A stretch of 64,000 bases of DNA from Methanococcoides methylutens. Its GTDB lineage: Archaea; Halobacteriota; Methanosarcinia; Methanosarcinales; Methanosarcinaceae. Both the position numbers and the translations under genes were made by a program. Location of the stretch: contig NZ_JRHO01000009.1 of the NCBI RefSeq assembly GCF_000765475.1, forward strand, positions 372,001 through 436,000, in the 5' to 3' direction. This document shows positions 1 through 64,000 of this stretch, piece by piece; positions within the stretch are counted from its first letter, which is position 1, and each line of letters starts with the position of its first letter. The notes below the pieces were generated by a model, which did not search any database, had not been told where the DNA came from, and worked only from the letters and a program-made list of their open reading frames with translations.

Positions 1-70
1 CAAAGCTATCGATGTTCCTGAGAATACTGAGAATATCAGTTTCGGCACTGAACAGGTTCAGAAAATCCAT
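1..70 (-). CDS. 5' end of an unidentified gene running off the window
   Basis: A reading frame opens on the minus strand with ATG at 70-68 and stays open to the window edge (23 codons, beginning M-D-F-L-N-L-F). An AT-rich TATA-like stretch lies about 25-30 bases upstream (near 90-105) and no Shine-Dalgarno is visible, which would suit a leaderless transcript. It would be divergent from nth. Too little is visible to name a product, and the frame could be chance. Confidence 0.35.
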   Translation of the reverse strand, partial: MDFLNLFSAETDILSILRNIDSF

Positions 71-254
71 ATTATTCTCTATAGGCTCTTAAAGTATATT
101 TATTTCAATGGTTCTTTCTGTATGTCTGTTGCAGGATACTTTCCTTAATTCAATTGTTGAGTCACTTATTAGCTCAACTCTTGATCCAATTCAATTCATT
201 TCATTTCAGGAAAACGTTTTGTATTGTGCTAACAAAATAGCTGTGAGGATCACA

Positions 255-887
255 ATGGACAATACAGAGAACTTCGACCAGATATGGTCTATACTTAAAA
301 ATGAATATCCTGATCCGCAACCTGAGCTGGATTACACCAACGAATTCGAGCTCCTGATCGCGACTATCCTTTCAGCACAGTGCACAGATGCGCAGGTGAA
401 CAGGGTTACAGCTGAGCTTTTCAGCAAGTATCCTGACGCAGGGTCTCTTGCTGCAGCTGATATCAATGATCTTGAAAAGGAGATATATTCCACCGGGTTC
501 TATCGGGCAAAATCTAAGAACATCAAAAGGTCATCACAGTTGATAATCTCTGATTTTGAAGGCAAGGTTCCGGATAGCATGGAAGACCTGACCTCTCTCC
601 CCGGAGTTGCAAGGAAGACTGCCAACATCGTTCTTGCGAGGGGGTTTGGCAAAGTTGAAGGCATTGCCGTGGACACCCATGTGAAAAGGGTCTCCGGCAA
701 GCTTGGACTTACTGAGAATACTGACCCGAAGAAGATCGAACAGGATCTTATGAAACTTGGAGATCAGGCTGAATGGGATGATCTTTCAATGACACTTATC
801 CTTCACGGACGTCGGGTATGCGATGCAAAAAAGCCGAAGTGTGGAATTTGTGTTGTTGCAGATCTGTGTCCTTCAAGGATCGAATAA
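255..887 (+). CDS. nth: Endonuclease III (DNA glycosylase/AP lyase)
   Basis: Base-excision repair enzyme that removes oxidised pyrimidines and nicks the abasic site. From ATG 255 the protein is 210 residues, the usual Nth size. The helix-hairpin-helix motif LPGVARKTANIVL carries the catalytic lysine (about K121), followed by the catalytic aspartate in VDTHVKRV (D140). The C-terminus has the 4Fe-4S pattern C-x6-C-x2-C-x5-C (C189, C196, C199, C205). The frame extends upstream to 108, but those residues resemble no Nth N-terminus, and ATG 255 follows a GTGAGG stretch, so 255 is preferred. It faces the partial gene at 1-70 divergently. Confidence 0.95.
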   Translation: MDNTENFDQIWSILKNEYPDPQPELDYTNEFELLIATILSAQCTDAQVNRVTAELFSKYPDAGSLAAADINDLEKEIYSTGFYRAKSKNIKRSSQLIISDFEGKVPDSMEDLTSLPGVARKTANIVLARGFGKVEGIAVDTHVKRVSGKLGLTENTDPKKIEQDLMKLGDQAEWDDLSMTLILHGRRVCDAKKPKCGICVVADLCPSRIE

Positions 888-910
888 AAATATTGTTGGG
901 AGTAATTAAG

Positions 911-1651
911 ATGAATATCCGTTCAAAATATTTAATGTTTGGATTTGGCCTTGTTCTGGTATCGGCTATCCTCCACCTGATACATTACCTAATATTTCAT
1001 GATATGCACCATATCTCGATCTATCTTGTAGGTAGGATAGCCTTTGTACCAATGGAAGTTCTGATTGCCTCTTTGATCATCCACCACTTCCTTGAGCGTA
1101 TCGAGAAAAAACACCAGGTGGAAAAACTGAACATGATAATTGGAAGCTTTTTCAGTGAGGTTGGTACCAACCTTCTTACAGTTATTTCTGATGCTGATCC
1201 GGATCTTGACAAGGTTAGGGAGAATTTTGTCATAAAGGATCTATGGTCTGAAAGCGACTTCTCAAATCTTGACGTCTTCCTTAAGAATTATGATTACAAT
1301 GTCGATGCGAGAAAGATCGATCTGTTCTCATTCTCTTCGTTGCTGGTCAGCAAAAGAGCGTACATGGCATCTCTATTACAGAACCCGATAATGTTCGAGC
1401 ATGACCCCTTCACCGAGCTCCTCAGGGCTGTATTCCACATGACAGAGGAATTGGATTACAGGGAAGACCTTTCATCTCTTCCGGATTCTGACAAGATGCA
1501 TCTTTCAGGTGACATCAAAAGGGTTTACAGTTTATTAGCACGTGAGTGGCTGGAGTACATGCAGTATCAGAAAGTCAATTATCCGTTCCTGTTCTCACTT
1601 GCAATGAGGACGAATCCATTCGATAAGAATGCAAGTGTGATAGTTCAGTAA
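911..1651 (+). CDS. Conserved-looking membrane protein of unknown function
   Basis: I do not recognise this 246-residue protein. It begins with two hydrophobic stretches (about residues 8-30 and 40-60), which should be membrane helices with a short loop between. A basic/coiled segment (HHFLERIEKKHQ) and a soluble domain of about 180 residues without obvious catalytic motifs follow. The frame is open further upstream (from 818) but overlaps nth. ATG 911 after GGGAGTAATTAAG, just past the nth stop, is the better start. The 23-base gap suggests co-transcription with nth. Confidence 0.7.
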   Translation: MNIRSKYLMFGFGLVLVSAILHLIHYLIFHDMHHISIYLVGRIAFVPMEVLIASLIIHHFLERIEKKHQVEKLNMIIGSFFSEVGTNLLTVISDADPDLDKVRENFVIKDLWSESDFSNLDVFLKNYDYNVDARKIDLFSFSSLLVSKRAYMASLLQNPIMFEHDPFTELLRAVFHMTEELDYREDLSSLPDSDKMHLSGDIKRVYSLLAREWLEYMQYQKVNYPFLFSLAMRTNPFDKNASVIVQ

Positions 1652-1711
1652 CGACTTAATGCTGTTTGGCAACAATTCGCTGATGACCTAAATATGAAAA
1701 TTCAGGAGAGT

Positions 1712-1738
1712 TTCCATGAGCACTTCAAGTTCATGGAA
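1712..1738. repeat. 8-bp inverted repeat upstream of dinB
   Basis: TTCCATGA at 1712-1719 is matched exactly by TCATGGAA at 1731-1738 across an 11-base spacer. It lies between the membrane-protein gene and dinB, roughly 95 bases before the dinB start. It could be a weak transcript-end hairpin or an operator; no T-tract follows. Confidence 0.4.
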
Positions 1739-1832
1739 GTTCTCATCTATGGGGTAGAGGTTCCTTTTCTCTTTACTTTCACCTCACTTGCCAAATCCTT
1801 AAAACCAACTTCATACATACTAGCTCTTTACA

Positions 1833-2927
1833 ATGTCACGAGTTATCCTTCATGTCGATATGGACTACTTCTACGCTGCCATCGAAGAGCGCGAGGATCC
1901 TTCCATCAGGGACAAGGCAGTTGTTGTCTGCATGTATTCCAACAGGGGTGAAGAGGGAGGGGCTGTCAGCACCTGTAACTATATTGCAAGGGAAGCTGGC
2001 ATTCATTCTGCCATGCCATGCAGGCTTGCAAAATCCATAAACCCGGATGCTGTCTACCTGCCGGTCCGAAAAGAGTTCTATACTGAAGTATCGGGCCGTA
2101 TAATGGAAATACTGAGGTCATATGCAGATGGTGATGGCGAGCTTTTTGAGAAGATAAGTATCGATGAGGCTTTCATAGAGATCACTCAGAGGTCAGGTGG
2201 TGATTTCGATGTGGCAGAGGAGATCGCAACACAGATCAAAGCGGATGTAAAAAAGCTGGAGGATCTTACATGTTCGGTAGGCATCGGACCTAACAAGATC
2301 ATTGCCAAGATGGCCTCCTCCCGGCAGAAACCGGATGGTGTCACTCTGATTCGGCCTGAAGATGTTGAGGGTTTCCTGATGGATATGCCTGTATCAAAGC
2401 TCTGGGGTATAGGAAATGTCACAGAAGATAAACTGGCTGAAATGGGCATTGAGACCGTGAAGGATCTTGCAGGATGGGATGTGCAGGAGCTGATCGGAGC
2501 TTTCGGAAAGACCCGGGGGACCTGGCTTAAAATGGCTGCATCTGGTGTTGATGAAAGTCCGGTGAAAGAGAAAACTGCTTCTGACCAGATCGGCAGGATG
2601 GCCTCGCTGACACATGATACTCGCAAGAGCGATCTTGTGTTATCCCTTCTTGACGATCTTGTGGACGATGTGTTCGGAAAGGTACAGACACGAAGTGTAT
2701 CTTTCAGATCTGTTACAGTAACTGTTATTTATTCGAACTTCAAGACCGTCACCAAAAGCCACACTCTAAATCATCCTGTTGCAGATAAATCAATGCTCAG
2801 GGAGGCATCCTACCAGATCATGCGTGAACTGCTGGATAGCAGTACGCTTAATATCAGGCGTATTGGTGTGCGCGTGGGGAATCTCCAGGAAAGCAGGGGA
2901 CAGAAAACACTGGCGGAGTTTTTCTAA
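1833..2927 (+). CDS. dinB: DNA polymerase IV (Y-family, Dbh/Dpo4-like)
   Basis: Translesion DNA polymerase of 364 residues, the normal length for archaeal Dbh/Dpo4. The palm metal site is visible in HVDMDYFYA (D9, D11) and SIDEAFIEI (D111, E112). The little-finger and HhH regions follow (KLWGIGNVTEDKLAEMG near 190-205). The last eight residues, QKTLAEFF, are a textbook PCNA-interacting peptide (Q-x-x-L-x-x-F-F), so the enzyme should be tethered to the PCNA encoded at 24394-25131. No strong Shine-Dalgarno precedes ATG 1833. The gene appears to have its own promoter in the 180-base gap upstream. Confidence 0.96.
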   Translation: MSRVILHVDMDYFYAAIEEREDPSIRDKAVVVCMYSNRGEEGGAVSTCNYIAREAGIHSAMPCRLAKSINPDAVYLPVRKEFYTEVSGRIMEILRSYADGDGELFEKISIDEAFIEITQRSGGDFDVAEEIATQIKADVKKLEDLTCSVGIGPNKIIAKMASSRQKPDGVTLIRPEDVEGFLMDMPVSKLWGIGNVTEDKLAEMGIETVKDLAGWDVQELIGAFGKTRGTWLKMAASGVDESPVKEKTASDQIGRMASLTHDTRKSDLVLSLLDDLVDDVFGKVQTRSVSFRSVTVTVIYSNFKTVTKSHTLNHPVADKSMLREASYQIMRELLDSSTLNIRRIGVRVGNLQESRGQKTLAEFF

Positions 2928-3272
2928 TATTGGCTTAGGGAGTTCGGAGTTTTCATCTCTTGTAGCAAGTGGTGGATAGGCAAGTTGTATAAATACCATC
3001 CATATATTTTTTTAAATTATCCCTTAGTTCGAATCGTGCCCTTCGCACAATAATGTGGGGATATAGGTAACTTGATTTTTTTGTACGGGGTGGTGTTAAT
3101 TAATTGCACAATCGTTATTCGAACATCTAAAAAGTAACTATGTTTTTTTCCCAAAATTTCCACACAAAAAGTATTTAAGTCATCACCGCACAAGAATTTA
3201 ATGGAAGTGGAAAATTAGTTTTGCTGCTGTTAACACAGTGTAAGCAAATAATTTTGCAGAGAAGGTGAGAAT
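2928..3272. other. Intergenic region with promoter/leader for the DUF1508 gene
   Basis: 345 bases without a gene. A TATA-like AGTATTTAAG at about 3170-3179 would start transcription near 3200 and give a leader of about 70 bases. That leader ends in the Shine-Dalgarno AAGGTGAG at 3263-3270 before ATG 3273. No structured RNA or tRNA could be recognised. Confidence 0.4.
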
Positions 3273-3467
3273 ATGTCAAAGTTTGAGATATTTACTGACA
3301 AGAGTGGGAAATACAGGTTCAGGCTCAAAGCAAAGAATGGAGAGATTATAGCAACCGGTCAGGGATATTCGACCAAAGCAGGTTGCATGAACGGTATTGA
3401 GTCTGTCAGGAAAAATGCTATGGATGCCGACATAGTTGAGATAGAAACGCCCTCTGTGGAGGAATAA
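3273..3467 (+). CDS. DUF1508/YegP-family small protein
   Basis: A 64-residue protein of the DUF1508 (UPF0339, YegP) type. The single repeat reads F-x-I-x-x-D-K-S-G-K-Y-R-F-R-L-K-A-x-N-G-E-I-I-A-x-G-Q-G-Y, followed by the conserved C-x-N-G-I-E-S-V-R-K-N-A segment. Bacterial members often have two repeats; this has one. The molecular role of the family is not established. Start is firm: AAGGTGAG ends two bases before ATG 3273. It stands alone, with debris of another gene downstream on the opposite strand. Confidence 0.85.
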   Translation: MSKFEIFTDKSGKYRFRLKAKNGEIIATGQGYSTKAGCMNGIESVRKNAMDADIVEIETPSVEE

Positions 3468-3573
3468 ATTCTCATTTCGTATATCTGGAATGGAACATTA
3501 ATTCCCCATTTTTTTAAATCTTTTTTATGTTTTAAACAGAAAACATATCTACCGGGAATCGATTCTTAATTCC

Positions 3574-3818
3574 TTATATTAATTGATTCCATTCTTCCAG
3601 CCTCTCCCTCACATGAGCATTCAAGGTAATGGATTATCAGCTTTAGCATTCTGTTTCATGTAGTGCAATGTACTCCTAGAAAATCCTATTTTCTTCCATT
3701 CAGTATAAGGCATGTCAATATTCTTCTTCCTCAGCAGATCAGTATCATCCCTCTCACCAACATAAACAGGCTTGCTTAATTCAATTATTTTTCTTTTCCC
3801 AACAACCTGACAGCTTAC
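3574..3818 (-). pseudogene. Frameshifted 3' remnant of a possibly Cas1-like gene
   Basis: Read on the minus strand from about 3818, an open frame of about 70 codons contains KPVYVGERDDTDLLRKK, EWKKIGFSRSTLHYMKQNA and then stops. Restoring one base after KADNP brings in TLNAHVRERLEEWNQ and a natural TAA at 3576-3574, so this is the C-terminus of a real protein broken by a single-base deletion. Related fragments occur at 42739-42841 and 45241-45314. The STLHYMKQNA / LNAHVRERL pattern reminds me of the helix-turn-helix tail of some archaeal Cas1 proteins. That naming is from memory and uncertain. No 5' part is present; the hydantoinase gene abuts it. Confidence 0.5.
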
Positions 3819-3821
3819 TCC

Positions 3822-6800
3822 TCATTCAGCCTTCCCGAACCCGCCGCCGCCAGGTGTCTCCACCACAAAGACATCGTCCTCATACATATCGATCTGAGCA
3901 GTCCCTTCGATCTCCTCGCATTCTCCGCTCTTTCTGATTACCATGTTCCTGCCGCATTTGCCTCCATCCGCACCGCTCATCCCAAAAGGGGGGTATTTCC
4001 TGTGTGAAGAAAGGATTGCTGCTTTCATTTTTTCAAGGAAGCGTACCTTGCGGACCACGCCGTTGCCCCCATTGTATCGACCTTTTCCTCCGCTTCCTTC
4101 CCTTATGGAGAACTCCTCAAGTAGTACAGGGAAACGCAGTTCAAGTACTTCCGGGTCGGTAATTCGGGAGTTGGTCATATGTGTCTGCACAGCATCGGTC
4201 CCGTTAAAGCCATCTCCTGCTCCCGAACCTCCGCAGATGGTCTCATAATACTGGTATTCGTGGTTACCGAAGGTGAAATTGTTCATTGTCCCCTGTGATG
4301 CTGCCATTACTCCTAATGAAGCATAGAGGGAATCGACAATGTACTGTGAGGTCTCGACATTTCCTGCCACCACTGCAGCAGGATATGATGGATTCAAAAG
4401 GCACTCCTGTGGTATGATGATCTTAAGTGGTTTCATGCATCCTGCGTTCAGCGGGATGTTCTCTTTTACGAGGGTGCGGAAAACATAGAGCACAGCAGCC
4501 CTGCAAATTGAGGCAGGTGCATTGAAGTTACTCTCCTGCTGTGGCGAGGTGCCGGTAAGATCGATGCATGCAGAGCGTTTCTCATGGTCGATGGTAATAT
4601 TGGCACATATCTGGCTGCCGTCATCAAGTGTGTAGGTAAAACTGCCGTCATGCAGTACTTCAATCACCTTTCTGACAGCTTCTTCGGCATTGTCCTGTAC
4701 ATGCTGCATATAGGAACTGACAGTTTCGAGTGAATATTTTTCCACCATTTTCTCAAGCTGTTGTATCCCTTTCTCATTGGCAGCCACCTGGGCTTTGAGG
4801 TCTGCGATATTCTGTTGAGGATTGCGTGATGGGTGGTCGTTCGATATCAATAGTTTCAGGGTCTCTGCTTCCTGGAATGCTCCCTTGTCCATCAGTTTGA
4901 AATTCTCTATCAGGATCCCCTCTTCGTATATTTTCCTGCTCTTTGGTGGCATGGACCCGGGTGTCAACCCTCCTATGTCCGCATGATGGCCACGGGATGC
5001 CAGATAGAATTTTACTTCTTCTGTTCCGCAAAAAACAGGTGAGATCGCAGTAATATCCGGAAGATGGGTGCCTCCGGCATATGGGGAATTGAGCATGTAG
5101 GCATTACCTGCTTCCATTTTTCCTTTAGTGGATCGGATCATTGCCTTGACCGATCCCTCCATTGATCCCAGGTGAACCGGGATGTGGGGGGCGTTTGCTA
5201 TAAGGTTTCCTTTGTTGTCGAAAACAGCACAGGAAAAGTCCAGACGTTCCTTTATATTGACCGAATGTGCGGTTTTTTGTAAACGGTACCCCATCTGCTC
5301 GGCAATGGACATGAAGCGGTTGTTGAAAACTTCTAGCATTACAGGGTCAGCATCAGTGCCAATAGCAACGTGTTCTGCCGGTGGTTTTGTGCGAGTTAGT
5401 ACAATGTGGTCCTGCGGCGTGATCTTTGCTTTCCATGAAGGCTCCACAACAATGGTGGTCGTATCTTCAATAATGAGTGCAGCCCCTTTCACCACATGCC
5501 CGGGTTTCAGGCATTTTCTTATGAATACCGGTGTCTGGTGGTATTCTCCGTATGCGTACATCTCAACGGTTGTTTCATGGGAACATTCGCCTTCTGCTAC
5601 TTCGTTAATGATGTTCTCTTCCGGGATCTCATTTAGTCCAATGATCTCCAGTGAAATGCTGGAAATTACAAGGTTGCGGTCTTCCATCACAAAACCGAAC
5701 TGATCTTTGTGAGTTTCAAGGAAGTTTTCTACGATCGTTTCGATCTTTCCAAAGCCGATCTCAAGGGATGTGTCAGTGCCCCCATATTTCACATGGACCT
5801 TACGTTCGAGGATAATATTTTCTTCCGGAACTCCCTGTTCTTTCATTTCAGCAGAGCCATTGTTCTCCAGTTCTTCGAACAATTTTCGAATTTCATTGAT
5901 CGCTTTATCAGTAAGCTCTTCCTCCACGGATCTCTCAAGGATTATCCTCTGGTCTGCAAGCCCCATTCCATACGCTGATAATACTCCGGCATGGGGATGT
6001 ATGAAAACACGTGACATCCCTAGGGAATCTGCAACAAGACATGCATGCTGGGCACCTGCACCGCCGAAACAGCACAATGTGTAATCCTTCAGGTCATAGC
6101 CCCTCTGCGTTGAGATCTTCTTGATCGCATTTGCCATGTTCTCCACGGCAACGGTCAGGAAACCTTCGGCAACCTGTTCAGGTGTTGTCTTCTCTCCTGT
6201 GTCTGCAGATATTTTCGATGCCAGTTCGGAAAAATGAGAGCGTACCACATCAGCATCCATTTGCATTTTTCCGGATTCCCCGAAAACATTGGGGAAGAAC
6301 TCGGGGTGAATCCTGGATAGCATCACATTGCAGTCTGTAACTGTCAGCGGACCTCCGCGTCTGTAACAGGAAGGCCCGGGATCGGAGCCTGCAGAATCAG
6401 GACCAACCTGATATCTTCCTTCCTCAAAATGCAGGATAGAACCTCCTCCGGCTGCAACTGTATGGATGTTCATCATTGGTGAATAGAGGTGTATTCCCGC
6501 GACCTCGTTCTCAAAGGAACGCTCATATTCTCCTTTGTAATGTGCAACATCGGTGGATGTCCCTCCCATGTCGAAACCGATGATCTTTTCAAATCCTGCC
6601 ATCTCCGAGACTCTGGCAGCCCCAACTATCCCTCCTGCAGGTCCCGAAAGGATACTGTCCTTCCCCCTAAAGGACATTGCATCGGTCAGTCCGCCATTGG
6701 ACTGCATGAACAGCAATTTTGTATTATTCCCCTCTGCCTGCAGGACCGAAAGTATCCTGTCCACATATCGCTGCAGGACGGGCGAGAGGTAAGTATCGAC

Positions 6801-7436
6801 CATGGTGGTCTCCCCGCGACCCACGATCTTTATCAGTGGACTGACGTTGTGGGAAAGGGAGATGCTGTTAAAACCGATTTCCTTTGCAATTCTCTCAATG
6901 GTCAGTTCATGGTCAGGGTATCTGTATGAGTGCATGAGCACAACTGCAAGCGAACGTATCCCGTTAGTATAGACGACTTCGAGATCCCTTCTGATCTTTT
7001 CTTCATCAGGCACGATCAGTTCTTCACCTACGGAATTGAACCTTTCTTCCACTTCGATCACCTGCTCATAGAGAACTTCAGGCAGTTTGATGTCCAGTGC
7101 GAAGATCTCCGGACGGTTCTGGTAACCGATCCGCAGTGCATCCCTGAAGCCTTTGGTTATCACAAGTGCAGATGGTTCGCCTTTCCTTTCTAGAAGTGCA
7201 TTCGTTCCTACGGTGGTTCCCATCTTGATGCACTCTATCTTCTCTGTGGGAAGTTCATCATCCTTTGATAGCCCGAGTGTTCGGCGTATGCCCTGTATGG
7301 CTGCATCTTCATAGTGCTCCGGGTCTTCTGAGAGCAATTTTTGTGTAATGATCCTTCCATCCGGTCTCATGGCGACAACATCAGTGAACGTACCGCCTCT
7401 GTCGATCCAGAAATGCCATTTTTTACCATTGGACAT
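3822..7436 (-). CDS. Fused hydantoinase A/B (5-oxoprolinase-like, ATP-dependent)
   Basis: A 1204-residue fusion. The N-terminal HyuA half is of the actin/Hsp70 ATPase type: FWIDRGGTFTDVVA at the start, then MGTTVGTNALLERKG and FDMGGTSTDVAHY near 290. The C-terminal HyuB half starts near 690 (DPVMLEVFNNRFMSIAEQMGYRLQKTAHSVNIKERLDFSCA). Separate A and B subunits are common in prokaryotes. The fused order is that of eukaryotic-type 5-oxoprolinase, so cleavage of 5-oxoproline to glutamate is the best guess, with hydantoins as an alternative. ATG 7436 has AGAGGTT seven bases upstream. It is transcribed divergently from the PAP2 gene. Confidence 0.88.
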   Translation of the reverse strand: MSNGKKWHFWIDRGGTFTDVVAMRPDGRIITQKLLSEDPEHYEDAAIQGIRRTLGLSKDDELPTEKIECIKMGTTVGTNALLERKGEPSALVITKGFRDALRIGYQNRPEIFALDIKLPEVLYEQVIEVEERFNSVGEELIVPDEEKIRRDLEVVYTNGIRSLAVVLMHSYRYPDHELTIERIAKEIGFNSISLSHNVSPLIKIVGRGETTMVDTYLSPVLQRYVDRILSVLQAEGNNTKLLFMQSNGGLTDAMSFRGKDSILSGPAGGIVGAARVSEMAGFEKIIGFDMGGTSTDVAHYKGEYERSFENEVAGIHLYSPMMNIHTVAAGGGSILHFEEGRYQVGPDSAGSDPGPSCYRRGGPLTVTDCNVMLSRIHPEFFPNVFGESGKMQMDADVVRSHFSELASKISADTGEKTTPEQVAEGFLTVAVENMANAIKKISTQRGYDLKDYTLCCFGGAGAQHACLVADSLGMSRVFIHPHAGVLSAYGMGLADQRIILERSVEEELTDKAINEIRKLFEELENNGSAEMKEQGVPEENIILERKVHVKYGGTDTSLEIGFGKIETIVENFLETHKDQFGFVMEDRNLVISSISLEIIGLNEIPEENIINEVAEGECSHETTVEMYAYGEYHQTPVFIRKCLKPGHVVKGAALIIEDTTTIVVEPSWKAKITPQDHIVLTRTKPPAEHVAIGTDADPVMLEVFNNRFMSIAEQMGYRLQKTAHSVNIKERLDFSCAVFDNKGNLIANAPHIPVHLGSMEGSVKAMIRSTKGKMEAGNAYMLNSPYAGGTHLPDITAISPVFCGTEEVKFYLASRGHHADIGGLTPGSMPPKSRKIYEEGILIENFKLMDKGAFQEAETLKLLISNDHPSRNPQQNIADLKAQVAANEKGIQQLEKMVEKYSLETVSSYMQHVQDNAEEAVRKVIEVLHDGSFTYTLDDGSQICANITIDHEKRSACIDLTGTSPQQESNFNAPASICRAAVLYVFRTLVKENIPLNAGCMKPLKIIIPQECLLNPSYPAAVVAGNVETSQYIVDSLYASLGVMAASQGTMNNFTFGNHEYQYYETICGGSGAGDGFNGTDAVQTHMTNSRITDPEVLELRFPVLLEEFSIREGSGGKGRYNGGNGVVRKVRFLEKMKAAILSSHRKYPPFGMSGADGGKCGRNMVIRKSGECEEIEGTAQIDMYEDDVFVVETPGGGGFGKAE

Positions 7437-7491
7437 GCTTGGGAACCTCTATTGCAAAAATGTTTATCCTATACAGTTCCTACAATTATTT

Positions 7492-8010
7492 ATGTCGTTC
7501 TCATCCCTGGAGGTCCAGATAGTTCAGATGCTGAACTCATATCCGGCACTGGATCCTCTTATGGTGTTCCTTTCTGCTATGGGTGAAGGTACTTTGTGGA
7601 TACTAATAGGATCATATCTTTACCTTTCCGGCTCAAAGAGAAAAGCAGTGTATTTTGGTCTGGTGATATTATCTGTGTGGATTACTGCTACTGTTCTAAA
7701 ATCCTGGCTAACGGTCCCAAGGCCTGAGGACGTACGGTTTGTTGTAGAAGCATCAGGATATTCAATGCCAAGTATTCACTCAGGCATGGCATTTGCAGCA
7801 GCAATGTTTCTGCACTCAATGGCAGGGAGGTACAGTTTCCTTTTGTGGACTGGTGCTCTAATTATGGCTATTAGCCGTGTGTTTGCAGGGGTCCATTATC
7901 CATCAGATGTGATGGCTGGTGCTGTTCTTGGTATTATAATGGGATACCTCTGGATAAGAATAGAGACTCTTACAACTGTATATGTACAAAAAAGAGAGAA
8001 TATGGATTAA
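7492..8010 (+). CDS. PAP2-family membrane phosphatase
   Basis: Type 2 phosphatidic-acid-phosphatase superfamily, 172 residues with several membrane helices. The three signature parts are present in order: K-S-W-L-T-V-P-R-P, P-S-I-H-S-G, and S-R-V-F-A-G-V-H-Y-P-S-D with the catalytic histidine. Likely substrate is a lipid or polyprenyl (pyro)phosphate at the outer membrane face; the exact one cannot be read. The frame is open back to 7348, but a TATA-like TTTATCC at about 7464 sits about 27 bases before ATG 7492, so translation from 7492 as a leaderless message fits. Its stop overlaps that of purF by four bases, tail to tail. Confidence 0.9.
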   Translation: MSFSSLEVQIVQMLNSYPALDPLMVFLSAMGEGTLWILIGSYLYLSGSKRKAVYFGLVILSVWITATVLKSWLTVPRPEDVRFVVEASGYSMPSIHSGMAFAAAMFLHSMAGRYSFLLWTGALIMAISRVFAGVHYPSDVMAGAVLGIIMGYLWIRIETLTTVYVQKRENMD

Positions 8011-9431
8011 TTCTCGTTCTTGAATTCATTAAGTTTGAGTTGCTTGCGGTGGCACTTTTCACCGGGGATCTCTACCGGGTAAATTTCAGTGAGGCATCCA
8101 AGGCAGAGTTCACTCCTGTCAATACCGATCGCCTTGACAAGACCGTCGATGCTCAGGTATCCAAGTGAATCTGCGATTATAGCATCTTTGACCATTTCAA
8201 CTGGTTTTTTTGCAGCTATAAGCTCGTCCCTTGAGGCCATATCAATTCCAAGGTAGCATGGGGCAATGATCGCAGGACTTCCGATCCTTGCATGTATCTC
8301 TTTTGCACCGGCGTTGCGTACCATTTCAATGATGCGGCGTGAGGTAGTTCCACGTACGATGCTGTCATCGATAAGAATTACCTTTCTGTCCTTGAGGTTC
8401 TCGGAAATAGTGTTCATCTTAAGACGTACTGCTGTTTCCCGCATTGCCTGTCCGGGCAGGATGAATGTGCGTCCGATATATCGGTTCTTCATCAGGCCTT
8501 CCCGATAGTCGATGCCGGACTCTTCGGAATATCCGATGGCGGATGTGATTCCTGAGTCGGGTACGGGGGATACCATGTCGGCTTCTACAGGATGCTCGCG
8601 TGCAAGTTCCCTTCCGATCTTTTCACGAACCTTGTAAACAAGCTGTCCGTCAATAATGGAATCAGGTCTTGCAAAATATATATACTCAAAAACACAATGT
8701 GCAGCGTTCTTTTCGTTGAACATCTGGTGGCTTTCAAAGCCATTGTCTGTGATCTCTACAACTTCGCCGGGTTTTACATCCCTTGTAAGTTTGCCGTTGA
8801 GCGTGTCAATAGCCACACTCTCTGATGCAACAACATATCCGCCGCTTATCTCCCCTATGCATAATGGTTTGAATCCCAGGGGGTCACGGGCAGCAAATAG
8901 CCTGTCGTCGATCATCAGGGCAAGGGAGTATGATCCCTTAAGTCTTGACATCACTGCTTTGATAGATTGCACAGGATCATGTTTTAGCAGTTCCTTAACA
9001 AGAAGGTGTGCTATGACCTCTGTATCAGAATTAGTAATAAAGATTCGACCTTCGGATTCAAGTTCATCCCGAAGTTCATGGCCGTTCACAAGATTGCCGT
9101 TGTGTGCAATGGCAACGTTACCACTCTTGTAATTGACCATTAATGGCTGACAGTTCTCGATCTTTGAGTCGCCGGTAGTTGAGTATCGGACATGGCCGAC
9201 ACCAATGTTACCTTTGAGTTTCAGAAGATCCTCTTTGGCATAAACTTCCGGGACAAGACCCATGCCTTTAATGGACTTGACGGTCTTTCCGCATTTGACC
9301 GTAATTCCGGTAGATTCCTGTCCTCTATGCTGTAAGGCATAGAGAGCATAGTATATCTGAAGTGAAGCGGGTTTCGTCTGTGCATCAGCGTCATGCATCA
9401 ACACCCCGACAACGCCGCATTCTTCTTTCAT
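8007..9431 (-). CDS. purF: Amidophosphoribosyltransferase
   Basis: First committed step of purine synthesis, transferring glutamine amide nitrogen to PRPP. The 474 residues begin MKEECGVVGV, so the N-terminal nucleophile cysteine (C5) would be exposed after removal of a four-residue propeptide. The glutaminase half contains HVRYSTTG and AHNGNLVN; the phosphoribosyltransferase half has the PRPP loop VILIDDSIVRGTTSRRI. Late cysteines (ELCLGCLTEIYP) match a C-terminal iron-sulphur or structural site of PurF. It follows rpl37e by 28 bases, placing it in the lsm-rpl37e-purF transcription unit. Confidence 0.97.
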   Translation of the reverse strand: MKEECGVVGVLMHDADAQTKPASLQIYYALYALQHRGQESTGITVKCGKTVKSIKGMGLVPEVYAKEDLLKLKGNIGVGHVRYSTTGDSKIENCQPLMVNYKSGNVAIAHNGNLVNGHELRDELESEGRIFITNSDTEVIAHLLVKELLKHDPVQSIKAVMSRLKGSYSLALMIDDRLFAARDPLGFKPLCIGEISGGYVVASESVAIDTLNGKLTRDVKPGEVVEITDNGFESHQMFNEKNAAHCVFEYIYFARPDSIIDGQLVYKVREKIGRELAREHPVEADMVSPVPDSGITSAIGYSEESGIDYREGLMKNRYIGRTFILPGQAMRETAVRLKMNTISENLKDRKVILIDDSIVRGTTSRRIIEMVRNAGAKEIHARIGSPAIIAPCYLGIDMASRDELIAAKKPVEMVKDAIIADSLGYLSIDGLVKAIGIDRSELCLGCLTEIYPVEIPGEKCHRKQLKLNEFKNEN

Positions 9432-9459
9432 TTATGCTCCGATCGAGAATAAGTCCTTT

Positions 9460-9630
9460 TTAGTATTTGCACTTTCTCTGCCACTGGTAGCTTCTCATGC
9501 GTGATGTTTTTCCGAAACCGCATGATGTGCACTGTTTTGTATGGATGTTGAGTGAAACGCTTCCACAGCGTCTGCATTTAGCATGTGTGCGTTTTTGCCT
9601 CTTACCCATTGATGGAGTACCTTTTGACAT
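9460..9630 (-). CDS. rpl37e: 50S ribosomal protein L37e
   Basis: A 56-residue zinc-ribbon ribosomal protein, below 60 codons and easily missed. Translation from ATG 9630-9628 gives [20 protein letters not shown], then a second cysteine pair in [10 protein letters not shown] and the end [11 protein letters not shown] before TAA 9462-9460. The two C-x2-C pairs (C19/C22, C34/C37) bind zinc. It sits between the Lsm gene (125 bases upstream) and purF (28 bases downstream). The pairing of an Lsm gene with rpl37e is a familiar archaeal arrangement. Confidence 0.97.
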
Positions 9631-9754
9631 CTCTTAATCACCTTTTGTAAATCTATAATGTACTATAATGTAATATGTTCCAGTATATCTCAACTGTTGT
9701 TAGCTGTAATTATATTGGTGGGTTTATCCCTGATGCACCTATTATTCTTATAGG

Positions 9755-9985
<231 letters not shown>

Positions 9986-10223
9986 CTAATGCATTATATG
10001 ATTTTGATAAGCTATGTTATTTCCGAACTTAATAAAGGTTTTAGTTCTTGATTTAGTTCTTGATTAGAATCTCCATTGTTGCAAATACTCTATATAAACC
10101 TGTCGAAGATCGGTCTATGTTGGGATATTTCTTTAATGATCTTAGCAGATCGTTCCGATGTAACCACTTGGTTTTTATTTAACAAGTTCAATCATGAACT
10201 TCATGATAATGGAAGGTAAGAAC

Positions 10224-11573
10224 ATGGATGAGATGGATGTAACTCCCGTAGTATTGACCATCGCCGGGTCTGATTCCGGTGGTGGGGCAGGTATAGAGGC
10301 CGACATCAAGACATTTGGGTCACTTAATGTGCACGGGACATGTGCCATAACCTCAGTAACGTCACAGAACACCACAGGCGTGAAGGGTGCATATGATCTT
10401 CCTCCTTCAGTGGTATCTGATCAGATCGAAGCTGTATGCACTGATATGGACGTCAGGTGGGCAAAGTCAGGCATGCTCTCATCCGCTGACATTGTCAGGT
10501 CAGTGGCAAAAAGTGTGAAAGAATATGGTCTTCATATCATCGTGGACCCTGTAATGGCCGCAGAGGCTGGCGGGGATCTTCTGAAGGAAGATGCCGTTTC
10601 CGTCCTGAAAGAAGATCTGCTGCCCCTTAGCTATGCCATAACTCCCAACATCGGTGAGGCACAGGTCCTTTCCGGCATCACCATAAATTCACGTGAGGAT
10701 GCAAAAGAAGCGGCAAAGGCCATCGCTGCTCTCGGGGTAAATAATGTAGTGATCACAGGAGGGCATTCTGATGCAGTGGACCTGGTCTACGAATCTGAAA
10801 GTGATCTTTTTGCAGAGGTGCCCGGAAGGTTCATTGAAGGTGGTACCCATGGCTCAGGATGCACTTACTCCTCAGCACTTACGGCTTATCTCGCAAGAGG
10901 CTACTCTATTGTAGATGCTGCCATAGCTGCAAAGGAATTCGTTGAATACAGCATCCTTCTGAGCAAAAATATCGGTAAGGGTGTATCACCTGTGAATCAG
11001 ATGGGCTATCTTCAGATGATGGCAACAAAGGATAATGTGCTAAATAATACCGAAAAAGCAGTTAGGATGCTTGAGGACAGTCCCAATTTCTCCAGGCTTG
11101 TCGCAGAAGTGGGTTGTAACATAGCAATGGCCCTGCCGCACGCAAGGAAGGTATCTGATGTTGCTGCTGTCAATGGCAGGATCGTCAGGCTTCAGGGCAG
11201 GCCAAAGGTGGTGGGTTGTGTCAGCTTTGGTGCAAGCAGCCATGTTGCAAGGATAGTTCTTGCAGCAATGGAGTTCGATCCGGAGATCCGTGCATCGGTC
11301 AACATAAGTTATTCAGGGAACGTGCTTGCTGTCTGTGAGGATATGGGACTTACAATGTCCTCTTTTAGTCGTGCAGAAGAGCCGGAACACACCCATACCA
11401 TGGATTGGGGTGTGACCTATGCAATCGATTCCTATGGCAGGGTTCCCGCCATTATCTCTGATGCGGGCGGTATGGGAAAAGAACCAATGGTCCGTGTTCT
11501 GGGAAGGGATGCAATAGAAGTTGCAAGTATCGCCCTGGAAATCGCAGACCGTCTTGCAGTTCTGGAGGCTTAA
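10224..11573 (+). CDS. thiD: HMP/HMP-P kinase fused to ThiN thiamine-phosphate synthase
   Basis: Bifunctional thiamine enzyme of about 449 residues. The N-terminal ThiD domain (to about residue 255) phosphorylates hydroxymethylpyrimidine. It shows the ribokinase-fold start [20 protein letters not shown] and the anion-hole motif [21 protein letters not shown]. The C-terminal domain (from about [20 protein letters not shown]) is ThiN, the archaeal replacement for ThiE that joins pyrimidine and thiazole phosphates. The frame opens at 10194, but GGAAGGT at 10211-10217 sits six bases before ATG 10224, favouring that start. No thi-box riboswitch could be recognised upstream. Confidence 0.94.
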
Positions 11574-11669
11574 CGTCTCCTTCTTCCTTTTTGATATTTT
11601 TATCTTAATCTGACCTTGTATCTATGATCCTATCTAAGGTCATATTTATCTCAAAGATCACTTGATCCT

Positions 11670-12200
11670 TTACCTGACGACCAGAAGTTCTGTCGGTGAA
11701 TTCCTTATCACCTTTTCCGCAACACTTCCAAGCCTGAACCTGCCGTCCGCGGTCTTTCCAAGTGTCCCGATGACCAAAAGGTCCACGTTCTCTTTCTCTG
11801 CAACATCAAGAATAACGTTTGCAGGATGTCCCTCCTCTACGCGTGGTTCGAACTCTGCGCCAAGCTCTTTGCAAAGGTCTTCTACATAGGATGTAACAGC
11901 ATTGCCTTTCTCTTCGAGGTGCTTGTGCCTTTCGGTCTTCCACATCTCATCTGCCACCCGGGCAAATTCATGCCACTGTTCCCTGGTCATGTGTTCGGTG
12001 ACCGCCATTTTCATTGATGCGACGTAGTCCCTGTGGACGGCTTCAGGAGTAACGCCTGCGGTCTCCATCTCAACAACATAAAGTGCAAGTACCTTAGCAC
12101 CGCTCAAAGCTGCTATCTTCACTCCTGACCTTGCAGCTTTCTCTGCATTCTCAGAACCGTCGGTAGCTATCAATATCCTGTTGTACTCTTTATTAACCAT
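11670..12200 (-). CDS. UspA-family universal stress protein
   Basis: Single-domain UspA-fold protein of 176 residues. It starts with ILIATDGSENAEKAARSG and ends with the ATP-binding pattern LLVIGTLGKTADGRFRLGSVAEKVIRNSPTE, close to G-x2-G-x9-G-S/T. A helical insertion of about 50 residues lies in the middle (HMTREQWHEFARVADEMWKTERHKH), longer than in the shortest Usp proteins. It probably binds ATP and acts in stress tolerance; the partner is unknown. It lies 59 bases downstream of valS, with a strong hairpin in the gap directly before its start codon. Confidence 0.9.
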   Translation of the reverse strand: MVNKEYNRILIATDGSENAEKAARSGVKIAALSGAKVLALYVVEMETAGVTPEAVHRDYVASMKMAVTEHMTREQWHEFARVADEMWKTERHKHLEEKGNAVTSYVEDLCKELGAEFEPRVEEGHPANVILDVAEKENVDLLVIGTLGKTADGRFRLGSVAEKVIRNSPTELLVVR

Positions 12201-12206
12201 AAAAAA

Positions 12207-12241
12207 CCCCCGCTTTTAGTTATATAAAACTAGAGCGGGGG
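12207..12241 (-). terminator. GC-rich hairpin plus T6 between valS and uspA
   Basis: On the minus strand CCCCCGCT pairs with the AGCGGGGG end of the same segment. After one mismatch and a bulge, TAGTT pairs with AACTA around a TTATAT loop; six T residues follow. It has the form of an intrinsic terminator for valS. The T6 runs directly into ATG 12200, however, so the GGGGG arm is also the only Shine-Dalgarno-like sequence for uspA, six bases upstream. Confidence 0.75.
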
Positions 12242-12259
12242 CAAAAATAACTGTTTTGG

Positions 12260-14857
12260 TCAGCGGACTATCACTACGACAGTACCATTGACATCAAGAA
12301 CATCCACAGCCCTGCCGGCAGAGATTACCTCTTTCTCAATTACAACACTTTCAGGCTCAAGTTCAATGTCCTCACCATCAACTGTTATGTTGATGTTGCC
12401 CTTTGAAGCGATATCGGCAACTTCCACAGGATCCATTGATGTGAGGGTCTTGATGATTGCTCCTGCCTGCTTCCTGAATTTTGGACCAATGATTCCCATG
12501 TTCGGCTTGATGTTCACAGGAACATGCTCAAAGTCAGGTTCGCCTTCGATGATCTCTACGGTTGAGTTCGTCACGCCTATGAGGTCGGAGGCGTCTCCAA
12601 GTGTGCCGTATACCTCTATTTTCTCAAGAGGGGCATTTAGTGCCATGCCTGACTCGGACTTGTACCTTCTGACATTGCTTGCAATCTCCTTGATGAGCTC
12701 TCCGTCCTTCTCTATGGATTCACTGATGAGTGACTCATCAACTTCCGGCCAGGCCTGTGCGTGTACGCTTCCTTCTCCAATCCTTGAGTACATCTCTTCA
12801 GCAAAGAATGGTGCGAAAGGTGCAAGCATGCGTGAGAGAGCATCGATAGCCTGGTAAAGCGTGTATTGTGCAGCTTTACGGGCATTTTCGTCATCTCCGT
12901 ATAGTCTGGATTTGACAAGCTCAATATAGTTGTCTGCAAGGATCTCCCATGCAAATCCCCTGATGGACTTGTAAGCCTCATCGAACTGATATGCATCAAG
13001 ACTTTCGGTTACTGACACGATAAGCTTGTTGAGGTTGCTCAGAAGCCATTTGTCAATGATCGCAAGGTCTTCAGGTTTAGTGTTCACGATGTCGGAAAGG
13101 TTCTCCTCAAGGTGTGACATAGAGAACCGGTAGATGCTCCACATCTTTGTAAAGAATCGTGATGCTGATACGACATCCTTCCACCTGAACATTACATCTG
13201 ATCCGGTGGAACCACCCACGGCAGCCCATTGCCTGAATGAATCAGCACTGTACTTTGCAATTACTTCTTCCGGTGAGATGATGTTTCCAAGTGACTTGCT
13301 CATCTTGTGACCATCTTCTCCAAGTACCATTCCGTTGACAAGTATGGAATCCCAGGGTCTCTCGCCTGTCAGTGCCTTTGAGCGCAGGATGCTGTAGAAT
13401 GCCCATGTGCGTATGATGTCGTGTCCCTGTGGACGCAGCTGTGTTGGGTTTCTCATCTCCTTGTCGCTTAACCAGCCTGCTACGTGCAGGGCTGTGAGGG
13501 AAGAGTCCATCCAGGTGTCAAGTACATCTTCTTCTGCTTCGAAGTCAGTGGAACCACATTTACATGCTACAGGTGGCTGTTCCTGTGTAGGGTCCATTGG
13601 TAACCATTCTTCTTCTGCCACCATGACCTCTCCACATTTCTTACAGTACCAGACAGGTATTGGTGTTGCAAATATCCTCTGGCGTGAGATACACCAGTCC
13701 CATTCCATGGTCCCTGTCCAGTTCAGGAGCCTGACCTTCATATACTCAGGCAGCCACTCGATCTCATCGGCGGTTTTGAGTATATCCTCATTGTCGATCT
13801 TTACGAACCACTGGCGCTCGGAAAGGATCTCAATAGGGGTCTTGCATCTCCAGCACATACCGACATTCTGGTCGAGTGTTTTCTGGTCATAGAGGTATCC
13901 TTCCTTTTTGAGGTCTTCAATGATCGCTGCCTTGCATTCAGGAATTGTCATACCTGCATACTTGCCTGCGATCTCTGTTATGAGACCGTTCTTGTCAATG
14001 GCTTTCCTCAGTGGAAGGTCATGCTCTACCCACCATCTGACATCCTGCTTGTCACCAAAGGTACAGATCATGACAACACCTGTACCAAATGCCGGATCTA
14101 CATCCTTGTCCCCGATGACCTTTACATCGTGGCCGAACAATGGTACTTTCACGGTCTGTCCGATATTCTCATTGTATCTTTCGTCATCAGGATTGATGGC
14201 AACTGCAACACATGCTGCAAGCAGTTCAGGTCTTGTGGTTGCTATCTCCAGTTTGTCGAAGTGCAGGAAGTTCAGTTTTGTGTCCCTTGCATCGTATTCG
14301 ACTTCAGCAAAAGCAATAGCTGTTTCACATCTTGGACACCAGTTCACAGGGTGCTCTGATTGGTATAAGCGTCCCATTTCCTTCATCTTGACAAAGGATC
14401 TCTGGGTTTTGACATAGTAGTCAGGGTCCATTGTGATGAACTCATTGCTCCAGTCAGTGGAGAATCCGAGGCGAAGCATTGTGGCGCGCATCTTCTCGAT
14501 GTTGCCGACTGTCATCTCCTCGCATAGTTTTCTGAACTCAGTACGTGGTATCTGGTTCTTGGTAATGCCGTGGATCTCCTCTACCTTTACTTCGGTAGGT
14601 AGGCCGTGACAGTCCCAACCCTGTGGGAACATTACATTGAATCCCTGCATTCTCTTATATCGTGCAACGAAATCGATGTAACACCAGTTGAGTGAATTCC
14701 CGATGTGGAAATTTCCTGTAGGGTATGGTGGTGGTGTATCTATTATGTACTGTGGACGGCTTTCATCCTTCCAGTCAAAATGATACATAGACATATCCCA
14801 GGTGTCCTGCCATTTTACTTCAATTTCATTAGAATCGTATTCTTTAGGAATCGCCAT
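12260..14857 (-). CDS. valS: Valyl-tRNA synthetase
   Basis: Class Ia synthetase charging tRNA-Val, 865 residues. The ATP-site signature appears as [12 protein letters not shown] (HIGH variant) near residue 45 and the second as [10 protein letters not shown] near 530. An editing (CP1) domain lies between, including a CWRC and two CxxC zinc-like pairs ([13 protein letters not shown]). The anticodon-binding domain fills the C-terminal third. It is transcribed alone or with uspA downstream, from a promoter in the 144-base gap before the response-regulator gene. Confidence 0.98.
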
Positions 14858-15001
14858 TAAAACACTCCGATGATTTTCAAACAGTTATCGCATATTTTGT
14901 TAGATTGAGAGGTTTTAGATTATTTAAAATATCTGGTTGGAACTATGGTAAAACTCTGTATGAGTTCGTATAAAAAAGCTAAATAATAAAAAAAGAAGGT
15001 T

Positions 15002-16072
15002 TTAGTTGGAATCTGTTTCTTTTGGTTCCCAGCCAAACCTTTTCATGACCATCTTGATACGGGCATTGATCTCCCTTTTATCAAATGGTTTTGAGATGTA
15101 GTCATCGATTCCAAGCTGCATACCTTTGAGCTTGTCCTCTACCTCTGTCTTTGCAGAGACCATTATGACTGCAATATCCTGAGCATCGCTGTTCTGCTTG
15201 AGTTTCTCTACGACCTCATATCCATCCATGTCCGGCATCATGATATCCAGCAGGATCAGGTCGGGAACTTCCTCGATGGCTTTCTTTACAGCTTCTTCTC
15301 CGCTATATGCTATCAGGAAATCGTAGGGTTCTGTGGCAAGTGAGAGTCTGATCAGTTCAGGAATATCTGGTTCGTCGTCCACGACGAGGATCTTCAGTCT
15401 TTCCTTTTGCATCTTTTTCTGACTGTAGCTCAGGTCGATCTTTCCATCAACGATGGTATAGCGGGCATCAAGAATGTTCATTCCGATGTCTGTATGCAAT
15501 TTACCCTGTTCCGTAATATCAATGATCACTTCAAAGAAAGATCGCATCAGGCCTTCGGTCTCAGCCGGAAGGGCGCCTTTTCCAAGCATGGAGATGATAC
15601 TGCCCTGATTTTCACGAACATTTCGTTCAAGGAATTTAATAAAATTCTCTACTATCTGCAGGTTGTCCTTGGAAAGTACTGTAAGGTCGTCAAGGACGAG
15701 GATAGATCCGGGCTTTTGACCAAATATCTTTGATGTATGTGAACCGATCTTTATGTAATCTGTCACAGAATTGCAATAAAATGTATTAGGGTCGTTCTTG
15801 CCAGGCCCCTCTGTATCAATGAACCACATTCTTTCCATAAACTCATCGACTTCAAGACCGTATTCTTCAAATTTTTCAAGAACATGTTTCCTGGAGGTCT
15901 TAAGGCAAAGCCATACAATGTTGCGCGAAGGATCAAACTTCATTGCAGAATGCGTGTAATGATAGATCATCCTTTCACTGAACACATTGATCGGTGCTAA
16001 CAATAATGCATTCTTTGTGGTTAGTTCCTTACAAAGCGTGCCCATGATCTCATCAGTTTCTTCTGCAGACAT
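15002..16072 (-). CDS. Response regulator with an N-terminal RecA/KaiC-like domain
   Basis: Two-part protein of 356 residues. Residues 1 to about 220 resemble the degenerate RecA/KaiC-like domains of archaeal signalling proteins. They contain SILVLDDLTVLSKDN, which looks like a Walker B strand, but no clear Walker A loop. Residues from about 228 form a receiver domain: acidic pocket DDEPDIPE, phosphoacceptor in LLDIMMPDMDG, VSAKT for the conserved Ser/Thr, and KPF for the lysine. There is no DNA-binding output, so the N-terminal part is presumably the effector. No kinase gene is adjacent. Confidence 0.85.
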   Translation of the reverse strand: MSAEETDEIMGTLCKELTTKNALLLAPINVFSERMIYHYTHSAMKFDPSRNIVWLCLKTSRKHVLEKFEEYGLEVDEFMERMWFIDTEGPGKNDPNTFYCNSVTDYIKIGSHTSKIFGQKPGSILVLDDLTVLSKDNLQIVENFIKFLERNVRENQGSIISMLGKGALPAETEGLMRSFFEVIIDITEQGKLHTDIGMNILDARYTIVDGKIDLSYSQKKMQKERLKILVVDDEPDIPELIRLSLATEPYDFLIAYSGEEAVKKAIEEVPDLILLDIMMPDMDGYEVVEKLKQNSDAQDIAVIMVSAKTEVEDKLKGMQLGIDDYISKPFDKREINARIKMVMKRFGWEPKETDSN

Positions 16073-16290
16073 CTTACCCTCACAATTTCAGTACATTCTA
16101 TTGTTTTTTTTCTAATATTAATCTTTTCAAATCAAATGGTATTTTTTAATGTGGTCATACCTGTATTTTCTGATCACATGGCATAATTATCAGGTTTTAG
16201 GATAACGAATGTAAAAAAAGAGTAAAAAAGTAAAGAATAGCAGAAGATCTGCTTCAAATAGTAAGTTCTGATCAGTGCTTGAACATTATT

Positions 16291-16333
16291 AAAAGGTGCT
16301 CTTTTTTGGCAGTGCCGCAAAAGAACTCCTTTT
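16291..16333. terminator. Long imperfect hairpin downstream of alaS
   Basis: A 20-base arm at 16291-16310 (AAAAGG...TTGGC) pairs with 16314-16333 (GCCGC...CCTTTT) at 16 of 20 positions around a three-base loop. It starts 21 bases beyond the alaS stop codon, so it is probably the alaS transcript end. T-runs lie inside the arms rather than after them. The rest of the 16073-16353 gap is AT-rich and empty. Confidence 0.55.
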
Positions 16334-16353
16334 TGTTTAAGTTCAATTCCCGG

Positions 16354-19125
16354 TCATTCGAGCTGTTCTTTTAACAGCTCAATGCCGCGATCCAGAGCGC
16401 CGGTCATGTTTGATGGGTCAGTTCCTCCACCGCGGGCCATGTTAGGACGTCCTCCGCCACCGCCGCCGACAATTGCGGACATCTCTTTGACGATCAAGCC
16501 AACGTTGACGCCGTTCTTAACAGCTTCATCGCCAGCTGCTGCCACGATCTTAACACCGTCCATCTCGCTTATCAGCACAGCAACGACATCATTCTCCTGT
16601 GTCAGTTCACCGGCTGTTTTTGTGAGTTCATCACTATCTGCATGCGTGACCGCCTTTGCGATCACCCTGATGCCGTTGATGGTCTCAGCGTCTGTGATCA
16701 GCTGGCTTACCCTTACATGAGCAAGCTCATCTTTGAGCTTTGTGTTCTCTTTCTTGAGGTCCTTCCATTCATCAAAGAACCTCTCGATGGTAGATGGCAG
16801 TTGTTCTGCTGATACGCGCAGTGTTTCGGATGAATCGCGCACAAGTGTTTCGAGATCCTGCATTGCTTTGATAGCAGCTTCTCCCGCAGCATATTCCAGA
16901 CGTTCGACACCGTCCTGTATGCGTTCTGTCTTCAGTATCTTGATTGGGCCCACAAGTCCTGTGTTCGTACAGTGGGTACCTGCACATGCCTCGATGTCAT
17001 TGCCTACCTTCATGACGCGTATCATCTTTCCTGGGGGTACGCCACCCTGGTAAAGGCGGAATCCGTATTTCTGTTCTGCCTCTGTCCTGTCCATCCAGTC
17101 ACTAAGCACACGTTTGTTCTCCATGACGGTGCGGTTTGCGATCAGCTCGATCTGGTCCAGCTCTTCCTGTGTGATACGTTTGTAGTGTGAAAGGTCAAGG
17201 CGCGCCCTGTCCCTGAACTTCTGGGCACCTGCCTGCCAGATATGGCTTCCAAGGACATCCCTTGCAGCATCATTGATTATGTGGGTCGCAGTGTGATGTC
17301 TTGCATGTGCCATACGGCGTTCTTCATCAACCCTGCCGACCACAAGGTCGCCTTTCCTTATGTGCAGTTCATCCTCGATATTATCAATGGTATGGACCAC
17401 CACTCCGTTGTATATCTGGGTGTCCACCACATTAAGTACAACATCCTCAACGGTCAATGTTCCGTGATCAGCTGGCTGTCCGCCACCCTCCGGGTAGAGT
17501 AGAGTATTATCAAGTACGATATGCTTCTCAAATATGTCAAGGACAACACCTTCGAACTCCATCCTGTTGGGCTCGTCATAGAACAGGCGCTTTGTCTTTG
17601 GCAACTTTGCGATCCTGTCTGCAAAAGGAATGACCTTTTCTTCTTTCTCTTCGGACTTGCTGTGCTTATCTGCTACCAGTGAATAGAAATTGTCCGGAAG
17701 GTCTACCTCCACGCCGACCTCTGATGCAACAGACTTTGAGATCTCTGGTGGGATTCCCTGACTGTCATACATGTCGATTATGGTCTCAAGAGGGATCTTT
17801 TCTCCACTCTTTTTATAGTGCTTTGCAGACTTCTCCATCATTCTCCTGCCACGGTCAAGTGTGTCCGCGAACTTGCGTTCCTCGTGGATCAGAATATCCT
17901 CTATGACATCGAAGTTCTCCTGGAATTCAGGATATTCCGGCAGGTTGTCGATATGCATCTGCACGATCTCAGAGATGGGGATCTTGATGTCAAGGTCTTT
18001 CATCATCCTGAGTGTTCTGCGTATAACAAGTCTTGCAAGGTATCCTGCCTTGACATTTGATGGTATGCCACCGTCACCGAGCATGAATGTGAGGCATCTT
18101 GTGTGATCTGTGATTGCGTAGACGCTTTCCACAGGTTCCATTATGGAGCTGAGTTTTTCCACGGTAGTTCCGATGCTGGATGCGACCTGTTTCCTCAATT
18201 CGAACAGGTTTGCTTTTTCACTGACATCCATGAGCCCTGCCAGGCGTGCATTCTGTGAAAGGATATTGGTGTACTCTTCATTCTCAAGCTCATGCTCGAT
18301 ACCTGCAAGTCCCATTAGCTCGTTCACAATGCCGGGGAAGACTGCATCATAGATGGTAGGTGAACCCTTTGATGCCCACACGAACCTCTCAAGGCCATAT
18401 CCGGTATCCACGATGTAATTATCCATCTTGGAATACTGGTCTCCCTTGATGTTTATGTCTCCCTTTTTGTCCTGCTTCAGGTCCATAAACACAAGAGTTG
18501 CAACCTCAAGTCCGCCGATAAGTGTCTCCACACACGGTCCTGCATTTCCACCGCCTGCCCATGGTTCTTCTTTGTATGTGACGGCCATTGGGTCTGCACC
18601 AAGAGAGTTGAGAAGCCCATCACACAGTTCAAGGGTGTGGTCTTTCCAGTATATCTCTTTCTTCTGATTGTTGAAGGCATGGTGTGCCATCATTTCAAAA
18701 GTGGTAAGGTGCCTGCCACTTCTTCCCACAGCATCGAGGTCAGAAAGCCTGATGCATGGCTGGGAAATTGTGAGTGGGTTTGCCGGTGGTGGTACCTGTC
18801 CGGATGTTACAAATGGCTGGAAGTCGGCAATTGATGCAATTGTCAGGTAAATGTCGTCTCTCCATCTGGCAATGACCGGGTATCTGTCAATACGGGTGTG
18901 ATCCTGTTCCTCAAAAAATTTAAGGTAGAACTCCCGCATGTCGGCAAGTTCCATCTTTTTCTTGAATACGGGATTGCCTATGAATGAATAAGGGTCGCAT
19001 GGTGCATCTCCGCATGTTGACCTGTCCTGGTCTCGTGTCCAGAAGTATTTTCCACATTTAGGACACTGTTTTCTGATAAATCCGTTATCAGAGAAAAAAT
19101 CGATTTGATATTCATCTTCAAGCAT
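16354..19125 (-). CDS. alaS: Alanyl-tRNA synthetase (archaeal type)
   Basis: Class II synthetase of 923 residues with the archaeal N-terminal extension (CPKCGKYFWTRDQDRSTCGDAPCD, a zinc-binding insertion). Motif 2-like TFEMMAHHAFNN is visible. The editing domain contains the zinc signature HTATH (near 620) and CAGTHC (near 730). The glycine-rich end of the C-terminal DHHA1 domain, IVGGGGGGRPNMARGGG, is intact. It charges tRNA-Ala and hydrolyses Ser- and Gly-tRNA-Ala. The start codon lies about 310 bases from the divergent small gene at 19434. Confidence 0.98.
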   Translation of the reverse strand: MLEDEYQIDFFSDNGFIRKQCPKCGKYFWTRDQDRSTCGDAPCDPYSFIGNPVFKKKMELADMREFYLKFFEEQDHTRIDRYPVIARWRDDIYLTIASIADFQPFVTSGQVPPPANPLTISQPCIRLSDLDAVGRSGRHLTTFEMMAHHAFNNQKKEIYWKDHTLELCDGLLNSLGADPMAVTYKEEPWAGGGNAGPCVETLIGGLEVATLVFMDLKQDKKGDINIKGDQYSKMDNYIVDTGYGLERFVWASKGSPTIYDAVFPGIVNELMGLAGIEHELENEEYTNILSQNARLAGLMDVSEKANLFELRKQVASSIGTTVEKLSSIMEPVESVYAITDHTRCLTFMLGDGGIPSNVKAGYLARLVIRRTLRMMKDLDIKIPISEIVQMHIDNLPEYPEFQENFDVIEDILIHEERKFADTLDRGRRMMEKSAKHYKKSGEKIPLETIIDMYDSQGIPPEISKSVASEVGVEVDLPDNFYSLVADKHSKSEEKEEKVIPFADRIAKLPKTKRLFYDEPNRMEFEGVVLDIFEKHIVLDNTLLYPEGGGQPADHGTLTVEDVVLNVVDTQIYNGVVVHTIDNIEDELHIRKGDLVVGRVDEERRMAHARHHTATHIINDAARDVLGSHIWQAGAQKFRDRARLDLSHYKRITQEELDQIELIANRTVMENKRVLSDWMDRTEAEQKYGFRLYQGGVPPGKMIRVMKVGNDIEACAGTHCTNTGLVGPIKILKTERIQDGVERLEYAAGEAAIKAMQDLETLVRDSSETLRVSAEQLPSTIERFFDEWKDLKKENTKLKDELAHVRVSQLITDAETINGIRVIAKAVTHADSDELTKTAGELTQENDVVAVLISEMDGVKIVAAAGDEAVKNGVNVGLIVKEMSAIVGGGGGGRPNMARGGGTDPSNMTGALDRGIELLKEQLE

Positions 19126-19375
19126 AATGATTCCAACTGTAAGTGTTATTTTGTAATCATGCTGTATGCAATATATGTAGTACGTATAATGTGTTCTACC
19201 ACGTATCGTTCAATAGTTTAAATAAATATCTCATTTTGAGCACAATCATGTGTCACTACCTGCTTCACTCCTTTGTTTCTTAATGATACATTGTGTCGTT
19301 TGGTCCTTTTATTAGACGTATTTTTAATTTTGTTTTTTCCGATGTGTCCATATTTTCTTCATTTCTGCAAAAATC

Positions 19376-19404
19376 ATGGACATGCTGGATATATGCATGT
19401 CCAT
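19376..19404. repeat. Perfect 10-bp inverted repeat before the 94-residue protein gene
   Basis: ATGGACATGC at 19376-19385 and GCATGTCCAT at 19395-19404 are exact reverse complements around a nine-base spacer. It ends 29 bases before ATG 19434, where it could be an operator over the promoter or a leader hairpin. The remainder of the 19126-19433 gap contains the divergent alaS promoter and nothing else I can name. Confidence 0.6.
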
Positions 19405-19433
19405 AGAAACTATGTATTGTACGTTAGGAAAAG

Positions 19434-19718
19434 ATGATCACAATGCAGGCAGTCAAATATATGTCACTGGTCTTTAGAGGCGCAATAGAAGAATATGATG
19501 CTACAGGTGTTCGCCCATCCGTTTTCCTGGATAAATCCGGGGATCTGCAGATATATCTTTGTGACCCGATACTTGATGATCCTGAGATGGGTGAATCTGT
19601 ACCTGATATGGAACTTGAGGTCAATGGTGGACAGTTTGCAGGATCCATTGGTGACCGCTTTAATGTTACCTACAACAAGGTAAGGTCAGAAGTAGGATCT
19701 GAACAGTTACCAATTTAA
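19434..19718 (+). CDS. Small hypothetical protein
   Basis: A 94-residue protein I cannot assign. It is acidic and looks beta-rich, with D-K-S-G-D-L-Q-I-Y-L-C-D-P in the middle. There is no signal peptide and no metal-binding pattern. GGAAA lies just before ATG 19434; a second in-frame ATG (19443) is possible. It is monocistronic between alaS (divergent) and surE, with a perfect inverted repeat in its leader, suggesting dedicated regulation. Confidence 0.65.
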   Translation: MITMQAVKYMSLVFRGAIEEYDATGVRPSVFLDKSGDLQIYLCDPILDDPEMGESVPDMELEVNGGQFAGSIGDRFNVTYNKVRSEVGSEQLPI

Positions 19719-19854
19719 TTCCTTTCTTTGAATAAGGCCTTTCTATTGTCATTGGTCCATGTCTATTTTCTGAAGTTCGCATTCCACAACTCCTTTTTCT
19801 TTTTATCTTTTTGTTCCATTAACTATAATACTACAGAGAACAAAGAAAGCAACA

Positions 19855-20640
19855 ATGTCAACACGAATACTTCTCACCAATGATGACGGTGTCTACGCTG
19901 CCGGTATCAGGGCAGCCTATAGAAGTGTCTCCGATCTGGGTGATGTTACCGTTTCAGCACCTGCTATGCAGCAAAGTGGTGTGGGGCGTTCTATATCCAT
20001 ATTTGAACCACTGCGCATTAATCGTACAATCATAGATGGCATAGAAGTAAATGCAGTAGGTGGTACTCCTACGGATTCTGTAATACTTGGAATATTTACT
20101 ATCATGAAGGAATTGCCTGATCTTATCCTTTCAGGCTTCAATATCGGGGAGAACATAAGTACTGATACTATCACAACATCCGGCACCATTGGTGCTGCAC
20201 TCGAAGGGGCAAGTTATGGTGTTCCTGCCATTGCCGCTTCCATCCAGGTAAAGGAAGAATGCCTTAAGTTCGATGATCTCAGGGATTTCCAGCATGACTT
20301 CGATGTGGGAGTGAAGTTTGTAAACAGGGTGGCAAAAAAAGTGTTGAAGGATGGTCTTCCTGAGAATGTGGACCTTTTGAACATCAACATCCCACATTTT
20401 GCAGAAGATGATTGTGAAGTGGAAATTACAAGGCTTGCACGTAAGTTCTTCGACACTGATGTGGAAGAGCGGCATGATCCCCGGGGGACGTCATATTACT
20501 GGATCACAGGTGACCTGATCCATGAAGCAGAAGAGGGAACTGACGTCAACGCCATTGAGAACGGTCATATATCCGTGACACCGATCTCGCTGGATGCTAC
20601 ATCTCCGATCAATTTCTCGGATATAGAACATCTGGTCTGA
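19855..20640 (+). CDS. surE: 5'/3'-nucleotidase SurE
   Basis: Metal-dependent nucleoside monophosphatase of 261 residues. The family-defining N-terminus RILLTNDDGVYAAGIRA holds the D-D metal ligands (D10, D11). The nucleotide pocket follows as SAPAMQQSGVGRSIS, with the G-T-P-T-D-S-V and S-G-F-N-I-G-E-N segments near 75-105. Length is typical. It stands alone; no good Shine-Dalgarno precedes ATG 19855. Confidence 0.96.
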   Translation: MSTRILLTNDDGVYAAGIRAAYRSVSDLGDVTVSAPAMQQSGVGRSISIFEPLRINRTIIDGIEVNAVGGTPTDSVILGIFTIMKELPDLILSGFNIGENISTDTITTSGTIGAALEGASYGVPAIAASIQVKEECLKFDDLRDFQHDFDVGVKFVNRVAKKVLKDGLPENVDLLNINIPHFAEDDCEVEITRLARKFFDTDVEERHDPRGTSYYWITGDLIHEAEEGTDVNAIENGHISVTPISLDATSPINFSDIEHLV

Positions 20641-20677
20641 TGTTTTGATACCTATGGCCAGATGAAAATAATTATAT

Positions 20678-20827
20678 TTATTTTTTAATTTTTATGGTGA
20701 GGTTTTTCCAGTTCTCATCGACACCGTGAAGGGTCTCCACAGAAGAACTTGCCATTGCTCCAAGTATCTTCTGTACGAAATGGTTGATCTCGATATCATT
20801 ACCGTCTACTGTAAGTTCTACTTCCAT
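20678..20827 (-). CDS. Very small conserved-looking protein coupled to moaA
   Basis: A 49-residue protein starting MEVELTVDGNDIEINHFVQK and ending in LTIKIKK. The start at 20827 is one base after the moaA stop. GGAGATC inside the last moaA codons serves as Shine-Dalgarno about eight bases upstream, so translation is coupled. A longer frame (to 20860) would need a start inside moaA without such a signal. Function unknown; the tight coupling suggests a role near MoaA or simply operon packing. Confidence 0.75.
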   Translation of the reverse strand: MEVELTVDGNDIEINHFVQKILGAMASSSVETLHGVDENWKNLTIKIKK

Positions 20828-20828
20828 T

Positions 20829-21785
20829 TTATTGATCTCCAATGATTGTTTTTTTCTCAATGATCCTTCTTTCTTTAGAGTCCCTGTAAAAAGGAATTCT
20901 ACGTTCGATGGATGCTCTCAGGAGCTCTGGAAGGTCTTCGGGATCAGCATTTGAGAAGTCTATAAGATTATCATTGACAAGAAGGCAGGGTTTTAGCTTA
21001 CCATCCGCAGTTATCCTGAGCCTGTTGCAATTAGCACAGAATTCTGCATTGTCAATAGGTCGTACGAACTCAACTTCTGCCCCGTCGATAATATAGCTTT
21101 TACGGTGATGCATTTTGCGCATCCTTGTGGTATCTGCACGCCTTTCAAGATCTTTCTCGATCTCTTCAGCATCGAGGTTGTATTGTGCACCTTCCCTGAA
21201 GTCCATGACCTGTATAATTTGCAACACGAGGTCTCCCTTGTGAGTTCGAACGAAATCCAGCATCTCATCTATCTCATTCTCATTTATGCCCTTGAGGAGG
21301 ACCATGTTGATCTTCACGGGGGTAAGGCCAGCATCTATGGCTGCATTTATCCCTTCGAGGACATCATTCAGGTTTTCCGGTTTTCCATGTGTGATGTAGG
21401 CATATTTTTCCGGATCAAGGGTGTCAAGACTTACATTGACGCGGTCCAGGCCTGCTTCTTTAAGAGCGTATGCCCGGTCTTTCAGGAGAACGCCGTTGGT
21501 TGTTACTGAAACGTCCTTTAGTTCCGGCAATGCTCTGAGTATCTCCTCGAAATCTTTCCTGACAAGAGGTTCACCACCTGAGAACTTGACCTTATTGACG
21601 CCGAACTTTGCTGCAGTTGTCACTATGTCTGAGATCATTCCAACCGTCATCTCATTTCTGCTGCCTTCATCTCCTTCACTGTGGCAATAGATGCAGTCAA
21701 GGTTACAGCGGTTGGTAAGTGATATCCGAAGACTTTTGACCGTTCGTCCGAACTTGTCTGTAAGAAGATCATTTGAAGTTTTCAT
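20829..21785 (-). CDS. moaA: GTP 3',8-cyclase MoaA
   Basis: Radical SAM enzyme of molybdopterin/tungstopterin synthesis, about 318 residues. The N-terminal cluster motif is CNLDCIYC in RISLTNRCNLDCIYCHSEG. The C-terminal substrate-side cluster is C-A-N-C-N-R-L-R with a third cysteine in GKLKPCLL. ATG 21785 is chosen over the upstream GTG (21797). The formylmethanofuran dehydrogenases of methanogens use this cofactor. It is divergent from the diamide synthase gene and followed by a coupled 49-residue ORF. Confidence 0.95.
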   Translation of the reverse strand: MKTSNDLLTDKFGRTVKSLRISLTNRCNLDCIYCHSEGDEGSRNEMTVGMISDIVTTAAKFGVNKVKFSGGEPLVRKDFEEILRALPELKDVSVTTNGVLLKDRAYALKEAGLDRVNVSLDTLDPEKYAYITHGKPENLNDVLEGINAAIDAGLTPVKINMVLLKGINENEIDEMLDFVRTHKGDLVLQIIQVMDFREGAQYNLDAEEIEKDLERRADTTRMRKMHHRKSYIIDGAEVEFVRPIDNAEFCANCNRLRITADGKLKPCLLVNDNLIDFSNADPEDLPELLRASIERRIPFYRDSKERRIIEKKTIIGDQ

Positions 21786-21833
21786 GTTCGTATACACTAG
21801 AATGGATTATGTTATGAACAGGAATAGTAATGG

Positions 21834-21845
21834 ATATATATAAAA
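21834..21845 (+). promoter_or_regulatory. TATA box of the a,c-diamide synthase gene
   Basis: TATATATAAAAC-type box centred about 25 bases before ATG 21863. Transcription should therefore begin at or next to the A of that codon, giving a leaderless message. This also rules out the upstream in-frame ATG at 21830, which would lie at the TATA box itself. Confidence 0.7.
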
Positions 21846-21862
21846 CCAACTCAATTAGTGAC

Positions 21863-23182
21863 ATGAAACGATCGGTCCTAATTGCAGGAACACATAGCGG
21901 TGTAGGCAAAACCACCGTGGCAATGGGTGTTATGGCCGCCCTTACGAAAAGGAATATGAAAGTACAGCCCTACAAGGTTGGTCCTGATTACATAGATCCT
22001 ACTCATCACACTGCTATATGCGGCAGATCTTCAAGAAATCTTGATACATTCATGATGGGTGTTGATGGTGTTCGCAGAACTGTTGATAACAGCTACAAGG
22101 ATGCTGATATCTCTGTCATCGAAGGCGTAATGGGTCTTTACGATGGTATGAATTCAACGGAGATCGCCAGCTCAGCCCATGTTGCCAAGTCTCTTGGTAT
22201 CCCTGTTATTCTGGTAGTGAATGTGCACGGCATGTCAAGAAGTGCAGCTGCCATAGTCAAAGGATTCACCGAGTTCGACAAAGATGTGAACATTGCCGGT
22301 GTTATCCTTAACAGGGTGGGTAGCCCCCGACATGCCCAGATGATCAAAGATGTTCTTCCCGACATTCCTGTTGTGGGAACTGTTCCAAGGAACAACGATA
22401 TAAAGGTACCTTCAAGGCATCTTGGCCTGCACATGGCTTCTGAACAGGACTATGATGTTGGTAAGCTTGCAGAGTTCATTGAGGAGAATGTTGATATCGA
22501 TGAGATCCTCTCCCTTGCTTCCGAGCCAAAGAAGCCTGAGGTAGAAGATGACCGATGTGTTGGTAATATGTCTGAGGTCACAATTGGTGTTGCCCGTGAT
22601 GATGCATTCTGTTTCTATTATGAAGAAATGTTCGACATGTTCCGTAAATGTGGTGCAAAGATAGAGTTCTTCAGTCCGCTTGATGGCGACATTCCTGAAG
22701 TGGATGGTATGTACTTTGGTGGTGGATATCCTGAGCTTAACATTGCTGAGCTTGAAAAATCAAGGACGACCAAAAAGCTCAAAGACTTCTCAGCAGACGG
22801 CATGCCTATCTACGGTGAATGCGGAGGACTACAATACCTTTGCAGTTCCTATGAGATCGAGGACGTTGTTTACAAGATGGCAGACCTTTTCCCTGCAGAG
22901 ACTATCCTTACAAAGAGACTTCAGGCACTGGGATACACTGAAGGTGTTGCAAAGGGTAAGTTCATAAACGGACCTGTCAGGGGACATGAGTTCCACTACT
23001 CTCTCACAGAATGTGACAGTGATTCAAGGCTTATCTATGAAATGTCACGTGGAAAAGGTATCATGAATGGCAAGGATGGTATCACAGAGCACAATTCTCT
23101 GGCAAGTTATATGCACGCACATCCGGGTTCTTTCCCTGTGGACAGTTTTGTGGAACAGTGCCGCAAATATGGTCGAAAATAA
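21863..23182 (+). CDS. cfbB: CbiA/CfbB-family a,c-diamide synthase
   Basis: Glutamine-dependent amidase of 439 residues. It converts either Ni-sirohydrochlorin (coenzyme F430 pathway, CfbB) or cobyrinate (corrinoid pathway, CbiA) to the a,c-diamide; the two are close homologs and both products are needed in a methanogen. The ATP loop is GTHSGVGKTT at the N-terminus. Residues PYKVGPDYIDP and the class I glutaminase nucleophile in GECGGLQYL (near 325) follow, with histidine in RGHEFHYS. F430 assignment is favoured for a methanogen, but no cfbC/D/E neighbours are here to decide it. Confidence 0.85.
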   Translation: MKRSVLIAGTHSGVGKTTVAMGVMAALTKRNMKVQPYKVGPDYIDPTHHTAICGRSSRNLDTFMMGVDGVRRTVDNSYKDADISVIEGVMGLYDGMNSTEIASSAHVAKSLGIPVILVVNVHGMSRSAAAIVKGFTEFDKDVNIAGVILNRVGSPRHAQMIKDVLPDIPVVGTVPRNNDIKVPSRHLGLHMASEQDYDVGKLAEFIEENVDIDEILSLASEPKKPEVEDDRCVGNMSEVTIGVARDDAFCFYYEEMFDMFRKCGAKIEFFSPLDGDIPEVDGMYFGGGYPELNIAELEKSRTTKKLKDFSADGMPIYGECGGLQYLCSSYEIEDVVYKMADLFPAETILTKRLQALGYTEGVAKGKFINGPVRGHEFHYSLTECDSDSRLIYEMSRGKGIMNGKDGITEHNSLASYMHAHPGSFPVDSFVEQCRKYGRK

Positions 23183-23333
23183 AGTAATGGGAAAACAGAA
23201 GTTATTGCTGGTGTAGGTAGAATCTGATACTCAATATGATCTGATATTCACTGGGAACTGAAGGCCAATAGAGTCTGATGCCAGTAGTAACTGAAAACTA
23301 ATAGTGACTGGTCGAAGTTTAAAAGGAGGGCCT

Positions 23334-24392
23334 TCAAGCCTTCTTTTCTCTTTCTTTTTCCATTTTGTTCTTGAGCCACATCCTTCTGCTGTAATAGTTT
23401 AAAGGATGCTTTGTGTTCTTGCAGATCTCATCCGGATTATAGCAGTTACCGTACGTGCGCATTGTATTGCAGGATGGTGGTTTGTAAGATGTTCCTGATG
23501 AGCCGGCAATATGCTGGATCTGGTATCTTGTTTTCTCCTCGTCAAAGTCAGGAGATACATTGAACATGGCTACGACCTCGTCCACGGTCATTCCGATGTT
23601 CAACAGGAACGATGTCATTGCAAATCTCATTGAATGGGCAAGATTCACTCCTGCCCTGACATTTGCAATAGCCTGCACGATACATGGGGGGAACAGTTCA
23701 CTTTCCACTTTCTGGAACTCCCCAACTCCAAAGTCGGATTTTTTCTCCTCAAGGGTTTCGTTGATATCTGCAAGGTATGGGGTGCATGCCTTGCTGATCT
23801 CCTCAGGAATTGAAAGTGGAAGGGCATTCTGTATGCGTGAACGTATGGCTTCCTGCAGCAGGCGGGCAAATTCTTCCTTGCTGATCCTGACATGGCCTGC
23901 TTTCATTTTCCTGTTGACCAGTTTCCAGTTCAGGTCCTTTAAGGTAGTTGCAAGTTTGATGTAATCTGTAAAATGAAGGTCAAAAAGGATATCATGGGAC
24001 TCCACATTCTCGTAGGTCTCTGCATTGATATGGAAATCAATGCCAAGTTCCTGTAGGAACTCCGGTTGCTGCGTCTTAAGAAGCCTGTATGCAGCTTTTG
24101 CTTCGGCAAGTGCATATTTTCTTATCAGGAACTGGTCATCGATACAGGATACCAGTATCCTTGCAAAAGGGTATGACAAAAGTTCGGTGAGGATCTTTCC
24201 CTCTTCCGAAGCTGAAGGTGACGGTTTTTCGATCTCACCTGTAAGCGATTGTATAACACGTTCCTTTCCCCTCATGCGGGCAGAGTCAAGTGCGCGGGAG
24301 GATAAGAGTTTCTCTGGTGAAAAACCGAGGCCACCGACATACTCGGATGCCTCGGATACAAAAGGATATAAGGCGAGATCTCTGCTGTCCAT
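23334..24392 (-). CDS. priL: DNA primase large subunit PriL
   Basis: Regulatory subunit of the archaeal/eukaryotic primase, 352 residues. Four 4Fe-4S-ligand cysteines are visible: one in LFPPCIVQAI, then S-C-N-T-M-R-T-Y-G-N-C, and C-K-N-T-K-H-P in the C-terminal domain. ATG 24392 lies one base after the pcn stop codon. An upstream in-frame start (24452) would overlap pcn by about 60 bases and is not preferred. Its presence after pcn marks a replication operon. Confidence 0.93.
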   Translation of the reverse strand: MDSRDLALYPFVSEASEYVGGLGFSPEKLLSSRALDSARMRGKERVIQSLTGEIEKPSPSASEEGKILTELLSYPFARILVSCIDDQFLIRKYALAEAKAAYRLLKTQQPEFLQELGIDFHINAETYENVESHDILFDLHFTDYIKLATTLKDLNWKLVNRKMKAGHVRISKEEFARLLQEAIRSRIQNALPLSIPEEISKACTPYLADINETLEEKKSDFGVGEFQKVESELFPPCIVQAIANVRAGVNLAHSMRFAMTSFLLNIGMTVDEVVAMFNVSPDFDEEKTRYQIQHIAGSSGTSYKPPSCNTMRTYGNCYNPDEICKNTKHPLNYYSRRMWLKNKMEKEREKKA

Positions 24393-24393
24393 T

Positions 24394-25131
24394 TTAGTCA
24401 GATTCGATCCTTGGTGCCAGGAGATATCCGATAGTGCCGGCTCCATTAGCAATGGAGAAATTGATCTTTATCGGGAAGTCCTTTCCAAGGTGTAGTGTAA
24501 CTTCATTGGATTTTGAAGCGGGTTTGATTATGTCTGACAGGTAGTCCAATGAGAACAGTGAACGTGTGTCATTTGCTTTGATGTCAATCAGCTGGTCGCG
24601 TGACATTGTGAGTTTCACACGGTCAGTATCGCCTTCAGCTTCCATGAAGAAATTTTCTCCTTCAACGCCAAGTAACATGTGGTCACTTATCTTCTCTGCA
24701 GCTTTGACAGCCTTCTGGAGGTCCTTGCCGTTGAGGACGATCTCTGCTGGAAGCTCGAGCTGTGGGATCCTTGGCTCTGCACGAATGGTTGACGGGTCAA
24801 GTAATGAGAGGGTGTATGAGAAACCTCCGATCTGGATCTTCAGTTTCTTTGTATCTTCATCAAGTTCCATCTGAACCTTGTCATCCCTGTCTGCAACTGC
24901 AAGTATATCACTTACTCTTGACAGGTCCAATCCCAATTCGCAGTCATCTGCACTGAAATCATCAAATGCATCAGTTGCCAGGTCAAAACTGACCATTGCA
25001 ACGTTTGCAGGATCTACTGCCCGAACCGCGATTCCTTCCGGTGATATCCTGAATCTTGCTTCATCTACGAGTACAGATAATGTTTCGACTGAATCTTTTA
25101 GAAGATATGCATCAATTGTCGCCTTGAACAT
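24394..25131 (-). CDS. pcn: PCNA sliding clamp
   Basis: DNA polymerase processivity clamp, 245 residues, the standard archaeal length for a homotrimeric ring. It starts MFKATIDAYLLKDSVETLSVLV and has the two-domain PCNA pattern, with V-D-P-A-N-V-A-M-V near residue 45, the interdomain loop (PRIPQLELPAEIVL) near 130, and the C-terminal GTIGYLLAPRIE that borders the PIP-box pocket. DinB and RfcL in this window both end in PIP boxes that would dock here. Translationally linked to priL. Confidence 0.97.
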   Translation of the reverse strand: MFKATIDAYLLKDSVETLSVLVDEARFRISPEGIAVRAVDPANVAMVSFDLATDAFDDFSADDCELGLDLSRVSDILAVADRDDKVQMELDEDTKKLKIQIGGFSYTLSLLDPSTIRAEPRIPQLELPAEIVLNGKDLQKAVKAAEKISDHMLLGVEGENFFMEAEGDTDRVKLTMSRDQLIDIKANDTRSLFSLDYLSDIIKPASKSNEVTLHLGKDFPIKINFSIANGAGTIGYLLAPRIESD

Positions 25132-25218
25132 GTTGTTTCTCCGCCAAATAGTTTCGATTTCAACTTCTTTATATCATTTACAGTATATATGCTTTCACTG
25201 TTCTTCGCACATATGTCT

Positions 25219-25530
25219 TCAGTCGTATTCACGCCATGTGAAGCTGCATTTGGTACACTTGAAGAACCTGGTCTCAGATTCATCCGCAGATCTTAGCTGT
25301 CTTAGCCACCAGTATGCGACGTTGTTTTCACATTCTGGGCATCTTGCTGTAGTTGTGGGGAGTCCTTCATCAATATCGCCTTCAAGTACTGTGACCTCTC
25401 TTTCTTCACGGTTTGATCTTGATACCAGTTCAGGGTTTGTTTCTTTATCTTTTTCGTACCCACATTTTTTACATTTTAATGACCCTTCGATAGGGAACAT
25501 CATGCTCTTACATTTTGGACAGAATTCCAT
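25219..25530 (-). CDS. tfs: Transcription factor S (TFIIS/RPB9-like cleavage factor)
   Basis: RNA polymerase transcript-cleavage factor of 103 residues. An N-terminal zinc ribbon (F-C-P-K-C then L-K-C-K-K-C-G) is followed by the TFIIS C-terminal ribbon (R-C-P-E-C, F-F-K-C-T-K-C). The catalytic acidic loop R-S-A-D-E-S-E-T-R-F reaches the polymerase active site. Start 25530 is supported by GGAGATGAT eight bases before, located inside the upstream nudix gene (23-base overlap); an earlier in-frame start at 25554 lacks this. Leads into the pcn-priL block after 87 bases. Confidence 0.95.
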   Translation of the reverse strand: MEFCPKCKSMMFPIEGSLKCKKCGYEKDKETNPELVSRSNREEREVTVLEGDIDEGLPTTTARCPECENNVAYWWLRQLRSADESETRFFKCTKCSFTWREYD

Positions 25531-25927
25531 TAATATCATCTCCTGCGTCGTCAATCATTTTTCGGTGGTCAAAAGCTATATCCGGTAGCTCCTTTATGTC
25601 GAATGAGGCTACTTCAGCTGCGTCAGTGGCGGCTTTTGGTTCGCCGTGGCCTATCGCAAGGTAACATACTGATACAGTATGTCCTCTTGGATCTCGCGAA
25701 GGCTCTGAATACACTCCTATCAATTTGACAAGATCGATAGATAGTCCGGTCTCTTCATATGCTTCCCTAATTGCCGCAGATTCGGTCGTCTCGCCTATCT
25801 CCACGAAACCACCCGGTAGTGCAAATCCGTTTTTGAAAGGGGGATTCTTTCTTTTTATCAGTATAATCTTACCATTTAAGATGATTACGGCATCAACTGT
25901 GAGCAGAGGGGTGGTGGGAACTGTCAT
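25508..25927 (-). CDS. NUDIX hydrolase (ADP-ribose pyrophosphatase-like)
   Basis: A 139-residue hydrolase with a complete Nudix box G-x5-E-x7-R-E-x2-E-E-x-G (GFVEIGETTESAAIREAYEE then T-G-L). The residues after it, GVYSEPSRDPRGH, are typical of the ADP-ribose branch. Likely clears ADP-ribose or a related nucleoside diphosphate derivative; the substrate is inferred from subfamily resemblance. First gene of the nudix-tfs-pcn-priL run, overlapping tfs by 23 bases. Confidence 0.92.
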   Translation of the reverse strand: MTVPTTPLLTVDAVIILNGKIILIKRKNPPFKNGFALPGGFVEIGETTESAAIREAYEETGLSIDLVKLIGVYSEPSRDPRGHTVSVCYLAIGHGEPKAATDAAEVASFDIKELPDIAFDHRKMIDDAGDDINGILSKM

Positions 25928-25993
25928 TTGAACAAAACCTTAATACATTTAGCAAGATACTATATATGATACCTGTGATAAAGGTGTTTGATA

Positions 25994-26806
25994 ATGATAG
26001 AAAACGTACTATGGATTGCAGTTGCCCTGATGATATTATCCTCGATCATACCTGCAACAAGGGGAATAAAGTTCCTCACAGGTGGTGTAGGGTGGATATT
26101 CTTTTCTCTCCATTGGGCATACCAGCCGTTACATTATATTGAGATTAGTGACTATTTCAATGTAGTTCTTACCCTGGCAATTGCTGCCTTCTGCCTTTTC
26201 ATGGCACATAGTATGATACGTGAGTACAAGGGACCTTCAGAATCAGGACTTTCTCAGGATACCAATATCATTCTGATGGTTACGAGCGCAACGGCAATAG
26301 GCTCATTGTTCTACTTCCCTTTCGCGAACATTCTTTCCCTGAATCAGTGGATCATATCCAATGTGACCAATGCTACAGCTGGTTTGCTTGGACTTCTGGG
26401 TTACAATGTGGAGTCTACATGGCACATGATTACCTATAATGGTTACACCGTACAGATCATACTTGCCTGTACTGCCATCGAAAGTATTGCCCTGTTCACA
26501 GGACTGATTATCTCCATCAATGCGCCTTTCAAAAGGCTCATGTCAGCTTTCATGGTATCTGTGCCCGTAATATATATGTTGAACATCGTCAGGGATGCCT
26601 TTGTGATAGTGGCTTATGGGGACCAGTGGTTCGGAGCTGAAAGTTTTGAGATCGCCCATCATGTGGTCGCAAAGATCGGTTCAGCCATTGCACTCTTTGT
26701 GATCGCTTATGTTGTGATGCGAATATTGCCTGAACTTCTTGACATGATCGATGGGTTGTGGCAAATGACAACCCGGCAGATCAGGGACATATTGCGGAAA
26801 AGCTAA
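25994..26806 (+). CDS. artA: Archaeosortase A
   Basis: Membrane transpeptidase that processes PGF-CTERM surface proteins and allows lipid attachment. 270 residues with about eight hydrophobic segments. The exosortase/archaeosortase active-site triad is in place: C159 in LACTAIESIALF, R200 in LNIVRDAFVI, and H222/H223 in EIAHHVVAKIGSA. AAGGTG seven bases before ATG 25994 fixes the start (a TTG six bases earlier is in frame). It heads an operon with asd and pssA, the conserved link between sorting and archaetidylethanolamine-type lipids. A substrate with PGF-CTERM lies at 46055-46822. Confidence 0.96.
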   Translation: MIENVLWIAVALMILSSIIPATRGIKFLTGGVGWIFFSLHWAYQPLHYIEISDYFNVVLTLAIAAFCLFMAHSMIREYKGPSESGLSQDTNIILMVTSATAIGSLFYFPFANILSLNQWIISNVTNATAGLLGLLGYNVESTWHMITYNGYTVQIILACTAIESIALFTGLIISINAPFKRLMSAFMVSVPVIYMLNIVRDAFVIVAYGDQWFGAESFEIAHHVVAKIGSAIALFVIAYVVMRILPELLDMIDGLWQMTTRQIRDILRKS

Positions 26807-26817
26807 GGACTTCAGAA

Positions 26818-27447
26818 ATGTTAGCTAAAGATTCGACTTCATGGGTCGCTGTTGTGGGCCTGTTAGCTCTGGCGAGCACAATAGCATCCAATTTTACAGG
26901 TCTTGAATTACTTCGTTACCTGTCATATCTTGGTCTTGCTCTCTTTCTCTTTATAGTATGGTTCTTCAGGGACCCTGAAAGGACAACAAAGATATGTGAC
27001 CATTGTCTGTTCTCTGCTGCTGATGGTAAAGTAATAGATATCAGCAATGGCAAGGTCTGCGTATTCATGAACGTTCATAATGTTCATGTAAACCGTGCCC
27101 CTATCTCCGGAACCATCCGGGGCATAACTCATATAAAAGGCGGGCATATACCAGCGTTCAATAAGGATTCTGAAAGGAACGAGCGTACGATCACAGTTAT
27201 TGAAAGCAGCCACGGGGATGTGGAAGTTACTCAGATAGCTGGAGTTCTGGTTCGTAGGATAGTGTCATATTTGAAGGTGGGGGACAAGGTGGCCAGTGGA
27301 CAAAAGATCGGAATGATACGCTTTGGTTCCCGGGTCGATGTGACCATTCCATCTGATTTTGAGATATCGTGCAAGGTCGGTGACCGTGTGCATGCAGGGG
27401 AAACCATGATCGCAAAAGAAAAAGGATTCAAGAGGGAAAAACAATGA
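26818..27447 (+). CDS. asd: Archaetidylserine decarboxylase
   Basis: Converts archaetidylserine to archaetidylethanolamine. About 209 residues with an N-terminal membrane anchor and the PS-decarboxylase core FMNVHNVHVNRAP. The autocleavage site R-F-G-S-R-V-D near the C-terminus has the Gly-Ser bond that yields the pyruvoyl cofactor. ATG 26818 lies 12 bases after the artA stop; an in-frame GTG at 26758 overlapping artA is an alternative start. Its stop overlaps the pssA start in ATGA. Confidence 0.93.
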   Translation: MLAKDSTSWVAVVGLLALASTIASNFTGLELLRYLSYLGLALFLFIVWFFRDPERTTKICDHCLFSAADGKVIDISNGKVCVFMNVHNVHVNRAPISGTIRGITHIKGGHIPAFNKDSERNERTITVIESSHGDVEVTQIAGVLVRRIVSYLKVGDKVASGQKIGMIRFGSRVDVTIPSDFEISCKVGDRVHAGETMIAKEKGFKREKQ

Positions 27448-28124
27448 TGTTCAAAACCCTCCGGGTCCCGGATCTTATGACACTTGGGAATGCCCTTTTT
27501 GGTATGATGGCGATCTTCAGTGCATGCTCCGGGCATGCTGACCTTGCTTTCATACTCATCCTTTTCGCAGCTATTGCTGATGGCATGGATGGTTTTCTGG
27601 CACGTCGGATGCCTAACAGTGCTATCGGTGAGTATCTGGATTCCCTTGCAGATGCTATCTCCTTTGGTGTTGCACCTGCAGCTGCCTTATATTTTATCTA
27701 TGGTTATTCTCATCCTTACCTAATGGCCATTGGGGCATGCTTCTATCTGTTCTGTGGAATTATACGACTTGCAAGGTTCAACACAAAACAGAAAACCATC
27801 CCTGATTTTGAAGGCCTGCCTATAACCGCAGCTGCTGTAGTGATCGCTTCCTATCTGCTCATGGCAGACAGGTACGTCCATTTCTACGGAGTTATCGCAA
27901 TTATGCTGTTGCTCTCTTTGCTTATGGTAAGTGAGTATCCTTATCCTAAGTTGAGGGGGCCAAAAGCAATGGCTTTTGTAGCTATCGTATTCATTTTACC
28001 CATAGCATCTTACATTGTATTGCCTGCATATCTTCCAATATTCTCAACAGCAATGTTCCTGCTTCTATTACTTTATCTTGAGTCTCCTATTATGAGGGTT
28101 CCAAGAAAGTATTATGAGGACTAA
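27444..28124 (+). CDS. pssA: Archaetidylserine synthase (CDP-alcohol phosphatidyltransferase)
   Basis: Integral membrane enzyme of 226 residues that joins CDP-archaeol and serine. The family signature D-G-x2-A-R-x8-G-x3-D-x3-D is complete in DGFLARRMPNSAIGEYLDSL followed by ADAISFG. Several hydrophobic helices follow. Translation is coupled to asd by the four-base ATGA overlap. With asd it supplies amino-headgroup lipids, which are the suggested attachment partners for archaeosortase substrates. Confidence 0.94.
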   Translation: MMFKTLRVPDLMTLGNALFGMMAIFSACSGHADLAFILILFAAIADGMDGFLARRMPNSAIGEYLDSLADAISFGVAPAAALYFIYGYSHPYLMAIGACFYLFCGIIRLARFNTKQKTIPDFEGLPITAAAVVIASYLLMADRYVHFYGVIAIMLLLSLLMVSEYPYPKLRGPKAMAFVAIVFILPIASYIVLPAYLPIFSTAMFLLLLLYLESPIMRVPRKYYED

Positions 28125-28156
28125 TGGGGCTTGAGTAGGAATCTAAAATAGGGGTA

Positions 28157-28176
28157 GGGGCTTTAAGCCCCCCTTT
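28157..28176. terminator. Terminator hairpin between pssA and clpB
   Basis: GGGGCTT at 28157-28163 pairs with AAGCCCC at 28165-28171, with further C residues and then TTTT. It sits 33 bases after the pssA stop and 8 bases after the clpB stop on the other strand, so it can serve both converging transcripts. Confidence 0.75.
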
Positions 28177-28183
28177 TAATGTC

Positions 28184-30790
28184 TTATTCTTCAGCCTGAC
28201 TGGCCACTTCAACAGTTATGCCACGTTCGTTCGCATCCACAACGATCGTGCAGCCTTCGGGAGCTTTACCTTCAACGATCAGTTTTGCAACTGCTGTCTC
28301 GACCTCGTTCTGAATGACACGTTTAAGTGGTCGTGCTCCGAAAGACTCGCTGTATCCTGCATCTCCAAGATAATGCTTTGCAGCATCGGTGAGCTCAAGG
28401 CTGATCCTCTTCTCCTTGAGCCTGTGGACAAGGTCTGCAACCTTGATGTCCACTATCTGCACAATCTGGTCCTTTGTCAGCGGCCTGAAGATTGCAAGTT
28501 CATCGATACGGTTGATGAACTCCGGTCTGAAGTGTTTGGTCAGCTCGTTCTGTGCCATCTCCTGCATGCTGGCGTAGTCTTCCCCCTTCTCGAGCTTTGA
28601 GATGGCGTAGTCCACGCAGATGTTCGATGTCATGATGATCAACGTGTTCTTGAAGTTTACAGTCCTTCCGTGTGAATCTGTCAGGCGTCCGTCATCAAGT
28701 ATCTGGAGCATAACATTGAACACATCATGGTGGGCCTTTTCGATCTCATCGAACAGGACCACGGAATATGGTCTCCTGCGTACTGCTTCGGTAAGCTGCC
28801 CTCCTTCCTCATGGCCTATGTAGCCCGGCGGCGCACCGATCAGCCTTGATACGGTGTGCTTTTCCATGTATTCGGACATGTCGATGCGGATCATGTTGTT
28901 CTCATCATCGAAGAGCTCAGTTGCCAGTGCTTTGGCGAGTTCTGTCTTACCCACACCGGTAGGTCCGAGGAAAATGAAACTTCCTATTGGTCTCTTGGGG
29001 TCCTTGATGCCGGCATAGGCACGGATGACAGCGTCGGAGACAGCTTTTACTGTTTCATCCTGTCCGACCAATCTCTCATGGAGCTTGTCTTCCAGGTGGA
29101 TAAGCTTCTCACGTTCTCCTTCCATGAGCTTCGTGATCGGGATGTTTGTCCACTGGCTGACCACCTGTGCAATCTCCTCTTCGCCAACCTCTTCTTTGAG
29201 AAGCATCTCCTCCTGCTGCTCCTGAAGCTTTGCTTCCTCCTCATTATACTGGTGCTCAAGAGGTGCCAGTGTACCGTATTTCAGCTTTGATGCCTGTTCA
29301 AAGTCACCGCTGTTCTCTGCCAGCTCAAGCTGGATCTTGATCTCTTCTATTTGCTGTTTCAAAGAGCTCAGGTTTGCGATGATATCCTTTTCACCCTGCC
29401 ATTTTGCACGCATTGCATCGGACTCGGCACGGATATCTGCCAGCTCTTTCTCAAGGTCTGCCAGCCTCTCCTTTGAAACCGCATCCTTCTCTTTCTTAAG
29501 TGCTTCCCGCTCGATCTCCAGTTGCAGGATCTTTCTGTCGGCTTCGTCAAGCTCCGGTGGCTTGCTGTCTATGGATGTCCTGACCTTTGCAGCTGCTTCA
29601 TCCACAAGATCGATGGCCTTGTCCGGCAGGAACCTGTCCGAGATGTATCGGTCGCTGAGAACCGCTGCTGCCACGAGTGCTGTATCCTTTAGCCTCACTC
29701 CGTGGTGGACCTCATATCTCTCTTTCAGTCCTCTCAGGATGGAGATGGTGTTCTCTACATCCGGCTGGTCCACCAGTACAGGCAGGAATCGCCTCTCAAG
29801 AGCCGCATCCTTTTCAATGTACTTGCGATACTCATCAAGGGTCGTAGCACCAATACAGTGTAGTTCCCCTCTTGCAAGCATGGGTTTTAGCAGATTCCCT
29901 GCATCCATGGCGCCCTCTGTGGCACCCGCACCCACAATGGTGTGGAGTTCATCGATAAAGAGGATGATCTGTCCTTCGGATTCCGCAACTTCCTTTAGGA
30001 CTGCCTTGAGACGTTCCTCGAACTCTCCCCGAAACTTTGCTCCTGCGATCAGTGAACCCATGTCAAGTGCGATTATCTTCTTATCTTTCATGGCATCGGG
30101 AACATCTCGTTTTGCGATACGCAATGCAAGTCCTTCTACAATTGCGGTCTTTCCGACTCCGGCTTCTCCGATAAGGACGGGGTTGTTCTTCCTGCGCCTG
30201 GAAAGGATCTCTATGGTGTGTCTGATCTCCTGGTCCCTTCCGATCACAGGGTCAAGCTTTCCCTGTGCAGCAAGTTCGGTAAAGTCAATTCCGTATTTCT
30301 TGAGCGGTTCCATGGTGTCTTCGGGATTTTCACTTGTAATGCGTCGATTCCCCCTTAGTTCTTTTATTGCCTGTAAAGTGGCTTCAAGTGTGATCCCCGC
30401 TTCTCCAAGTATGCGATAGCTGGGACTTCCTTTTTCTTTTAGTAATGCTATGAGCAGGTGTTCAACGCTGACATATTCATCGTTCATGGAGCGGGCTTCC
30501 TTGTCAGCAGTATCGAGTACCCTGTTATATGACTGGCTTACGTACGCCTGCTCACTTCCCGGGCCTGATACCTGTGGCAATCCGGACAAATGCTCCTCTA
30601 GCTTTTGGACGATCGTTTGTGTGTCCGTGCCCATATTGTTGAGAAGTGTAGGTACAAGGCCGCTATCCTGTTCCATTAATGCAAGGAACAGATGTTCACA
30701 ATCTGTCTGCTGGTTATAGTACCTTGCAGAAATGGTGAATGATTTCTGGACAGCTTCCTGTGCTTTCTGTGTAAAACGGTTTAGATCCAT
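28184..30790 (-). CDS. clpB: ClpB disaggregase
   Basis: Protein disaggregase of 868 residues working with DnaK. Order of domains: Clp N-terminal repeats (1-145), AAA1 with Walker A GEAGVGKT near 205 and Walker B LFIDELH, the coiled-coil M domain (about 410-520), AAA2 with Walker A GPTGVGKT near 607 and Walker [11 protein letters not shown], and a C-terminal domain. The start has an ideal Shine-Dalgarno (AAGGAGGTTCAA before ATG 30790). Uncommon outside the mesophilic archaea. A winged-helix regulator is divergent from it, suggesting stress control. Confidence 0.97.
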
Positions 30791-31119
30791 TTGAACCTCC
30801 TTATGTTATGGTCATGTAATGGTTTGTTCTACTTCATGTGATCAATATATGGATTACATGCGCGTACTCAACAATGACCCAATTGCATCTTGAAGCATAC
30901 TCCCCTTGCTTACTTGATGGCATAATTGTATTTCCAGGTCACAATCGGGTATTTTTGTGAACTGCATGATTCAACACTTCAAATTGTCTGTTCTACTATT
31001 TAAGCGTTTTGCATAATATGGGGATTAATCTCGATATTATATCATTCATATTAATTTTATGGAAATCATATCCACAAAAACAATAAGGTATATATGCTTT
31101 GAACATCAAAGTATAATTG
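30791..31119. promoter_or_regulatory. Divergent promoter region of clpB and the winged-helix regulator
   Basis: 329 bases without a gene. On the minus strand an ATATATTG-type TATA box near 30845 precedes clpB by about 55 bases, leaving a short leader ending in AGGAGGT. On the plus strand TATATATG at about 31089-31096 precedes the regulator. The middle is AT-rich and I see no further element. Confidence 0.5.
31097..31111. promoter_or_regulatory. Palindromic operator candidate at the regulator promoter
   Basis: CTTTGA-ACA-TCAAAG is a perfect 6-3-6 palindrome directly downstream of the TATA box and covering the predicted transcription start. This is the classic place for an archaeal repressor to block polymerase recruitment, so autoregulation by the winged-helix protein starting at 31120 is likely. 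A single half-site CTTTGA occurs at 31603 after the TATA box of the histidine kinase gene. Confidence 0.6.
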
Positions 31120-31527
31120 ATGGCTCATCAGATCATTCTTATCAATATTGAAAAACCTGTGGAAAAAGATCTCGAGAAAGATATTCACTGGTTTTGCGAT
31201 AGCTTTGGGCTTTCCTCTGGCAGGGATGTCGAGAATATTTCCAAAAAGATAGTCATGGACCTGCTTTCAAATCTGTCTCATGATGAAGGAGTTACGTCTG
31301 AAATGCTTGCACGCTCTCTGGGTATTAATTTATCCCGGGTGAATCATCACCTTCGCAATCTTATAGGTTCTGGTCTTGTATATCGAAGAAAAAAGATGCT
31401 GTATCTTCGTGGTGGAAGCCTTAAAGCCGCGGTCTGCGAGATGAGAAAAGATTCTGAAAGGATATTCGATGAGCTGGAAAAGATCGCAGAAGATATCGAT
31501 AATGAGGTCGGCTTGAGAAGTAGATGA
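31120..31527 (+). CDS. Winged-helix (ArsR-like) transcriptional regulator
   Basis: A 135-residue DNA-binding protein. The helix-turn-helix spans about residues 60-85 (VTSEMLARSLGINLSRVNHH) and is followed by the wing L-V-Y-R-R-K-K-M-L-Y-L. The C-terminus is a charged helix likely for dimerisation. It is divergent from clpB, so heat-shock or proteotoxic-stress control is a reasonable inference, as for archaeal HSR1/Phr-type regulators, though I cannot assign it to either. ATG 31120 lies about 26 bases from the TATA box, so the message is leaderless. Confidence 0.85.
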   Translation: MAHQIILINIEKPVEKDLEKDIHWFCDSFGLSSGRDVENISKKIVMDLLSNLSHDEGVTSEMLARSLGINLSRVNHHLRNLIGSGLVYRRKKMLYLRGGSLKAAVCEMRKDSERIFDELEKIAEDIDNEVGLRSR

Positions 31528-31657
31528 GTTTTAGCTTCCTGTTTTTGATGTCTTGATTCGAATGGTTCGGCACTCTTATATATTGCATGCTTATATATTA
31601 TACTTTGAATGATTGTGGGGTACAGTTATTCATATTGGGCTTCTGGGAGGTTTTCCT

Positions 31658-32851
31658 ATCACCGCAAATGATGCATCTGGCGTAAAAGATGATCCTGACG
31701 CAGATCGGATGAGATCTTCTTCTAAAGAAAAGTTCAAGGGGGAAATTTCCGGTACTAAAGATGTGGAGAGGATGGTCAAAAGCAGAGAGTCCCTTTTAAG
31801 GAATGTTCTGGAAGCTACAGATGATGGTATATCCTTTTTTGATAACCACGGAACGATCAGGCTGACGAACAATAAATTCAGGGAGATCTGGAATATTCCT
31901 GATGAGTCTGACATTGGGAAGAACTACCTTGAGGCATTTGCCAAATATGGTGTACCTCAACTGAAAAATGCTAGTCTGGTCCTTTCAAAGATAAAGACGT
32001 TTTCAAATTCGATAGAAAGAGATTCAGATATCCTTTATTTCAAGGATGGGCGTATTTTTGAGTACCATCTTTTCCCTGTTATCACAGATGGTGTGGTCAA
32101 AGGACATGTTTGCAGTTATCGTGATATCACGATGAGGAAAAAGGTGGAGTCCGATCTTCAGGAATATGCCTGGGAACTGGAACGCTCAAATGAACTTAAG
32201 GATCTTTTCACTGATATCATACGCCATGACCTGCTGAATCCTGCAGGTCTTGTCAAAGGATTTGTTGAAATATTGCTTAAAAGGGAGTTTGATCCGGATA
32301 CTACTGGAAAACTCCTTGCTATTGAAAGAAGTAATAAAAACCTTATCGACATGATCGAATCAGCTTCCAAGCTTTCAAGGCTGGAATCTATAAGTGAACT
32401 GGAATTCAAGGAATTGAATGTTGGTGCATTTTTGAGGATGGCAATAGAGGCTCTTCGTGTTCAATTCAAAAGTAAGAATATAGTTCTTGAAAACAATGCA
32501 AATGGTATCTATAAAGCAAAAATAAGTCCGGTACTGGAAGAAGTTTTTACGAATTTACTTTCGAATGCAGTAAAATATAGTCCTGAGAACAGCAAGGTGA
32601 TTGTTGATATTCTTGACAATGGGGAAGAGTGGAAGGTAACAGTAACCGATTTCGGTGAAGGGGTTGCTGATGAGGATAAACCATACGTTTTCGAAAGGTT
32701 CAAGCGTGTTAACAAGGCTGCAGTGAAAGGAACGGGTTTGGGTCTTGCTATTGTCAAAAGGATAATTGATCTGCACGGTGGCGAAGTAGGTGTGGAAGAT
32801 AATCCTGCAGGTAATGGAAGTGTTTTCTGGGTAACTGTAAAGAAAGCCTGA
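31658..32851 (+). CDS. PAS-domain sensor histidine kinase
   Basis: Soluble sensor kinase of about 397 residues. A PAS domain (LEATDDGISFFDNHGTIRLT to VCSYRDITMRKK, about 50-160) is followed by a short coiled coil, the phosphoacceptor H-box IIRHDLLNP, and a HATPase domain with N box NLLSNAVKYSP, G1 DFGEGV and G2 GTGLGLAIVKRI. The start is uncertain. GGGAGGT at 31645-31651 points to an ATC codon at 31658; a TTG at 31613 would precede the expected transcription start, and the first ATG is 31709. No membrane segment; no adjacent receiver. Confidence 0.9.
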   Translation: MTANDASGVKDDPDADRMRSSSKEKFKGEISGTKDVERMVKSRESLLRNVLEATDDGISFFDNHGTIRLTNNKFREIWNIPDESDIGKNYLEAFAKYGVPQLKNASLVLSKIKTFSNSIERDSDILYFKDGRIFEYHLFPVITDGVVKGHVCSYRDITMRKKVESDLQEYAWELERSNELKDLFTDIIRHDLLNPAGLVKGFVEILLKREFDPDTTGKLLAIERSNKNLIDMIESASKLSRLESISELEFKELNVGAFLRMAIEALRVQFKSKNIVLENNANGIYKAKISPVLEEVFTNLLSNAVKYSPENSKVIVDILDNGEEWKVTVTDFGEGVADEDKPYVFERFKRVNKAAVKGTGLGLAIVKRIIDLHGGEVGVEDNPAGNGSVFWVTVKKA

Positions 32852-32943
32852 TATTTCCTCCTGTTCTATTGATTTCAGGTGACCGTATTAATTTTATATT
32901 TTCAGGTCAATTTCGCTGCAGCAATGATCATGGTAGGTAACAT

Positions 32944-33300
32944 ATGGCCGAAAACACAATAACCGACAGGGATAACGTCTTTTTTGAAGCTGGAATTAAA
33001 CTTGGAGCTTTGTATCATCAGTTCACTGGTTCTCCTGTGAGCCTGAGGACGGTGGAAAGTCTTGAGACTGCAATTGCCCAGAGTATCTCGGTGCAACCTT
33101 GTGTGGAGAAGATAACCGTTTCTATCGACAGGGATATGGTACGCTCAAAGCTTAATGATGAGTTTGGTTACTGTGAGCTGGAAGGTCGCATGCTCAATGT
33201 CCAGATCGATGCAAAATACGGCTCCGTAATGGCTCATGTTTCAATGGAGTTCAACAAAGAGCTGGATTATCCGTTAATGAAAATAGATAAGATCTATTGA
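32944..33300 (+). CDS. mptD: Dihydroneopterin aldolase, archaeal type MptD
   Basis: Makes 6-hydroxymethyl-dihydropterin for tetrahydromethanopterin synthesis. The 118-residue protein matches the archaeal MptD (formerly DUF381) pattern, with F-E-A-G-I-K-L-G-A-L-Y-H-Q-F-T-G-S-P-V-S near the start and the segment Q-P-C-V-E-K-I-T-V-S-I-D in the middle. GGTAGGTAACAT precedes ATG 32944. It is followed by convergent hisC after 48 bases. Confidence 0.92.
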   Translation: MAENTITDRDNVFFEAGIKLGALYHQFTGSPVSLRTVESLETAIAQSISVQPCVEKITVSIDRDMVRSKLNDEFGYCELEGRMLNVQIDAKYGSVMAHVSMEFNKELDYPLMKIDKIY

Positions 33301-33348
33301 CTGCCTTTATCAGGCAGTCAGATAGAAGGCTTTAAGGTTTTGAAGGGC

Positions 33349-34437
33349 TCAGATGGAAGAAAAGCCTTCAACTACCCTTTTGTTCTGTTCTTCTGTGCCA
33401 ATAGTTATGCGTATGAGTGAATCCCCTGCATTGGCGAAGGAAGTGCAGTCACGCACAATAATCCCTTTTTTGAGTAATTCTGTGGTAACATCACGTGCCT
33501 TGTGTGGGGCTACGTCAACAAGGACAAAGTTTGCCTGGGTGTCATATACCTTGAACGGGATATTATCCTGAAGATACTTCTTGCCCGTACGTGCCAGCTC
33601 AATGCTTTTGTTGAGGTGCTCGGTATCTGAAAGCGCAGCAACACCTGCAGCTACTGCTGTGGAGCTCACATTGAATGGAGTTGCTATCTTCATGTATTCT
33701 TCCTTGAGCCATATTGGGAGCATGCCGTATCCGATCCTCATTCCGGCAAGACCGAATGCTTTTGAGAATGTCCTTCCGACGATGATATTGTCATATTTTG
33801 GAACAAGGTGTGCGATATTCCTGTCAGAAAATTCCACGTATGCTTCATCAACGAACACGAGGGCTTCAGTTGCTTCTGCGATCCGGAGTATATCCTCTTC
33901 AGGTACTACATTGCCTGAAGGATTGTTGGGTGAGCACAGGAAGATGATCTTTGTTCGTGGTGTGATGGCATCGAGTACATTTTCAACGTCCACTGAGAAA
34001 TCCTCTTCACGCTGTACGTAAACAGGAACTGCACCGTTTGCACGTGCAGATATCTCGTAGTAGGAGAACGTTGGCGTTGTAAGGATGACCTCATCACCGC
34101 GGCTGATGACAAGTCTTGTGAGTCCGTCCAGAAGTCCGTCCATGCCGGGACCTGATGCTACAATATGGTCTGCATCTATGCCGGTGTATTCTGATATCGC
34201 TTCCACGAGCTCACGGGCATCAGCGGATGGATAAATACTGATACCCTGTGCATCTTTTATGAGTGCTTCCACTGCTTTTGGAGATGGTCCCAGGGGGTTC
34301 TCGTTAGAACCAAGCTTGATGACCGATGCAGGGTCCAGCCCGTAGGCCCTGACAATATCATCAATTGATTTGCCGGGAACATATTTTGCAATGGATGCTA
34401 TCTCTTCCTTTATCAGTTCATATCTGGGCAAGTACAT
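33349..34437 (-). CDS. hisC: Histidinol-phosphate aminotransferase
   Basis: PLP enzyme of histidine synthesis, about 362 residues from ATG 34437. The substrate loop [18 protein letters not shown], the C-S-P-N-N-P-S-G-N segment, and the PLP lysine region [18 protein letters not shown] are present. The frame is open to 34557, but that extension lies inside argD and looks non-homologous; GGTGGTGG before ATG 34437 supports the shorter form. It overlaps the argD end by 20 bases, so the two aminotransferases are co-translated. Confidence 0.94.
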
Positions 34438-35590
34438 CCACCACCGCGTCGATCTGTTCTTTGGTGATAACCAGAGGAGGTGCGATACGGATGACTTTCT
34501 CGGATGTACAGTTAAGGAGCACTCCGTTCTCCCTTGCAAGGTCCACAATGTCTGCACAGGGTTTGTTGATCTCCACGCCGATCATAAGACCGCGTCCGCG
34601 AACTTCCACTATGTTGTCGAGTTCAAGTGAGTTGAGCTTGTCCATGAAGTACTTGCCCATCTGTGCTGAGCGGTCCACAAGACCTTCGTCCCTGATCACA
34701 CCTATGGATGCAAGGGATGCAGCACATGCCAGTGGTCCGCCTCCGAAGGTTGCAGCATGCTGGCTCTTTCCAAAGGATATGCCATCACGTGCCACAATGG
34801 CACCCATGGGGAATCCTCCGCCGATTGCTTTTGCCATGGTCATAATGTCGGGAACTACCTTTGAATGGTCTTTACAGAACCACTTTCCTGTCCTTCCGAA
34901 ACCGGTCTGGACCTCGTCGAATATCAGGAGCATGTCTTTCTCGTCACAGATCTCACGTACCTCTTTTAGGTACTCATCTGATGGAACATTGATTCCACCT
35001 TCTCCCTGTATTGGTTCGACGATAACTGCTGCAGTATCTTTTGTTATTTCATCCCTGATCGCCTGTGCATCATTATAGGCAACGAACTTTTCACCCTGTA
35101 TAAGAGGTTCAAATGGTGTCCTGTAAATGGATTTGTGTGTAACTGTGAGGGAGCCCATTGTACGGCCGTGGAATGAGTGTTCCGCTGCGATGAACTCGGT
35201 CTTTCCTGTTGTGACCCTTGCCAGTTTCATTGCAGCCTCAACGGCTTCGGTACCGGAGTTACAGAAGAATGCACGGCCCATGTTGGTAATATTGGTAAGT
35301 TCCTCGGCAAGTTGTGCCTGCACATCGGTATAGTATATGTTTGAAACGTGTATGAGCTTCTCCGCCTGCTTGCTGATCGCTTCTACGACGCGAGGGTGGC
35401 AGTGTCCCACATTGTTCACGGCAATTCCTGCCACGCAATCAATGAACTCATTACCGTTTATGTCGCGGACAACTGAGCCTTTCCCGCTCTCAAGAGCGAT
35501 GGGCTGGCGTGTGTATGTCTGCATTACGTACTTTTCATCCTGTTCTACAATTGATTTGTAATCTTTTGATAGGGTAGTCTCTTTGGTCAT
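34418..35590 (-). CDS. argD: Acetylornithine aminotransferase
   Basis: Class III PLP aminotransferase of arginine synthesis, 390 residues. Visible landmarks are [14 protein letters not shown], the cofactor aspartate in [15 protein letters not shown], and the PLP lysine in [18 protein letters not shown] 35590 follows GAGGGATTCT; an in-frame TTG four codons upstream is less likely. Overlap with hisC indicates an amino-acid aminotransferase operon. The bactofilin-like gene lies 27 bases upstream on the same strand. Confidence 0.95.
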
Positions 35591-35617
35591 AGAATCCCTC
35601 AAAATTAGTTATGTTCG

Positions 35618-36502
35618 TCAAATATCGAGTGTCATCAATTCTTTCTCATTGAGGACATCCTCTTCTTCACGGTCGAAGACAATCCCGCCTGATGCTCTCA
35701 TGACTCCGTCCACACGTGCGCTTTCATGTATCCTTATGGAATTGGCATTGATCTCTCCAAGGACGTGTGTACCTTTATTGATGTGTACATCTCCACGTGA
35801 AACTATGTTCCCGTGTATGGTGTTGTTCTCACCAAGGTTCACTGTGTTCATGGTACGTATGCTTCCGTAGAGTGTAGTGCCATTTGCCAGGTCAAGTGAA
35901 GTAGCGCGGATATTTCCCACAAGGCGGCAACCGCTTCCGATAACAGCATTTGAAGGAACTCTTATGGAATCGATGGAGATCTTGGAGCCGTTTGGTATGA
36001 TCATGGCAGTAGTGCCGATGGTCTCAACTTCTTCGTCAAACATTTCACTTAATGCTTTTTCGACCTCTTCATCCTTGCCCATGCGTAAAAGTTCGGTCAG
36101 GTACAGGAAAAGATATGCTATTACGGGGACCGGATTCCTTACAACGATCCATCCCTTTGCCTCGAATCCGTCACTGATCTTTACATTGTTGCCGATATCA
36201 AGGTCACCTTTGACAACAAGCTTCCCGTCAATGGAGACGAACTCTCCGATGTAGGCGTTCTCTTTGGTCTTGACAGTTCCGCCAATGTGGGACCAGATAT
36301 CGATCCTGATGTCTGATCTGGCATTGATATCGCCGGAAACCTCAACCCTTTCTCCGAGGATCGCAGAATCAGCTATCAGGCCATATCGTATATCTGAATG
36401 GTTACCTACTATGATGTCTCCATCCAGCACGATATTGTGCTCTTCCATTTTTGTATTGTCAGGAATGACAAACGTTTTAAAGAGTTCCTCTTCTGCGATG
36501 AT
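35618..36502 (-). CDS. Bactofilin-like polymer-forming protein
   Basis: About 294 residues, mostly short beta-helix rungs with the pattern G-D-I-x-V/A repeated (GDIIVGNHSDI, GDINARSDIRI, GNIVSRGDVHI), interrupted by a helical insertion near the middle (ELLRMGKDEEVEKALSEMFDEE). The family polymerises or forms scaffolds; some members resemble acyltransferase beta-helices without a catalytic site. The first ATG is 36448. The frame continues upstream as EEELFKTFVIPDNTK, which looks like genuine protein, to an ideal GGAGGGTGA at 36512-36504 followed by ATC-ATC (36502/36499). A TATA box (36533-36539) fits that start. Confidence 0.8.
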   Translation of the reverse strand: MIAEEELFKTFVIPDNTKMEEHNIVLDGDIIVGNHSDIRYGLIADSAILGERVEVSGDINARSDIRIDIWSHIGGTVKTKENAYIGEFVSIDGKLVVKGDLDIGNNVKISDGFEAKGWIVVRNPVPVIAYLFLYLTELLRMGKDEEVEKALSEMFDEEVETIGTTAMIIPNGSKISIDSIRVPSNAVIGSGCRLVGNIRATSLDLANGTTLYGSIRTMNTVNLGENNTIHGNIVSRGDVHINKGTHVLGEINANSIRIHESARVDGVMRASGGIVFDREEEDVLNEKELMTLDI

Positions 36503-36617
36503 TTCACCCTCCGACGAGATGAATTTGAGGCGATATATAAGTTCACAGCTTATTTAATCTGTTGCTATATGTATATTTTGACCTTAGTTCCCTCTGGTGG
36601 GATCGTCCGGATGCCTG

Positions 36618-37088
36618 TTACTGTTCACATCCGCAACGTACATCCACTGCAGCGCCGGTATCAAGTGCTTCAACTTCGTCGGGTGAAAGCATGAGCTGTC
36701 CGGTAGCAATGGCATTATCGTCCTCATCTACAATGATGACCTCATCGCCGCTTCGAAGACCGGGGTCTATGGATGTCACATGTTTTGCGAATGTGGTCTT
36801 TCCCTTTGAAACAAAAGGTACTGCATCATCGCATACTGCTACCCTTAGAGCTGGTGCAGGAACATGTGCGTGGATTGCTGTAGCAGCTTCCATGCTAAGT
36901 GTGAGCATTCCATCCCTTGCTCTTGCTGTTGCAATACGCTTGCCATCGATCATGATCTGCCTGATACGTTTTGTCCTTGAGAGCTGGAAGGTCACGTCAT
37001 CAGAAAAAAGAATATCTCCGCATCCCTTGCCGAACTGGTAGTCAGCCATAATACGAACCTTTTTGATCATCTTCGCCTTTTTATCCAT
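36618..37088 (-). CDS. PUA-domain RNA-binding protein
   Basis: About 156 residues. The N-terminal half (VRIMADYQFGKGCGDILFSDD) leads into a C-terminal PUA domain with the core PFVSKGKTTFAKHVTSIDPGLRSGDEVIIVDEDDNAIATGQ. PUA domains bind structured RNA and occur in archaeosine transglycosylase-associated and rRNA-modifying proteins. Which RNA is bound here is unknown. Internal ATGs at 37070 and 37049 are alternative starts, the last preceded by AAAGGTT. It ends in a cysteine pair (RCGC). Confidence 0.82.
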   Translation of the reverse strand: MDKKAKMIKKVRIMADYQFGKGCGDILFSDDVTFQLSRTKRIRQIMIDGKRIATARARDGMLTLSMEAATAIHAHVPAPALRVAVCDDAVPFVSKGKTTFAKHVTSIDPGLRSGDEVIIVDEDDNAIATGQLMLSPDEVEALDTGAAVDVRCGCEQ

Positions 37089-37198
37089 GGGCGCAAGATT
37101 AAGGATAGAACTTAAAATGGTTGACGGTCGGATATTGGAAAAAGACGTTGCAATTAAATCGTCATAACCTCTTTTATATTTAAACGATATCGAACATC

Positions 37199-37206
37199 TT
37201 TAAATA
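37199..37206 (+). promoter_or_regulatory. TATA box of the 37228 RNA candidate
   Basis: TTTAAATA lies about 26 bases before the predicted 5' end of the structured RNA at 37228. No protein frame follows on this strand, so the promoter appears dedicated to that RNA. Confidence 0.5.
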
Positions 37207-37227
37207 TTATTATATCTATCTATTATT

Positions 37228-37320
37228 TGAGGAAACGGGCAGAATGCTTGCAAACTTTTGTGTTGTAAATGACTGTAATCAAGCAAACCATTCATCCCCT
37301 CAAACAAGACCGTTTCCTCA
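37228..37320 (+). ncRNA. Putative 93-nt structured non-coding RNA
   Basis: TGAGGAAACGG at 37228-37238 and CCGTTTCCTCA at 37310-37320 are perfect 11-base reverse complements that would close the molecule. Inside, TGCTTG (37245-37250) pairs with CAAGCA (37280-37285), and GAAT (37242-37245) may extend it with ATTC (37290-37293) across a bulge. A TATA box lies about 26 bases upstream, and CTCTCTTGTAG followed by T7 comes right after. There is no ORF and no downstream gene on the strand, so it is not a riboswitch. I do not recognise the RNA; it is not a tRNA. The rest of the 37089-37522 gap is AT-rich and empty. Confidence 0.65.
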
Positions 37321-37522
37321 CTCTCTTGTAGTTTTTTTCAATGTCGTTTTCCTGTTATGATCATTTCTGAATATCTTTTAATCGATCATGTCTTAACTCT
37401 ACTTATTTCTTAATTCTAATGATCGTCTTTTCACATCAGACAACTTTAAGCAAAGCTATGTCGTTCTAGTATCCTGCCAGGTCAGTTCTTATGATATTCT
37501 GTCTATGATCGATTCTGTCCTA

Positions 37523-38983
37523 TTAGCCTTTAACAACGCCAAGGGGCATCATTCTGGCAACCTTTCTTGCGATGCCAAGATCATGCACAACATTGACAAC
37601 ATCACTGCTGGACTTGTAAACTCCAGGTGCTTCTTCCGCGATCACGGATGGATGTGCAGCCCTTACCATGATCCCGCTTTTTTCAAGATCGCTCTTGATG
37701 TCTTCGCCGTGGAACTCCTTCTTTGCATGTGCACGGCTCATTACCCTGCCCGCTCCGTGGCATGCGCTTCCGAAAGAGATGTCCATTGAAGCTTCTGCTC
37801 CATGAAGTACGAACGAAGCTGTTCCCATGCTTCCGGGTATCAATACCGGCTGGCCAACATCGCGGTATGCCTGTGGAACGTCCTTATGTCCCGGTGGGAA
37901 TGCTCTTGTGGCTCCTTTCCTGTGGACGTAGACATTCTTTTTCTTGCCGTCCACGGTATGCTCTTCCAGTTTTGCCACATTGTGTGCAACATCATAGACC
38001 AGATCGAGCCCAAGCTCATCGATGTCAGACCTGAAAACCTCTGAAATGATCTCCCTGGTCCAGTGGGTGATGATCTGCCTGTTGTTCCATGCATAATTAG
38101 CAGCGCATATCATGGACCTGAAGTAGTTCTGTGCTTCATCGGACTGTGCCGGAGCACACGCAAGCTGTTTGTCAGGAAGTGCTATCTTATACTTCTTTGC
38201 AGCCTGTGAGATGGTACGAAGGTGATCGGTGCAGATCTGATGGCCGGTGCCTCTTGAACCACAGTGAATCATGAAGGATACTTGTCCTTCTTCCAGACCG
38301 AATCTATCAGCAACTTCCTGGTCGTATATCTTGTCTACATACTGCACTTCAAGGAAGTGGTTTCCGCTGCCTAATGTTCCTGCCTGTGGCCGTCCCCTCT
38401 TGCGGGCCTTGGCACTGATATGCCTTACATCCCCGCCTTCTATGCATCCGCCACCTTCGCAGTGTTCAAGGTCTGCCTTCTCACCGTATCCGTTCTCAAC
38501 TGCCCAACGGGAGCCATGCAGGAAAATGTCATCAAGTTCGCTCTCGGAGGCCCTAATTCGGCTCTTGGAACCGACGCCCGCAGGTACGGACTGGAATAGT
38601 TTCTCAGTAAGTTCTTTCATGACCGGACGGACATCTTCAACAGTGAGGTTGGACCTGACAAGACGTACTCCGCAGTTGATGTCAAAACCCACGCCTCCAG
38701 GGCTGATAACCCCTTCTTCCTCATCAAAGGCTGCAACGCCTCCTATGGGAAATCCGTATCCAAGGTGTGCATCAGGCATCGCCATGGAGTATTTCTGTAT
38801 TCCGGGGAGCATTGCCACGTTTGCGACCTGGTCGAGTGCTTCCGGTTCAAGGTTGTGGATAAGTTTATCTGAGAGATATATTCTTCCCGGGACGTTCATT
38901 CCTGGTTTCGATCCGATCGGGATCTCCCATATATTATCGTCTATCCTTTTGAGTGATTCCTTTATGCTGCCTGCATCTTCCAT
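37523..38983 (-). CDS. rtcB: RNA-splicing ligase RtcB
   Basis: GTP-dependent tRNA ligase that joins exon halves after intron removal, 486 residues. Metal ligands are in GGVGFDINCGVRL (C), HCGSRGTGHQ and neighbouring histidines. The GMP-linked histidine is in GSACHGAGRVMSR near the C-terminus. No intein is present, unlike in many archaeal RtcB genes. ATG 38983 is chosen because GGAGGG sits six bases upstream. Archease, its activator, is encoded 61 bases upstream on the same strand. Confidence 0.97.
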   Translation of the reverse strand: MEDAGSIKESLKRIDDNIWEIPIGSKPGMNVPGRIYLSDKLIHNLEPEALDQVANVAMLPGIQKYSMAMPDAHLGYGFPIGGVAAFDEEEGVISPGGVGFDINCGVRLVRSNLTVEDVRPVMKELTEKLFQSVPAGVGSKSRIRASESELDDIFLHGSRWAVENGYGEKADLEHCEGGGCIEGGDVRHISAKARKRGRPQAGTLGSGNHFLEVQYVDKIYDQEVADRFGLEEGQVSFMIHCGSRGTGHQICTDHLRTISQAAKKYKIALPDKQLACAPAQSDEAQNYFRSMICAANYAWNNRQIITHWTREIISEVFRSDIDELGLDLVYDVAHNVAKLEEHTVDGKKKNVYVHRKGATRAFPPGHKDVPQAYRDVGQPVLIPGSMGTASFVLHGAEASMDISFGSACHGAGRVMSRAHAKKEFHGEDIKSDLEKSGIMVRAAHPSVIAEEAPGVYKSSSDVVNVVHDLGIARKVARMMPLGVVKG

Positions 38984-39044
38984 GCGTGTCCCTCCCACTG
39001 TGATTTTGAATTATTATATTTACTTATATGATCCTGTGATCTGA

Positions 39045-39485
39045 TCATGTGTCAACTGTTACCTGTACCATGAAACCTTCCGGAACTTCCTCTGCCTTCA
39101 GGTCATTGTAGGTCACAGCTTTGACTTCGGTATCGATCTCGTGTTTTTCAAGATCGATCTCTTCACCGCTTGCTTGTGCTGATATTGTGTATTCGCCATT
39201 CACCTGTGTAATGCTCTCCACTTTGAACTCTCCGAAGGCTATGAAATCCACTTCGAAGAGGAACAGAAGTTCTGAGAGCCAGTCAACCAAAAGATCGTCT
39301 ATGTCAGGTGCTGTAAGTTTGATTTCTTCTGTGTGTTTGCAGTCAACCTTTGATGTATTGATCATTACGTTGAACATGGCAACAGCTGCGTTCTCAAAGG
39401 CCTCTTCCATTGTTTTCCCGTAGGCTTTGAACTTTGCATCCGCGGTATGTTCAAGATATTCATATTTCAGGTCAGAAAACTGCAT
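39045..39485 (-). CDS. Archease
   Basis: Activator that lets RtcB turn over, 146 residues. The family start K-Y-E-Y-L-E-H-T-A-D-A-K-F supplies the metal-binding aspartate. D-D-L-L-V-D-W-L-S-E-L-L-F-L-F in the middle and V-K-A-V-T-Y-N-D-L near the end are equally diagnostic. It is directly upstream of rtcB on the same strand, the usual partnership. Confidence 0.96.
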   Translation of the reverse strand: MQFSDLKYEYLEHTADAKFKAYGKTMEEAFENAAVAMFNVMINTSKVDCKHTEEIKLTAPDIDDLLVDWLSELLFLFEVDFIAFGEFKVESITQVNGEYTISAQASGEEIDLEKHEIDTEVKAVTYNDLKAEEVPEGFMVQVTVDT

Positions 39486-39554
39486 GATTTTTAAATGGAC
39501 TTTGCTCTACTTTAAACTATTCCAAAAATAATCGGGGTCAGAAGGCCAAAACGT

Positions 39555-40163
39555 TTAGAGGCGCTTCCATATGCTTCCCATTCTCTGTATCGTTGTTATG
39601 TGGCTTCCAAGTCCAATGGCGATAATACACCAGCCTATCATTGTGTACCCCAGGACAGGTTCGCTATAGATATAATAGGCTATCGAGGTAACCAGTATCA
39701 GCACCAGCCTGTCAGCTCTGCCCATGATACCGCCGTAGAATCTTCCAATTCCCAGTGCCTGTGCCTGTGTTCCCAGATAGCTTACAAGCAAGACCAGAAT
39801 GATGGTTATTGTGCCGATCTGCCATTGCACGTGCCCTCCGAAGAACATTCCGCAGATGATGAACACATCGGAATAACGGTCTATTACATGGTCAAGGAAG
39901 TCGCCTTTCTTGCTATCTGTGCGAAGGTATCTTGCTACCGCGCCATCAAGTGCATCAAAGGCTGAATTAAGCCCGACAAAAAGGATGGCTGCAAGTGCAA
40001 ATAATGGCCTTTCGACCGAGAAGTAGAAACAGATGCCCGCAAGTACTGCGAATCCAAGGGACGCTATCGAAAGGGAATTTGGTGATATTCTCCTTCTTGC
40101 GATCGCTATGGCTACCGGATCAAGTATTCTTGTGGCAGTAGGTCTTAATGCGTCAATGGTCAT
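39555..40163 (-). CDS. CDP-alcohol phosphatidyltransferase (archaetidylinositol-phosphate synthase-like)
   Basis: Membrane enzyme of 202 residues with the D-x2-D-G-x2-A-R-x8-G-x3-D-x3-D signature in AFDALDGAVARYLRTDSKKG followed by DFLDHVIDRYSD. Multiple hydrophobic helices. Within archaea the extended R-T-D-S-K-K-G-D-F-L-D-H pattern suits archaetidylinositol phosphate synthase; glycerol-phosphate transfer is an alternative. It lies 69 bases upstream of archease on the same strand and 53 bases downstream of the aldolase gene. Confidence 0.87.
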   Translation of the reverse strand: MTIDALRPTATRILDPVAIAIARRRISPNSLSIASLGFAVLAGICFYFSVERPLFALAAILFVGLNSAFDALDGAVARYLRTDSKKGDFLDHVIDRYSDVFIICGMFFGGHVQWQIGTITIILVLLVSYLGTQAQALGIGRFYGGIMGRADRLVLILVTSIAYYIYSEPVLGYTMIGWCIIAIGLGSHITTIQRMGSIWKRL

Positions 40164-40216
40164 GGACTAACCTTTATCTTGCTCTTTCTTATTAGCTGTT
40201 ATGGTTTTGCTGACCT

Positions 40217-40768
40217 TCACTTCTTTGCAAGATCGACCAGATATTTGATCCTGCATGAATGCTCTATCTGGGTTGTGATGATGTAAGCATCAGCAAGCGT
40301 CTTACCCACTGCGAAGGTCCCGTGGCTGTATGCTATTGCTCCCTGGTGGTCAGAAAGTGCTTCTGCTGCTGCTTCTGCCAGTTCGCCAGTTCCCATCATT
40401 CCCTTGAAAATGGGTATTTCGTGAAGGAAGTGGATGCCTTCACTGTCAAGCGGAATAATGCTGTCCGAATCTGCAATAAGTGTCTGGGTCACCGAATATG
40501 GGCAGTGAGCATGCAGGATCGCAAGTGCAGGTGTGTTGTTGTAAATTGCACGGTGCACGATGGTCTCTGTGGATGCGATCCGGTCAAGTTCCGATGTTCC
40601 CTCGATGGGGACTTCCACCACACTGTTCTCAGTGATCTCATCAAGTGCTGCGCCACTCCTTGTTATTATCATTTTGTCCGCGATACGCACGCTGATATTT
40701 CCAAAATTTGACTCTACCAGTCCATGATCGACCAGCTTTTTCCCGTATTTTGCCATTTCCTGCCACAT
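40217..40768 (-). CDS. Class II aldolase (fuculose-1-phosphate aldolase-like)
   Basis: Zinc-dependent aldolase of 183 residues. Zinc ligands are in LHAHCPYSV and the later AYSHGTFAVG histidine, with the catalytic acid in LDSEGIHFL. The phosphate loop is S-N-F-G-N-I-S-V-R near residue 22. In methanogens FucA homologs make lactaldehyde for the coenzyme F420 side chain; other aldol substrates are possible. The gene starts about 75 bases from the divergent tRNA-Thr. Confidence 0.88.
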   Translation of the reverse strand: MWQEMAKYGKKLVDHGLVESNFGNISVRIADKMIITRSGAALDEITENSVVEVPIEGTSELDRIASTETIVHRAIYNNTPALAILHAHCPYSVTQTLIADSDSIIPLDSEGIHFLHEIPIFKGMMGTGELAEAAAEALSDHQGAIAYSHGTFAVGKTLADAYIITTQIEHSCRIKYLVDLAKK

Positions 40769-40842
40769 GATAGTTCTACTATGCTAAAATCAACCATAAC
40801 ATTTATTTGTTATTATGCATTGTTAGGGTACGTTTCAATAGC

Positions 40843-40916
40843 GCCTCGATGGCTCAGCCCGGCAGAGCGAGTGATTTGTAATCACTAGGTCGCGTGTTCA
40901 AATCACGCTCGAGGCT
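40843..40916 (+). tRNA. tRNA-Thr (UGU anticodon)
   Basis: Acceptor GCCTCGA (40843-40849) pairs with TCGAGGC (40909-40915), discriminator T. D-arm GCTC/GAGC, anticodon stem AGTGA/TCACT around loop TTTGTAA with anticodon TGT, T-arm GCGTG-TTCAAAT-CACGC. CCA is not encoded. Its 3' 11 bases are duplicated at 43007, marking it as an integration target. Confidence 0.96.
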
Positions 40917-40935
40917 TATTTTCCTTTTTTTGAAT
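40906..40935. repeat. attL-like repeat: tRNA-Thr 3' end and flank
   Basis: CGCTCGAGGCTTATTT followed by a T-rich run and GAAT. The first 16 bases recur exactly at 43007-43022, the T-run and GAAT recur after them, and weaker similarity continues for a few dozen bases. Together the two copies bound about 2.1 kb. Confidence 0.7.
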
Positions 40936-41045
40936 AATTTTACCAGATTCAGATAGATGGATTTGTTTTTTTAAAAATCTATATGGGCGCATTATAAAAT
41001 GGAAAGTTGAGAGTTTCCTATTTATTTCCATATTGATAGTTTCAA

Positions 41046-42143
41046 TTACACACGTTTCCGTATTTCATCCAACAAAACAACTAGAACTAAAAGCCAACCG
41101 CTAAAAATTCCAACATAAACAATTGTTCTCAATTTGAGCATGTATTCAAAATCAAAAAGCATCATTCCAAGGGGTACAAATACTCCCAATATTGAGAAAA
41201 TGAACAAACTGATTAGATTTACCCTCAAATTAGCTACTTCATTACTTGCTTGGAGTAATCTTTCCTTGGATTCTATGAGGACGAGATAATAATTGCATTC
41301 TGCTTCTTTTTCGGGAATCTCTTCTACATATTTGTGATATTTATCCCATTTTAAAGTAGAAATGATTGAAAAATAATTGTCTTCTGATGGATGCGGGTAG
41401 AGATCTTCAGAAGGGATTGTTGATCGATCATCTGTAAGCCAGGGATTGGAAGTTTCAGGCATAGTAGATTCTACTATTTCTTGATGTGGTGCTTTCGCTT
41501 CCGTGAGATATTTTAGGTTATATCTCTCTTCAAGAACAGACTTTTTGATGTTTGGAATATCTCTGCTAGCCTCATCATAAAGTTCATCTGTCGAAGGCGG
41601 TTTTGCTAAATCAATGTCCTTTTTCTTTTTTCCCAAAAATTCATCAACTAACTTTTCATGATAGTTGGCAACTTTTATCAAATAGTCCTGATTATATTTA
41701 TCTTCTAAAACTGATCTGTTAATGTGTGAATAATTTTCATCGAACCGTGCCTTATTATAAAGCTCATCTACATTAAAGGAGTTGTAAGGATCGATGTGAG
41801 CAACCATGCCTTCAAGATACTTTTCGACTAACTTACAATCTTCTTCGTAAGCAATCTCATCTACATACTTCTGTTTCTTATCTAGTTCCGATTGAACATA
41901 ATTCATTTTTTCTTTGTAATCGGAGATCTCTGATTTCAACTGCCTTACATGCATTTTGTTGTCTACCATTTTAGTTATGATAAACGCCCCCATTAGCCCA
42001 ACAATTGCAGCGGCACTTTGTGCGGAAGCAGCGTAAAACCAGTTTGGATCGATCGTAGTTGTATTTATGAAACTGGGTACAATTGATTCATTGAATAAAC
42101 CAGACGGATCAGATAAAATGGATTCATTCCCACCCACATCCAT
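41046..42143 (-). CDS. Membrane-anchored coiled-coil protein of unknown function (island cargo)
   Basis: Unrecognised 365-residue protein. An N-terminal hydrophobic segment (WFYAASAQSAAAIVGLMGAFI, split here as about residues 36-57) is followed by about 200 residues of charged, mostly helical sequence with two internal repeats of the form E-L-Y-[ND]-x-A-R-x...-I-x-[RK]-S-V-L-E-[DE]-[KR]-Y-N. Two membrane helices close the protein (LISLFIFSILGVFVPLGMML and IVYVGIFSGWLLVLVVLL). No catalytic motif. It is the only sizeable gene in the tRNA-bounded segment; a host-defence or element-maintenance role is possible but unproven. Confidence 0.8.
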   Translation of the reverse strand: MDVGGNESILSDPSGLFNESIVPSFINTTTIDPNWFYAASAQSAAAIVGLMGAFIITKMVDNKMHVRQLKSEISDYKEKMNYVQSELDKKQKYVDEIAYEEDCKLVEKYLEGMVAHIDPYNSFNVDELYNKARFDENYSHINRSVLEDKYNQDYLIKVANYHEKLVDEFLGKKKKDIDLAKPPSTDELYDEASRDIPNIKKSVLEERYNLKYLTEAKAPHQEIVESTMPETSNPWLTDDRSTIPSEDLYPHPSEDNYFSIISTLKWDKYHKYVEEIPEKEAECNYYLVLIESKERLLQASNEVANLRVNLISLFIFSILGVFVPLGMMLFDFEYMLKLRTIVYVGIFSGWLLVLVVLLDEIRKRV

Positions 42144-42332
42144 AGTTAAGAATAGTGCTTGTTACCTTTTAAGCGTTACCTTCATAGGAAAGATTTTTCA
42201 AACTGCGAGTCATCTTTATTAATAAACCGTATGTGTGCAGATGAGTTATGAGGGTATAAAAAGGAAAGTTGACAATCATGCAGGATTAGATTAAAGTAAT
42301 GCTACTGCAATATTAATTTAGGGTGTGTTTAT

Positions 42333-42500
42333 ATGCCTTATGAAGAAAAAAGTCACTGGGAATATCTTGTCGACGTAATCGATGAGGAAGATTTTGAAAG
42401 ACAACTAAATAGACATGGATCTTCAAATTGGGAACTCGTTGCCATATGTGGGAACAGCATTATCTTTAAACGCCAAGTCACAGAGGTCAATAAATATTAA
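42333..42500 (+). CDS. Small DUF4177-like protein
   Basis: A 55-residue protein beginning MPYEEKSHWEYLV, with L-N-R-H-G-S-S-N-W-E-L-V-A-I and I-I-F-K-R towards the end, the pattern of DUF4177 proteins (W-E-Y ... L-N-x-x-G-x-x-G-W-E-L-V ... F-K-R). Function of that family is unknown. GGGTG eight to twelve bases upstream can serve as Shine-Dalgarno. Located inside the tRNA-bounded segment, divergent from the membrane protein. Confidence 0.75.
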   Translation: MPYEEKSHWEYLVDVIDEEDFERQLNRHGSSNWELVAICGNSIIFKRQVTEVNKY

Positions 42501-42626
42501 ACCCTTATCCTATCACTAAACCCAAACGTCTGTTATTTATCTTACAATCTTCAATAGATGTTCCATCATTATGAATCAGGCTTTTTACCTGAAAGCAAGT
42601 TCTTTAGCTTTGCCTTTTCTTAGGGA

Positions 42627-42738
42627 GTAAAATATTTGATCCCATTTTCCATACTCTCTTTTGAAAAATAGTCCTTATTCTTTTTGATGAAGTTAACTAC
42701 CAATTCCCGATTAGATCTTGACAATTCCCTAAGTGCAA
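42627..42738 (-). pseudogene. Gene-end fragment, possibly of a DNA alkylation repair (HEAT) protein
   Basis: Minus-strand frame of about 37 codons reading A-L-R-E-L-S-R-S-N-R-E-L-V-V-N-F-I-K-K-N then KDYFSKESMENGIKYF before TAA. The W-A-L-R-E-L-S-K-S-N-x-E-L-V pattern is familiar from AlkD-type HEAT-repeat proteins. No start or upstream domain exists, so this is debris. It abuts the possibly Cas1-like fragment upstream. Confidence 0.35.
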
Positions 42739-42841
42739 ACCCTCCTCCTCACATGAGCATTGAGAGAAAATGGTTTCTCACTTCTGGCATTCTGCTTCAT
42801 GTATTGCAATTACCTTTAGAGAACCTCATCTTCTTCCATTG
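42739..42841 (-). pseudogene. Second possibly Cas1-like C-terminal fragment
   Basis: Minus strand shows W-K-K-M-R-F-S-K-G, a frameshift, then HYMKQNARSEKPFSLNAHVR and R-R-V. This aligns with the fragment at 3574-3818 in residues and partly in DNA. It has no upstream coding part. It lies inside the tRNA-bounded segment, 166 bases from its right end. Confidence 0.45.
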
Positions 42842-43006
42842 AGCTCTTCAACAGTGACTCCAATTGCTAAAGATGAGGTAAGGCAATCTATAGATTTGGT
42901 TTGCTGGATAAAAATCTTTTATTAGTTTCAGTAATAACTATTAATTGAAAATCAAACATTCCTTTCAAGGCAGTGACAACTTAATCCTAATACGATGTGG
43001 ATAGTC

Positions 43007-43037
43007 CGCTCGAGGCTTATTTATCTTTTTTTTGAAT
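43007..43037. repeat. attR-like repeat: copy of the tRNA-Thr 3' end
   Basis: CGCTCGAGGCTTATTT is identical to 40906-40921 and is followed by a T-run and GAAT as in the left copy. Preceded by unrelated sequence (GATGTGGATAGTC), so only the tRNA 3' end is duplicated, as expected of a tRNA-targeting integrase. No integrase gene is in between. Confidence 0.7.
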
Positions 43038-43169
43038 TGTTGAACCATTGCTTAGAATGATCTATTTGTTTTTTGTCAAACCCAATTTGAGTTATTTAGT
43101 TTGTGATCCAGTTGTTCAATGCTTTTAGTGACTGAACTTGGATATTTTACTTCGCTGGACTAGAAATCT

Positions 43170-43376
43170 TTACAGTTTTGATGATATCGATTCAACCATT
43201 TCTTGAGTCGGATCAATATAGACTGAAACTTTCAAAGCTGTGTGTTTAGCTTGGTAGCGGGTTTCTACAAAGCTTAAACATTCTAAAGAAATCTTTGCTA
43301 TTATAAGAGAGTTCAGATACACATCTCTATGATATCTCCAAAGTCTACCTATTGATATTTTTGGTTGAAACTACAT
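43170..43376 (-). pseudogene. Unidentified ORF or remnant with UAG as second codon
   Basis: Minus-strand frame ATG-TAG-TTT-CAA followed by 65 sense codons and TAA. The residues (GRLWRYHRDVYLNSLIIAKI, LECLSFVETRYQAKHTALKV, SVYIDPTQEM) look like real protein. There is no Shine-Dalgarno. Either UAG is read as pyrrolysine, or this is the tail of a decayed gene. No family recognised. Confidence 0.35.
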
Positions 43377-43510
43377 CAGGTTTCTACATTCCTTGATTCA
43401 TCATTCTTTTAGTTGCGGCAATATCGATGAGATTCTAATTTCAGGTACGCAATAAAAATTATGATTTTTTTTGTCCATTCAATTGTAGGAAATAGCTTAC
43501 AGATATTCGA

Positions 43511-43570
43511 TTTGACCACAATGTAGTCAAGTTGACTATAAAGTAGGGTAGTTGACCACGAAGTAAGGTA
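43511..43570. repeat. Three 20-bp direct repeats (iterons)
   Basis: Copies at 43511-43530, 43531-43550 and 43551-43570 follow T/G-T-T-G-A-C-x2-x-x-A-A-G/T-T-A-G with an exact 20-base period. The first copy also holds the inverted repeat TTGAC...GTCAA. They end 30 bases before a canonical TATA box, so they look like a regulator array or a relic replication origin. Confidence 0.6.
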
Positions 43571-43572
43571 CT

Positions 43573-43610
43573 TTATGGGCAAGCCCCATATGTTAAAAAT
43601 CTTTATATAT
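43573..43610 (+). promoter_or_regulatory. Hairpin and TATA box before the tiny ORFs
   Basis: TATGGG-CAAGC-CCCATA (about 43574-43590) is a perfect 6-bp hairpin with a five-base loop. TTTATATATTA at about 43600-43610 is a consensus archaeal TATA box, placing the transcription start close to ATG 43629. Confidence 0.55.
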
Positions 43611-43628
43611 TAGAAAGTCCTACAAAGG

Positions 43629-43709
43629 ATGCCGATTATCGTAAAGACAAAGGGCAAACTAAAGGAGCAAAAACGATACTTAAATCAAAAGGAGAAATAT
43701 CTATGGTAA
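43629..43709 (+). CDS. 26-codon leader-like ORF
   Basis: ATG 43629 lies about 23 bases after the TATA box centre, fitting a leaderless start. It encodes a very basic peptide (MPIIVKTKGKLKEQKRYLNQ then KEKYLW) ending in TAA. Its last codons overlap ATG 43703 of the next ORF, the form of a translationally coupled leader. Could be chance. Confidence 0.35.
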   Translation: MPIIVKTKGKLKEQKRYLNQKEKYLW

Positions 43710-43846
43710 GTAAGATAGAAGTTAGAGTTGTATCATCTTCACCTCTGCCACACGCATTGCATGGTTTCAGGTTAAGCGACGGAACAGTCAAGGGGAGCAA
43801 CGCACGCCCTGTTATTGACAACTCCGCCCGTAGAGTAACTGAGTGA
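43703..43846 (+). CDS. 47-residue hypothetical protein
   Basis: Starts at ATG 43703, with AGGAG eight bases upstream, and runs to TGA 43844-43846. Contains I-E-V-R-V-V-S-S-S-P-L-P-H-A-L-H-G-F-R-L-S-D-G-T-V-K. No family recognised. The frame is also open upstream for 25-30 codons, so the ORF could be the tail of a larger decayed gene. Confidence 0.4.
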   Translation: MVSKIEVRVVSSSPLPHALHGFRLSDGTVKGSNARPVIDNSARRVTE

Positions 43847-43921
43847 TAGTTGTCACTTATTTACAGGCATTGATATATCCTCCCGACATATCATTGCCAC
43901 AACTTATTTTCAAAAACGATT

Positions 43922-44281
43922 GACTTTTTTAATCTTGATGTATTCAGCGAACGAACTCTTTATCGCACCCTTGAAACGATTGGTTCAAAAAGTGAAGAAA
44001 TCATCTCAGAGACCCAGGATCAACTCTTCAAACGATATGATTTTGAACATACCAATATCAACCTTCCTATTGGGATTACTGTAGAGAAGGGTAAGCTTAA
44101 TGATCAGACACATTTCAAGAAAACGTATCATCAGGTTAACAAGAGGCTAAGAAAAGGATCTCTTGTTGTTTTCGATAAAGGTGCAAATAGTATGGCAAAT
44201 ATTGCTATGGTCAGTGCAGACGAGATGCAGTATCTAACTGCAAAGAAACTCAATAAAAGCGATGATAAGTTCAGTTATTAA
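43922..44281 (+). pseudogene. Internally deleted IS1634-type transposase remnant
   Basis: An open frame of 119 codons without start: D-F-F-N-L-D-V-F-S-E-R-T-L-Y-R-T-L-E-T-I, then YDFEHTNINLPIGITVEKGK and KRLRKGSLVVFDKGANSMAN, ending in KKLNKSDDKF. This is the middle of an IS4/IS1634-superfamily transposase as found widely in Methanosarcina. Between FEHTNI and LPIGIT the region normally carrying the first catalytic aspartate is missing, in frame. N- and C-termini are lost. Confidence 0.8.
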
Positions 44282-44320
44282 ATTTCAGTTATTAAATTTC
44301 AGTTATTAAATTTCAGTTAT
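44270..44320. repeat. 14-bp tandem repeat spanning two gene ends
   Basis: TTCAGTTATTAAAT occurs three times plus a nine-base partial copy. On the plus strand the first copy supplies the stop of the transposase remnant. On the minus strand a later copy encodes the last residues and stop (I-T-E-I-stop) of the Msr-type regulator. Likely slippage duplication of the regulator gene end. Confidence 0.8.
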
Positions 44321-45091
44321 AGGTGTTGAATCTTTTCGGTAATATTCAAAAAGCTCCTTTGTCCAGTCAACTGCACTCTGGCTTCTACATAACATAAACT
44401 TATTATCAAACTCACCATTATTTTTTAACATACTTATTAGAGAATGAACGTTATCAAATGTAAAATATAAAAATTTCATCTCTTTATTGTAAACATACAT
44501 GTTGAAGGATTTATTCTTAATAAACTTTGAAAATTCGTCTTGATATTCTGTTCTTATCTTGTCAAGTAATTCTTGAGAAACGATATAGTAAAAATCAATA
44601 TTATTCTCAAACATTTCTGTGAGTATCGAATCAAAATCAGGGTAGAGTATAGTAGTAACTGTATAAACACTTGGGGATTCTTTATATTCTGGATTATGAG
44701 ATTTATGTATGGTAAATAATTCGGTGAGAGATGGATTTATTATTTCGCAGTTCCTGAGCTGACTTATTTTTTCTAAGAGGTAGGATGGAATGAAATCAAG
44801 ATTACGACTTCCCCAGTAATCAATATCAGCGTCAAGGACTTCGCTTTTATTTAATAAAGGAATCATTGCATCAACAATAAGTTTTCCAACAGTTGTCAAT
44901 TCATAAGTGTCATTATAGTGAGTGACCAGATGATGCTCTTTCAATATCTTAATTTGTGGGAGTAATGACTGCCTTGACGTTTTCAGGGAATTGAGAATAG
45001 TATCCATTTCCTTTGCGCCATCTTCTAACAATAACAGAACAGCCTTTCTTTTCTCTGACATGAATAGAACATCAAGTAATGATTTTTTCAT
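44306..45091 (-). CDS. Msr-type methanogen transcriptional regulator (DUF1724-like)
   Basis: A 261-residue regulator: N-terminal winged helix (residues 1-75, with MDTILNSLKTSRQSLLPQIK as the recognition region), then an alpha/beta sensor region of the FilR1/DUF1724 type (SVYTVTTILYPDFDSILTEM, NIDFYYIVSQELLDKI, MYVYNKEMKFLYFTF). In Methanosarcina, Msr proteins with this architecture control methyltransferase and other catabolic genes. No target lies next to it here; neighbours are IS debris. Its 3' end is built from a tandem repeat. Confidence 0.85.
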   Translation of the reverse strand: MKKSLLDVLFMSEKRKAVLLLLEDGAKEMDTILNSLKTSRQSLLPQIKILKEHHLVTHYNDTYELTTVGKLIVDAMIPLLNKSEVLDADIDYWGSRNLDFIPSYLLEKISQLRNCEIINPSLTELFTIHKSHNPEYKESPSVYTVTTILYPDFDSILTEMFENNIDFYYIVSQELLDKIRTEYQDEFSKFIKNKSFNMYVYNKEMKFLYFTFDNVHSLISMLKNNGEFDNKFMLCRSQSAVDWTKELFEYYRKDSTPITEI

Positions 45092-45240
45092 TTTAAGTCA
45101 TCCTATATTGAATCATAGATAATATCCCATTTTGAGAGGCATCACTTATGTGTTGTTATTATTTAAGGTAAACTAACTACAATTTTAATATATTTTTTGG
45201 AAATGTGTTTATATATTCCAAATTTTCGGCTTTGTTGTCG

Positions 45241-45314
45241 CATCTCTAACCTTTCCCTTGCATGACTAATCAATGTAAAAGGCATCCCAGCTTCAGCCTT
45301 TCTTTACATATGAT
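45241..45314 (-). pseudogene. Third possibly Cas1-like C-terminal fragment
   Basis: Minus strand gives H-M, a stop, then R-K-A-E-A-G-M-P-F-T-L-I-S-H-A-R-E-R-L-E-M, aligning with LHYMKQNA...PFTLNAHVRERLE of the other two fragments. About 25 codons survive. More diverged than the other two, so an independent, older remnant. Confidence 0.35.
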
Positions 45315-45494
45315 TCAGTTCTTTAATTTTTAGTAAGATATATGGCTCTACATTATTATTCGTCCTTAGTATATAAGACAAATTTAATGCCGTTAAATTT
45401 TAATTAGGCATCAAATATTTTGATACAAATACGTTAAATAGGGAAGTAACCTACTAGGTCTAGTGGGTTGGGGAGTAACTCATCAAATGGAGAC

Positions 45495-45619
45495 TCTGTA
45501 GAAAACCTCGCGATATTTACATCAATATTCTGAAATCAGATTTCAGTATTATCTCGGGTAATACATATGTCAATAATCTGGATTTGGATTGTTGTCCGAA
45601 TATTGAGGATTTCTACAGA
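45495..45619. mobile_element. MITE-like element with inverted termini
   Basis: TCTGTAGAAAACCTC at 45495-45509 and its near-complement GAGGATTTCTACAGA at 45605-45619 bound 125 bases. The similarity continues inward through ATATT on both sides. Within lies a second inverted repeat CTGAAAT-CAG-ATTTCAG. There is no ORF. Likely a non-autonomous derivative of an IS; no clear target-site duplication is visible. Confidence 0.6.
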
Positions 45620-46054
45620 TCCCAATTTTGAGTAAGGGCCGACCACGAAAATCCTTTCTTTTATCTTTTTTCAAACTTCTCTACTAAGCCTTATATCCTA
45701 CATTTCCAATGGTTTTATATCTTAATTCCAATTATTGATACATTCCAATTGTTAAAGCAACTAAAGACAATTTTAAATAATATGAATTCCCTGAGAGGAA
45801 ACTGAGTTCTTTAAGGGTTACCCCCCACCCCCCAAATTTCCAACCGTTTTTTGCCCTTATGGAACTCACACGTTACCATTCTTTTCATAATTTAGTTCAA
45901 TCTATTGTATGTGCACTCTGCTTTTTAAAATGAAATTAATGATAAAAATAAAGGAATAGATTAATAAGAGTTCTTTAAGGACGAAGCCAATTAATCACCT
46001 CGTTAATCTCTATGTCATTTTTTAGGCACAAATGTCGAATATTAAGGAAGTTAT

Positions 46055-46822
46055 GTGACGAAATATAAATATACAATATGTTTATTGACATTTTTAGCCA
46101 TTATTTTTTCTTTGACAGCAACCGCAACAGCCGCACCATACACTGTTGCAGACATCATCACCGATAGTAAAAATCACACTACCCTTGAAGCAGAACCGGA
46201 TGCAGTCAATTTGACTGAAACCCCTTCAGGTGAAGGCAATTTCACTGTATTTACTCCAACCGATGATGCCTTTGCAGCACTTCCGGAAGGCACTGTTGAT
46301 GCTTTACTTGCTGATCCACAGGGTGACCTGGACGATATATTGCTCTATCATGTTCTAGATGGCAGAGTTCTGTCAACAGATCTTTCAGACGGAATGACTG
46401 CAACCACATTATTGGGCAAGGACTTTCAGGTCACAATAAATGATGATGGAATCTTCATCAACGATGCTGAAGTCATTATTGTTGACATTCAGGTTGATAA
46501 TGGTGTTGTCCATGTGATAGATGCTATACTGATACCTACTGAACCTAAAGATCGCGGTTCTTCTGGAGGTACTGGTAAAGCGGTAATCATACCACTTACT
46601 GAAGAACCTGAAATACCTTAGGAACCCGAAGTTGCTGAAGAGCCCGAAGAAGAGTCAACTCCAGCTCTTGATGATGGAACTACAGTAATCCCTGAAGATG
46701 AAGTTGTTGAAAATGTTGATGAACCGGAAGATGATTCGGGTGTAATTCCTGGATTTAGTATACTTTCAGCAATTGGTATTCTTTCAGTAGTCTACTTAAT
46801 TTACAGAAGGAAGGATCAATAA
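46055..46822 (+). CDS. Fasciclin-domain PGF-CTERM surface protein with an in-frame UAG
   Basis: GTG 46055 (AAGGAAG upstream) begins a signal peptide (about 1-27, ending ATATAA), then one FAS1 adhesion domain (about 30-175, with FTVFTPTDDAFAALPEG and GVVHVIDAILIP). An acidic linker follows in which codon 189 is TAG (46619-46621). The same frame continues for 66 codons through more E-E-P-E-type linker to P-G-F-S-I-L-S-A-I-G-I-L-S-V-V-Y-L-I-Y-R-R-K and TAA 46820-46822. That tail is a PGF-CTERM anchor (PGF at 232-234). With pyrrolysine at UAG the protein is 255 residues and cell-surface anchored; with termination it is 188 residues and secreted. Confidence 0.85.
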
Positions 46823-46841
46823 GCGATCCTTCTGCTTTTTT
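46810..46841 (+). terminator. Terminator after the full-length fasciclin frame
   Basis: GAAGGATC (46810-46817) pairs with GATCCTTC (46825-46832) and is followed by TGC and T6. The TAA at 46820-46822 is inside the loop, so the transcript ends exactly where the read-through frame ends, not at the UAG. Confidence 0.8.
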
Positions 46842-47151
46842 ATTTTCAATCTACTTGGTTCTTTTTTGAACCCCGGGTTGGAAATTCAGATAATTATACT
46901 ATCTTATTCAATTATTAGATCAAAACTACCTCTCCAGGGTTGCTAGCTGAAAATCCTTCTATTTATCTTTCAAAGTACTAAGTATCAAATGTTCCTCATG
47001 AGGGAGTTTACGAACGTGTTTTAAATGATTGTGGAGTCTGGTCTGAGTTCCATCCTTCTTTTCATTGTTTTTACTGATGCATAGCACTGTTTGTATTGGT
47101 TTTTTATTACAGGATTTTTAAGATGCTAGTTTTTGAAAAAAAGAAAATAGA
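46842..47151. other. Gene-free intergenic stretch
   Basis: 310 bases with scattered stops in all frames. I see no gene, RNA or repeat, apart from the downstream flank of the convergent siroheme reductase gene. Confidence 0.5.
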
Positions 47152-48015
47152 TCACTTCAAAACGGCATCCCTAAAATTTTCGATACCTTCTCTATCTATC
47201 ACATCCCCAAGCCTCTCATCCTTACCGCCATTTTCACGGTAGTATTCGATGCTCCTATTGGCGATATCATATACTTCCTCCTCGTTAAAGACTTCCACAA
47301 TCCTTGTACCGTCGCGCGGGAACCTGCCAACTTTCTCGCCTGCGAATATTGTATATCCCGTCTTTGAAGGCACGATAGCATCTTTTGGGCAGGCGAGGAT
47401 ACATTCACCGCAGAGTATGCACTTGTCCATGTCTATATGGACGCTGTTCTCGTCTATGGTTATGGCATCGGCCTTGCAGCGTTTTACGCACACGCCACAT
47501 TCTGTGCACGTGTCCGTTTTCCATTCAGGATGGACCGTGCCCATGATCCCAAGGTCGTTCTCCTGAGGCTTAAGACATGCTGCGGGACAACCAGTGATAG
47601 CTATCTTGAATTTGTATGGGACATCTGCTCCGAAATGTTCCCTGTCTATTTTTTCAGCAAGGTTCTGGCAATCGATCAACCCATGGTTGCAGACCCGGTT
47701 GCCCTGGCATGCAACGACCGCACGCACTCTTCTTCCGGCAACACCCGGGCGAACGGCTGCATTTTTCATATCTTCCTTCGCAGCTTCCACGTTCTCAAAA
47801 TTAACAAAAGGTACTTCTATTCCCTGTCTTGAAGTAATGTGTATATGTCCCTGTCCATACTTCTCGGCAGCATCTGCAAGGGCTCTTAACTGGGCAACTT
47901 CAACATAGCCGCCGGTGATGCCAACACGCATGGAACACAAGTTATCCTGTCTATGGGGGAGAAATCCATCTTTCTTCAATTGTTCTTTGTTAATCATATT
48001 TTGCATAGAAATCAT
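47152..48015 (-). CDS. Small siroheme sulfite/nitrite reductase-like protein with ferredoxin domain
   Basis: About 287 residues. The N-terminal ferredoxin-like half-domain leads into the siroheme/4Fe-4S core with A-C-Q-G-N-R-V-C and G-C-P-A-A-C (cysteine pattern C-x5-C ... C-x3-C). Two 4Fe-4S motifs follow (CTECGVCVKRC, CILCGECILACP). This is the short Dsr-like protein class known from methanogens, whose substrate is unsettled (sulfite or a related reduction). A second ATG at 48006 preceded by GAGATGAT may be the true start. Monocistronic, divergent from an MFS gene. Confidence 0.9.
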   Translation of the reverse strand: MISMQNMINKEQLKKDGFLPHRQDNLCSMRVGITGGYVEVAQLRALADAAEKYGQGHIHITSRQGIEVPFVNFENVEAAKEDMKNAAVRPGVAGRRVRAVVACQGNRVCNHGLIDCQNLAEKIDREHFGADVPYKFKIAITGCPAACLKPQENDLGIMGTVHPEWKTDTCTECGVCVKRCKADAITIDENSVHIDMDKCILCGECILACPKDAIVPSKTGYTIFAGEKVGRFPRDGTRIVEVFNEEEVYDIANRSIEYYRENGGKDERLGDVIDREGIENFRDAVLK

Positions 48016-48300
48016 CTCTGTTTGATGATGTTAATCCACTATACTTGAGTTGGATGGGACTGGCTATGCTGAACTGGTATATACGGATTATGATTTGATG
48101 ATGTCGAATTGTATCTTCAAATTGATCTCTTACAGGCTCCAGAGTTTCAGGATTTTACCAATTGAAAAAGACTTTCGGACAAGTGATATCTAGAATGGTG
48201 AATGGCAATTTGTTCAGCAAGAAAATAAACTTGTTCAGCTTTATCCTGAATGAATTCTGCATAATGTTTTTGACGTTGTTCGATGTTATTGGTTGATTAG

Positions 48301-49467
48301 ATGAATTTCAAACCCTATCATCTGCTGTTCCTCGCAACTACTGTCTTCTTTGCAATGGCAGGAGGTGCCATACTTGCCCCGGTACTGCCACAGATGGTGG
48401 AACCATTAAGCAGCACTCCAAATGAAGTAGCACAGCTCATGGCAGTCTATACCATATCCACAGCTATCTTCTCCCTTGTCATCGGTCACTTTGTTGATCG
48501 TGTGAACAGGAAGGCAGTGCTGGTCCCCTGTCTTATTATCAATGGGCTGATGGGTCTTTTCAGCTTCTTTGCTACCGACCTGCATACCCTGCTTATATTG
48601 AGGTTTGTTCAGGGTATAGGGATAGCCGGTATGATGTCATTGGTGATGCTGGTGATCGGGGATGTTTATAAGGGGCTTGACCGGGTCCATTCCATGGGCA
48701 GGGTCAGTATGGCAATAGCAATTGGTTCGGTTACAGCACCCCTTATTGGTGGAGGTTTGGCCACGATTGGATGGAATTATCCTTTCCTTTTTTATGTCCT
48801 TTCACTACCATTTGCTTTGCTGGTTTTCCTTTTGCTTCCTGAAACAAAAGAATGTGATGCATCCCATGGTAGCGGGTTGGGGAATGCAGTCCGAGAACTC
48901 GGGGATTTCAGGATACTTTACACCGTTTTCCTGAGCTTTGCTATCTTCTTCCTGTTGTTTGCTATCGTTGTCTTCCTTCCATTCATGCTCAAAGATGTTT
49001 TCGGTTTTGCTGCAAAAGAGGCCGGTATGGTGCTTTCCATTCAGGGACTTGCCATCATCATGGTGGCATCTAGCATAAAGAAGCTCGCAGAAAAACTTCC
49101 GTTGATAGTCCTCATAGGTTTGGGTTTTTCACTTGTAGGAATATCTATTTCCCTTATCTCATGGACCGCTTCCCTTCCTGTACTTTTCCTTTTATTGCTG
49201 GTGTTTGGAGGTGGCTTCGGGCTTTGCCAGACGGCTATCGACTCCCAGATCATACAGATCTCTCCACCACAGTCCCGTGGTGGGGTCCTTTCTATTCACA
49301 ATACCATGAAATATGTGGGCCAGAGTGCTTCACCTGTGGTCCTGGGTGTCATATTACTTTACTTCGACCTGCATGTCGTTTTCCTGCTTTCAGGTGTCTT
49401 TGGAATACTGGTGGCGGTCGTGACCCTTGCATTCAGGAAAAGGTTTGTTGTGGAAAGTAATATCTAA
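48301..49467 (+). CDS. MFS transporter
   Basis: Twelve-helix major facilitator of 388 residues. The loop 2-3 signature is VIGHFVDRVNRKAVL (variant of G-x3-D-R-x-G-R-R), and the motif-B-like RFVQGIGIAGMM follows. Family is closest to drug/small-molecule efflux carriers; the substrate cannot be told. GGTTGATTAG precedes ATG 48301. Followed after 22 bases by ogt, probably co-transcribed. Confidence 0.9.
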   Translation: MNFKPYHLLFLATTVFFAMAGGAILAPVLPQMVEPLSSTPNEVAQLMAVYTISTAIFSLVIGHFVDRVNRKAVLVPCLIINGLMGLFSFFATDLHTLLILRFVQGIGIAGMMSLVMLVIGDVYKGLDRVHSMGRVSMAIAIGSVTAPLIGGGLATIGWNYPFLFYVLSLPFALLVFLLLPETKECDASHGSGLGNAVRELGDFRILYTVFLSFAIFFLLFAIVVFLPFMLKDVFGFAAKEAGMVLSIQGLAIIMVASSIKKLAEKLPLIVLIGLGFSLVGISISLISWTASLPVLFLLLLVFGGGFGLCQTAIDSQIIQISPPQSRGGVLSIHNTMKYVGQSASPVVLGVILLYFDLHVVFLLSGVFGILVAVVTLAFRKRFVVESNI

Positions 49468-49489
49468 TTCAAAACTGATGGCATATTGA

Positions 49490-49996
49490 ATGTATTATGA
49501 TCTCATAAGAACGAAACTTGGAACCATACTGGTGGCCGGAGACTATGACGGAGTGAAAGTGCTGAATATCCAGGATGGCAAGAGGAAATATTCCATTCCC
49601 TCTGACTGGAAGCAGAACAGCGCTTTCTTTAAGGCGGTCGAAGAACAGCTAAACCTGTATCTTGCAGGGGAGTTGAAGGAATTCGATGTAAAAATCTCTC
49701 CAGAAGGTTCCGATTTCCAGAAGAAGGTTTGGGATGCTTTAACAAAGATCCCTTATGGTAAGACCGTATCCTATGGGCATGTGGCCGGAATGATCGGTAA
49801 TCCAAAGGCTTCAAGGGCAGTTGGGCATGCAAATTCTTTGAATCCGGTCCAGATTATCGTTCCATGTCACCGTGTGGTAAGTTCCAATGGGAAACTGGCA
49901 GGTTATGCCGGTGGACTTGATGTTATGGTGCAACTTCTTGAGCTTGAAGGCATAATGACCAAAGATAAAGGGTCCGGGAATCTCAGCATTAAATAA
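49490..49996 (+). CDS. ogt: Methylated-DNA-protein cysteine methyltransferase
   Basis: Suicide repair protein removing O6-alkyl groups from guanine, 168 residues. The active-site signature V-P-C-H-R-V-V lies near residue 125, and the DNA-binding helix region F-Q-K-K-V-W-D-A-L-T-K-I-P-Y-G-K-T-V-S-Y and A-S-R-A-V-G-H-A-N precede it. Downstream of the MFS gene by 22 bases. Confidence 0.96.
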   Translation: MYYDLIRTKLGTILVAGDYDGVKVLNIQDGKRKYSIPSDWKQNSAFFKAVEEQLNLYLAGELKEFDVKISPEGSDFQKKVWDALTKIPYGKTVSYGHVAGMIGNPKASRAVGHANSLNPVQIIVPCHRVVSSNGKLAGYAGGLDVMVQLLELEGIMTKDKGSGNLSIK

Positions 49997-50085
49997 TGAG
50001 ACCTGCCTCAGTGAGATGCAACATTATTAGATGAAGCAGTAGCAGAAAAAAGTTAATTGATAGTACAATTATTCGGTTGATCAAA

Positions 50086-50895
50086 ATGTCCAGTGATACA
50101 CGACCACTTCTTGAGTACAGTAATGTGACAGTCAGGAAAAATGAGAAGAATGTTCTTGATTCCATTTCTCTGAACATTGATGTCGGCGAGAATGTTGCCA
50201 TCATAGGGCCGAACGGTTCCGGTAAATCCTCCCTTATCAAAACGATCACAAGGGATTATTATCCACTTGCAGGTACTGACGGGCTTGACTTCCGGATCAT
50301 GGGTAAAGATGTGTGGGATCTGTTCGAAATGAGGCACTTTCTGGGAATCGTGTCCTATGACCTGCAGGAGGACTATGTGAGAGATGTATCCGGCCTTGAT
50401 GCGGTGATCTCAGGATTTTTTAGCAGCATCGGCCTCTATCCCAACCATCAAGTGTCTCCTGAAATGAATGAAAAAGCACGTGAGCTTCTTGAATTTCTTG
50501 GAATATCATATCTTTCTGACAAGAATATGTCTGAGATGTCTACTGGTGAAGCTCGGAGAGTTCTCATAGCAAGGGCACTGGTCCATGATCCGCAGACACT
50601 CGTACTTGATGAACCTTCTAACAGTCTTGACATGAGGTCCCGTCATGTGTTCAGGGAGGCATTAAGAAAAGTTGCTTCTTCAGGAAAGAATATAATTCTT
50701 GTAACGCATGATCTGGAAGACATAATTCCTGAGATCGGTCGTGTGATCTTCTTAAAGGATGGGAAAGTATTTCTTGACGGGCCAAAGGAGGACATACTTA
50801 CGGCAAAGAACCTCTCTGAACTTTTCAATATGCACGTTGAAGTTGCATGTGAAAAAGGATATTACAGGACATGGATCGATCCATTGTCCCTTTGA
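50086..50895 (+). CDS. Stand-alone ABC ATPase (YlmA/ModF-like)
   Basis: Single ABC nucleotide-binding domain of 269 residues: Walker A GPNGSGKSS, a Q-loop in VSYDLQEDYV, signature in the unusual form M-S-T-G-E-A-R-R, Walker B TLVLDEPSNSLD, and the switch histidine in LVTHDLEDI. There is no membrane domain and no permease gene nearby. The S-T-G-E-x-R signature is shared with soluble YlmA/ModF-type proteins. ATG 50086 is preferred over an in-frame TTG (50077). Tail to tail with rfcL, 20 bases apart. Confidence 0.88.
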   Translation: MSSDTRPLLEYSNVTVRKNEKNVLDSISLNIDVGENVAIIGPNGSGKSSLIKTITRDYYPLAGTDGLDFRIMGKDVWDLFEMRHFLGIVSYDLQEDYVRDVSGLDAVISGFFSSIGLYPNHQVSPEMNEKARELLEFLGISYLSDKNMSEMSTGEARRVLIARALVHDPQTLVLDEPSNSLDMRSRHVFREALRKVASSGKNIILVTHDLEDIIPEIGRVIFLKDGKVFLDGPKEDILTAKNLSELFNMHVEVACEKGYYRTWIDPLSL

Positions 50896-50915
50896 TAAAT
50901 CTGCCTGAAGCTGTC

Positions 50916-52436
50916 TCAGAAGTCGAATAAGGTCCTTTGAGGTTTTGCTTTTGCAGCCGGTTTAGGGTCTGGTTTTGTTTCATCCTTTGGAGCTGAGTTC
51001 ACCGTCTTTGAAGTTTCTGCAGCTTCTGTATTTCCTTTGGAAGCAGCACTTTCCATTATCTGGTTCAGGTCCATCTGCTTTTTATCCTGTACCTTCTTCG
51101 CCGCTTTCTTCTCAAAAAAGACCGGAGCGTCGTCATTGCCATAGGTGCTGCGCTGTGCCTGTGCAAGATCATAGATCTTCTGTATTCCTTTTGTGACCTT
51201 CTTGCCACCGGTAAGGTAGACGATCTCATCAACGCTCAGCTCAAGGTCAACAGCAACATCCACTGCATAGGCATCGTCCTTCAGCATCCTGCCGTAGAGG
51301 TGTGCCAGGTCTGTGCGGGAATAACGCATGGATTCGTTGCAATGGTAGCCGATCCTGGAAGCAATGTTATCCCTCATGTCACGTTTTGCTCTTAACTGAC
51401 CCATTTTACGCCAGAACGAGGGTGGCTGGTATTTCGTGAACCCGCGACTGACATGGGTCTTAGATACCACTGTTCCGCAGGTCATGAGGACGCTTGCATA
51501 TCTCCAGAGGCGATAGCTCTGTCGTTTTCTCACACGACCAAGATACCTGTCCGCCTTTGAAAGATACCTGTATCCTGTGATAATATCCTCTTCGGTCCCT
51601 TCCTGGGTGCCATATTGTAATGGGAGGTTCTCATCGATCCAGTGGATGAGGTTCTCAGGTGTTTCGTCCAGACCGTATGTAGCCTGCAATGCGCTTTTCG
51701 GGTCCGTGCTCTTGAAGATCTTTCCGAGGGCCTTGAAGATCGATTCCTTCGTGTCCCTCTCGGATGTGGCGATGTCTTCAATGTAGATCTCATCTCTTCC
51801 CAATGCCACAGCCTGAAGATCCTTGACAGCACTTCGTAGGTCTCCGCCAGCGTTGTCTGCCAGTTTTTCAAGGACGCCAACACCGCACATGATATTCTCT
51901 TCGACGCATATTCTCTTGAGCGCCGGTATCATTGATCTTGCCTGCACAGAATTGAACTTGAGCTCAATACAGCTGGAGCGTATCGTAGGTGTTAGTCCGT
52001 AAAGGTCGTTGGCGATCAGCACGATGGGCTGGTCAGTTGTTTTGATAATGCCGCCCACAGCACGTGCTCCGCCTCTGTCGGCATTACCGTGCATGTTGTC
52101 GGCTTCGTCCAGAATTATAAGTCTCTTTGTGGAAGTGCCCGTAAGTGAGCTCATCTTTGAAGCTGAACCTGCGACCCTTTCAATAGCACCTGCTGTTCGC
52201 TGGTCACTTGCATTCAGCTCGATGGTTTCCCACTCGAAGTCCTTTGCAAGTGCGTGCGCAGCGGATGTCTTTCCAACTCCTGCAGGTCCGTGGAGTATGA
52301 CTGCACGCTTTTCCGGTACACCGGAGAGCCATGACTCTGCCCACTCGCGCATATCAACGACTGATTTCTTGTTCCCCACAAGATCTGATAGGGATTTGGG
52401 CCTGTATTTTTCAACCCATTCGATAGATTCTTCCAT
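50916..52436 (-). CDS. rfcL: Replication factor C large subunit
   Basis: Clamp-loader large subunit of 506 residues. Starts [19 protein letters not shown]; Walker [17 protein letters not shown] near 50; Walker [11 protein letters not shown]; sensor and collar regions follow. The C-terminus carries a lysine/alanine/proline-rich tail ending Q-R-T-L-F-D-F, a PCNA-interacting peptide. Loads the clamp encoded at 24394-25131 together with RfcS, which is not in this window. Confidence 0.96.
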
Positions 52437-52556
52437 CTGTGATCATACCTTCAATAAAAGGGAAAATTAATTAATGTTTGCATCTCTTTGTTGATTCTGA
52501 TTAATATCATTTCTGGCAGGTGATCCGGCATGTAGAACAATAGCACGACAGGTCTT

Positions 52557-53381
52557 ATGGATGTTGTTCGGAAAAGGGCTCTTTCAAACACTGCAAAGGT
52601 GGCTATTGGTGTACGTGATCCGACCCCTAAGATGATCTCAAGTATCGAGACCGCACACAATGAGGGATATGCACACGTTATCCTTGTAGGGGATAAACAG
52701 GATATAGATGCTATCGGCACTTCCCTTGAGATCATTAACACCCATGAGCCTGAGTTAGTTCTTGGTGATCTGCTGGCATCGGGTTCAGTTGATGCAGCGG
52801 TCAGGGGAACTGCAAAGGCTTCAGGCACTCTTTCCCATCTCAGGGATGTCCTGAAGATAGAGCGGCTTCATCGTATGGCCTTTCTGCTAACATCTGATGG
52901 TGTGCCTTTCTTCCTCGCACCTGTGGGGATCGACGAGGGCAATAACCTCTCTGACAAGATAACCCTTGTTAAGCTTGGTGTGGAACATATGCGCAGGTTC
53001 GGCGTTGAACCTGTAGTAGGAGTCCTCTCGGGTGGCAGGATGGGCGATCTTGGAAGACATGAAACGATCGATCGCACACTTGCAGATGCTGACTTCCTCG
53101 CAAGCAGGCTTCGGGAAAATGGTATATGTGCAAAGCATTATACAATACTCATTGAGGACGCCATAAAGGAGGCGAATTTCATCTTTGCTCCTGACGGGAT
53201 AACCGGTAACCTGATATTCAGGACACTTGTGTTCCTTGGAGGAGGGGATGGCATTGGTGCACCGGTATTAATGGACGACCATGTCTTCGTGGATACATCA
53301 CGTGTTGGTGGTCACTACACAAAGGCTATCATGCTTGCAAGTGCCCTTGTGGATATGAAAAACGAGAGAAACAGATCCTGA
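52557..53381 (+). CDS. mtxX: MtxX (methanogenesis marker 4, putative methyltransferase-related protein)
   Basis: A 274-residue protein of the MtxX family, related in fold to phosphate acetyl/butyryltransferases. It shows AKVAIGVRDPTPKMISSIET, VILVGDKQDIDAIG and V-V-G-V-L-S-G-G-R-M-G-D-L-G-R-H. Biochemical role is not established. It starts the mtxX-mtrA-mtrH set. ATG 52557 has only a weak GGT before it. An in-frame ATG at 52530 has AGGTGAT at ideal spacing, but its next codon is TAG (52533-52535), so the longer form would need UAG decoding. Confidence 0.88.
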   Translation: MDVVRKRALSNTAKVAIGVRDPTPKMISSIETAHNEGYAHVILVGDKQDIDAIGTSLEIINTHEPELVLGDLLASGSVDAAVRGTAKASGTLSHLRDVLKIERLHRMAFLLTSDGVPFFLAPVGIDEGNNLSDKITLVKLGVEHMRRFGVEPVVGVLSGGRMGDLGRHETIDRTLADADFLASRLRENGICAKHYTILIEDAIKEANFIFAPDGITGNLIFRTLVFLGGGDGIGAPVLMDDHVFVDTSRVGGHYTKAIMLASALVDMKNERNRS

Positions 53382-53414
53382 TCATTGATCATATTGGATT
53401 TATGAGGTGTTGAC

Positions 53415-54008
53415 ATAGAAAACGTTGCATGTGGCTGGCCTGTTGTGAAAGGAGATTGTATCGCCGGAAATAATGATTCCTGTATTGCGGTCATAACTCT
53501 TGCAAGCTCATTTGAACCTTATGAAGAAGCTGCCATGTGGGGTAGCTGCAAGACCGAGAACCTTGGTGCAGAGAAGATCATCATAAACACGGTCTCAAAT
53601 TCAAATATCAGGTATCTCCTGATCTGTGGCAATGAATCCAGGGGACACCTTGCAGGAAAGACACTTATTGCACTTCACAAGAACGGCATAGATGAGAATG
53701 GCCGTATCATCGGGTCGGATGGAGCGATCCCCTTTATTGAGAACGTCGGAAGGGATGTAATTGAACGTTTCCAGAAGCAGGTAAGTCTCATTGAACGCAT
53801 CGGCCTGGTCGATATTGATGAGATCCGCCGGATCGTTGATGAGTATAAAGACAAAGAAGGTCCGTATTGTGAAGCAGCTTTCGTTGTTGGGAGTGCCAAA
53901 AAGAAAAGCAGGCCCGTTATGGATATCACTTCCGGTGATATCATGGTATCGGGCAATGTAATGCTTGATTCAGCTTCCGGCATCGTCTGTGAAGTAGAGT
54001 TAGATTAA
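53415..54008 (+). CDS. mtrA: Soluble MtrA-like corrinoid protein
   Basis: Paralog of subunit A of the methyl-H4MPT:CoM methyltransferase, about 197 residues. The core C-G-W-P-V-V-K-G-D, S-C-K-T-E-N-L-G-A-E-K and R-G-H-L-A-G-K are present; the histidine in the last is at the position of the cobalt-ligating histidine of MtrA. The C-terminal membrane helix of MtrA is absent, so the protein should be cytoplasmic. The G-W-P start lies upstream of the first GTG (53445). GAGGTG at 53404-53409 with five-base spacing points to ATA 53415 as initiation codon. Between mtxX and mtrH. Confidence 0.85.
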   Translation: MENVACGWPVVKGDCIAGNNDSCIAVITLASSFEPYEEAAMWGSCKTENLGAEKIIINTVSNSNIRYLLICGNESRGHLAGKTLIALHKNGIDENGRIIGSDGAIPFIENVGRDVIERFQKQVSLIERIGLVDIDEIRRIVDEYKDKEGPYCEAAFVVGSAKKKSRPVMDITSGDIMVSGNVMLDSASGIVCEVELD

Positions 54009-54091
54009 GTATGCTTAAATTAGGTCGAATCTAATACAGTATCGATTTATTGTTATCTTTATCATTGTTATATTTCGTAGAGGTTGTGTTC

Positions 54092-55024
54092 ATGTTCAGG
54101 TTCCAGAAAGAGCAGGAGATCGTCAATATCGCAGGTGTGAAGATCGGAGGTCAGCCAGGTGAGCTGCCAACAGTACTTGCAGGTACTATATTCTATGAAG
54201 GTCACAGCATCGTGGAAGATGCAGATGCCGGCATATTTGACAGGAAAGAGGCAGAAGTCCTTGTGAACATGCAGGATTCTATGTCAGATGAGACCGGAAA
54301 TCCTGCGATCGTCCATATCTTTGCAAATACCTTTGAGAGCATGCACAAGTACATCGATTTTGTAACTTCCGTAAGTGATGCTCCCTTTATCATCGATTCT
54401 CCGCAGCCTGATGTGAGGATGGCTTCCGCTGAATATGTGTCTGACATCGGACTTGCTGATAAGACGGTCTACAATTCTATTAACATGAGCATCAGTGAAG
54501 ATGAACTAACTTCTTTGGCAAATTCCGATATTGATAGTTCCATAATTCTCGGTTTTAATGCAATGGATTCGTCCCTTGATGGCAGGATGGCATTGCTGGA
54601 GAATGGGGGCAAACTGATGGACAGGGGTCTTCTGGAGATCGCCGATGAATGTGGTATCAAGAACATTCTCATCGATCCGAGCATTACTCCTATGGGCGAT
54701 GGTGCAGGCATTGCTCTTCGTATGACCATGACTGCCAAGGCGAAATGGGGCTATCCTGTAGGTTCCGGGATCCACAATGCTCCTTCTTCCTGGAGCTGGC
54801 TCAAGGCTAAAAAGAAGGAAGACCCACTGGTCTACAAGATGTGCGACATAGGCACGGTTTCCATGCAGCAGCTTGCGGGTGGTGACTTTGTGCTCTACGG
54901 TCCTATCGAGAATGCAAAATATACCTTCCCGCTGGCTGCCATGGGTGACATCATGATCGCAGAGGCATCTTCTGATCTTGATATTGAAACCTCATCCTCG
55001 CACCCGCTTAACCTGCTGGTGTGA
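54092..55024 (+). CDS. mtrH: MtrH-like methyltransferase subunit
   Basis: Paralog of MtrH, the subunit that moves the methyl group from methyl-tetrahydromethanopterin (or sarcinapterin) to the corrinoid. 310 residues from ATG 54092 (AGAGGTTGTGTTC before it; an earlier in-frame start at 54050 is unlikely). Core: GGQPGELPTVLAGTIFY, SMSDETGNPAIVHI, F-I-I-D-S-P, YNSINMSIS, YPVGSGIHNAPSSW and the end S-S-S-H-P-L-N-L-L-V. It follows the soluble MtrA-like gene and would deliver methyl groups to it without Na+ pumping. Confidence 0.93.
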   Translation: MFRFQKEQEIVNIAGVKIGGQPGELPTVLAGTIFYEGHSIVEDADAGIFDRKEAEVLVNMQDSMSDETGNPAIVHIFANTFESMHKYIDFVTSVSDAPFIIDSPQPDVRMASAEYVSDIGLADKTVYNSINMSISEDELTSLANSDIDSSIILGFNAMDSSLDGRMALLENGGKLMDRGLLEIADECGIKNILIDPSITPMGDGAGIALRMTMTAKAKWGYPVGSGIHNAPSSWSWLKAKKKEDPLVYKMCDIGTVSMQQLAGGDFVLYGPIENAKYTFPLAAMGDIMIAEASSDLDIETSSSHPLNLLV

Positions 55025-55103
55025 ATCTTCTCTTCCCTTTTTTGGAAATGCTTATGTATCCCCTGCACGCATATTCTTTTTAGTTTTCCAGGGTTGATGC
55101 ATC

Positions 55104-56447
55104 ATGAAAGAACTTAAGATCAGTATATCTGATGAATTATATGAGGAACTATCTACTGTTCCTGATAAGGATTCCTTTTTGATAGAACTTCTTGAGAACA
55201 AGTTGAAAACATCTGCTAAGGACAATGCAGGCTCTGTGGAATGTGCTGATGAGCCTTGCTTTGAAGAACCAAAGGACATTGCTGAAATTACAGGTGATGT
55301 TCCTGATGGTGACACTGAAAATGACAATCTGGCTGCAGAAGTTACAGACTCTGGGGATATATGTGAAGAAAATCCTGATTCTGAAGATATTTCTGAAGAT
55401 ATTTCTGAAGATATTTCTGAGGAGGCATCCTTTGAACTTGAAGATGTCCTTGAAGAGAGCGACATAATCGCTGACGATACGGAAGATAAGTTTACTTTAT
55501 GCTGCAATTGCAGTCTTGTGGATCCGGATGATCTTGAAGAGTGCAAAGGACCTGTACTCGATGTTGACTTTGAAGATCCGGTTGTAGAGGTCTCCAAGTC
55601 AGTTCCAGAGGTAATGGGTTCTACTGAAAAGGAAAAAAGTTCGTCTACTGAAAACATGGCCTGTTTCGAGAGAATCATTGTTGATCTTACAGATCGTATC
55701 TGTGAGCTTGAGAGGCAGATTGTTGATATGAGTGCCAATGTTCAATTCCTTAAGGAGAGTTCCATCTTATCTGATAGGGGGGTTGGCAAAAGTGAGCATG
55801 AGACTCCCTCTCCATCGACGTCCGGTAATATTGTGGCAGAAAGACCTGAAGAATCAGTTCCTTATGCTACTCTTTCCTTCCCTGAAATGAAGATCCCTCC
55901 GGAATTGGTGCACGATGTTGCAGTTCCGGTAGCAGAGATCGAACAGGATGATGCGATGGAAAATCCAATTGAAAGCAGCTCTCTGGATGTTGCGAAAACT
56001 GCGGTTGATGATGAAGGTTCTTCTTTCCCTGAACCATTTTCAACCCCTTCTTTATTCAATGTTGATCTGTCGCCTCTAACTCTTGCAGAGACTCCTGAGT
56101 TGGTTATAGAAGGGCAAGTTCCATCTTTTTTACAGGATGAAAAGATTGCTACCGGTACTATTGAGAATGATGTTCCTGAGAAACTTCCTCTGACCGCTAA
56201 ACCAGAGGCACCTGCTCCAGATGTAAATGTTCCACCTGCGGACAAACTTGAAAGCTGTATTTTTGCTTATCTTCCATCTGGCTCGGAAGTGAAGAAAGAT
56301 GTGATCAAAAGCCTTCTTTCTAAGAGATATCTGGACGATGAAGTGGAGTCTAAGATAGATCAGCTTCTTTCTGACGGCAAGATCTCCAAATTTGTAAAGG
56401 ATGACAGGGTGTACCTTATGAAACTTCCTGAAAAGGAATCTGCCTGA
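55104..56447 (+). CDS. Large acidic protein with DNA-binding-like ends
   Basis: A 447-residue protein I cannot name. Residues 1-36 (KELKISISDELYEELSTVPD, then LIELLENKLK) resemble a ribbon-helix-helix. Residues 40-160 are highly acidic with a perfect 12-base tandem repeat giving S-E-D-I x3 (55380-55415). About 190-225 form a coiled coil (FERIIVDLTDRICELERQIV). A long disordered Pro/Glu-rich stretch leads to a C-terminal winged-helix-like domain (LPSGSEVKKDVIKSLLSKRY to VYLMKLPEK). A chromatin- or segregation-associated role is conceivable. Codon use looks native. Confidence 0.75.
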   Translation: MKELKISISDELYEELSTVPDKDSFLIELLENKLKTSAKDNAGSVECADEPCFEEPKDIAEITGDVPDGDTENDNLAAEVTDSGDICEENPDSEDISEDISEDISEEASFELEDVLEESDIIADDTEDKFTLCCNCSLVDPDDLEECKGPVLDVDFEDPVVEVSKSVPEVMGSTEKEKSSSTENMACFERIIVDLTDRICELERQIVDMSANVQFLKESSILSDRGVGKSEHETPSPSTSGNIVAERPEESVPYATLSFPEMKIPPELVHDVAVPVAEIEQDDAMENPIESSSLDVAKTAVDDEGSSFPEPFSTPSLFNVDLSPLTLAETPELVIEGQVPSFLQDEKIATGTIENDVPEKLPLTAKPEAPAPDVNVPPADKLESCIFAYLPSGSEVKKDVIKSLLSKRYLDDEVESKIDQLLSDGKISKFVKDDRVYLMKLPEKESA

Positions 56448-56572
56448 TCTTGTCTTGTAGATTGCATCAGGTTATAGCTCAAAGATCATAACTTATGATC
56501 GGAGCATGAGCTTGTCATCTGGGATCAAATAAATAAGAATATAAAAAAGGAATAAACCGCTTAATCAGCAGC

Positions 56573-58234
56573 TTAGTCCCTGATAGCTCCCCGGTTTGCG
56601 GAGCTAACTGTTTTTCGATATCTTGAAAGATAGCCTGTGACTTCCTTTTCGACCGGTTTGAAATCGGCCCTTCTCTTTTCCAGCTCTTCGTCCGAGACAT
56701 TGAGCTCAAGCTTTCTTCCAGGCATGTCGATCTCGATTATGTCACCTTCCTTTATCAGGCCGATTGGTCCGCCTTCATATGCTTCCGGTGAGATGTGGCC
56801 GATACATGGTCCTCTTGTACCGCCTGAGAATCTTCCGTCGGTGATAAGTGCTACTGAATCGATCAGTCCCATTCCTGCAATAGCTGATGTTGGGGAGAGC
56901 ATCTCGCGCATGCCGGGACCTCCTTTTGGTCCTTCGTACCTGATGACGACAACATCTCCTGACTTGATCCCGCCTTTCATGATCGTAGACATTGCATCTT
57001 CTTCACTATCGAATACCCTTGCAGGACCGGTGTGTCTGAGCATCTTCTCATCTACGGCTGCCTGTTTGACAACTGCTCCGTCAGGTGCGAGGTTGCCTTT
57101 CAGGACTGCAATTCCGCCCTCTTCGTGGAGTGGAGCTTCAAGTGTTGTTATGATACGGGCGTTGAGCTTCGGGTTATAGATCATGAACTCATCTACATTT
57201 TCACCCACGGTCTTTCCGGTGATGGTCTTCTCATCAAGGTTCAGCTTTGTTTTCAGCCTCTTCATGATAGCATGAACTCCGCCGGCTCTCTCAAAGTCGA
57301 GCATGAAGTTCTCTCCACCCGGTCTGAGTCCGATCAGGTGTGGGGTTGTTTTGCTGAGCTCATCGAACTTCTCAAGTGGAAGTTCTATTCCGAACTCATG
57401 GGCAATGGCAGGCAGGTGAAGTGTTGTGTTCGTACTTCCTCCTACTGCAAGGTCAACCATGATCGCGTTCTCAAATGATTTCTCGGTGACGATTTGACGT
57501 GCTGTAACTCCTTCCTTTACGAGCTCTACGAGCCTTTCACCGGTATCTTTTGCCATGCGCATCTTCTTTGCATCAACTGCATGGGCGGTTGCACAACCTG
57601 GCAGGCTGAGTCCAAGTGCTTCTGTCATGCATGCCATTGTGTTAGCTGTGAACATTCCTGCACAGGAGCCTGCACCGCAGCAACACATGTCTTCAAGCTG
57701 TTTCAGTTTCTCAGATGAGACCGCACCGCTCTGGCAGGATCCGACACCTTCGAAAACGGAGACAAGGTCTGTGTATTTATCATCAACATATCCAGGCAGC
57801 ATTGGTCCGCCTGTAACGACCATTGTTGGGATGTCAAGTCTTCCTGCAGCCATGAGGTGGCCAGGTGTGATCTTGTCACATGATGTTACCATGACCATAC
57901 CGTCCATCTGCTGGCCCTGTATCATGATCTCAATGGTGTCCTCAATGGCTTCCCTGCTTGGAAGGGAATATTTCATTCCTTCATGTCCCATCGCGATACC
58001 ATCGCAGATACCTATGGTATGGAATTCGAAAGGAACACCGCCCGCATTGCGAATACCGGCCTTTACCGCTTCTGCTACCTTGTCTAAGTGAATGTGTCCC
58101 GGAATGAACTCTGTCCATGAATTCACAACAGCTATGAACGGCTTCTTCATCTCAGAATCGGTCACTCCTATCGCTTTCAAAAGCGAACGGTTTGGTGCAC
58201 GTGCATCTCCTTTCTTTGTATTGTCACTTCTCAT
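56573..58234 (-). CDS. ilvD: Dihydroxyacid dehydratase
   Basis: Iron-sulphur dehydratase of branched-chain amino-acid synthesis, 553 residues. Cluster and active-site motifs: S-C-D-K-I-T-P-G-H near 120, [17 protein letters not shown] near 190, and [20 protein letters not shown] near 470. Typical length. Single gene, divergent from the radical SAM gene at 58352. Confidence 0.97.
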
Positions 58235-58351
58235 ATGATAACCTCAGTAAAACTCCATGACGTACTATCCTACACGATTAAACTATAAGTACACTATGAC
58301 AAATTCTCTTCAAAAGGTTCATTTATAAGGTATCCTTCCATTCTAATTCTC

Positions 58352-60046
58352 ATGAGAACAGTGATCATAGACGGTTATGTGGATGAGCCTGCGTGCTTCG
58401 GGGTTCCGCCATACATCTCTCCATATATACGTTACATTGCTGGTGCCCTGCGTGAAAGGGGCATAGCAGAGGATGATATCCATCATTTTACCATCGATAG
58501 CCTGAGGACAGCAACCGCAGAAGATGTCCTTGCTCTTAAAACTGCTGATCTTGTGGTCATATTGTCAGGCATCACGGTGCCGGGTAAATACCTCCGATCA
58601 TCCCCTATCACTCCCGGGGAGATCGAGAATCTCTGCAGTCTTTCACCAGGGCTGAAAGTTATCGGTGGTCCCATACGTCTTGGTTTCAGCAAAGAAGGTG
58701 GTACAGGTGCCAAAGAACTGGGTATCGAAGCAGAAGATGTTGTCATTGCAAAGAAGGACATCGAAGCTTTTGTTTACGATCTCTTCGAGGACGGTTCCCT
58801 GCTTGATCCTGAGGATGTTGGTCACAGGCTGAGGACAGTGGGAGAGATCGGTATGTGGTCCCGTCTTGGTGCTTTTATCATCGAAAGGCATCCTGATTAT
58901 CCCTATGTCATGTGCGAGCTTGAGACTTATCGTGGTTGTGGTCGTAAGATCCACTGCTCCTTCTGTACTGAAAGGTTCTACGGACCTTCGGACTACCGCC
59001 CGGTATCCGATGTGATCGATGAGGTCTCTTCGCTTTATGCAGCTGGTGCCAGGAATTTCCGTATCGGGAGACAGCCTGACCTGTTCAGTTTTCATGCAAA
59101 GGATATCGGTGCGGACATTCTGCAACCGGATCCCTCGGTCCTGGAATCTCTTTACAGTGGCATTCGCAAAGTGGCACCTGATCTTCATGTCCTTCATATG
59201 GACAATGCAAATCCGGCAACTATCGCTGCATACCCTGAGCAGAGCCGTGAGATCCTGAAGACTATTGTTCGCCATCACACATCCGGTGATATTGCTGCTC
59301 TTGGAATGGAAAGTGCTGATCCTGCTGTGGTGCGTGCAAATGACCTTAAAGCAATGCCTGAAGATGTGCTGGATGTCATCAAAATGGTCAATGAAGTTGG
59401 TGCTTCAAGGGGTAACAGTGGCCTTCCGGAACTTTTACCGGGGTTGAACTTTGTTCATGGCCTTCCAGGTGAGACGAAGAAGACATTTGAGATGAACTAT
59501 GATTTCCTCAAGGATATACTGGATTCTGGTCTTCTTGTAAGAAGGATCAATATCCGTCAGGTAATGGCATTTCCGGATACTCGCGTCTATGGAAACGATG
59601 AGCTTGTAGGCAAACACAAGAAGTTGTTCCTGAAATACAAGGAAAAGATACGAAAAGAGATAGATCTGCCAATGCTTCGGAAGGTAGTTCCTAAGGGTAC
59701 TGTACTTCGGGATGTGATGTGTGAGGTTCATGGCGAGAGCTCAAAGCACGAGCTGACATTTGGCAGGCAGTTCGGTTCCTATCCTTTACTTGTTGGGATA
59801 CCGCTTCCTCTTCCTCTTGGTAAATTCACTGATGTGGTAATCGTGGGGCATGGTCAGCGTTCTGTAAAAGCTATTCCTTATCCGCTTGAAATAAATTCTG
59901 CACCTCTTTCTGTTATCCGGGAAATTCCCGGTATAAGTGATCTTGAAGCTTCGAACATCTACAGTGGTGTGCCTTATACAAATGAGAATGAAGTACTTGG
60001 GAAGGTGCAGGACGTGGAGAAATTAATGAAATATATAGTAGTGTGA
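58352..60046 (+). CDS. Radical SAM protein with C-terminal helix-hairpin-helix (COG1031-type)
   Basis: About 564 residues. An N-terminal Rossmann-like domain resembling a B12-binding fold (about 1-150) precedes a radical SAM barrel with cluster cysteines in YRGCGRKIHCSFC (C-x5-C-x2-C). A TRAM-like segment follows late (G-K-F-T-D-V-V-I-V-G-H-G), then a helix-hairpin-helix (LSVIREIPGISDLEASNIYS). The combination points to modification of RNA or a nucleic-acid-bound substrate; the reaction is unknown. Confidence 0.85.
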   Translation: MRTVIIDGYVDEPACFGVPPYISPYIRYIAGALRERGIAEDDIHHFTIDSLRTATAEDVLALKTADLVVILSGITVPGKYLRSSPITPGEIENLCSLSPGLKVIGGPIRLGFSKEGGTGAKELGIEAEDVVIAKKDIEAFVYDLFEDGSLLDPEDVGHRLRTVGEIGMWSRLGAFIIERHPDYPYVMCELETYRGCGRKIHCSFCTERFYGPSDYRPVSDVIDEVSSLYAAGARNFRIGRQPDLFSFHAKDIGADILQPDPSVLESLYSGIRKVAPDLHVLHMDNANPATIAAYPEQSREILKTIVRHHTSGDIAALGMESADPAVVRANDLKAMPEDVLDVIKMVNEVGASRGNSGLPELLPGLNFVHGLPGETKKTFEMNYDFLKDILDSGLLVRRINIRQVMAFPDTRVYGNDELVGKHKKLFLKYKEKIRKEIDLPMLRKVVPKGTVLRDVMCEVHGESSKHELTFGRQFGSYPLLVGIPLPLPLGKFTDVVIVGHGQRSVKAIPYPLEINSAPLSVIREIPGISDLEASNIYSGVPYTNENEVLGKVQDVEKLMKYIVV

Positions 60047-60076
60047 TCCTGCTATTTCTCCTGTCTTACCTTTTTC

Positions 60077-61111
60077 TCATTTCTTAATTGAATTGTTCAG
60101 GAAATCTGCATCTTTGAGGACCTTCAGGCTCACAAAGCTTCCTGCAACTATATTAGTATAATATGTGAGTGCTCTCCAGGTCAGCACGGTTATTCCTATC
60201 AAAGCAGGGGATACAAGAAGTACTGAGAACAGCGAACTTGCACCTAACTCTGCCACACCGCTTGCTCCGGGAGTTGCAGGTATTATCATTATTATCGTCA
60301 GCAGGATCTGTGCCGTAAAGGCAAGTACAACTTGTGGTGGCTGGTTAAGTCCTACAAGTATGACGGGCAGGATGGAATATAGGGCACAGCGATATATGAT
60401 AGTGCACACTGTTCCATATAATAGGCCTCTTCTTCCTTTTTTCAGAAGATATCGAAGTCCATAGTGGAAATCATCGAGCTCACGATCAACTTTCTTCAAC
60501 AGGATTGTGATCGCTTCATCGGTTTTCTTTCCATGAAAACGGGTAGTTCTGTTCACCAGAAAATGGACCATACTCTTTGTTCTGTCAGGTTTCCATATTC
60601 CATATATCAGTATTCCCAGGGCTGAGAGCAGTATTGCTTCCCCTGTGATAAGGAGGATGTCAAAATTTTCTCCGGCTATCATGCCTCTGAATATGTAGAG
60701 TGCAATAGGTGCTGTCAGGAGTATCAAAAAGGCATCAGTAAGTCTCTCACCAATGACAACTGCCGTAGCCTGTCCTATGGGTATCTCGTTCTTTGAAAGA
60801 AGATGGACTCTTAGAGCCTCCCCTCCTGCAGAAGATGGTGTGACTGCAGCTACGAGGAGGCTGGATATGGCGATCTCAGTTGTCTTTAATGAGCTGATGT
60901 TATGGCCCATGGATTGGCACATGAACTTTGTGCGAAGTCCCCATATAATATATGAAAACACCTGAAGTGCGATGGCAGCGAAGATCGCTTCTTTTTTAAT
61001 GTTAAGGATCGAATCGATGGTGGTCGTGTCCACTGTGAAGAACAGTAGAATTACAATTGATGTAAAGCTTAACAGCAATGAGACTACGAGCCACTTAAAG
61101 AATCGATTCAT
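60077..61111 (-). CDS. AglD/UPF0104-family membrane flippase-like protein
   Basis: 344 residues with about eight hydrophobic helices, of the lysylphosphatidylglycerol-synthase TM / UPF0104 family. Landmarks: VAAVTPSSAGGEALRVHLLS and the later PATPGASGVAELGASSLF. In haloarchaea AglD-type relatives act in N-glycosylation; a lipid-linked sugar or lipid transport role is likely here. Directly downstream (20 bases) of the sugar nucleotidyltransferase gene on the same strand. Confidence 0.85.
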   Translation of the reverse strand: MNRFFKWLVVSLLLSFTSIVILLFFTVDTTTIDSILNIKKEAIFAAIALQVFSYIIWGLRTKFMCQSMGHNISSLKTTEIAISSLLVAAVTPSSAGGEALRVHLLSKNEIPIGQATAVVIGERLTDAFLILLTAPIALYIFRGMIAGENFDILLITGEAILLSALGILIYGIWKPDRTKSMVHFLVNRTTRFHGKKTDEAITILLKKVDRELDDFHYGLRYLLKKGRRGLLYGTVCTIIYRCALYSILPVILVGLNQPPQVVLAFTAQILLTIIMIIPATPGASGVAELGASSLFSVLLVSPALIGITVLTWRALTYYTNIVAGSFVSLKVLKDADFLNNSIKK

Positions 61112-61131
61112 GCTTTCAGTTGTTCTACTTT

Positions 61132-62292
61132 TTAGTCCAGGTCAGGGTTAATTATAGTCTCCTTTATCCTTGAGCCCGATTTGATGTTTATCTCCGGCCA
61201 TATCTTTACATCGGAGTGGATGGTGGAATCATCATTGATGATTACACGGGGACCGATCACCGTTCCGTTCTCCATGCTACAGTTCTCTCCTATCACAGTA
61301 TTGTTGTCGATGATCGAACCGGATGCATTGGAGTTGTTCCCGATGGTAACTTCATTGAATATATATGATGATAATATCCTGCAGTTGTCCTTGATAACGC
61401 AATTGCAGCCAATGGCTGTATATGGTCCAATCAGGACGTTGTCTCCAATAACTGTGTTCTCTCCGATCACAATTGGTCCCACAAGCGCGGAGTTTGAACC
61501 CACTGCCACGTTATTTCCGATCTTGAGAGGTCCTACGATACGTGAATTCTTGGTTTTGAAGTTACCTTCAATGGAGGTCCCTGGGAGGGAATCGAGCATC
61601 CATCTCTGTGCCTGTCTGTATGCGTTCGCACTACCCACATCCGTCCAGTGGCCACGCACAAGCATGCCATTGATCGGCTTGTCCTTTTCCATCAGTGCAG
61701 GGAACAGGTCCTTTGCAAAATCATATTGCTTTCCTTCAGGTATCCAGTCGAAGATCTCCGGACTGCACATATATATTCCTGTGCTGGCGAGATTGCTGAA
61801 AATTTCTCCGGGACCTGGCTTTTCAAAAAAGCGGTGTATCCTGTTGTTGACATCCATGTCAGCGATACCGAATTCCCTTGGATCATCAATGGACATCAGT
61901 CCGATGGTGACTATGGAATCGTTGATCTCATGGAATCGATACATATTGCGAAGATTAAGGTCCATGACATGGTCGCCACCTACAATAATGAATGGCTCGT
62001 CCTTAAGATACTCTTCTGCGTTCTTCACACCGCCGGCAGTTCCGAGTTTCTCTTCTTCATAGACGTAGTCGATATGTACTCCATACATACGTCCGTCCCC
62101 AAGGCTCTCTTCGATCTTTTCTGCCATATATCCGATCGTAATGACGATCTCAGTGAACCCTTCTTTTGCAAGGTGCTCTATCAGATGAACAACTGATGGC
62201 TTGTTCAGGATAGGTATGCTTGGCTTTGGTCTTTCAAAAGTTAAAGGGCGAAGTCGTGTGCCTTCCCCTCCGCACATGATACACGCTTTCAT
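61132..62292 (-). CDS. Sugar-1-phosphate nucleotidyltransferase with beta-helix tail
   Basis: 386 residues. The N-terminal nucleotidyltransferase has CGGEGTRLRPLTFERPKPSI, I-I-V-G-G-D-H-V-M-D and the sugar-binding FFEKPGPGEIFSN. From about 255 on, left-handed beta-helix hexapeptides (GNNVAVGSNSALVGPIVIGE, VIGDNVLIGPYTAIGCNC) continue to the end. This is the form of GlmU-like or GDP-mannose-pyrophosphorylase-like enzymes; the exact sugar is not readable. It supplies activated sugars for surface glycans with the flippase-like gene downstream. Confidence 0.9.
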   Translation of the reverse strand: MKACIMCGGEGTRLRPLTFERPKPSIPILNKPSVVHLIEHLAKEGFTEIVITIGYMAEKIEESLGDGRMYGVHIDYVYEEEKLGTAGGVKNAEEYLKDEPFIIVGGDHVMDLNLRNMYRFHEINDSIVTIGLMSIDDPREFGIADMDVNNRIHRFFEKPGPGEIFSNLASTGIYMCSPEIFDWIPEGKQYDFAKDLFPALMEKDKPINGMLVRGHWTDVGSANAYRQAQRWMLDSLPGTSIEGNFKTKNSRIVGPLKIGNNVAVGSNSALVGPIVIGENTVIGDNVLIGPYTAIGCNCVIKDNCRILSSYIFNEVTIGNNSNASGSIIDNNTVIGENCSMENGTVIGPRVIINDDSTIHSDVKIWPEINIKSGSRIKETIINPDLD

Positions 62293-62352
62293 ACATCAGA
62301 AGATGACCTTTTCACTTATATTGTTACCGTTATGAAATTTTCAAGATCCGGT

Positions 62353-62733
62353 TCAGAAGATTTTGACATCGTTTGCCTTCTGGACAATGATCTCAAGTTC
62401 CCCTTCATATTTATCCAGTATGCCGGTAACACGTACCTGATCATTGGTGGAGATCTTTTCATTGATCTCTTCAGCTCCATGGTTGTTTGGTACAAAGACC
62501 GTTATAGGTTGTGTGTTTTGATCGACTTCCAGAATAAGGTGGTCTCCGGTGTATGTGATCCGTTTGCTGAGGACGTTTCCTTCCACAAAGACCTTTTCTC
62601 CAAGTCCGGATGAATCTGTCAGTGGCTGTATGTCTCCTGTCAGCTCGCCGGGAAGGTATGTAAAATGAGCTACTGCAAGTGACAGGATGGCCATCACCAG
62701 CAGGACTACTACGATCTTTTCTTCCTTTTCCAT
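62353..62733 (-). CDS. Membrane-anchored OB-fold protein
   Basis: 126 residues: one N-terminal membrane helix (IVVVLLVMAILSLAVAHFTY) and an OB-fold of the tRNA-anti type (KVFVEGNVLSKRITYTGDHL, VRVTGILDKYEGELEIIVQK). Probably faces the outside. Binding partner unknown; such folds bind nucleic acid or oligosaccharide. Placed 23 bases after the FKBP gene on the same strand. Confidence 0.8.
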   Translation of the reverse strand: MEKEEKIVVVLLVMAILSLAVAHFTYLPGELTGDIQPLTDSSGLGEKVFVEGNVLSKRITYTGDHLILEVDQNTQPITVFVPNNHGAEEINEKISTNDQVRVTGILDKYEGELEIIVQKANDVKIF

Positions 62734-62756
62734 CCTTGATCAAATGTTATTTTGTT

Positions 62757-63482
62757 TTATTCCTGTCCGATAGATACCAGTGTTATCTTGAAGACAAGTG
62801 TCTTTCCTGCAAGGTGGTGATTGTAGTCGATGAAGGCATGTGTATCGTTCATTTTGGCTACAGTTACCTGTCCGTGCTGGGTGTAAAGTGGCATTCCTAC
62901 CTCTGGCTCGATCCCCATCTCTTTGAGGTGATTGATCTCTATTGGCTGGACAAGTTCCTCGTCGTATTCTCCATATGCTTCTGCTGCCGGGATCGTGACT
63001 GTACGTTCCTCTCCGATCTCCATTCCGATGACACCATTGTCAAAGCCCTTGATCATCTGGCCAGCACCCACAGTGAATCCAAGCGGACTGTATTCCCTTG
63101 CAGGGTTGTATTGTCCGGCTTCCTTTGCGATATCTTCAAGTGATGTGTCAAAAATTGTTCCATCTTCAAGCTGGCCAATATAATTAACAGTGATAGTATC
63201 TCCTTCATTTACCATAGTATCTTCCTGATTCCCTGAATTGCTTGCATTAAAGTGGTCTTCTTCGTTTAAGGTTGCGTTTTCTTGCTCCATGAGATCAGTT
63301 ACATTGTCATGGCTCTCTTCCACAATTGTGCCATTTTGAACTCCGGGATTACTTCTATTAGTGTAGTCTGCTTCGTTAACTATTGTATCTTCCTTGTCCA
63401 TGGAATTGCCTGCACAACCGCTAATGAGGACTATGCCTGCAAGTATAACAAGTAATATTGCTTTTTTCATTGGAATCAACAT
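62757..63482 (-). CDS. FKBP-type peptidyl-prolyl isomerase lipoprotein
   Basis: About 241 residues. A lipoprotein signal (KKAILLVILAGIVLISGC) precedes a low-complexity N/E/D-rich spacer with imperfect repeats. The SlyD-like FKBP domain follows: V-N-Y-I-G-Q-L-E-D-G-T-I-F-D-T-S, L-G-F-T-V-G-A-G-Q-M-I-K-G-F-D-N-G-V-I-G-M, an IF insertion (EINHLKEMGIEPEVGMPLYT), and LAGKTLVFKITLVSI. It assists folding of exported proteins at the cell surface. ATG 63470 is an alternative start. The next gene is the OB-fold protein. Confidence 0.92.
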   Translation of the reverse strand: MLIPMKKAILLVILAGIVLISGCAGNSMDKEDTIVNEADYTNRSNPGVQNGTIVEESHDNVTDLMEQENATLNEEDHFNASNSGNQEDTMVNEGDTITVNYIGQLEDGTIFDTSLEDIAKEAGQYNPAREYSPLGFTVGAGQMIKGFDNGVIGMEIGEERTVTIPAAEAYGEYDEELVQPIEINHLKEMGIEPEVGMPLYTQHGQVTVAKMNDTHAFIDYNHHLAGKTLVFKITLVSIGQE

Positions 63483-64000
63483 TTCTAAACATATAATATG
63501 TGATAAGCATTTTGATATTTTATATCTTAGGTCCTATATTGTTTGAAGTGATTTTCAGTGGCACCATTGTGGGGCAGTTGTAATAAAAAAATCTGATTAA
63601 GTATTACGTAGTCATGTTCTTGTATATTCAATAAATTATATTTCATTGAATTTTTAAGTACATTATTCCAAAGGCCCTTAGTGATAATTATATGTTCATT
63701 CTCATTTTTATGAGTTGCTGTTTCTCAATTTTCTGTTTTTTTCTGAGATTATTTTTTCATTTTGTTTCCTCAATTAATAACATGTATTATTTTCATTAGA
63801 TTCATGTTTACCTTTGTGTAATACATATGTGACTCAATAAATCAGTTTTATATAGTATAATGGTTTTATTTGTGGCACTCAACCATACTTGTCTAATTAA
63901 ATAAAAATTCATATTTGATTTAACATGGTGTGAATATTATCAATTTGGGTGGTAGAAATGTTGTTAATAACATACATTCTAAAAGAAAAGTTAATTTTTA
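63483..64000. other. Gene-free AT-rich end of the window
   Basis: 518 bases with no supportable ORF or RNA. A TATA-like GATATAAAATATC on the minus strand near 63517-63529 fits the FKBP promoter, about 40 bases before ATG 63482. A plus-strand TTTTATATAGTATAATGG near 63846-63863 could be a promoter for something beyond, but nothing recognisable follows before the window ends. Confidence 0.4.

Follow-up and report, generated by a model that had tools for sequence, protein, structure and literature searches.

The window analysed here, a stretch of 64,000 nucleotides from Methanococcoides methylutens, contains a reading frame that opens with a GTG at 46055, predicts a signal peptide followed by a fasciclin domain, and meets a TAG at its codon 189. 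In the same frame, 66 further codons stay open beyond the TAG, up to a TAA at positions 46820 to 46822, as an earlier note on this DNA had described. The positions of these elements are collected in the table below, together with the gene of archaeosortase A, which that note had correctly placed in the same window.

Features of the fasciclin gene, and of the archaeosortase A gene, in the window
Feature	Positions	Strand	Basis
Fasciclin surface-protein gene, with the TAG taken as read through, 255 codons then TAA	46055..46822	+	Reading frame; codon score unbroken across the TAG
Signal peptide (MTKYKYTICLLTFLAIIFSLTATATA)	46055..46132	+	Judged by eye; same type in the G007 relative
Fasciclin (FAS1) domain, residues 48-161	46196..46537	+	Pfam PF02469, 108 bits against a cut-off of 22
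GSSGG-AVIIP-acidic linker, containing the TAG	46556..46747	+	Cassette also present in further surface proteins of the genus
In-frame TAG, codon 189, predicted pyrrolysine	46619..46621	+	Sequence; sense use of TAG in other genes of this genome and genus
C-terminal sorting tail of PGF-CTERM type: PGF motif, hydrophobic stretch, RRK end	46748..46819	+	NCBIfam Heimdall-CTERM
Intrinsic-type terminator that overlaps the TAA, with a T run behind it	46809..46833	+	9-bp stem; terminator search and fold z
Archaeosortase A, expected processor of PGF-CTERM tails	25988..26806	+	TIGR04125, 282 bits against a cut-off of 75

With its signal peptide, folded domain, acidic linker and a tail made of a PGF motif, a hydrophobic stretch and a basic end, the predicted protein resembles the PGF-CTERM proteins that depend on archaeosortase A. 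The tail itself, PGFSILSAIGILSVVYLIYRRKDQ, had been called a complete PGF-CTERM tail; this holds for its layout, and the tail also passes the cut-off of the NCBIfam Heimdall-CTERM model, which is similar to PGF-CTERM (24.8 versus 24 bits). However, it stays below the cut-off of the Pfam PGF-CTERM model (12.4 versus 18.8 bits), and the protein differs from known proteins of this type both in that respect and in having a TAG in its linker. The homologous tails found in the genus exceed the cut-off of neither model.

The only terminator found between positions 45900 and 47200 overlaps the TAA and not the TAG (fold z = -2.6), in agreement with the earlier description, and the transcript unit thus takes in the tail. 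Folding and an Rfam search at the site revealed no structured element 3' of the TAG (fold z = -0.6, no Rfam match), and in particular no PYLIS-like structure. Such an absence is to be expected if the TAG is read without any special signal; the PYLIS is itself dispensable in mtmB, where its replacement merely reduced the amount of full-length product (PMC2933860).

Five other tails of the genus can be aligned with linker and tail together, over a span that opens upstream of the TAG and reaches the final residues, at 37-46% identity and with E-values from 9e-19 to 3e-13, the low-complexity filters being off. The carriers of this cassette are beta-helix/NosD-like and Ig-like surface proteins, and all the homologous copies are uninterrupted. 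Related and intact coding sequence is thus found on both sides of the TAG, and the codon-usage score concurs: it amounts to 29 bits over the 66 codons that follow the TAG, against 59 bits over the 188 codons that precede it, so that the coding bias per codon is at least as strong after the TAG as before. By these measures, what follows the TAG is more than chance and is a genuine tail of the anchoring type. The gene has the appearance of a FAS1 domain fused to the anchor cassette that the genus already possesses. We also considered a division into two separate genes, and rejected it: the tail lacks a signal peptide, the cassette spans the linker upstream of the TAG, and the terminator comes after the TAA. 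A decayed relative of the cassette exists in genome G006 (L170:11748-12160), as the remnant of a surface protein with a PGF tail that has lost its start and has a TAA in its linker.

The earlier suggestion that the TAG arose from a GAG by a single change is plausible. However, the TAG sits in a stretch of 6-8 residues that is missing from the closest homologous cassettes, and consequently the change from GAG to TAG cannot be shown.

No orthologue of the fasciclin gene was found among ten congeners, and these genomes provide no comparison at codon 189, where the earlier note had looked to orthologues; what can be compared are the cassette homologues, which have no stop. Taken together, the missing orthologue and the uninterrupted cassettes mean that nothing shows selection for a TAG at this place. 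The best match in a congener is a domain of 66% identity in a two-domain protein of genome G007. This protein and a relative in a Methanolobus bin are the nearest FAS1 relatives (66% identity); both carry a pair of FAS1 domains as well as a FIMAH domain, and lack an anchor tail. The best FAS1 relatives outside the methanogens, at 55-70% identity, are mostly found in bins of Bacteroidota, which suggests either a transfer between the groups or mis-binned contigs.

In genomes G001 and G007, the positions that correspond to about 43040 and to 47050-47116 of the window are adjacent, and the fasciclin gene is missing from its syntenic place. The extra segment of about 4 kb, at 43044-47115, contains the fasciclin gene, a FilR1-like regulator (44306-45091) and short broken frames; it may be either a gain here or a loss in the two relatives. 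Inverted arms of 23 nucleotides, at 43058 and 47132, flank the gene in the manner of a mobile element. However, the sequence that holds the right arm is shared with G001, and the arms are therefore no evidence of a transposon.

The genome has the means to read UAG as pyrrolysine. Its pylS (423 bits against a cut-off of 178) and a tRNA-Pyl with a CUA anticodon lie in the same contig, adjoined by the frames of pylB, pylC and pylD, which were named by order and adjacency, and for PylB also by a radical SAM match. The presence of this pylTSBCD cluster supports the decoding of UAG as pyrrolysine that had been presumed for this organism, and removes the objection that pylT or pylS might be lacking. 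On the other side, the release factor aRF1 retains its NIKS and YxCxxxF motifs, so that termination at UAG should still be possible. In M. acetivorans, a reporter gene with a UAG gave 20-30% of full-length product, and mostly terminated product; the UAG of mtmB led to little termination (PMC2933860).

One gene of the cluster itself appears to end in a TAG: pylB (L151:8457-9590) stops directly before the start of pylC (L151:7373-8455). The pylB of G006 also ends in TAG, and a published account says so of M. burtonii and of two Methanosarcina species (PMC2933860). Read as pyrrolysine, the TAG of pylB would add 42 residues to the protein, and through such an extension pyrrolysine could possibly feed back on the pathway that makes it. 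Two further observations concern the methylamine methyltransferases. A homologue of MtmB (L145:1486-2967, C5:118412-119761 in the genome) has no in-frame TAG, and is possibly of the MtqB type, which acts on tetramethylammonium and choline in Methanococcoides methylutens Q3c (PMC13044021). Copies of mtmB are broken at the ends of contigs C1, C3 and C10 (L146-L150), probably where near-identical copies collapsed in assembly.

The use of stop codons was counted in a sample of 384 kb, composed of the 64-kb window and sixteen stretches of 20 kb, or 15% of the draft genome, using a simple and crude gene caller based on codon usage and retaining ORFs above 40 bits. The 244 well-scored ORFs end in TAA 121 times, in TGA 116 times, and in TAG only 7 times. 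With the same method, genomes of the same order in which no pylS passes the cut-off have TAG shares of 15.0% (G039, n=100), 18.2% (G012, n=22) and 23.1% (G037, n=26), the last two being small samples. The share is 0-3% in three congeners that have pylS (G001, G006 and G010), and 1.1% in G020, a genome of the same family where pylS is present.

Six of the seven TAGs lie inside continuous genes: the fasciclin gene, a serpin, two histidine kinases, MtbB and a subunit similar to those of F420 dehydrogenases. The Pfam match of the serpin spans the TAG and covers positions 2-370 of a profile of 370; in both kinases the TAG falls within the HATPase_c domain, and in the F420 dehydrogenase-like gene, of FrhB/FpoF type, within the FrhB_FdhB_C domain. 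The TAG of MtbB stands in the motif DGI-TAG-IGVGDP, which we take to be the pyrrolysine context of that enzyme. The seventh TAG is that of pylB, which alone remains among the 244 ORFs and is the only TAG of the 384-kb sample that is credible as a stop. Two other TAG-ended ORFs, L157:15105 and L162:9440, have low scores and no Pfam match, and were taken as chance ORFs. Outside this genome, in-frame TAGs were also seen in G006, in a VWA domain protein (L177:13643-15271) and a HerA-like helicase (L178:7748-9034). To judge from these counts, the members of this genus effectively use TAG as a sense codon.

The FrhB/FpoF-like gene (C9:442558-443760 in this genome; L252-L261), which also carries a YHS domain, allows a closer look at the region that follows a TAG. 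Six species have TAG at its codon 356, namely this one and five whose genes match it at 90-97% identity up to the end; four others have TAT (Tyr) there. Pairwise comparison of the six TAG species shows, downstream of the TAG, 164 codon differences that are synonymous and 35 that are not, and 1416 and 313 upstream of it; the ratios are thus 4.7 and 4.5, computed on pairs that are not independent, and they do not constitute a test of significance. The equality of the ratios means that purifying selection acts on the region after the TAG just as it does on the region before, and the protein is a good candidate for the direct detection of pyrrolysine. The TAG of the serpin, on the other hand, exists in this species alone, the closest relatives having CAG or GAG at this codon. 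Together, the two patterns indicate that TAG is gained and lost as other sense codons are, being one base away from its neighbours.

It is thus natural to read codon 189 of the fasciclin gene as a pyrrolysine codon like the others, a reading to which we assign a probability of roughly 0.78. In this genome of the Methanosarcinaceae, where TAG has almost gone out of use for termination, the acquisition of a TAG by point change, within an acidic linker of low complexity, would be close to neutral. The main product would be a secreted protein of 255 residues, with a fasciclin domain and pyrrolysine at position 189, whose PGF-type tail archaeosortase A would process, leaving the protein anchored at the cell surface. 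Some points speak against a reading as sense only, namely the intact motifs of aRF1, the TAG that appears to end pylB, the 20-30% readthrough of the reporter (PMC2933860) and the missing orthologue among the ten congeners, and some secreted short form, ended at UAG, may be produced.

Such a short form is at the centre of the best of the competing explanations, according to which UAG is mostly read as pyrrolysine while a fraction of translation stops there and releases some 188-residue protein, with no regulatory role. The intact aRF1 and the partial readthrough known in M. acetivorans (PMC2933860) speak for it; the purifying selection that persists after the TAG of the FrhB-like gene in six species suggests an efficient readthrough, however, and we hold this mixture to be unlikely.

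The earlier note went further, and saw in the UAG the point where it is decided whether the protein is secreted or anchored. Competition between aRF1 and Pyl-tRNA at codon 189 would yield the anchored form during growth on methylamines and the secreted form otherwise, in a ratio useful to the cell; if this were true, the state of the cell surface would follow the supply of pyrrolysine, hence the use of methylamines. The position of the TAG is suggestive, since it lies between domain and anchor and a truncation would release a folded domain, and the FAS1 relatives of 66% identity in other genomes do without an anchor tail; moreover, aRF1 keeps its motifs, and a UAG does yield both products in M. 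acetivorans (PMC2933860). However, the same decoding of TAG must serve the serpin, the two kinases and the F420 dehydrogenase-like subunit, where a truncation would be useless. A switch also presupposes a UAG that still works as a stop, whereas TAG is hardly a stop in the genus. This TAG is not conserved, the other copies of the cassette lack it, and folding and Rfam revealed no structural element behind it. Because the organism hardly uses UAG as a stop, a special on/off switch for anchoring is not needed, and since nothing in the sequence points to a ratio of two forms that depends on supply, we consider it quite improbable.

A third possibility is a nonsense mutation in a decaying gene, whose anchored form is beginning to be lost. 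The gene does belong to a segment absent from the syntenic place of close congeners, and in G006 the related PGF-tail gene has decayed to a fragment that contains a TAA; against this, the 66 codons after the TAG have kept their coding bias and a complete tail with neither stop nor frameshift, and the mutation would have produced TAG, the sole stop codon that this genome reads as sense, which makes decay very unlikely. An error of sequencing or assembly at position 46619, conceivable in a single draft genome of 15 contigs, has hardly any probability, since a different gene of this genome has an in-frame TAG that six species share, and such codons are thus real as a class.

The preferred reading, codon 189 as pyrrolysine, agrees with what is said of related archaea: a "Pyl code", described in Science in 2025, is reportedly used by archaea including Methanococcoides burtonii, which read all their TAG codons as pyrrolysine. 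As in those archaea, TAG stops are almost absent here and in-frame TAGs are many in ordinary genes; contrary to them, the evidence here comes from sequence only, and pylB still ends with TAG. The fasciclin gene shares with MtmB, MtbB and MttB an in-frame TAG and, as predicted here, its reading as pyrrolysine by the same pylTSBCD system, but the pyrrolysine of these enzymes is catalytic and conserved, while that predicted here stands in a variable linker. Another parallel is Thg1, the tRNA-His guanylyltransferase of M. acetivorans, in which pyrrolysine was found and is not essential for activity (PMC2933860). In both cases a single in-frame TAG occurs in a gene unlinked to methylamine use, in an organism that has the pyl genes; contrary to Thg1, the fasciclin gene predicts a secreted surface protein and has its TAG in a linker.

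A candidate surface protein would thus be added to the few pyrrolysine proteins that have no part in methylamine metabolism. Independent evidence in the sequences, above all the TAG of the F420 dehydrogenase-like gene kept in six species, indicates that the genus treats TAG as sense. Such proteins are truncated and deprived of their anchors when a gene caller takes TAG as a stop, and inventories of the surface proteins of these methanogens need to be made with another code.
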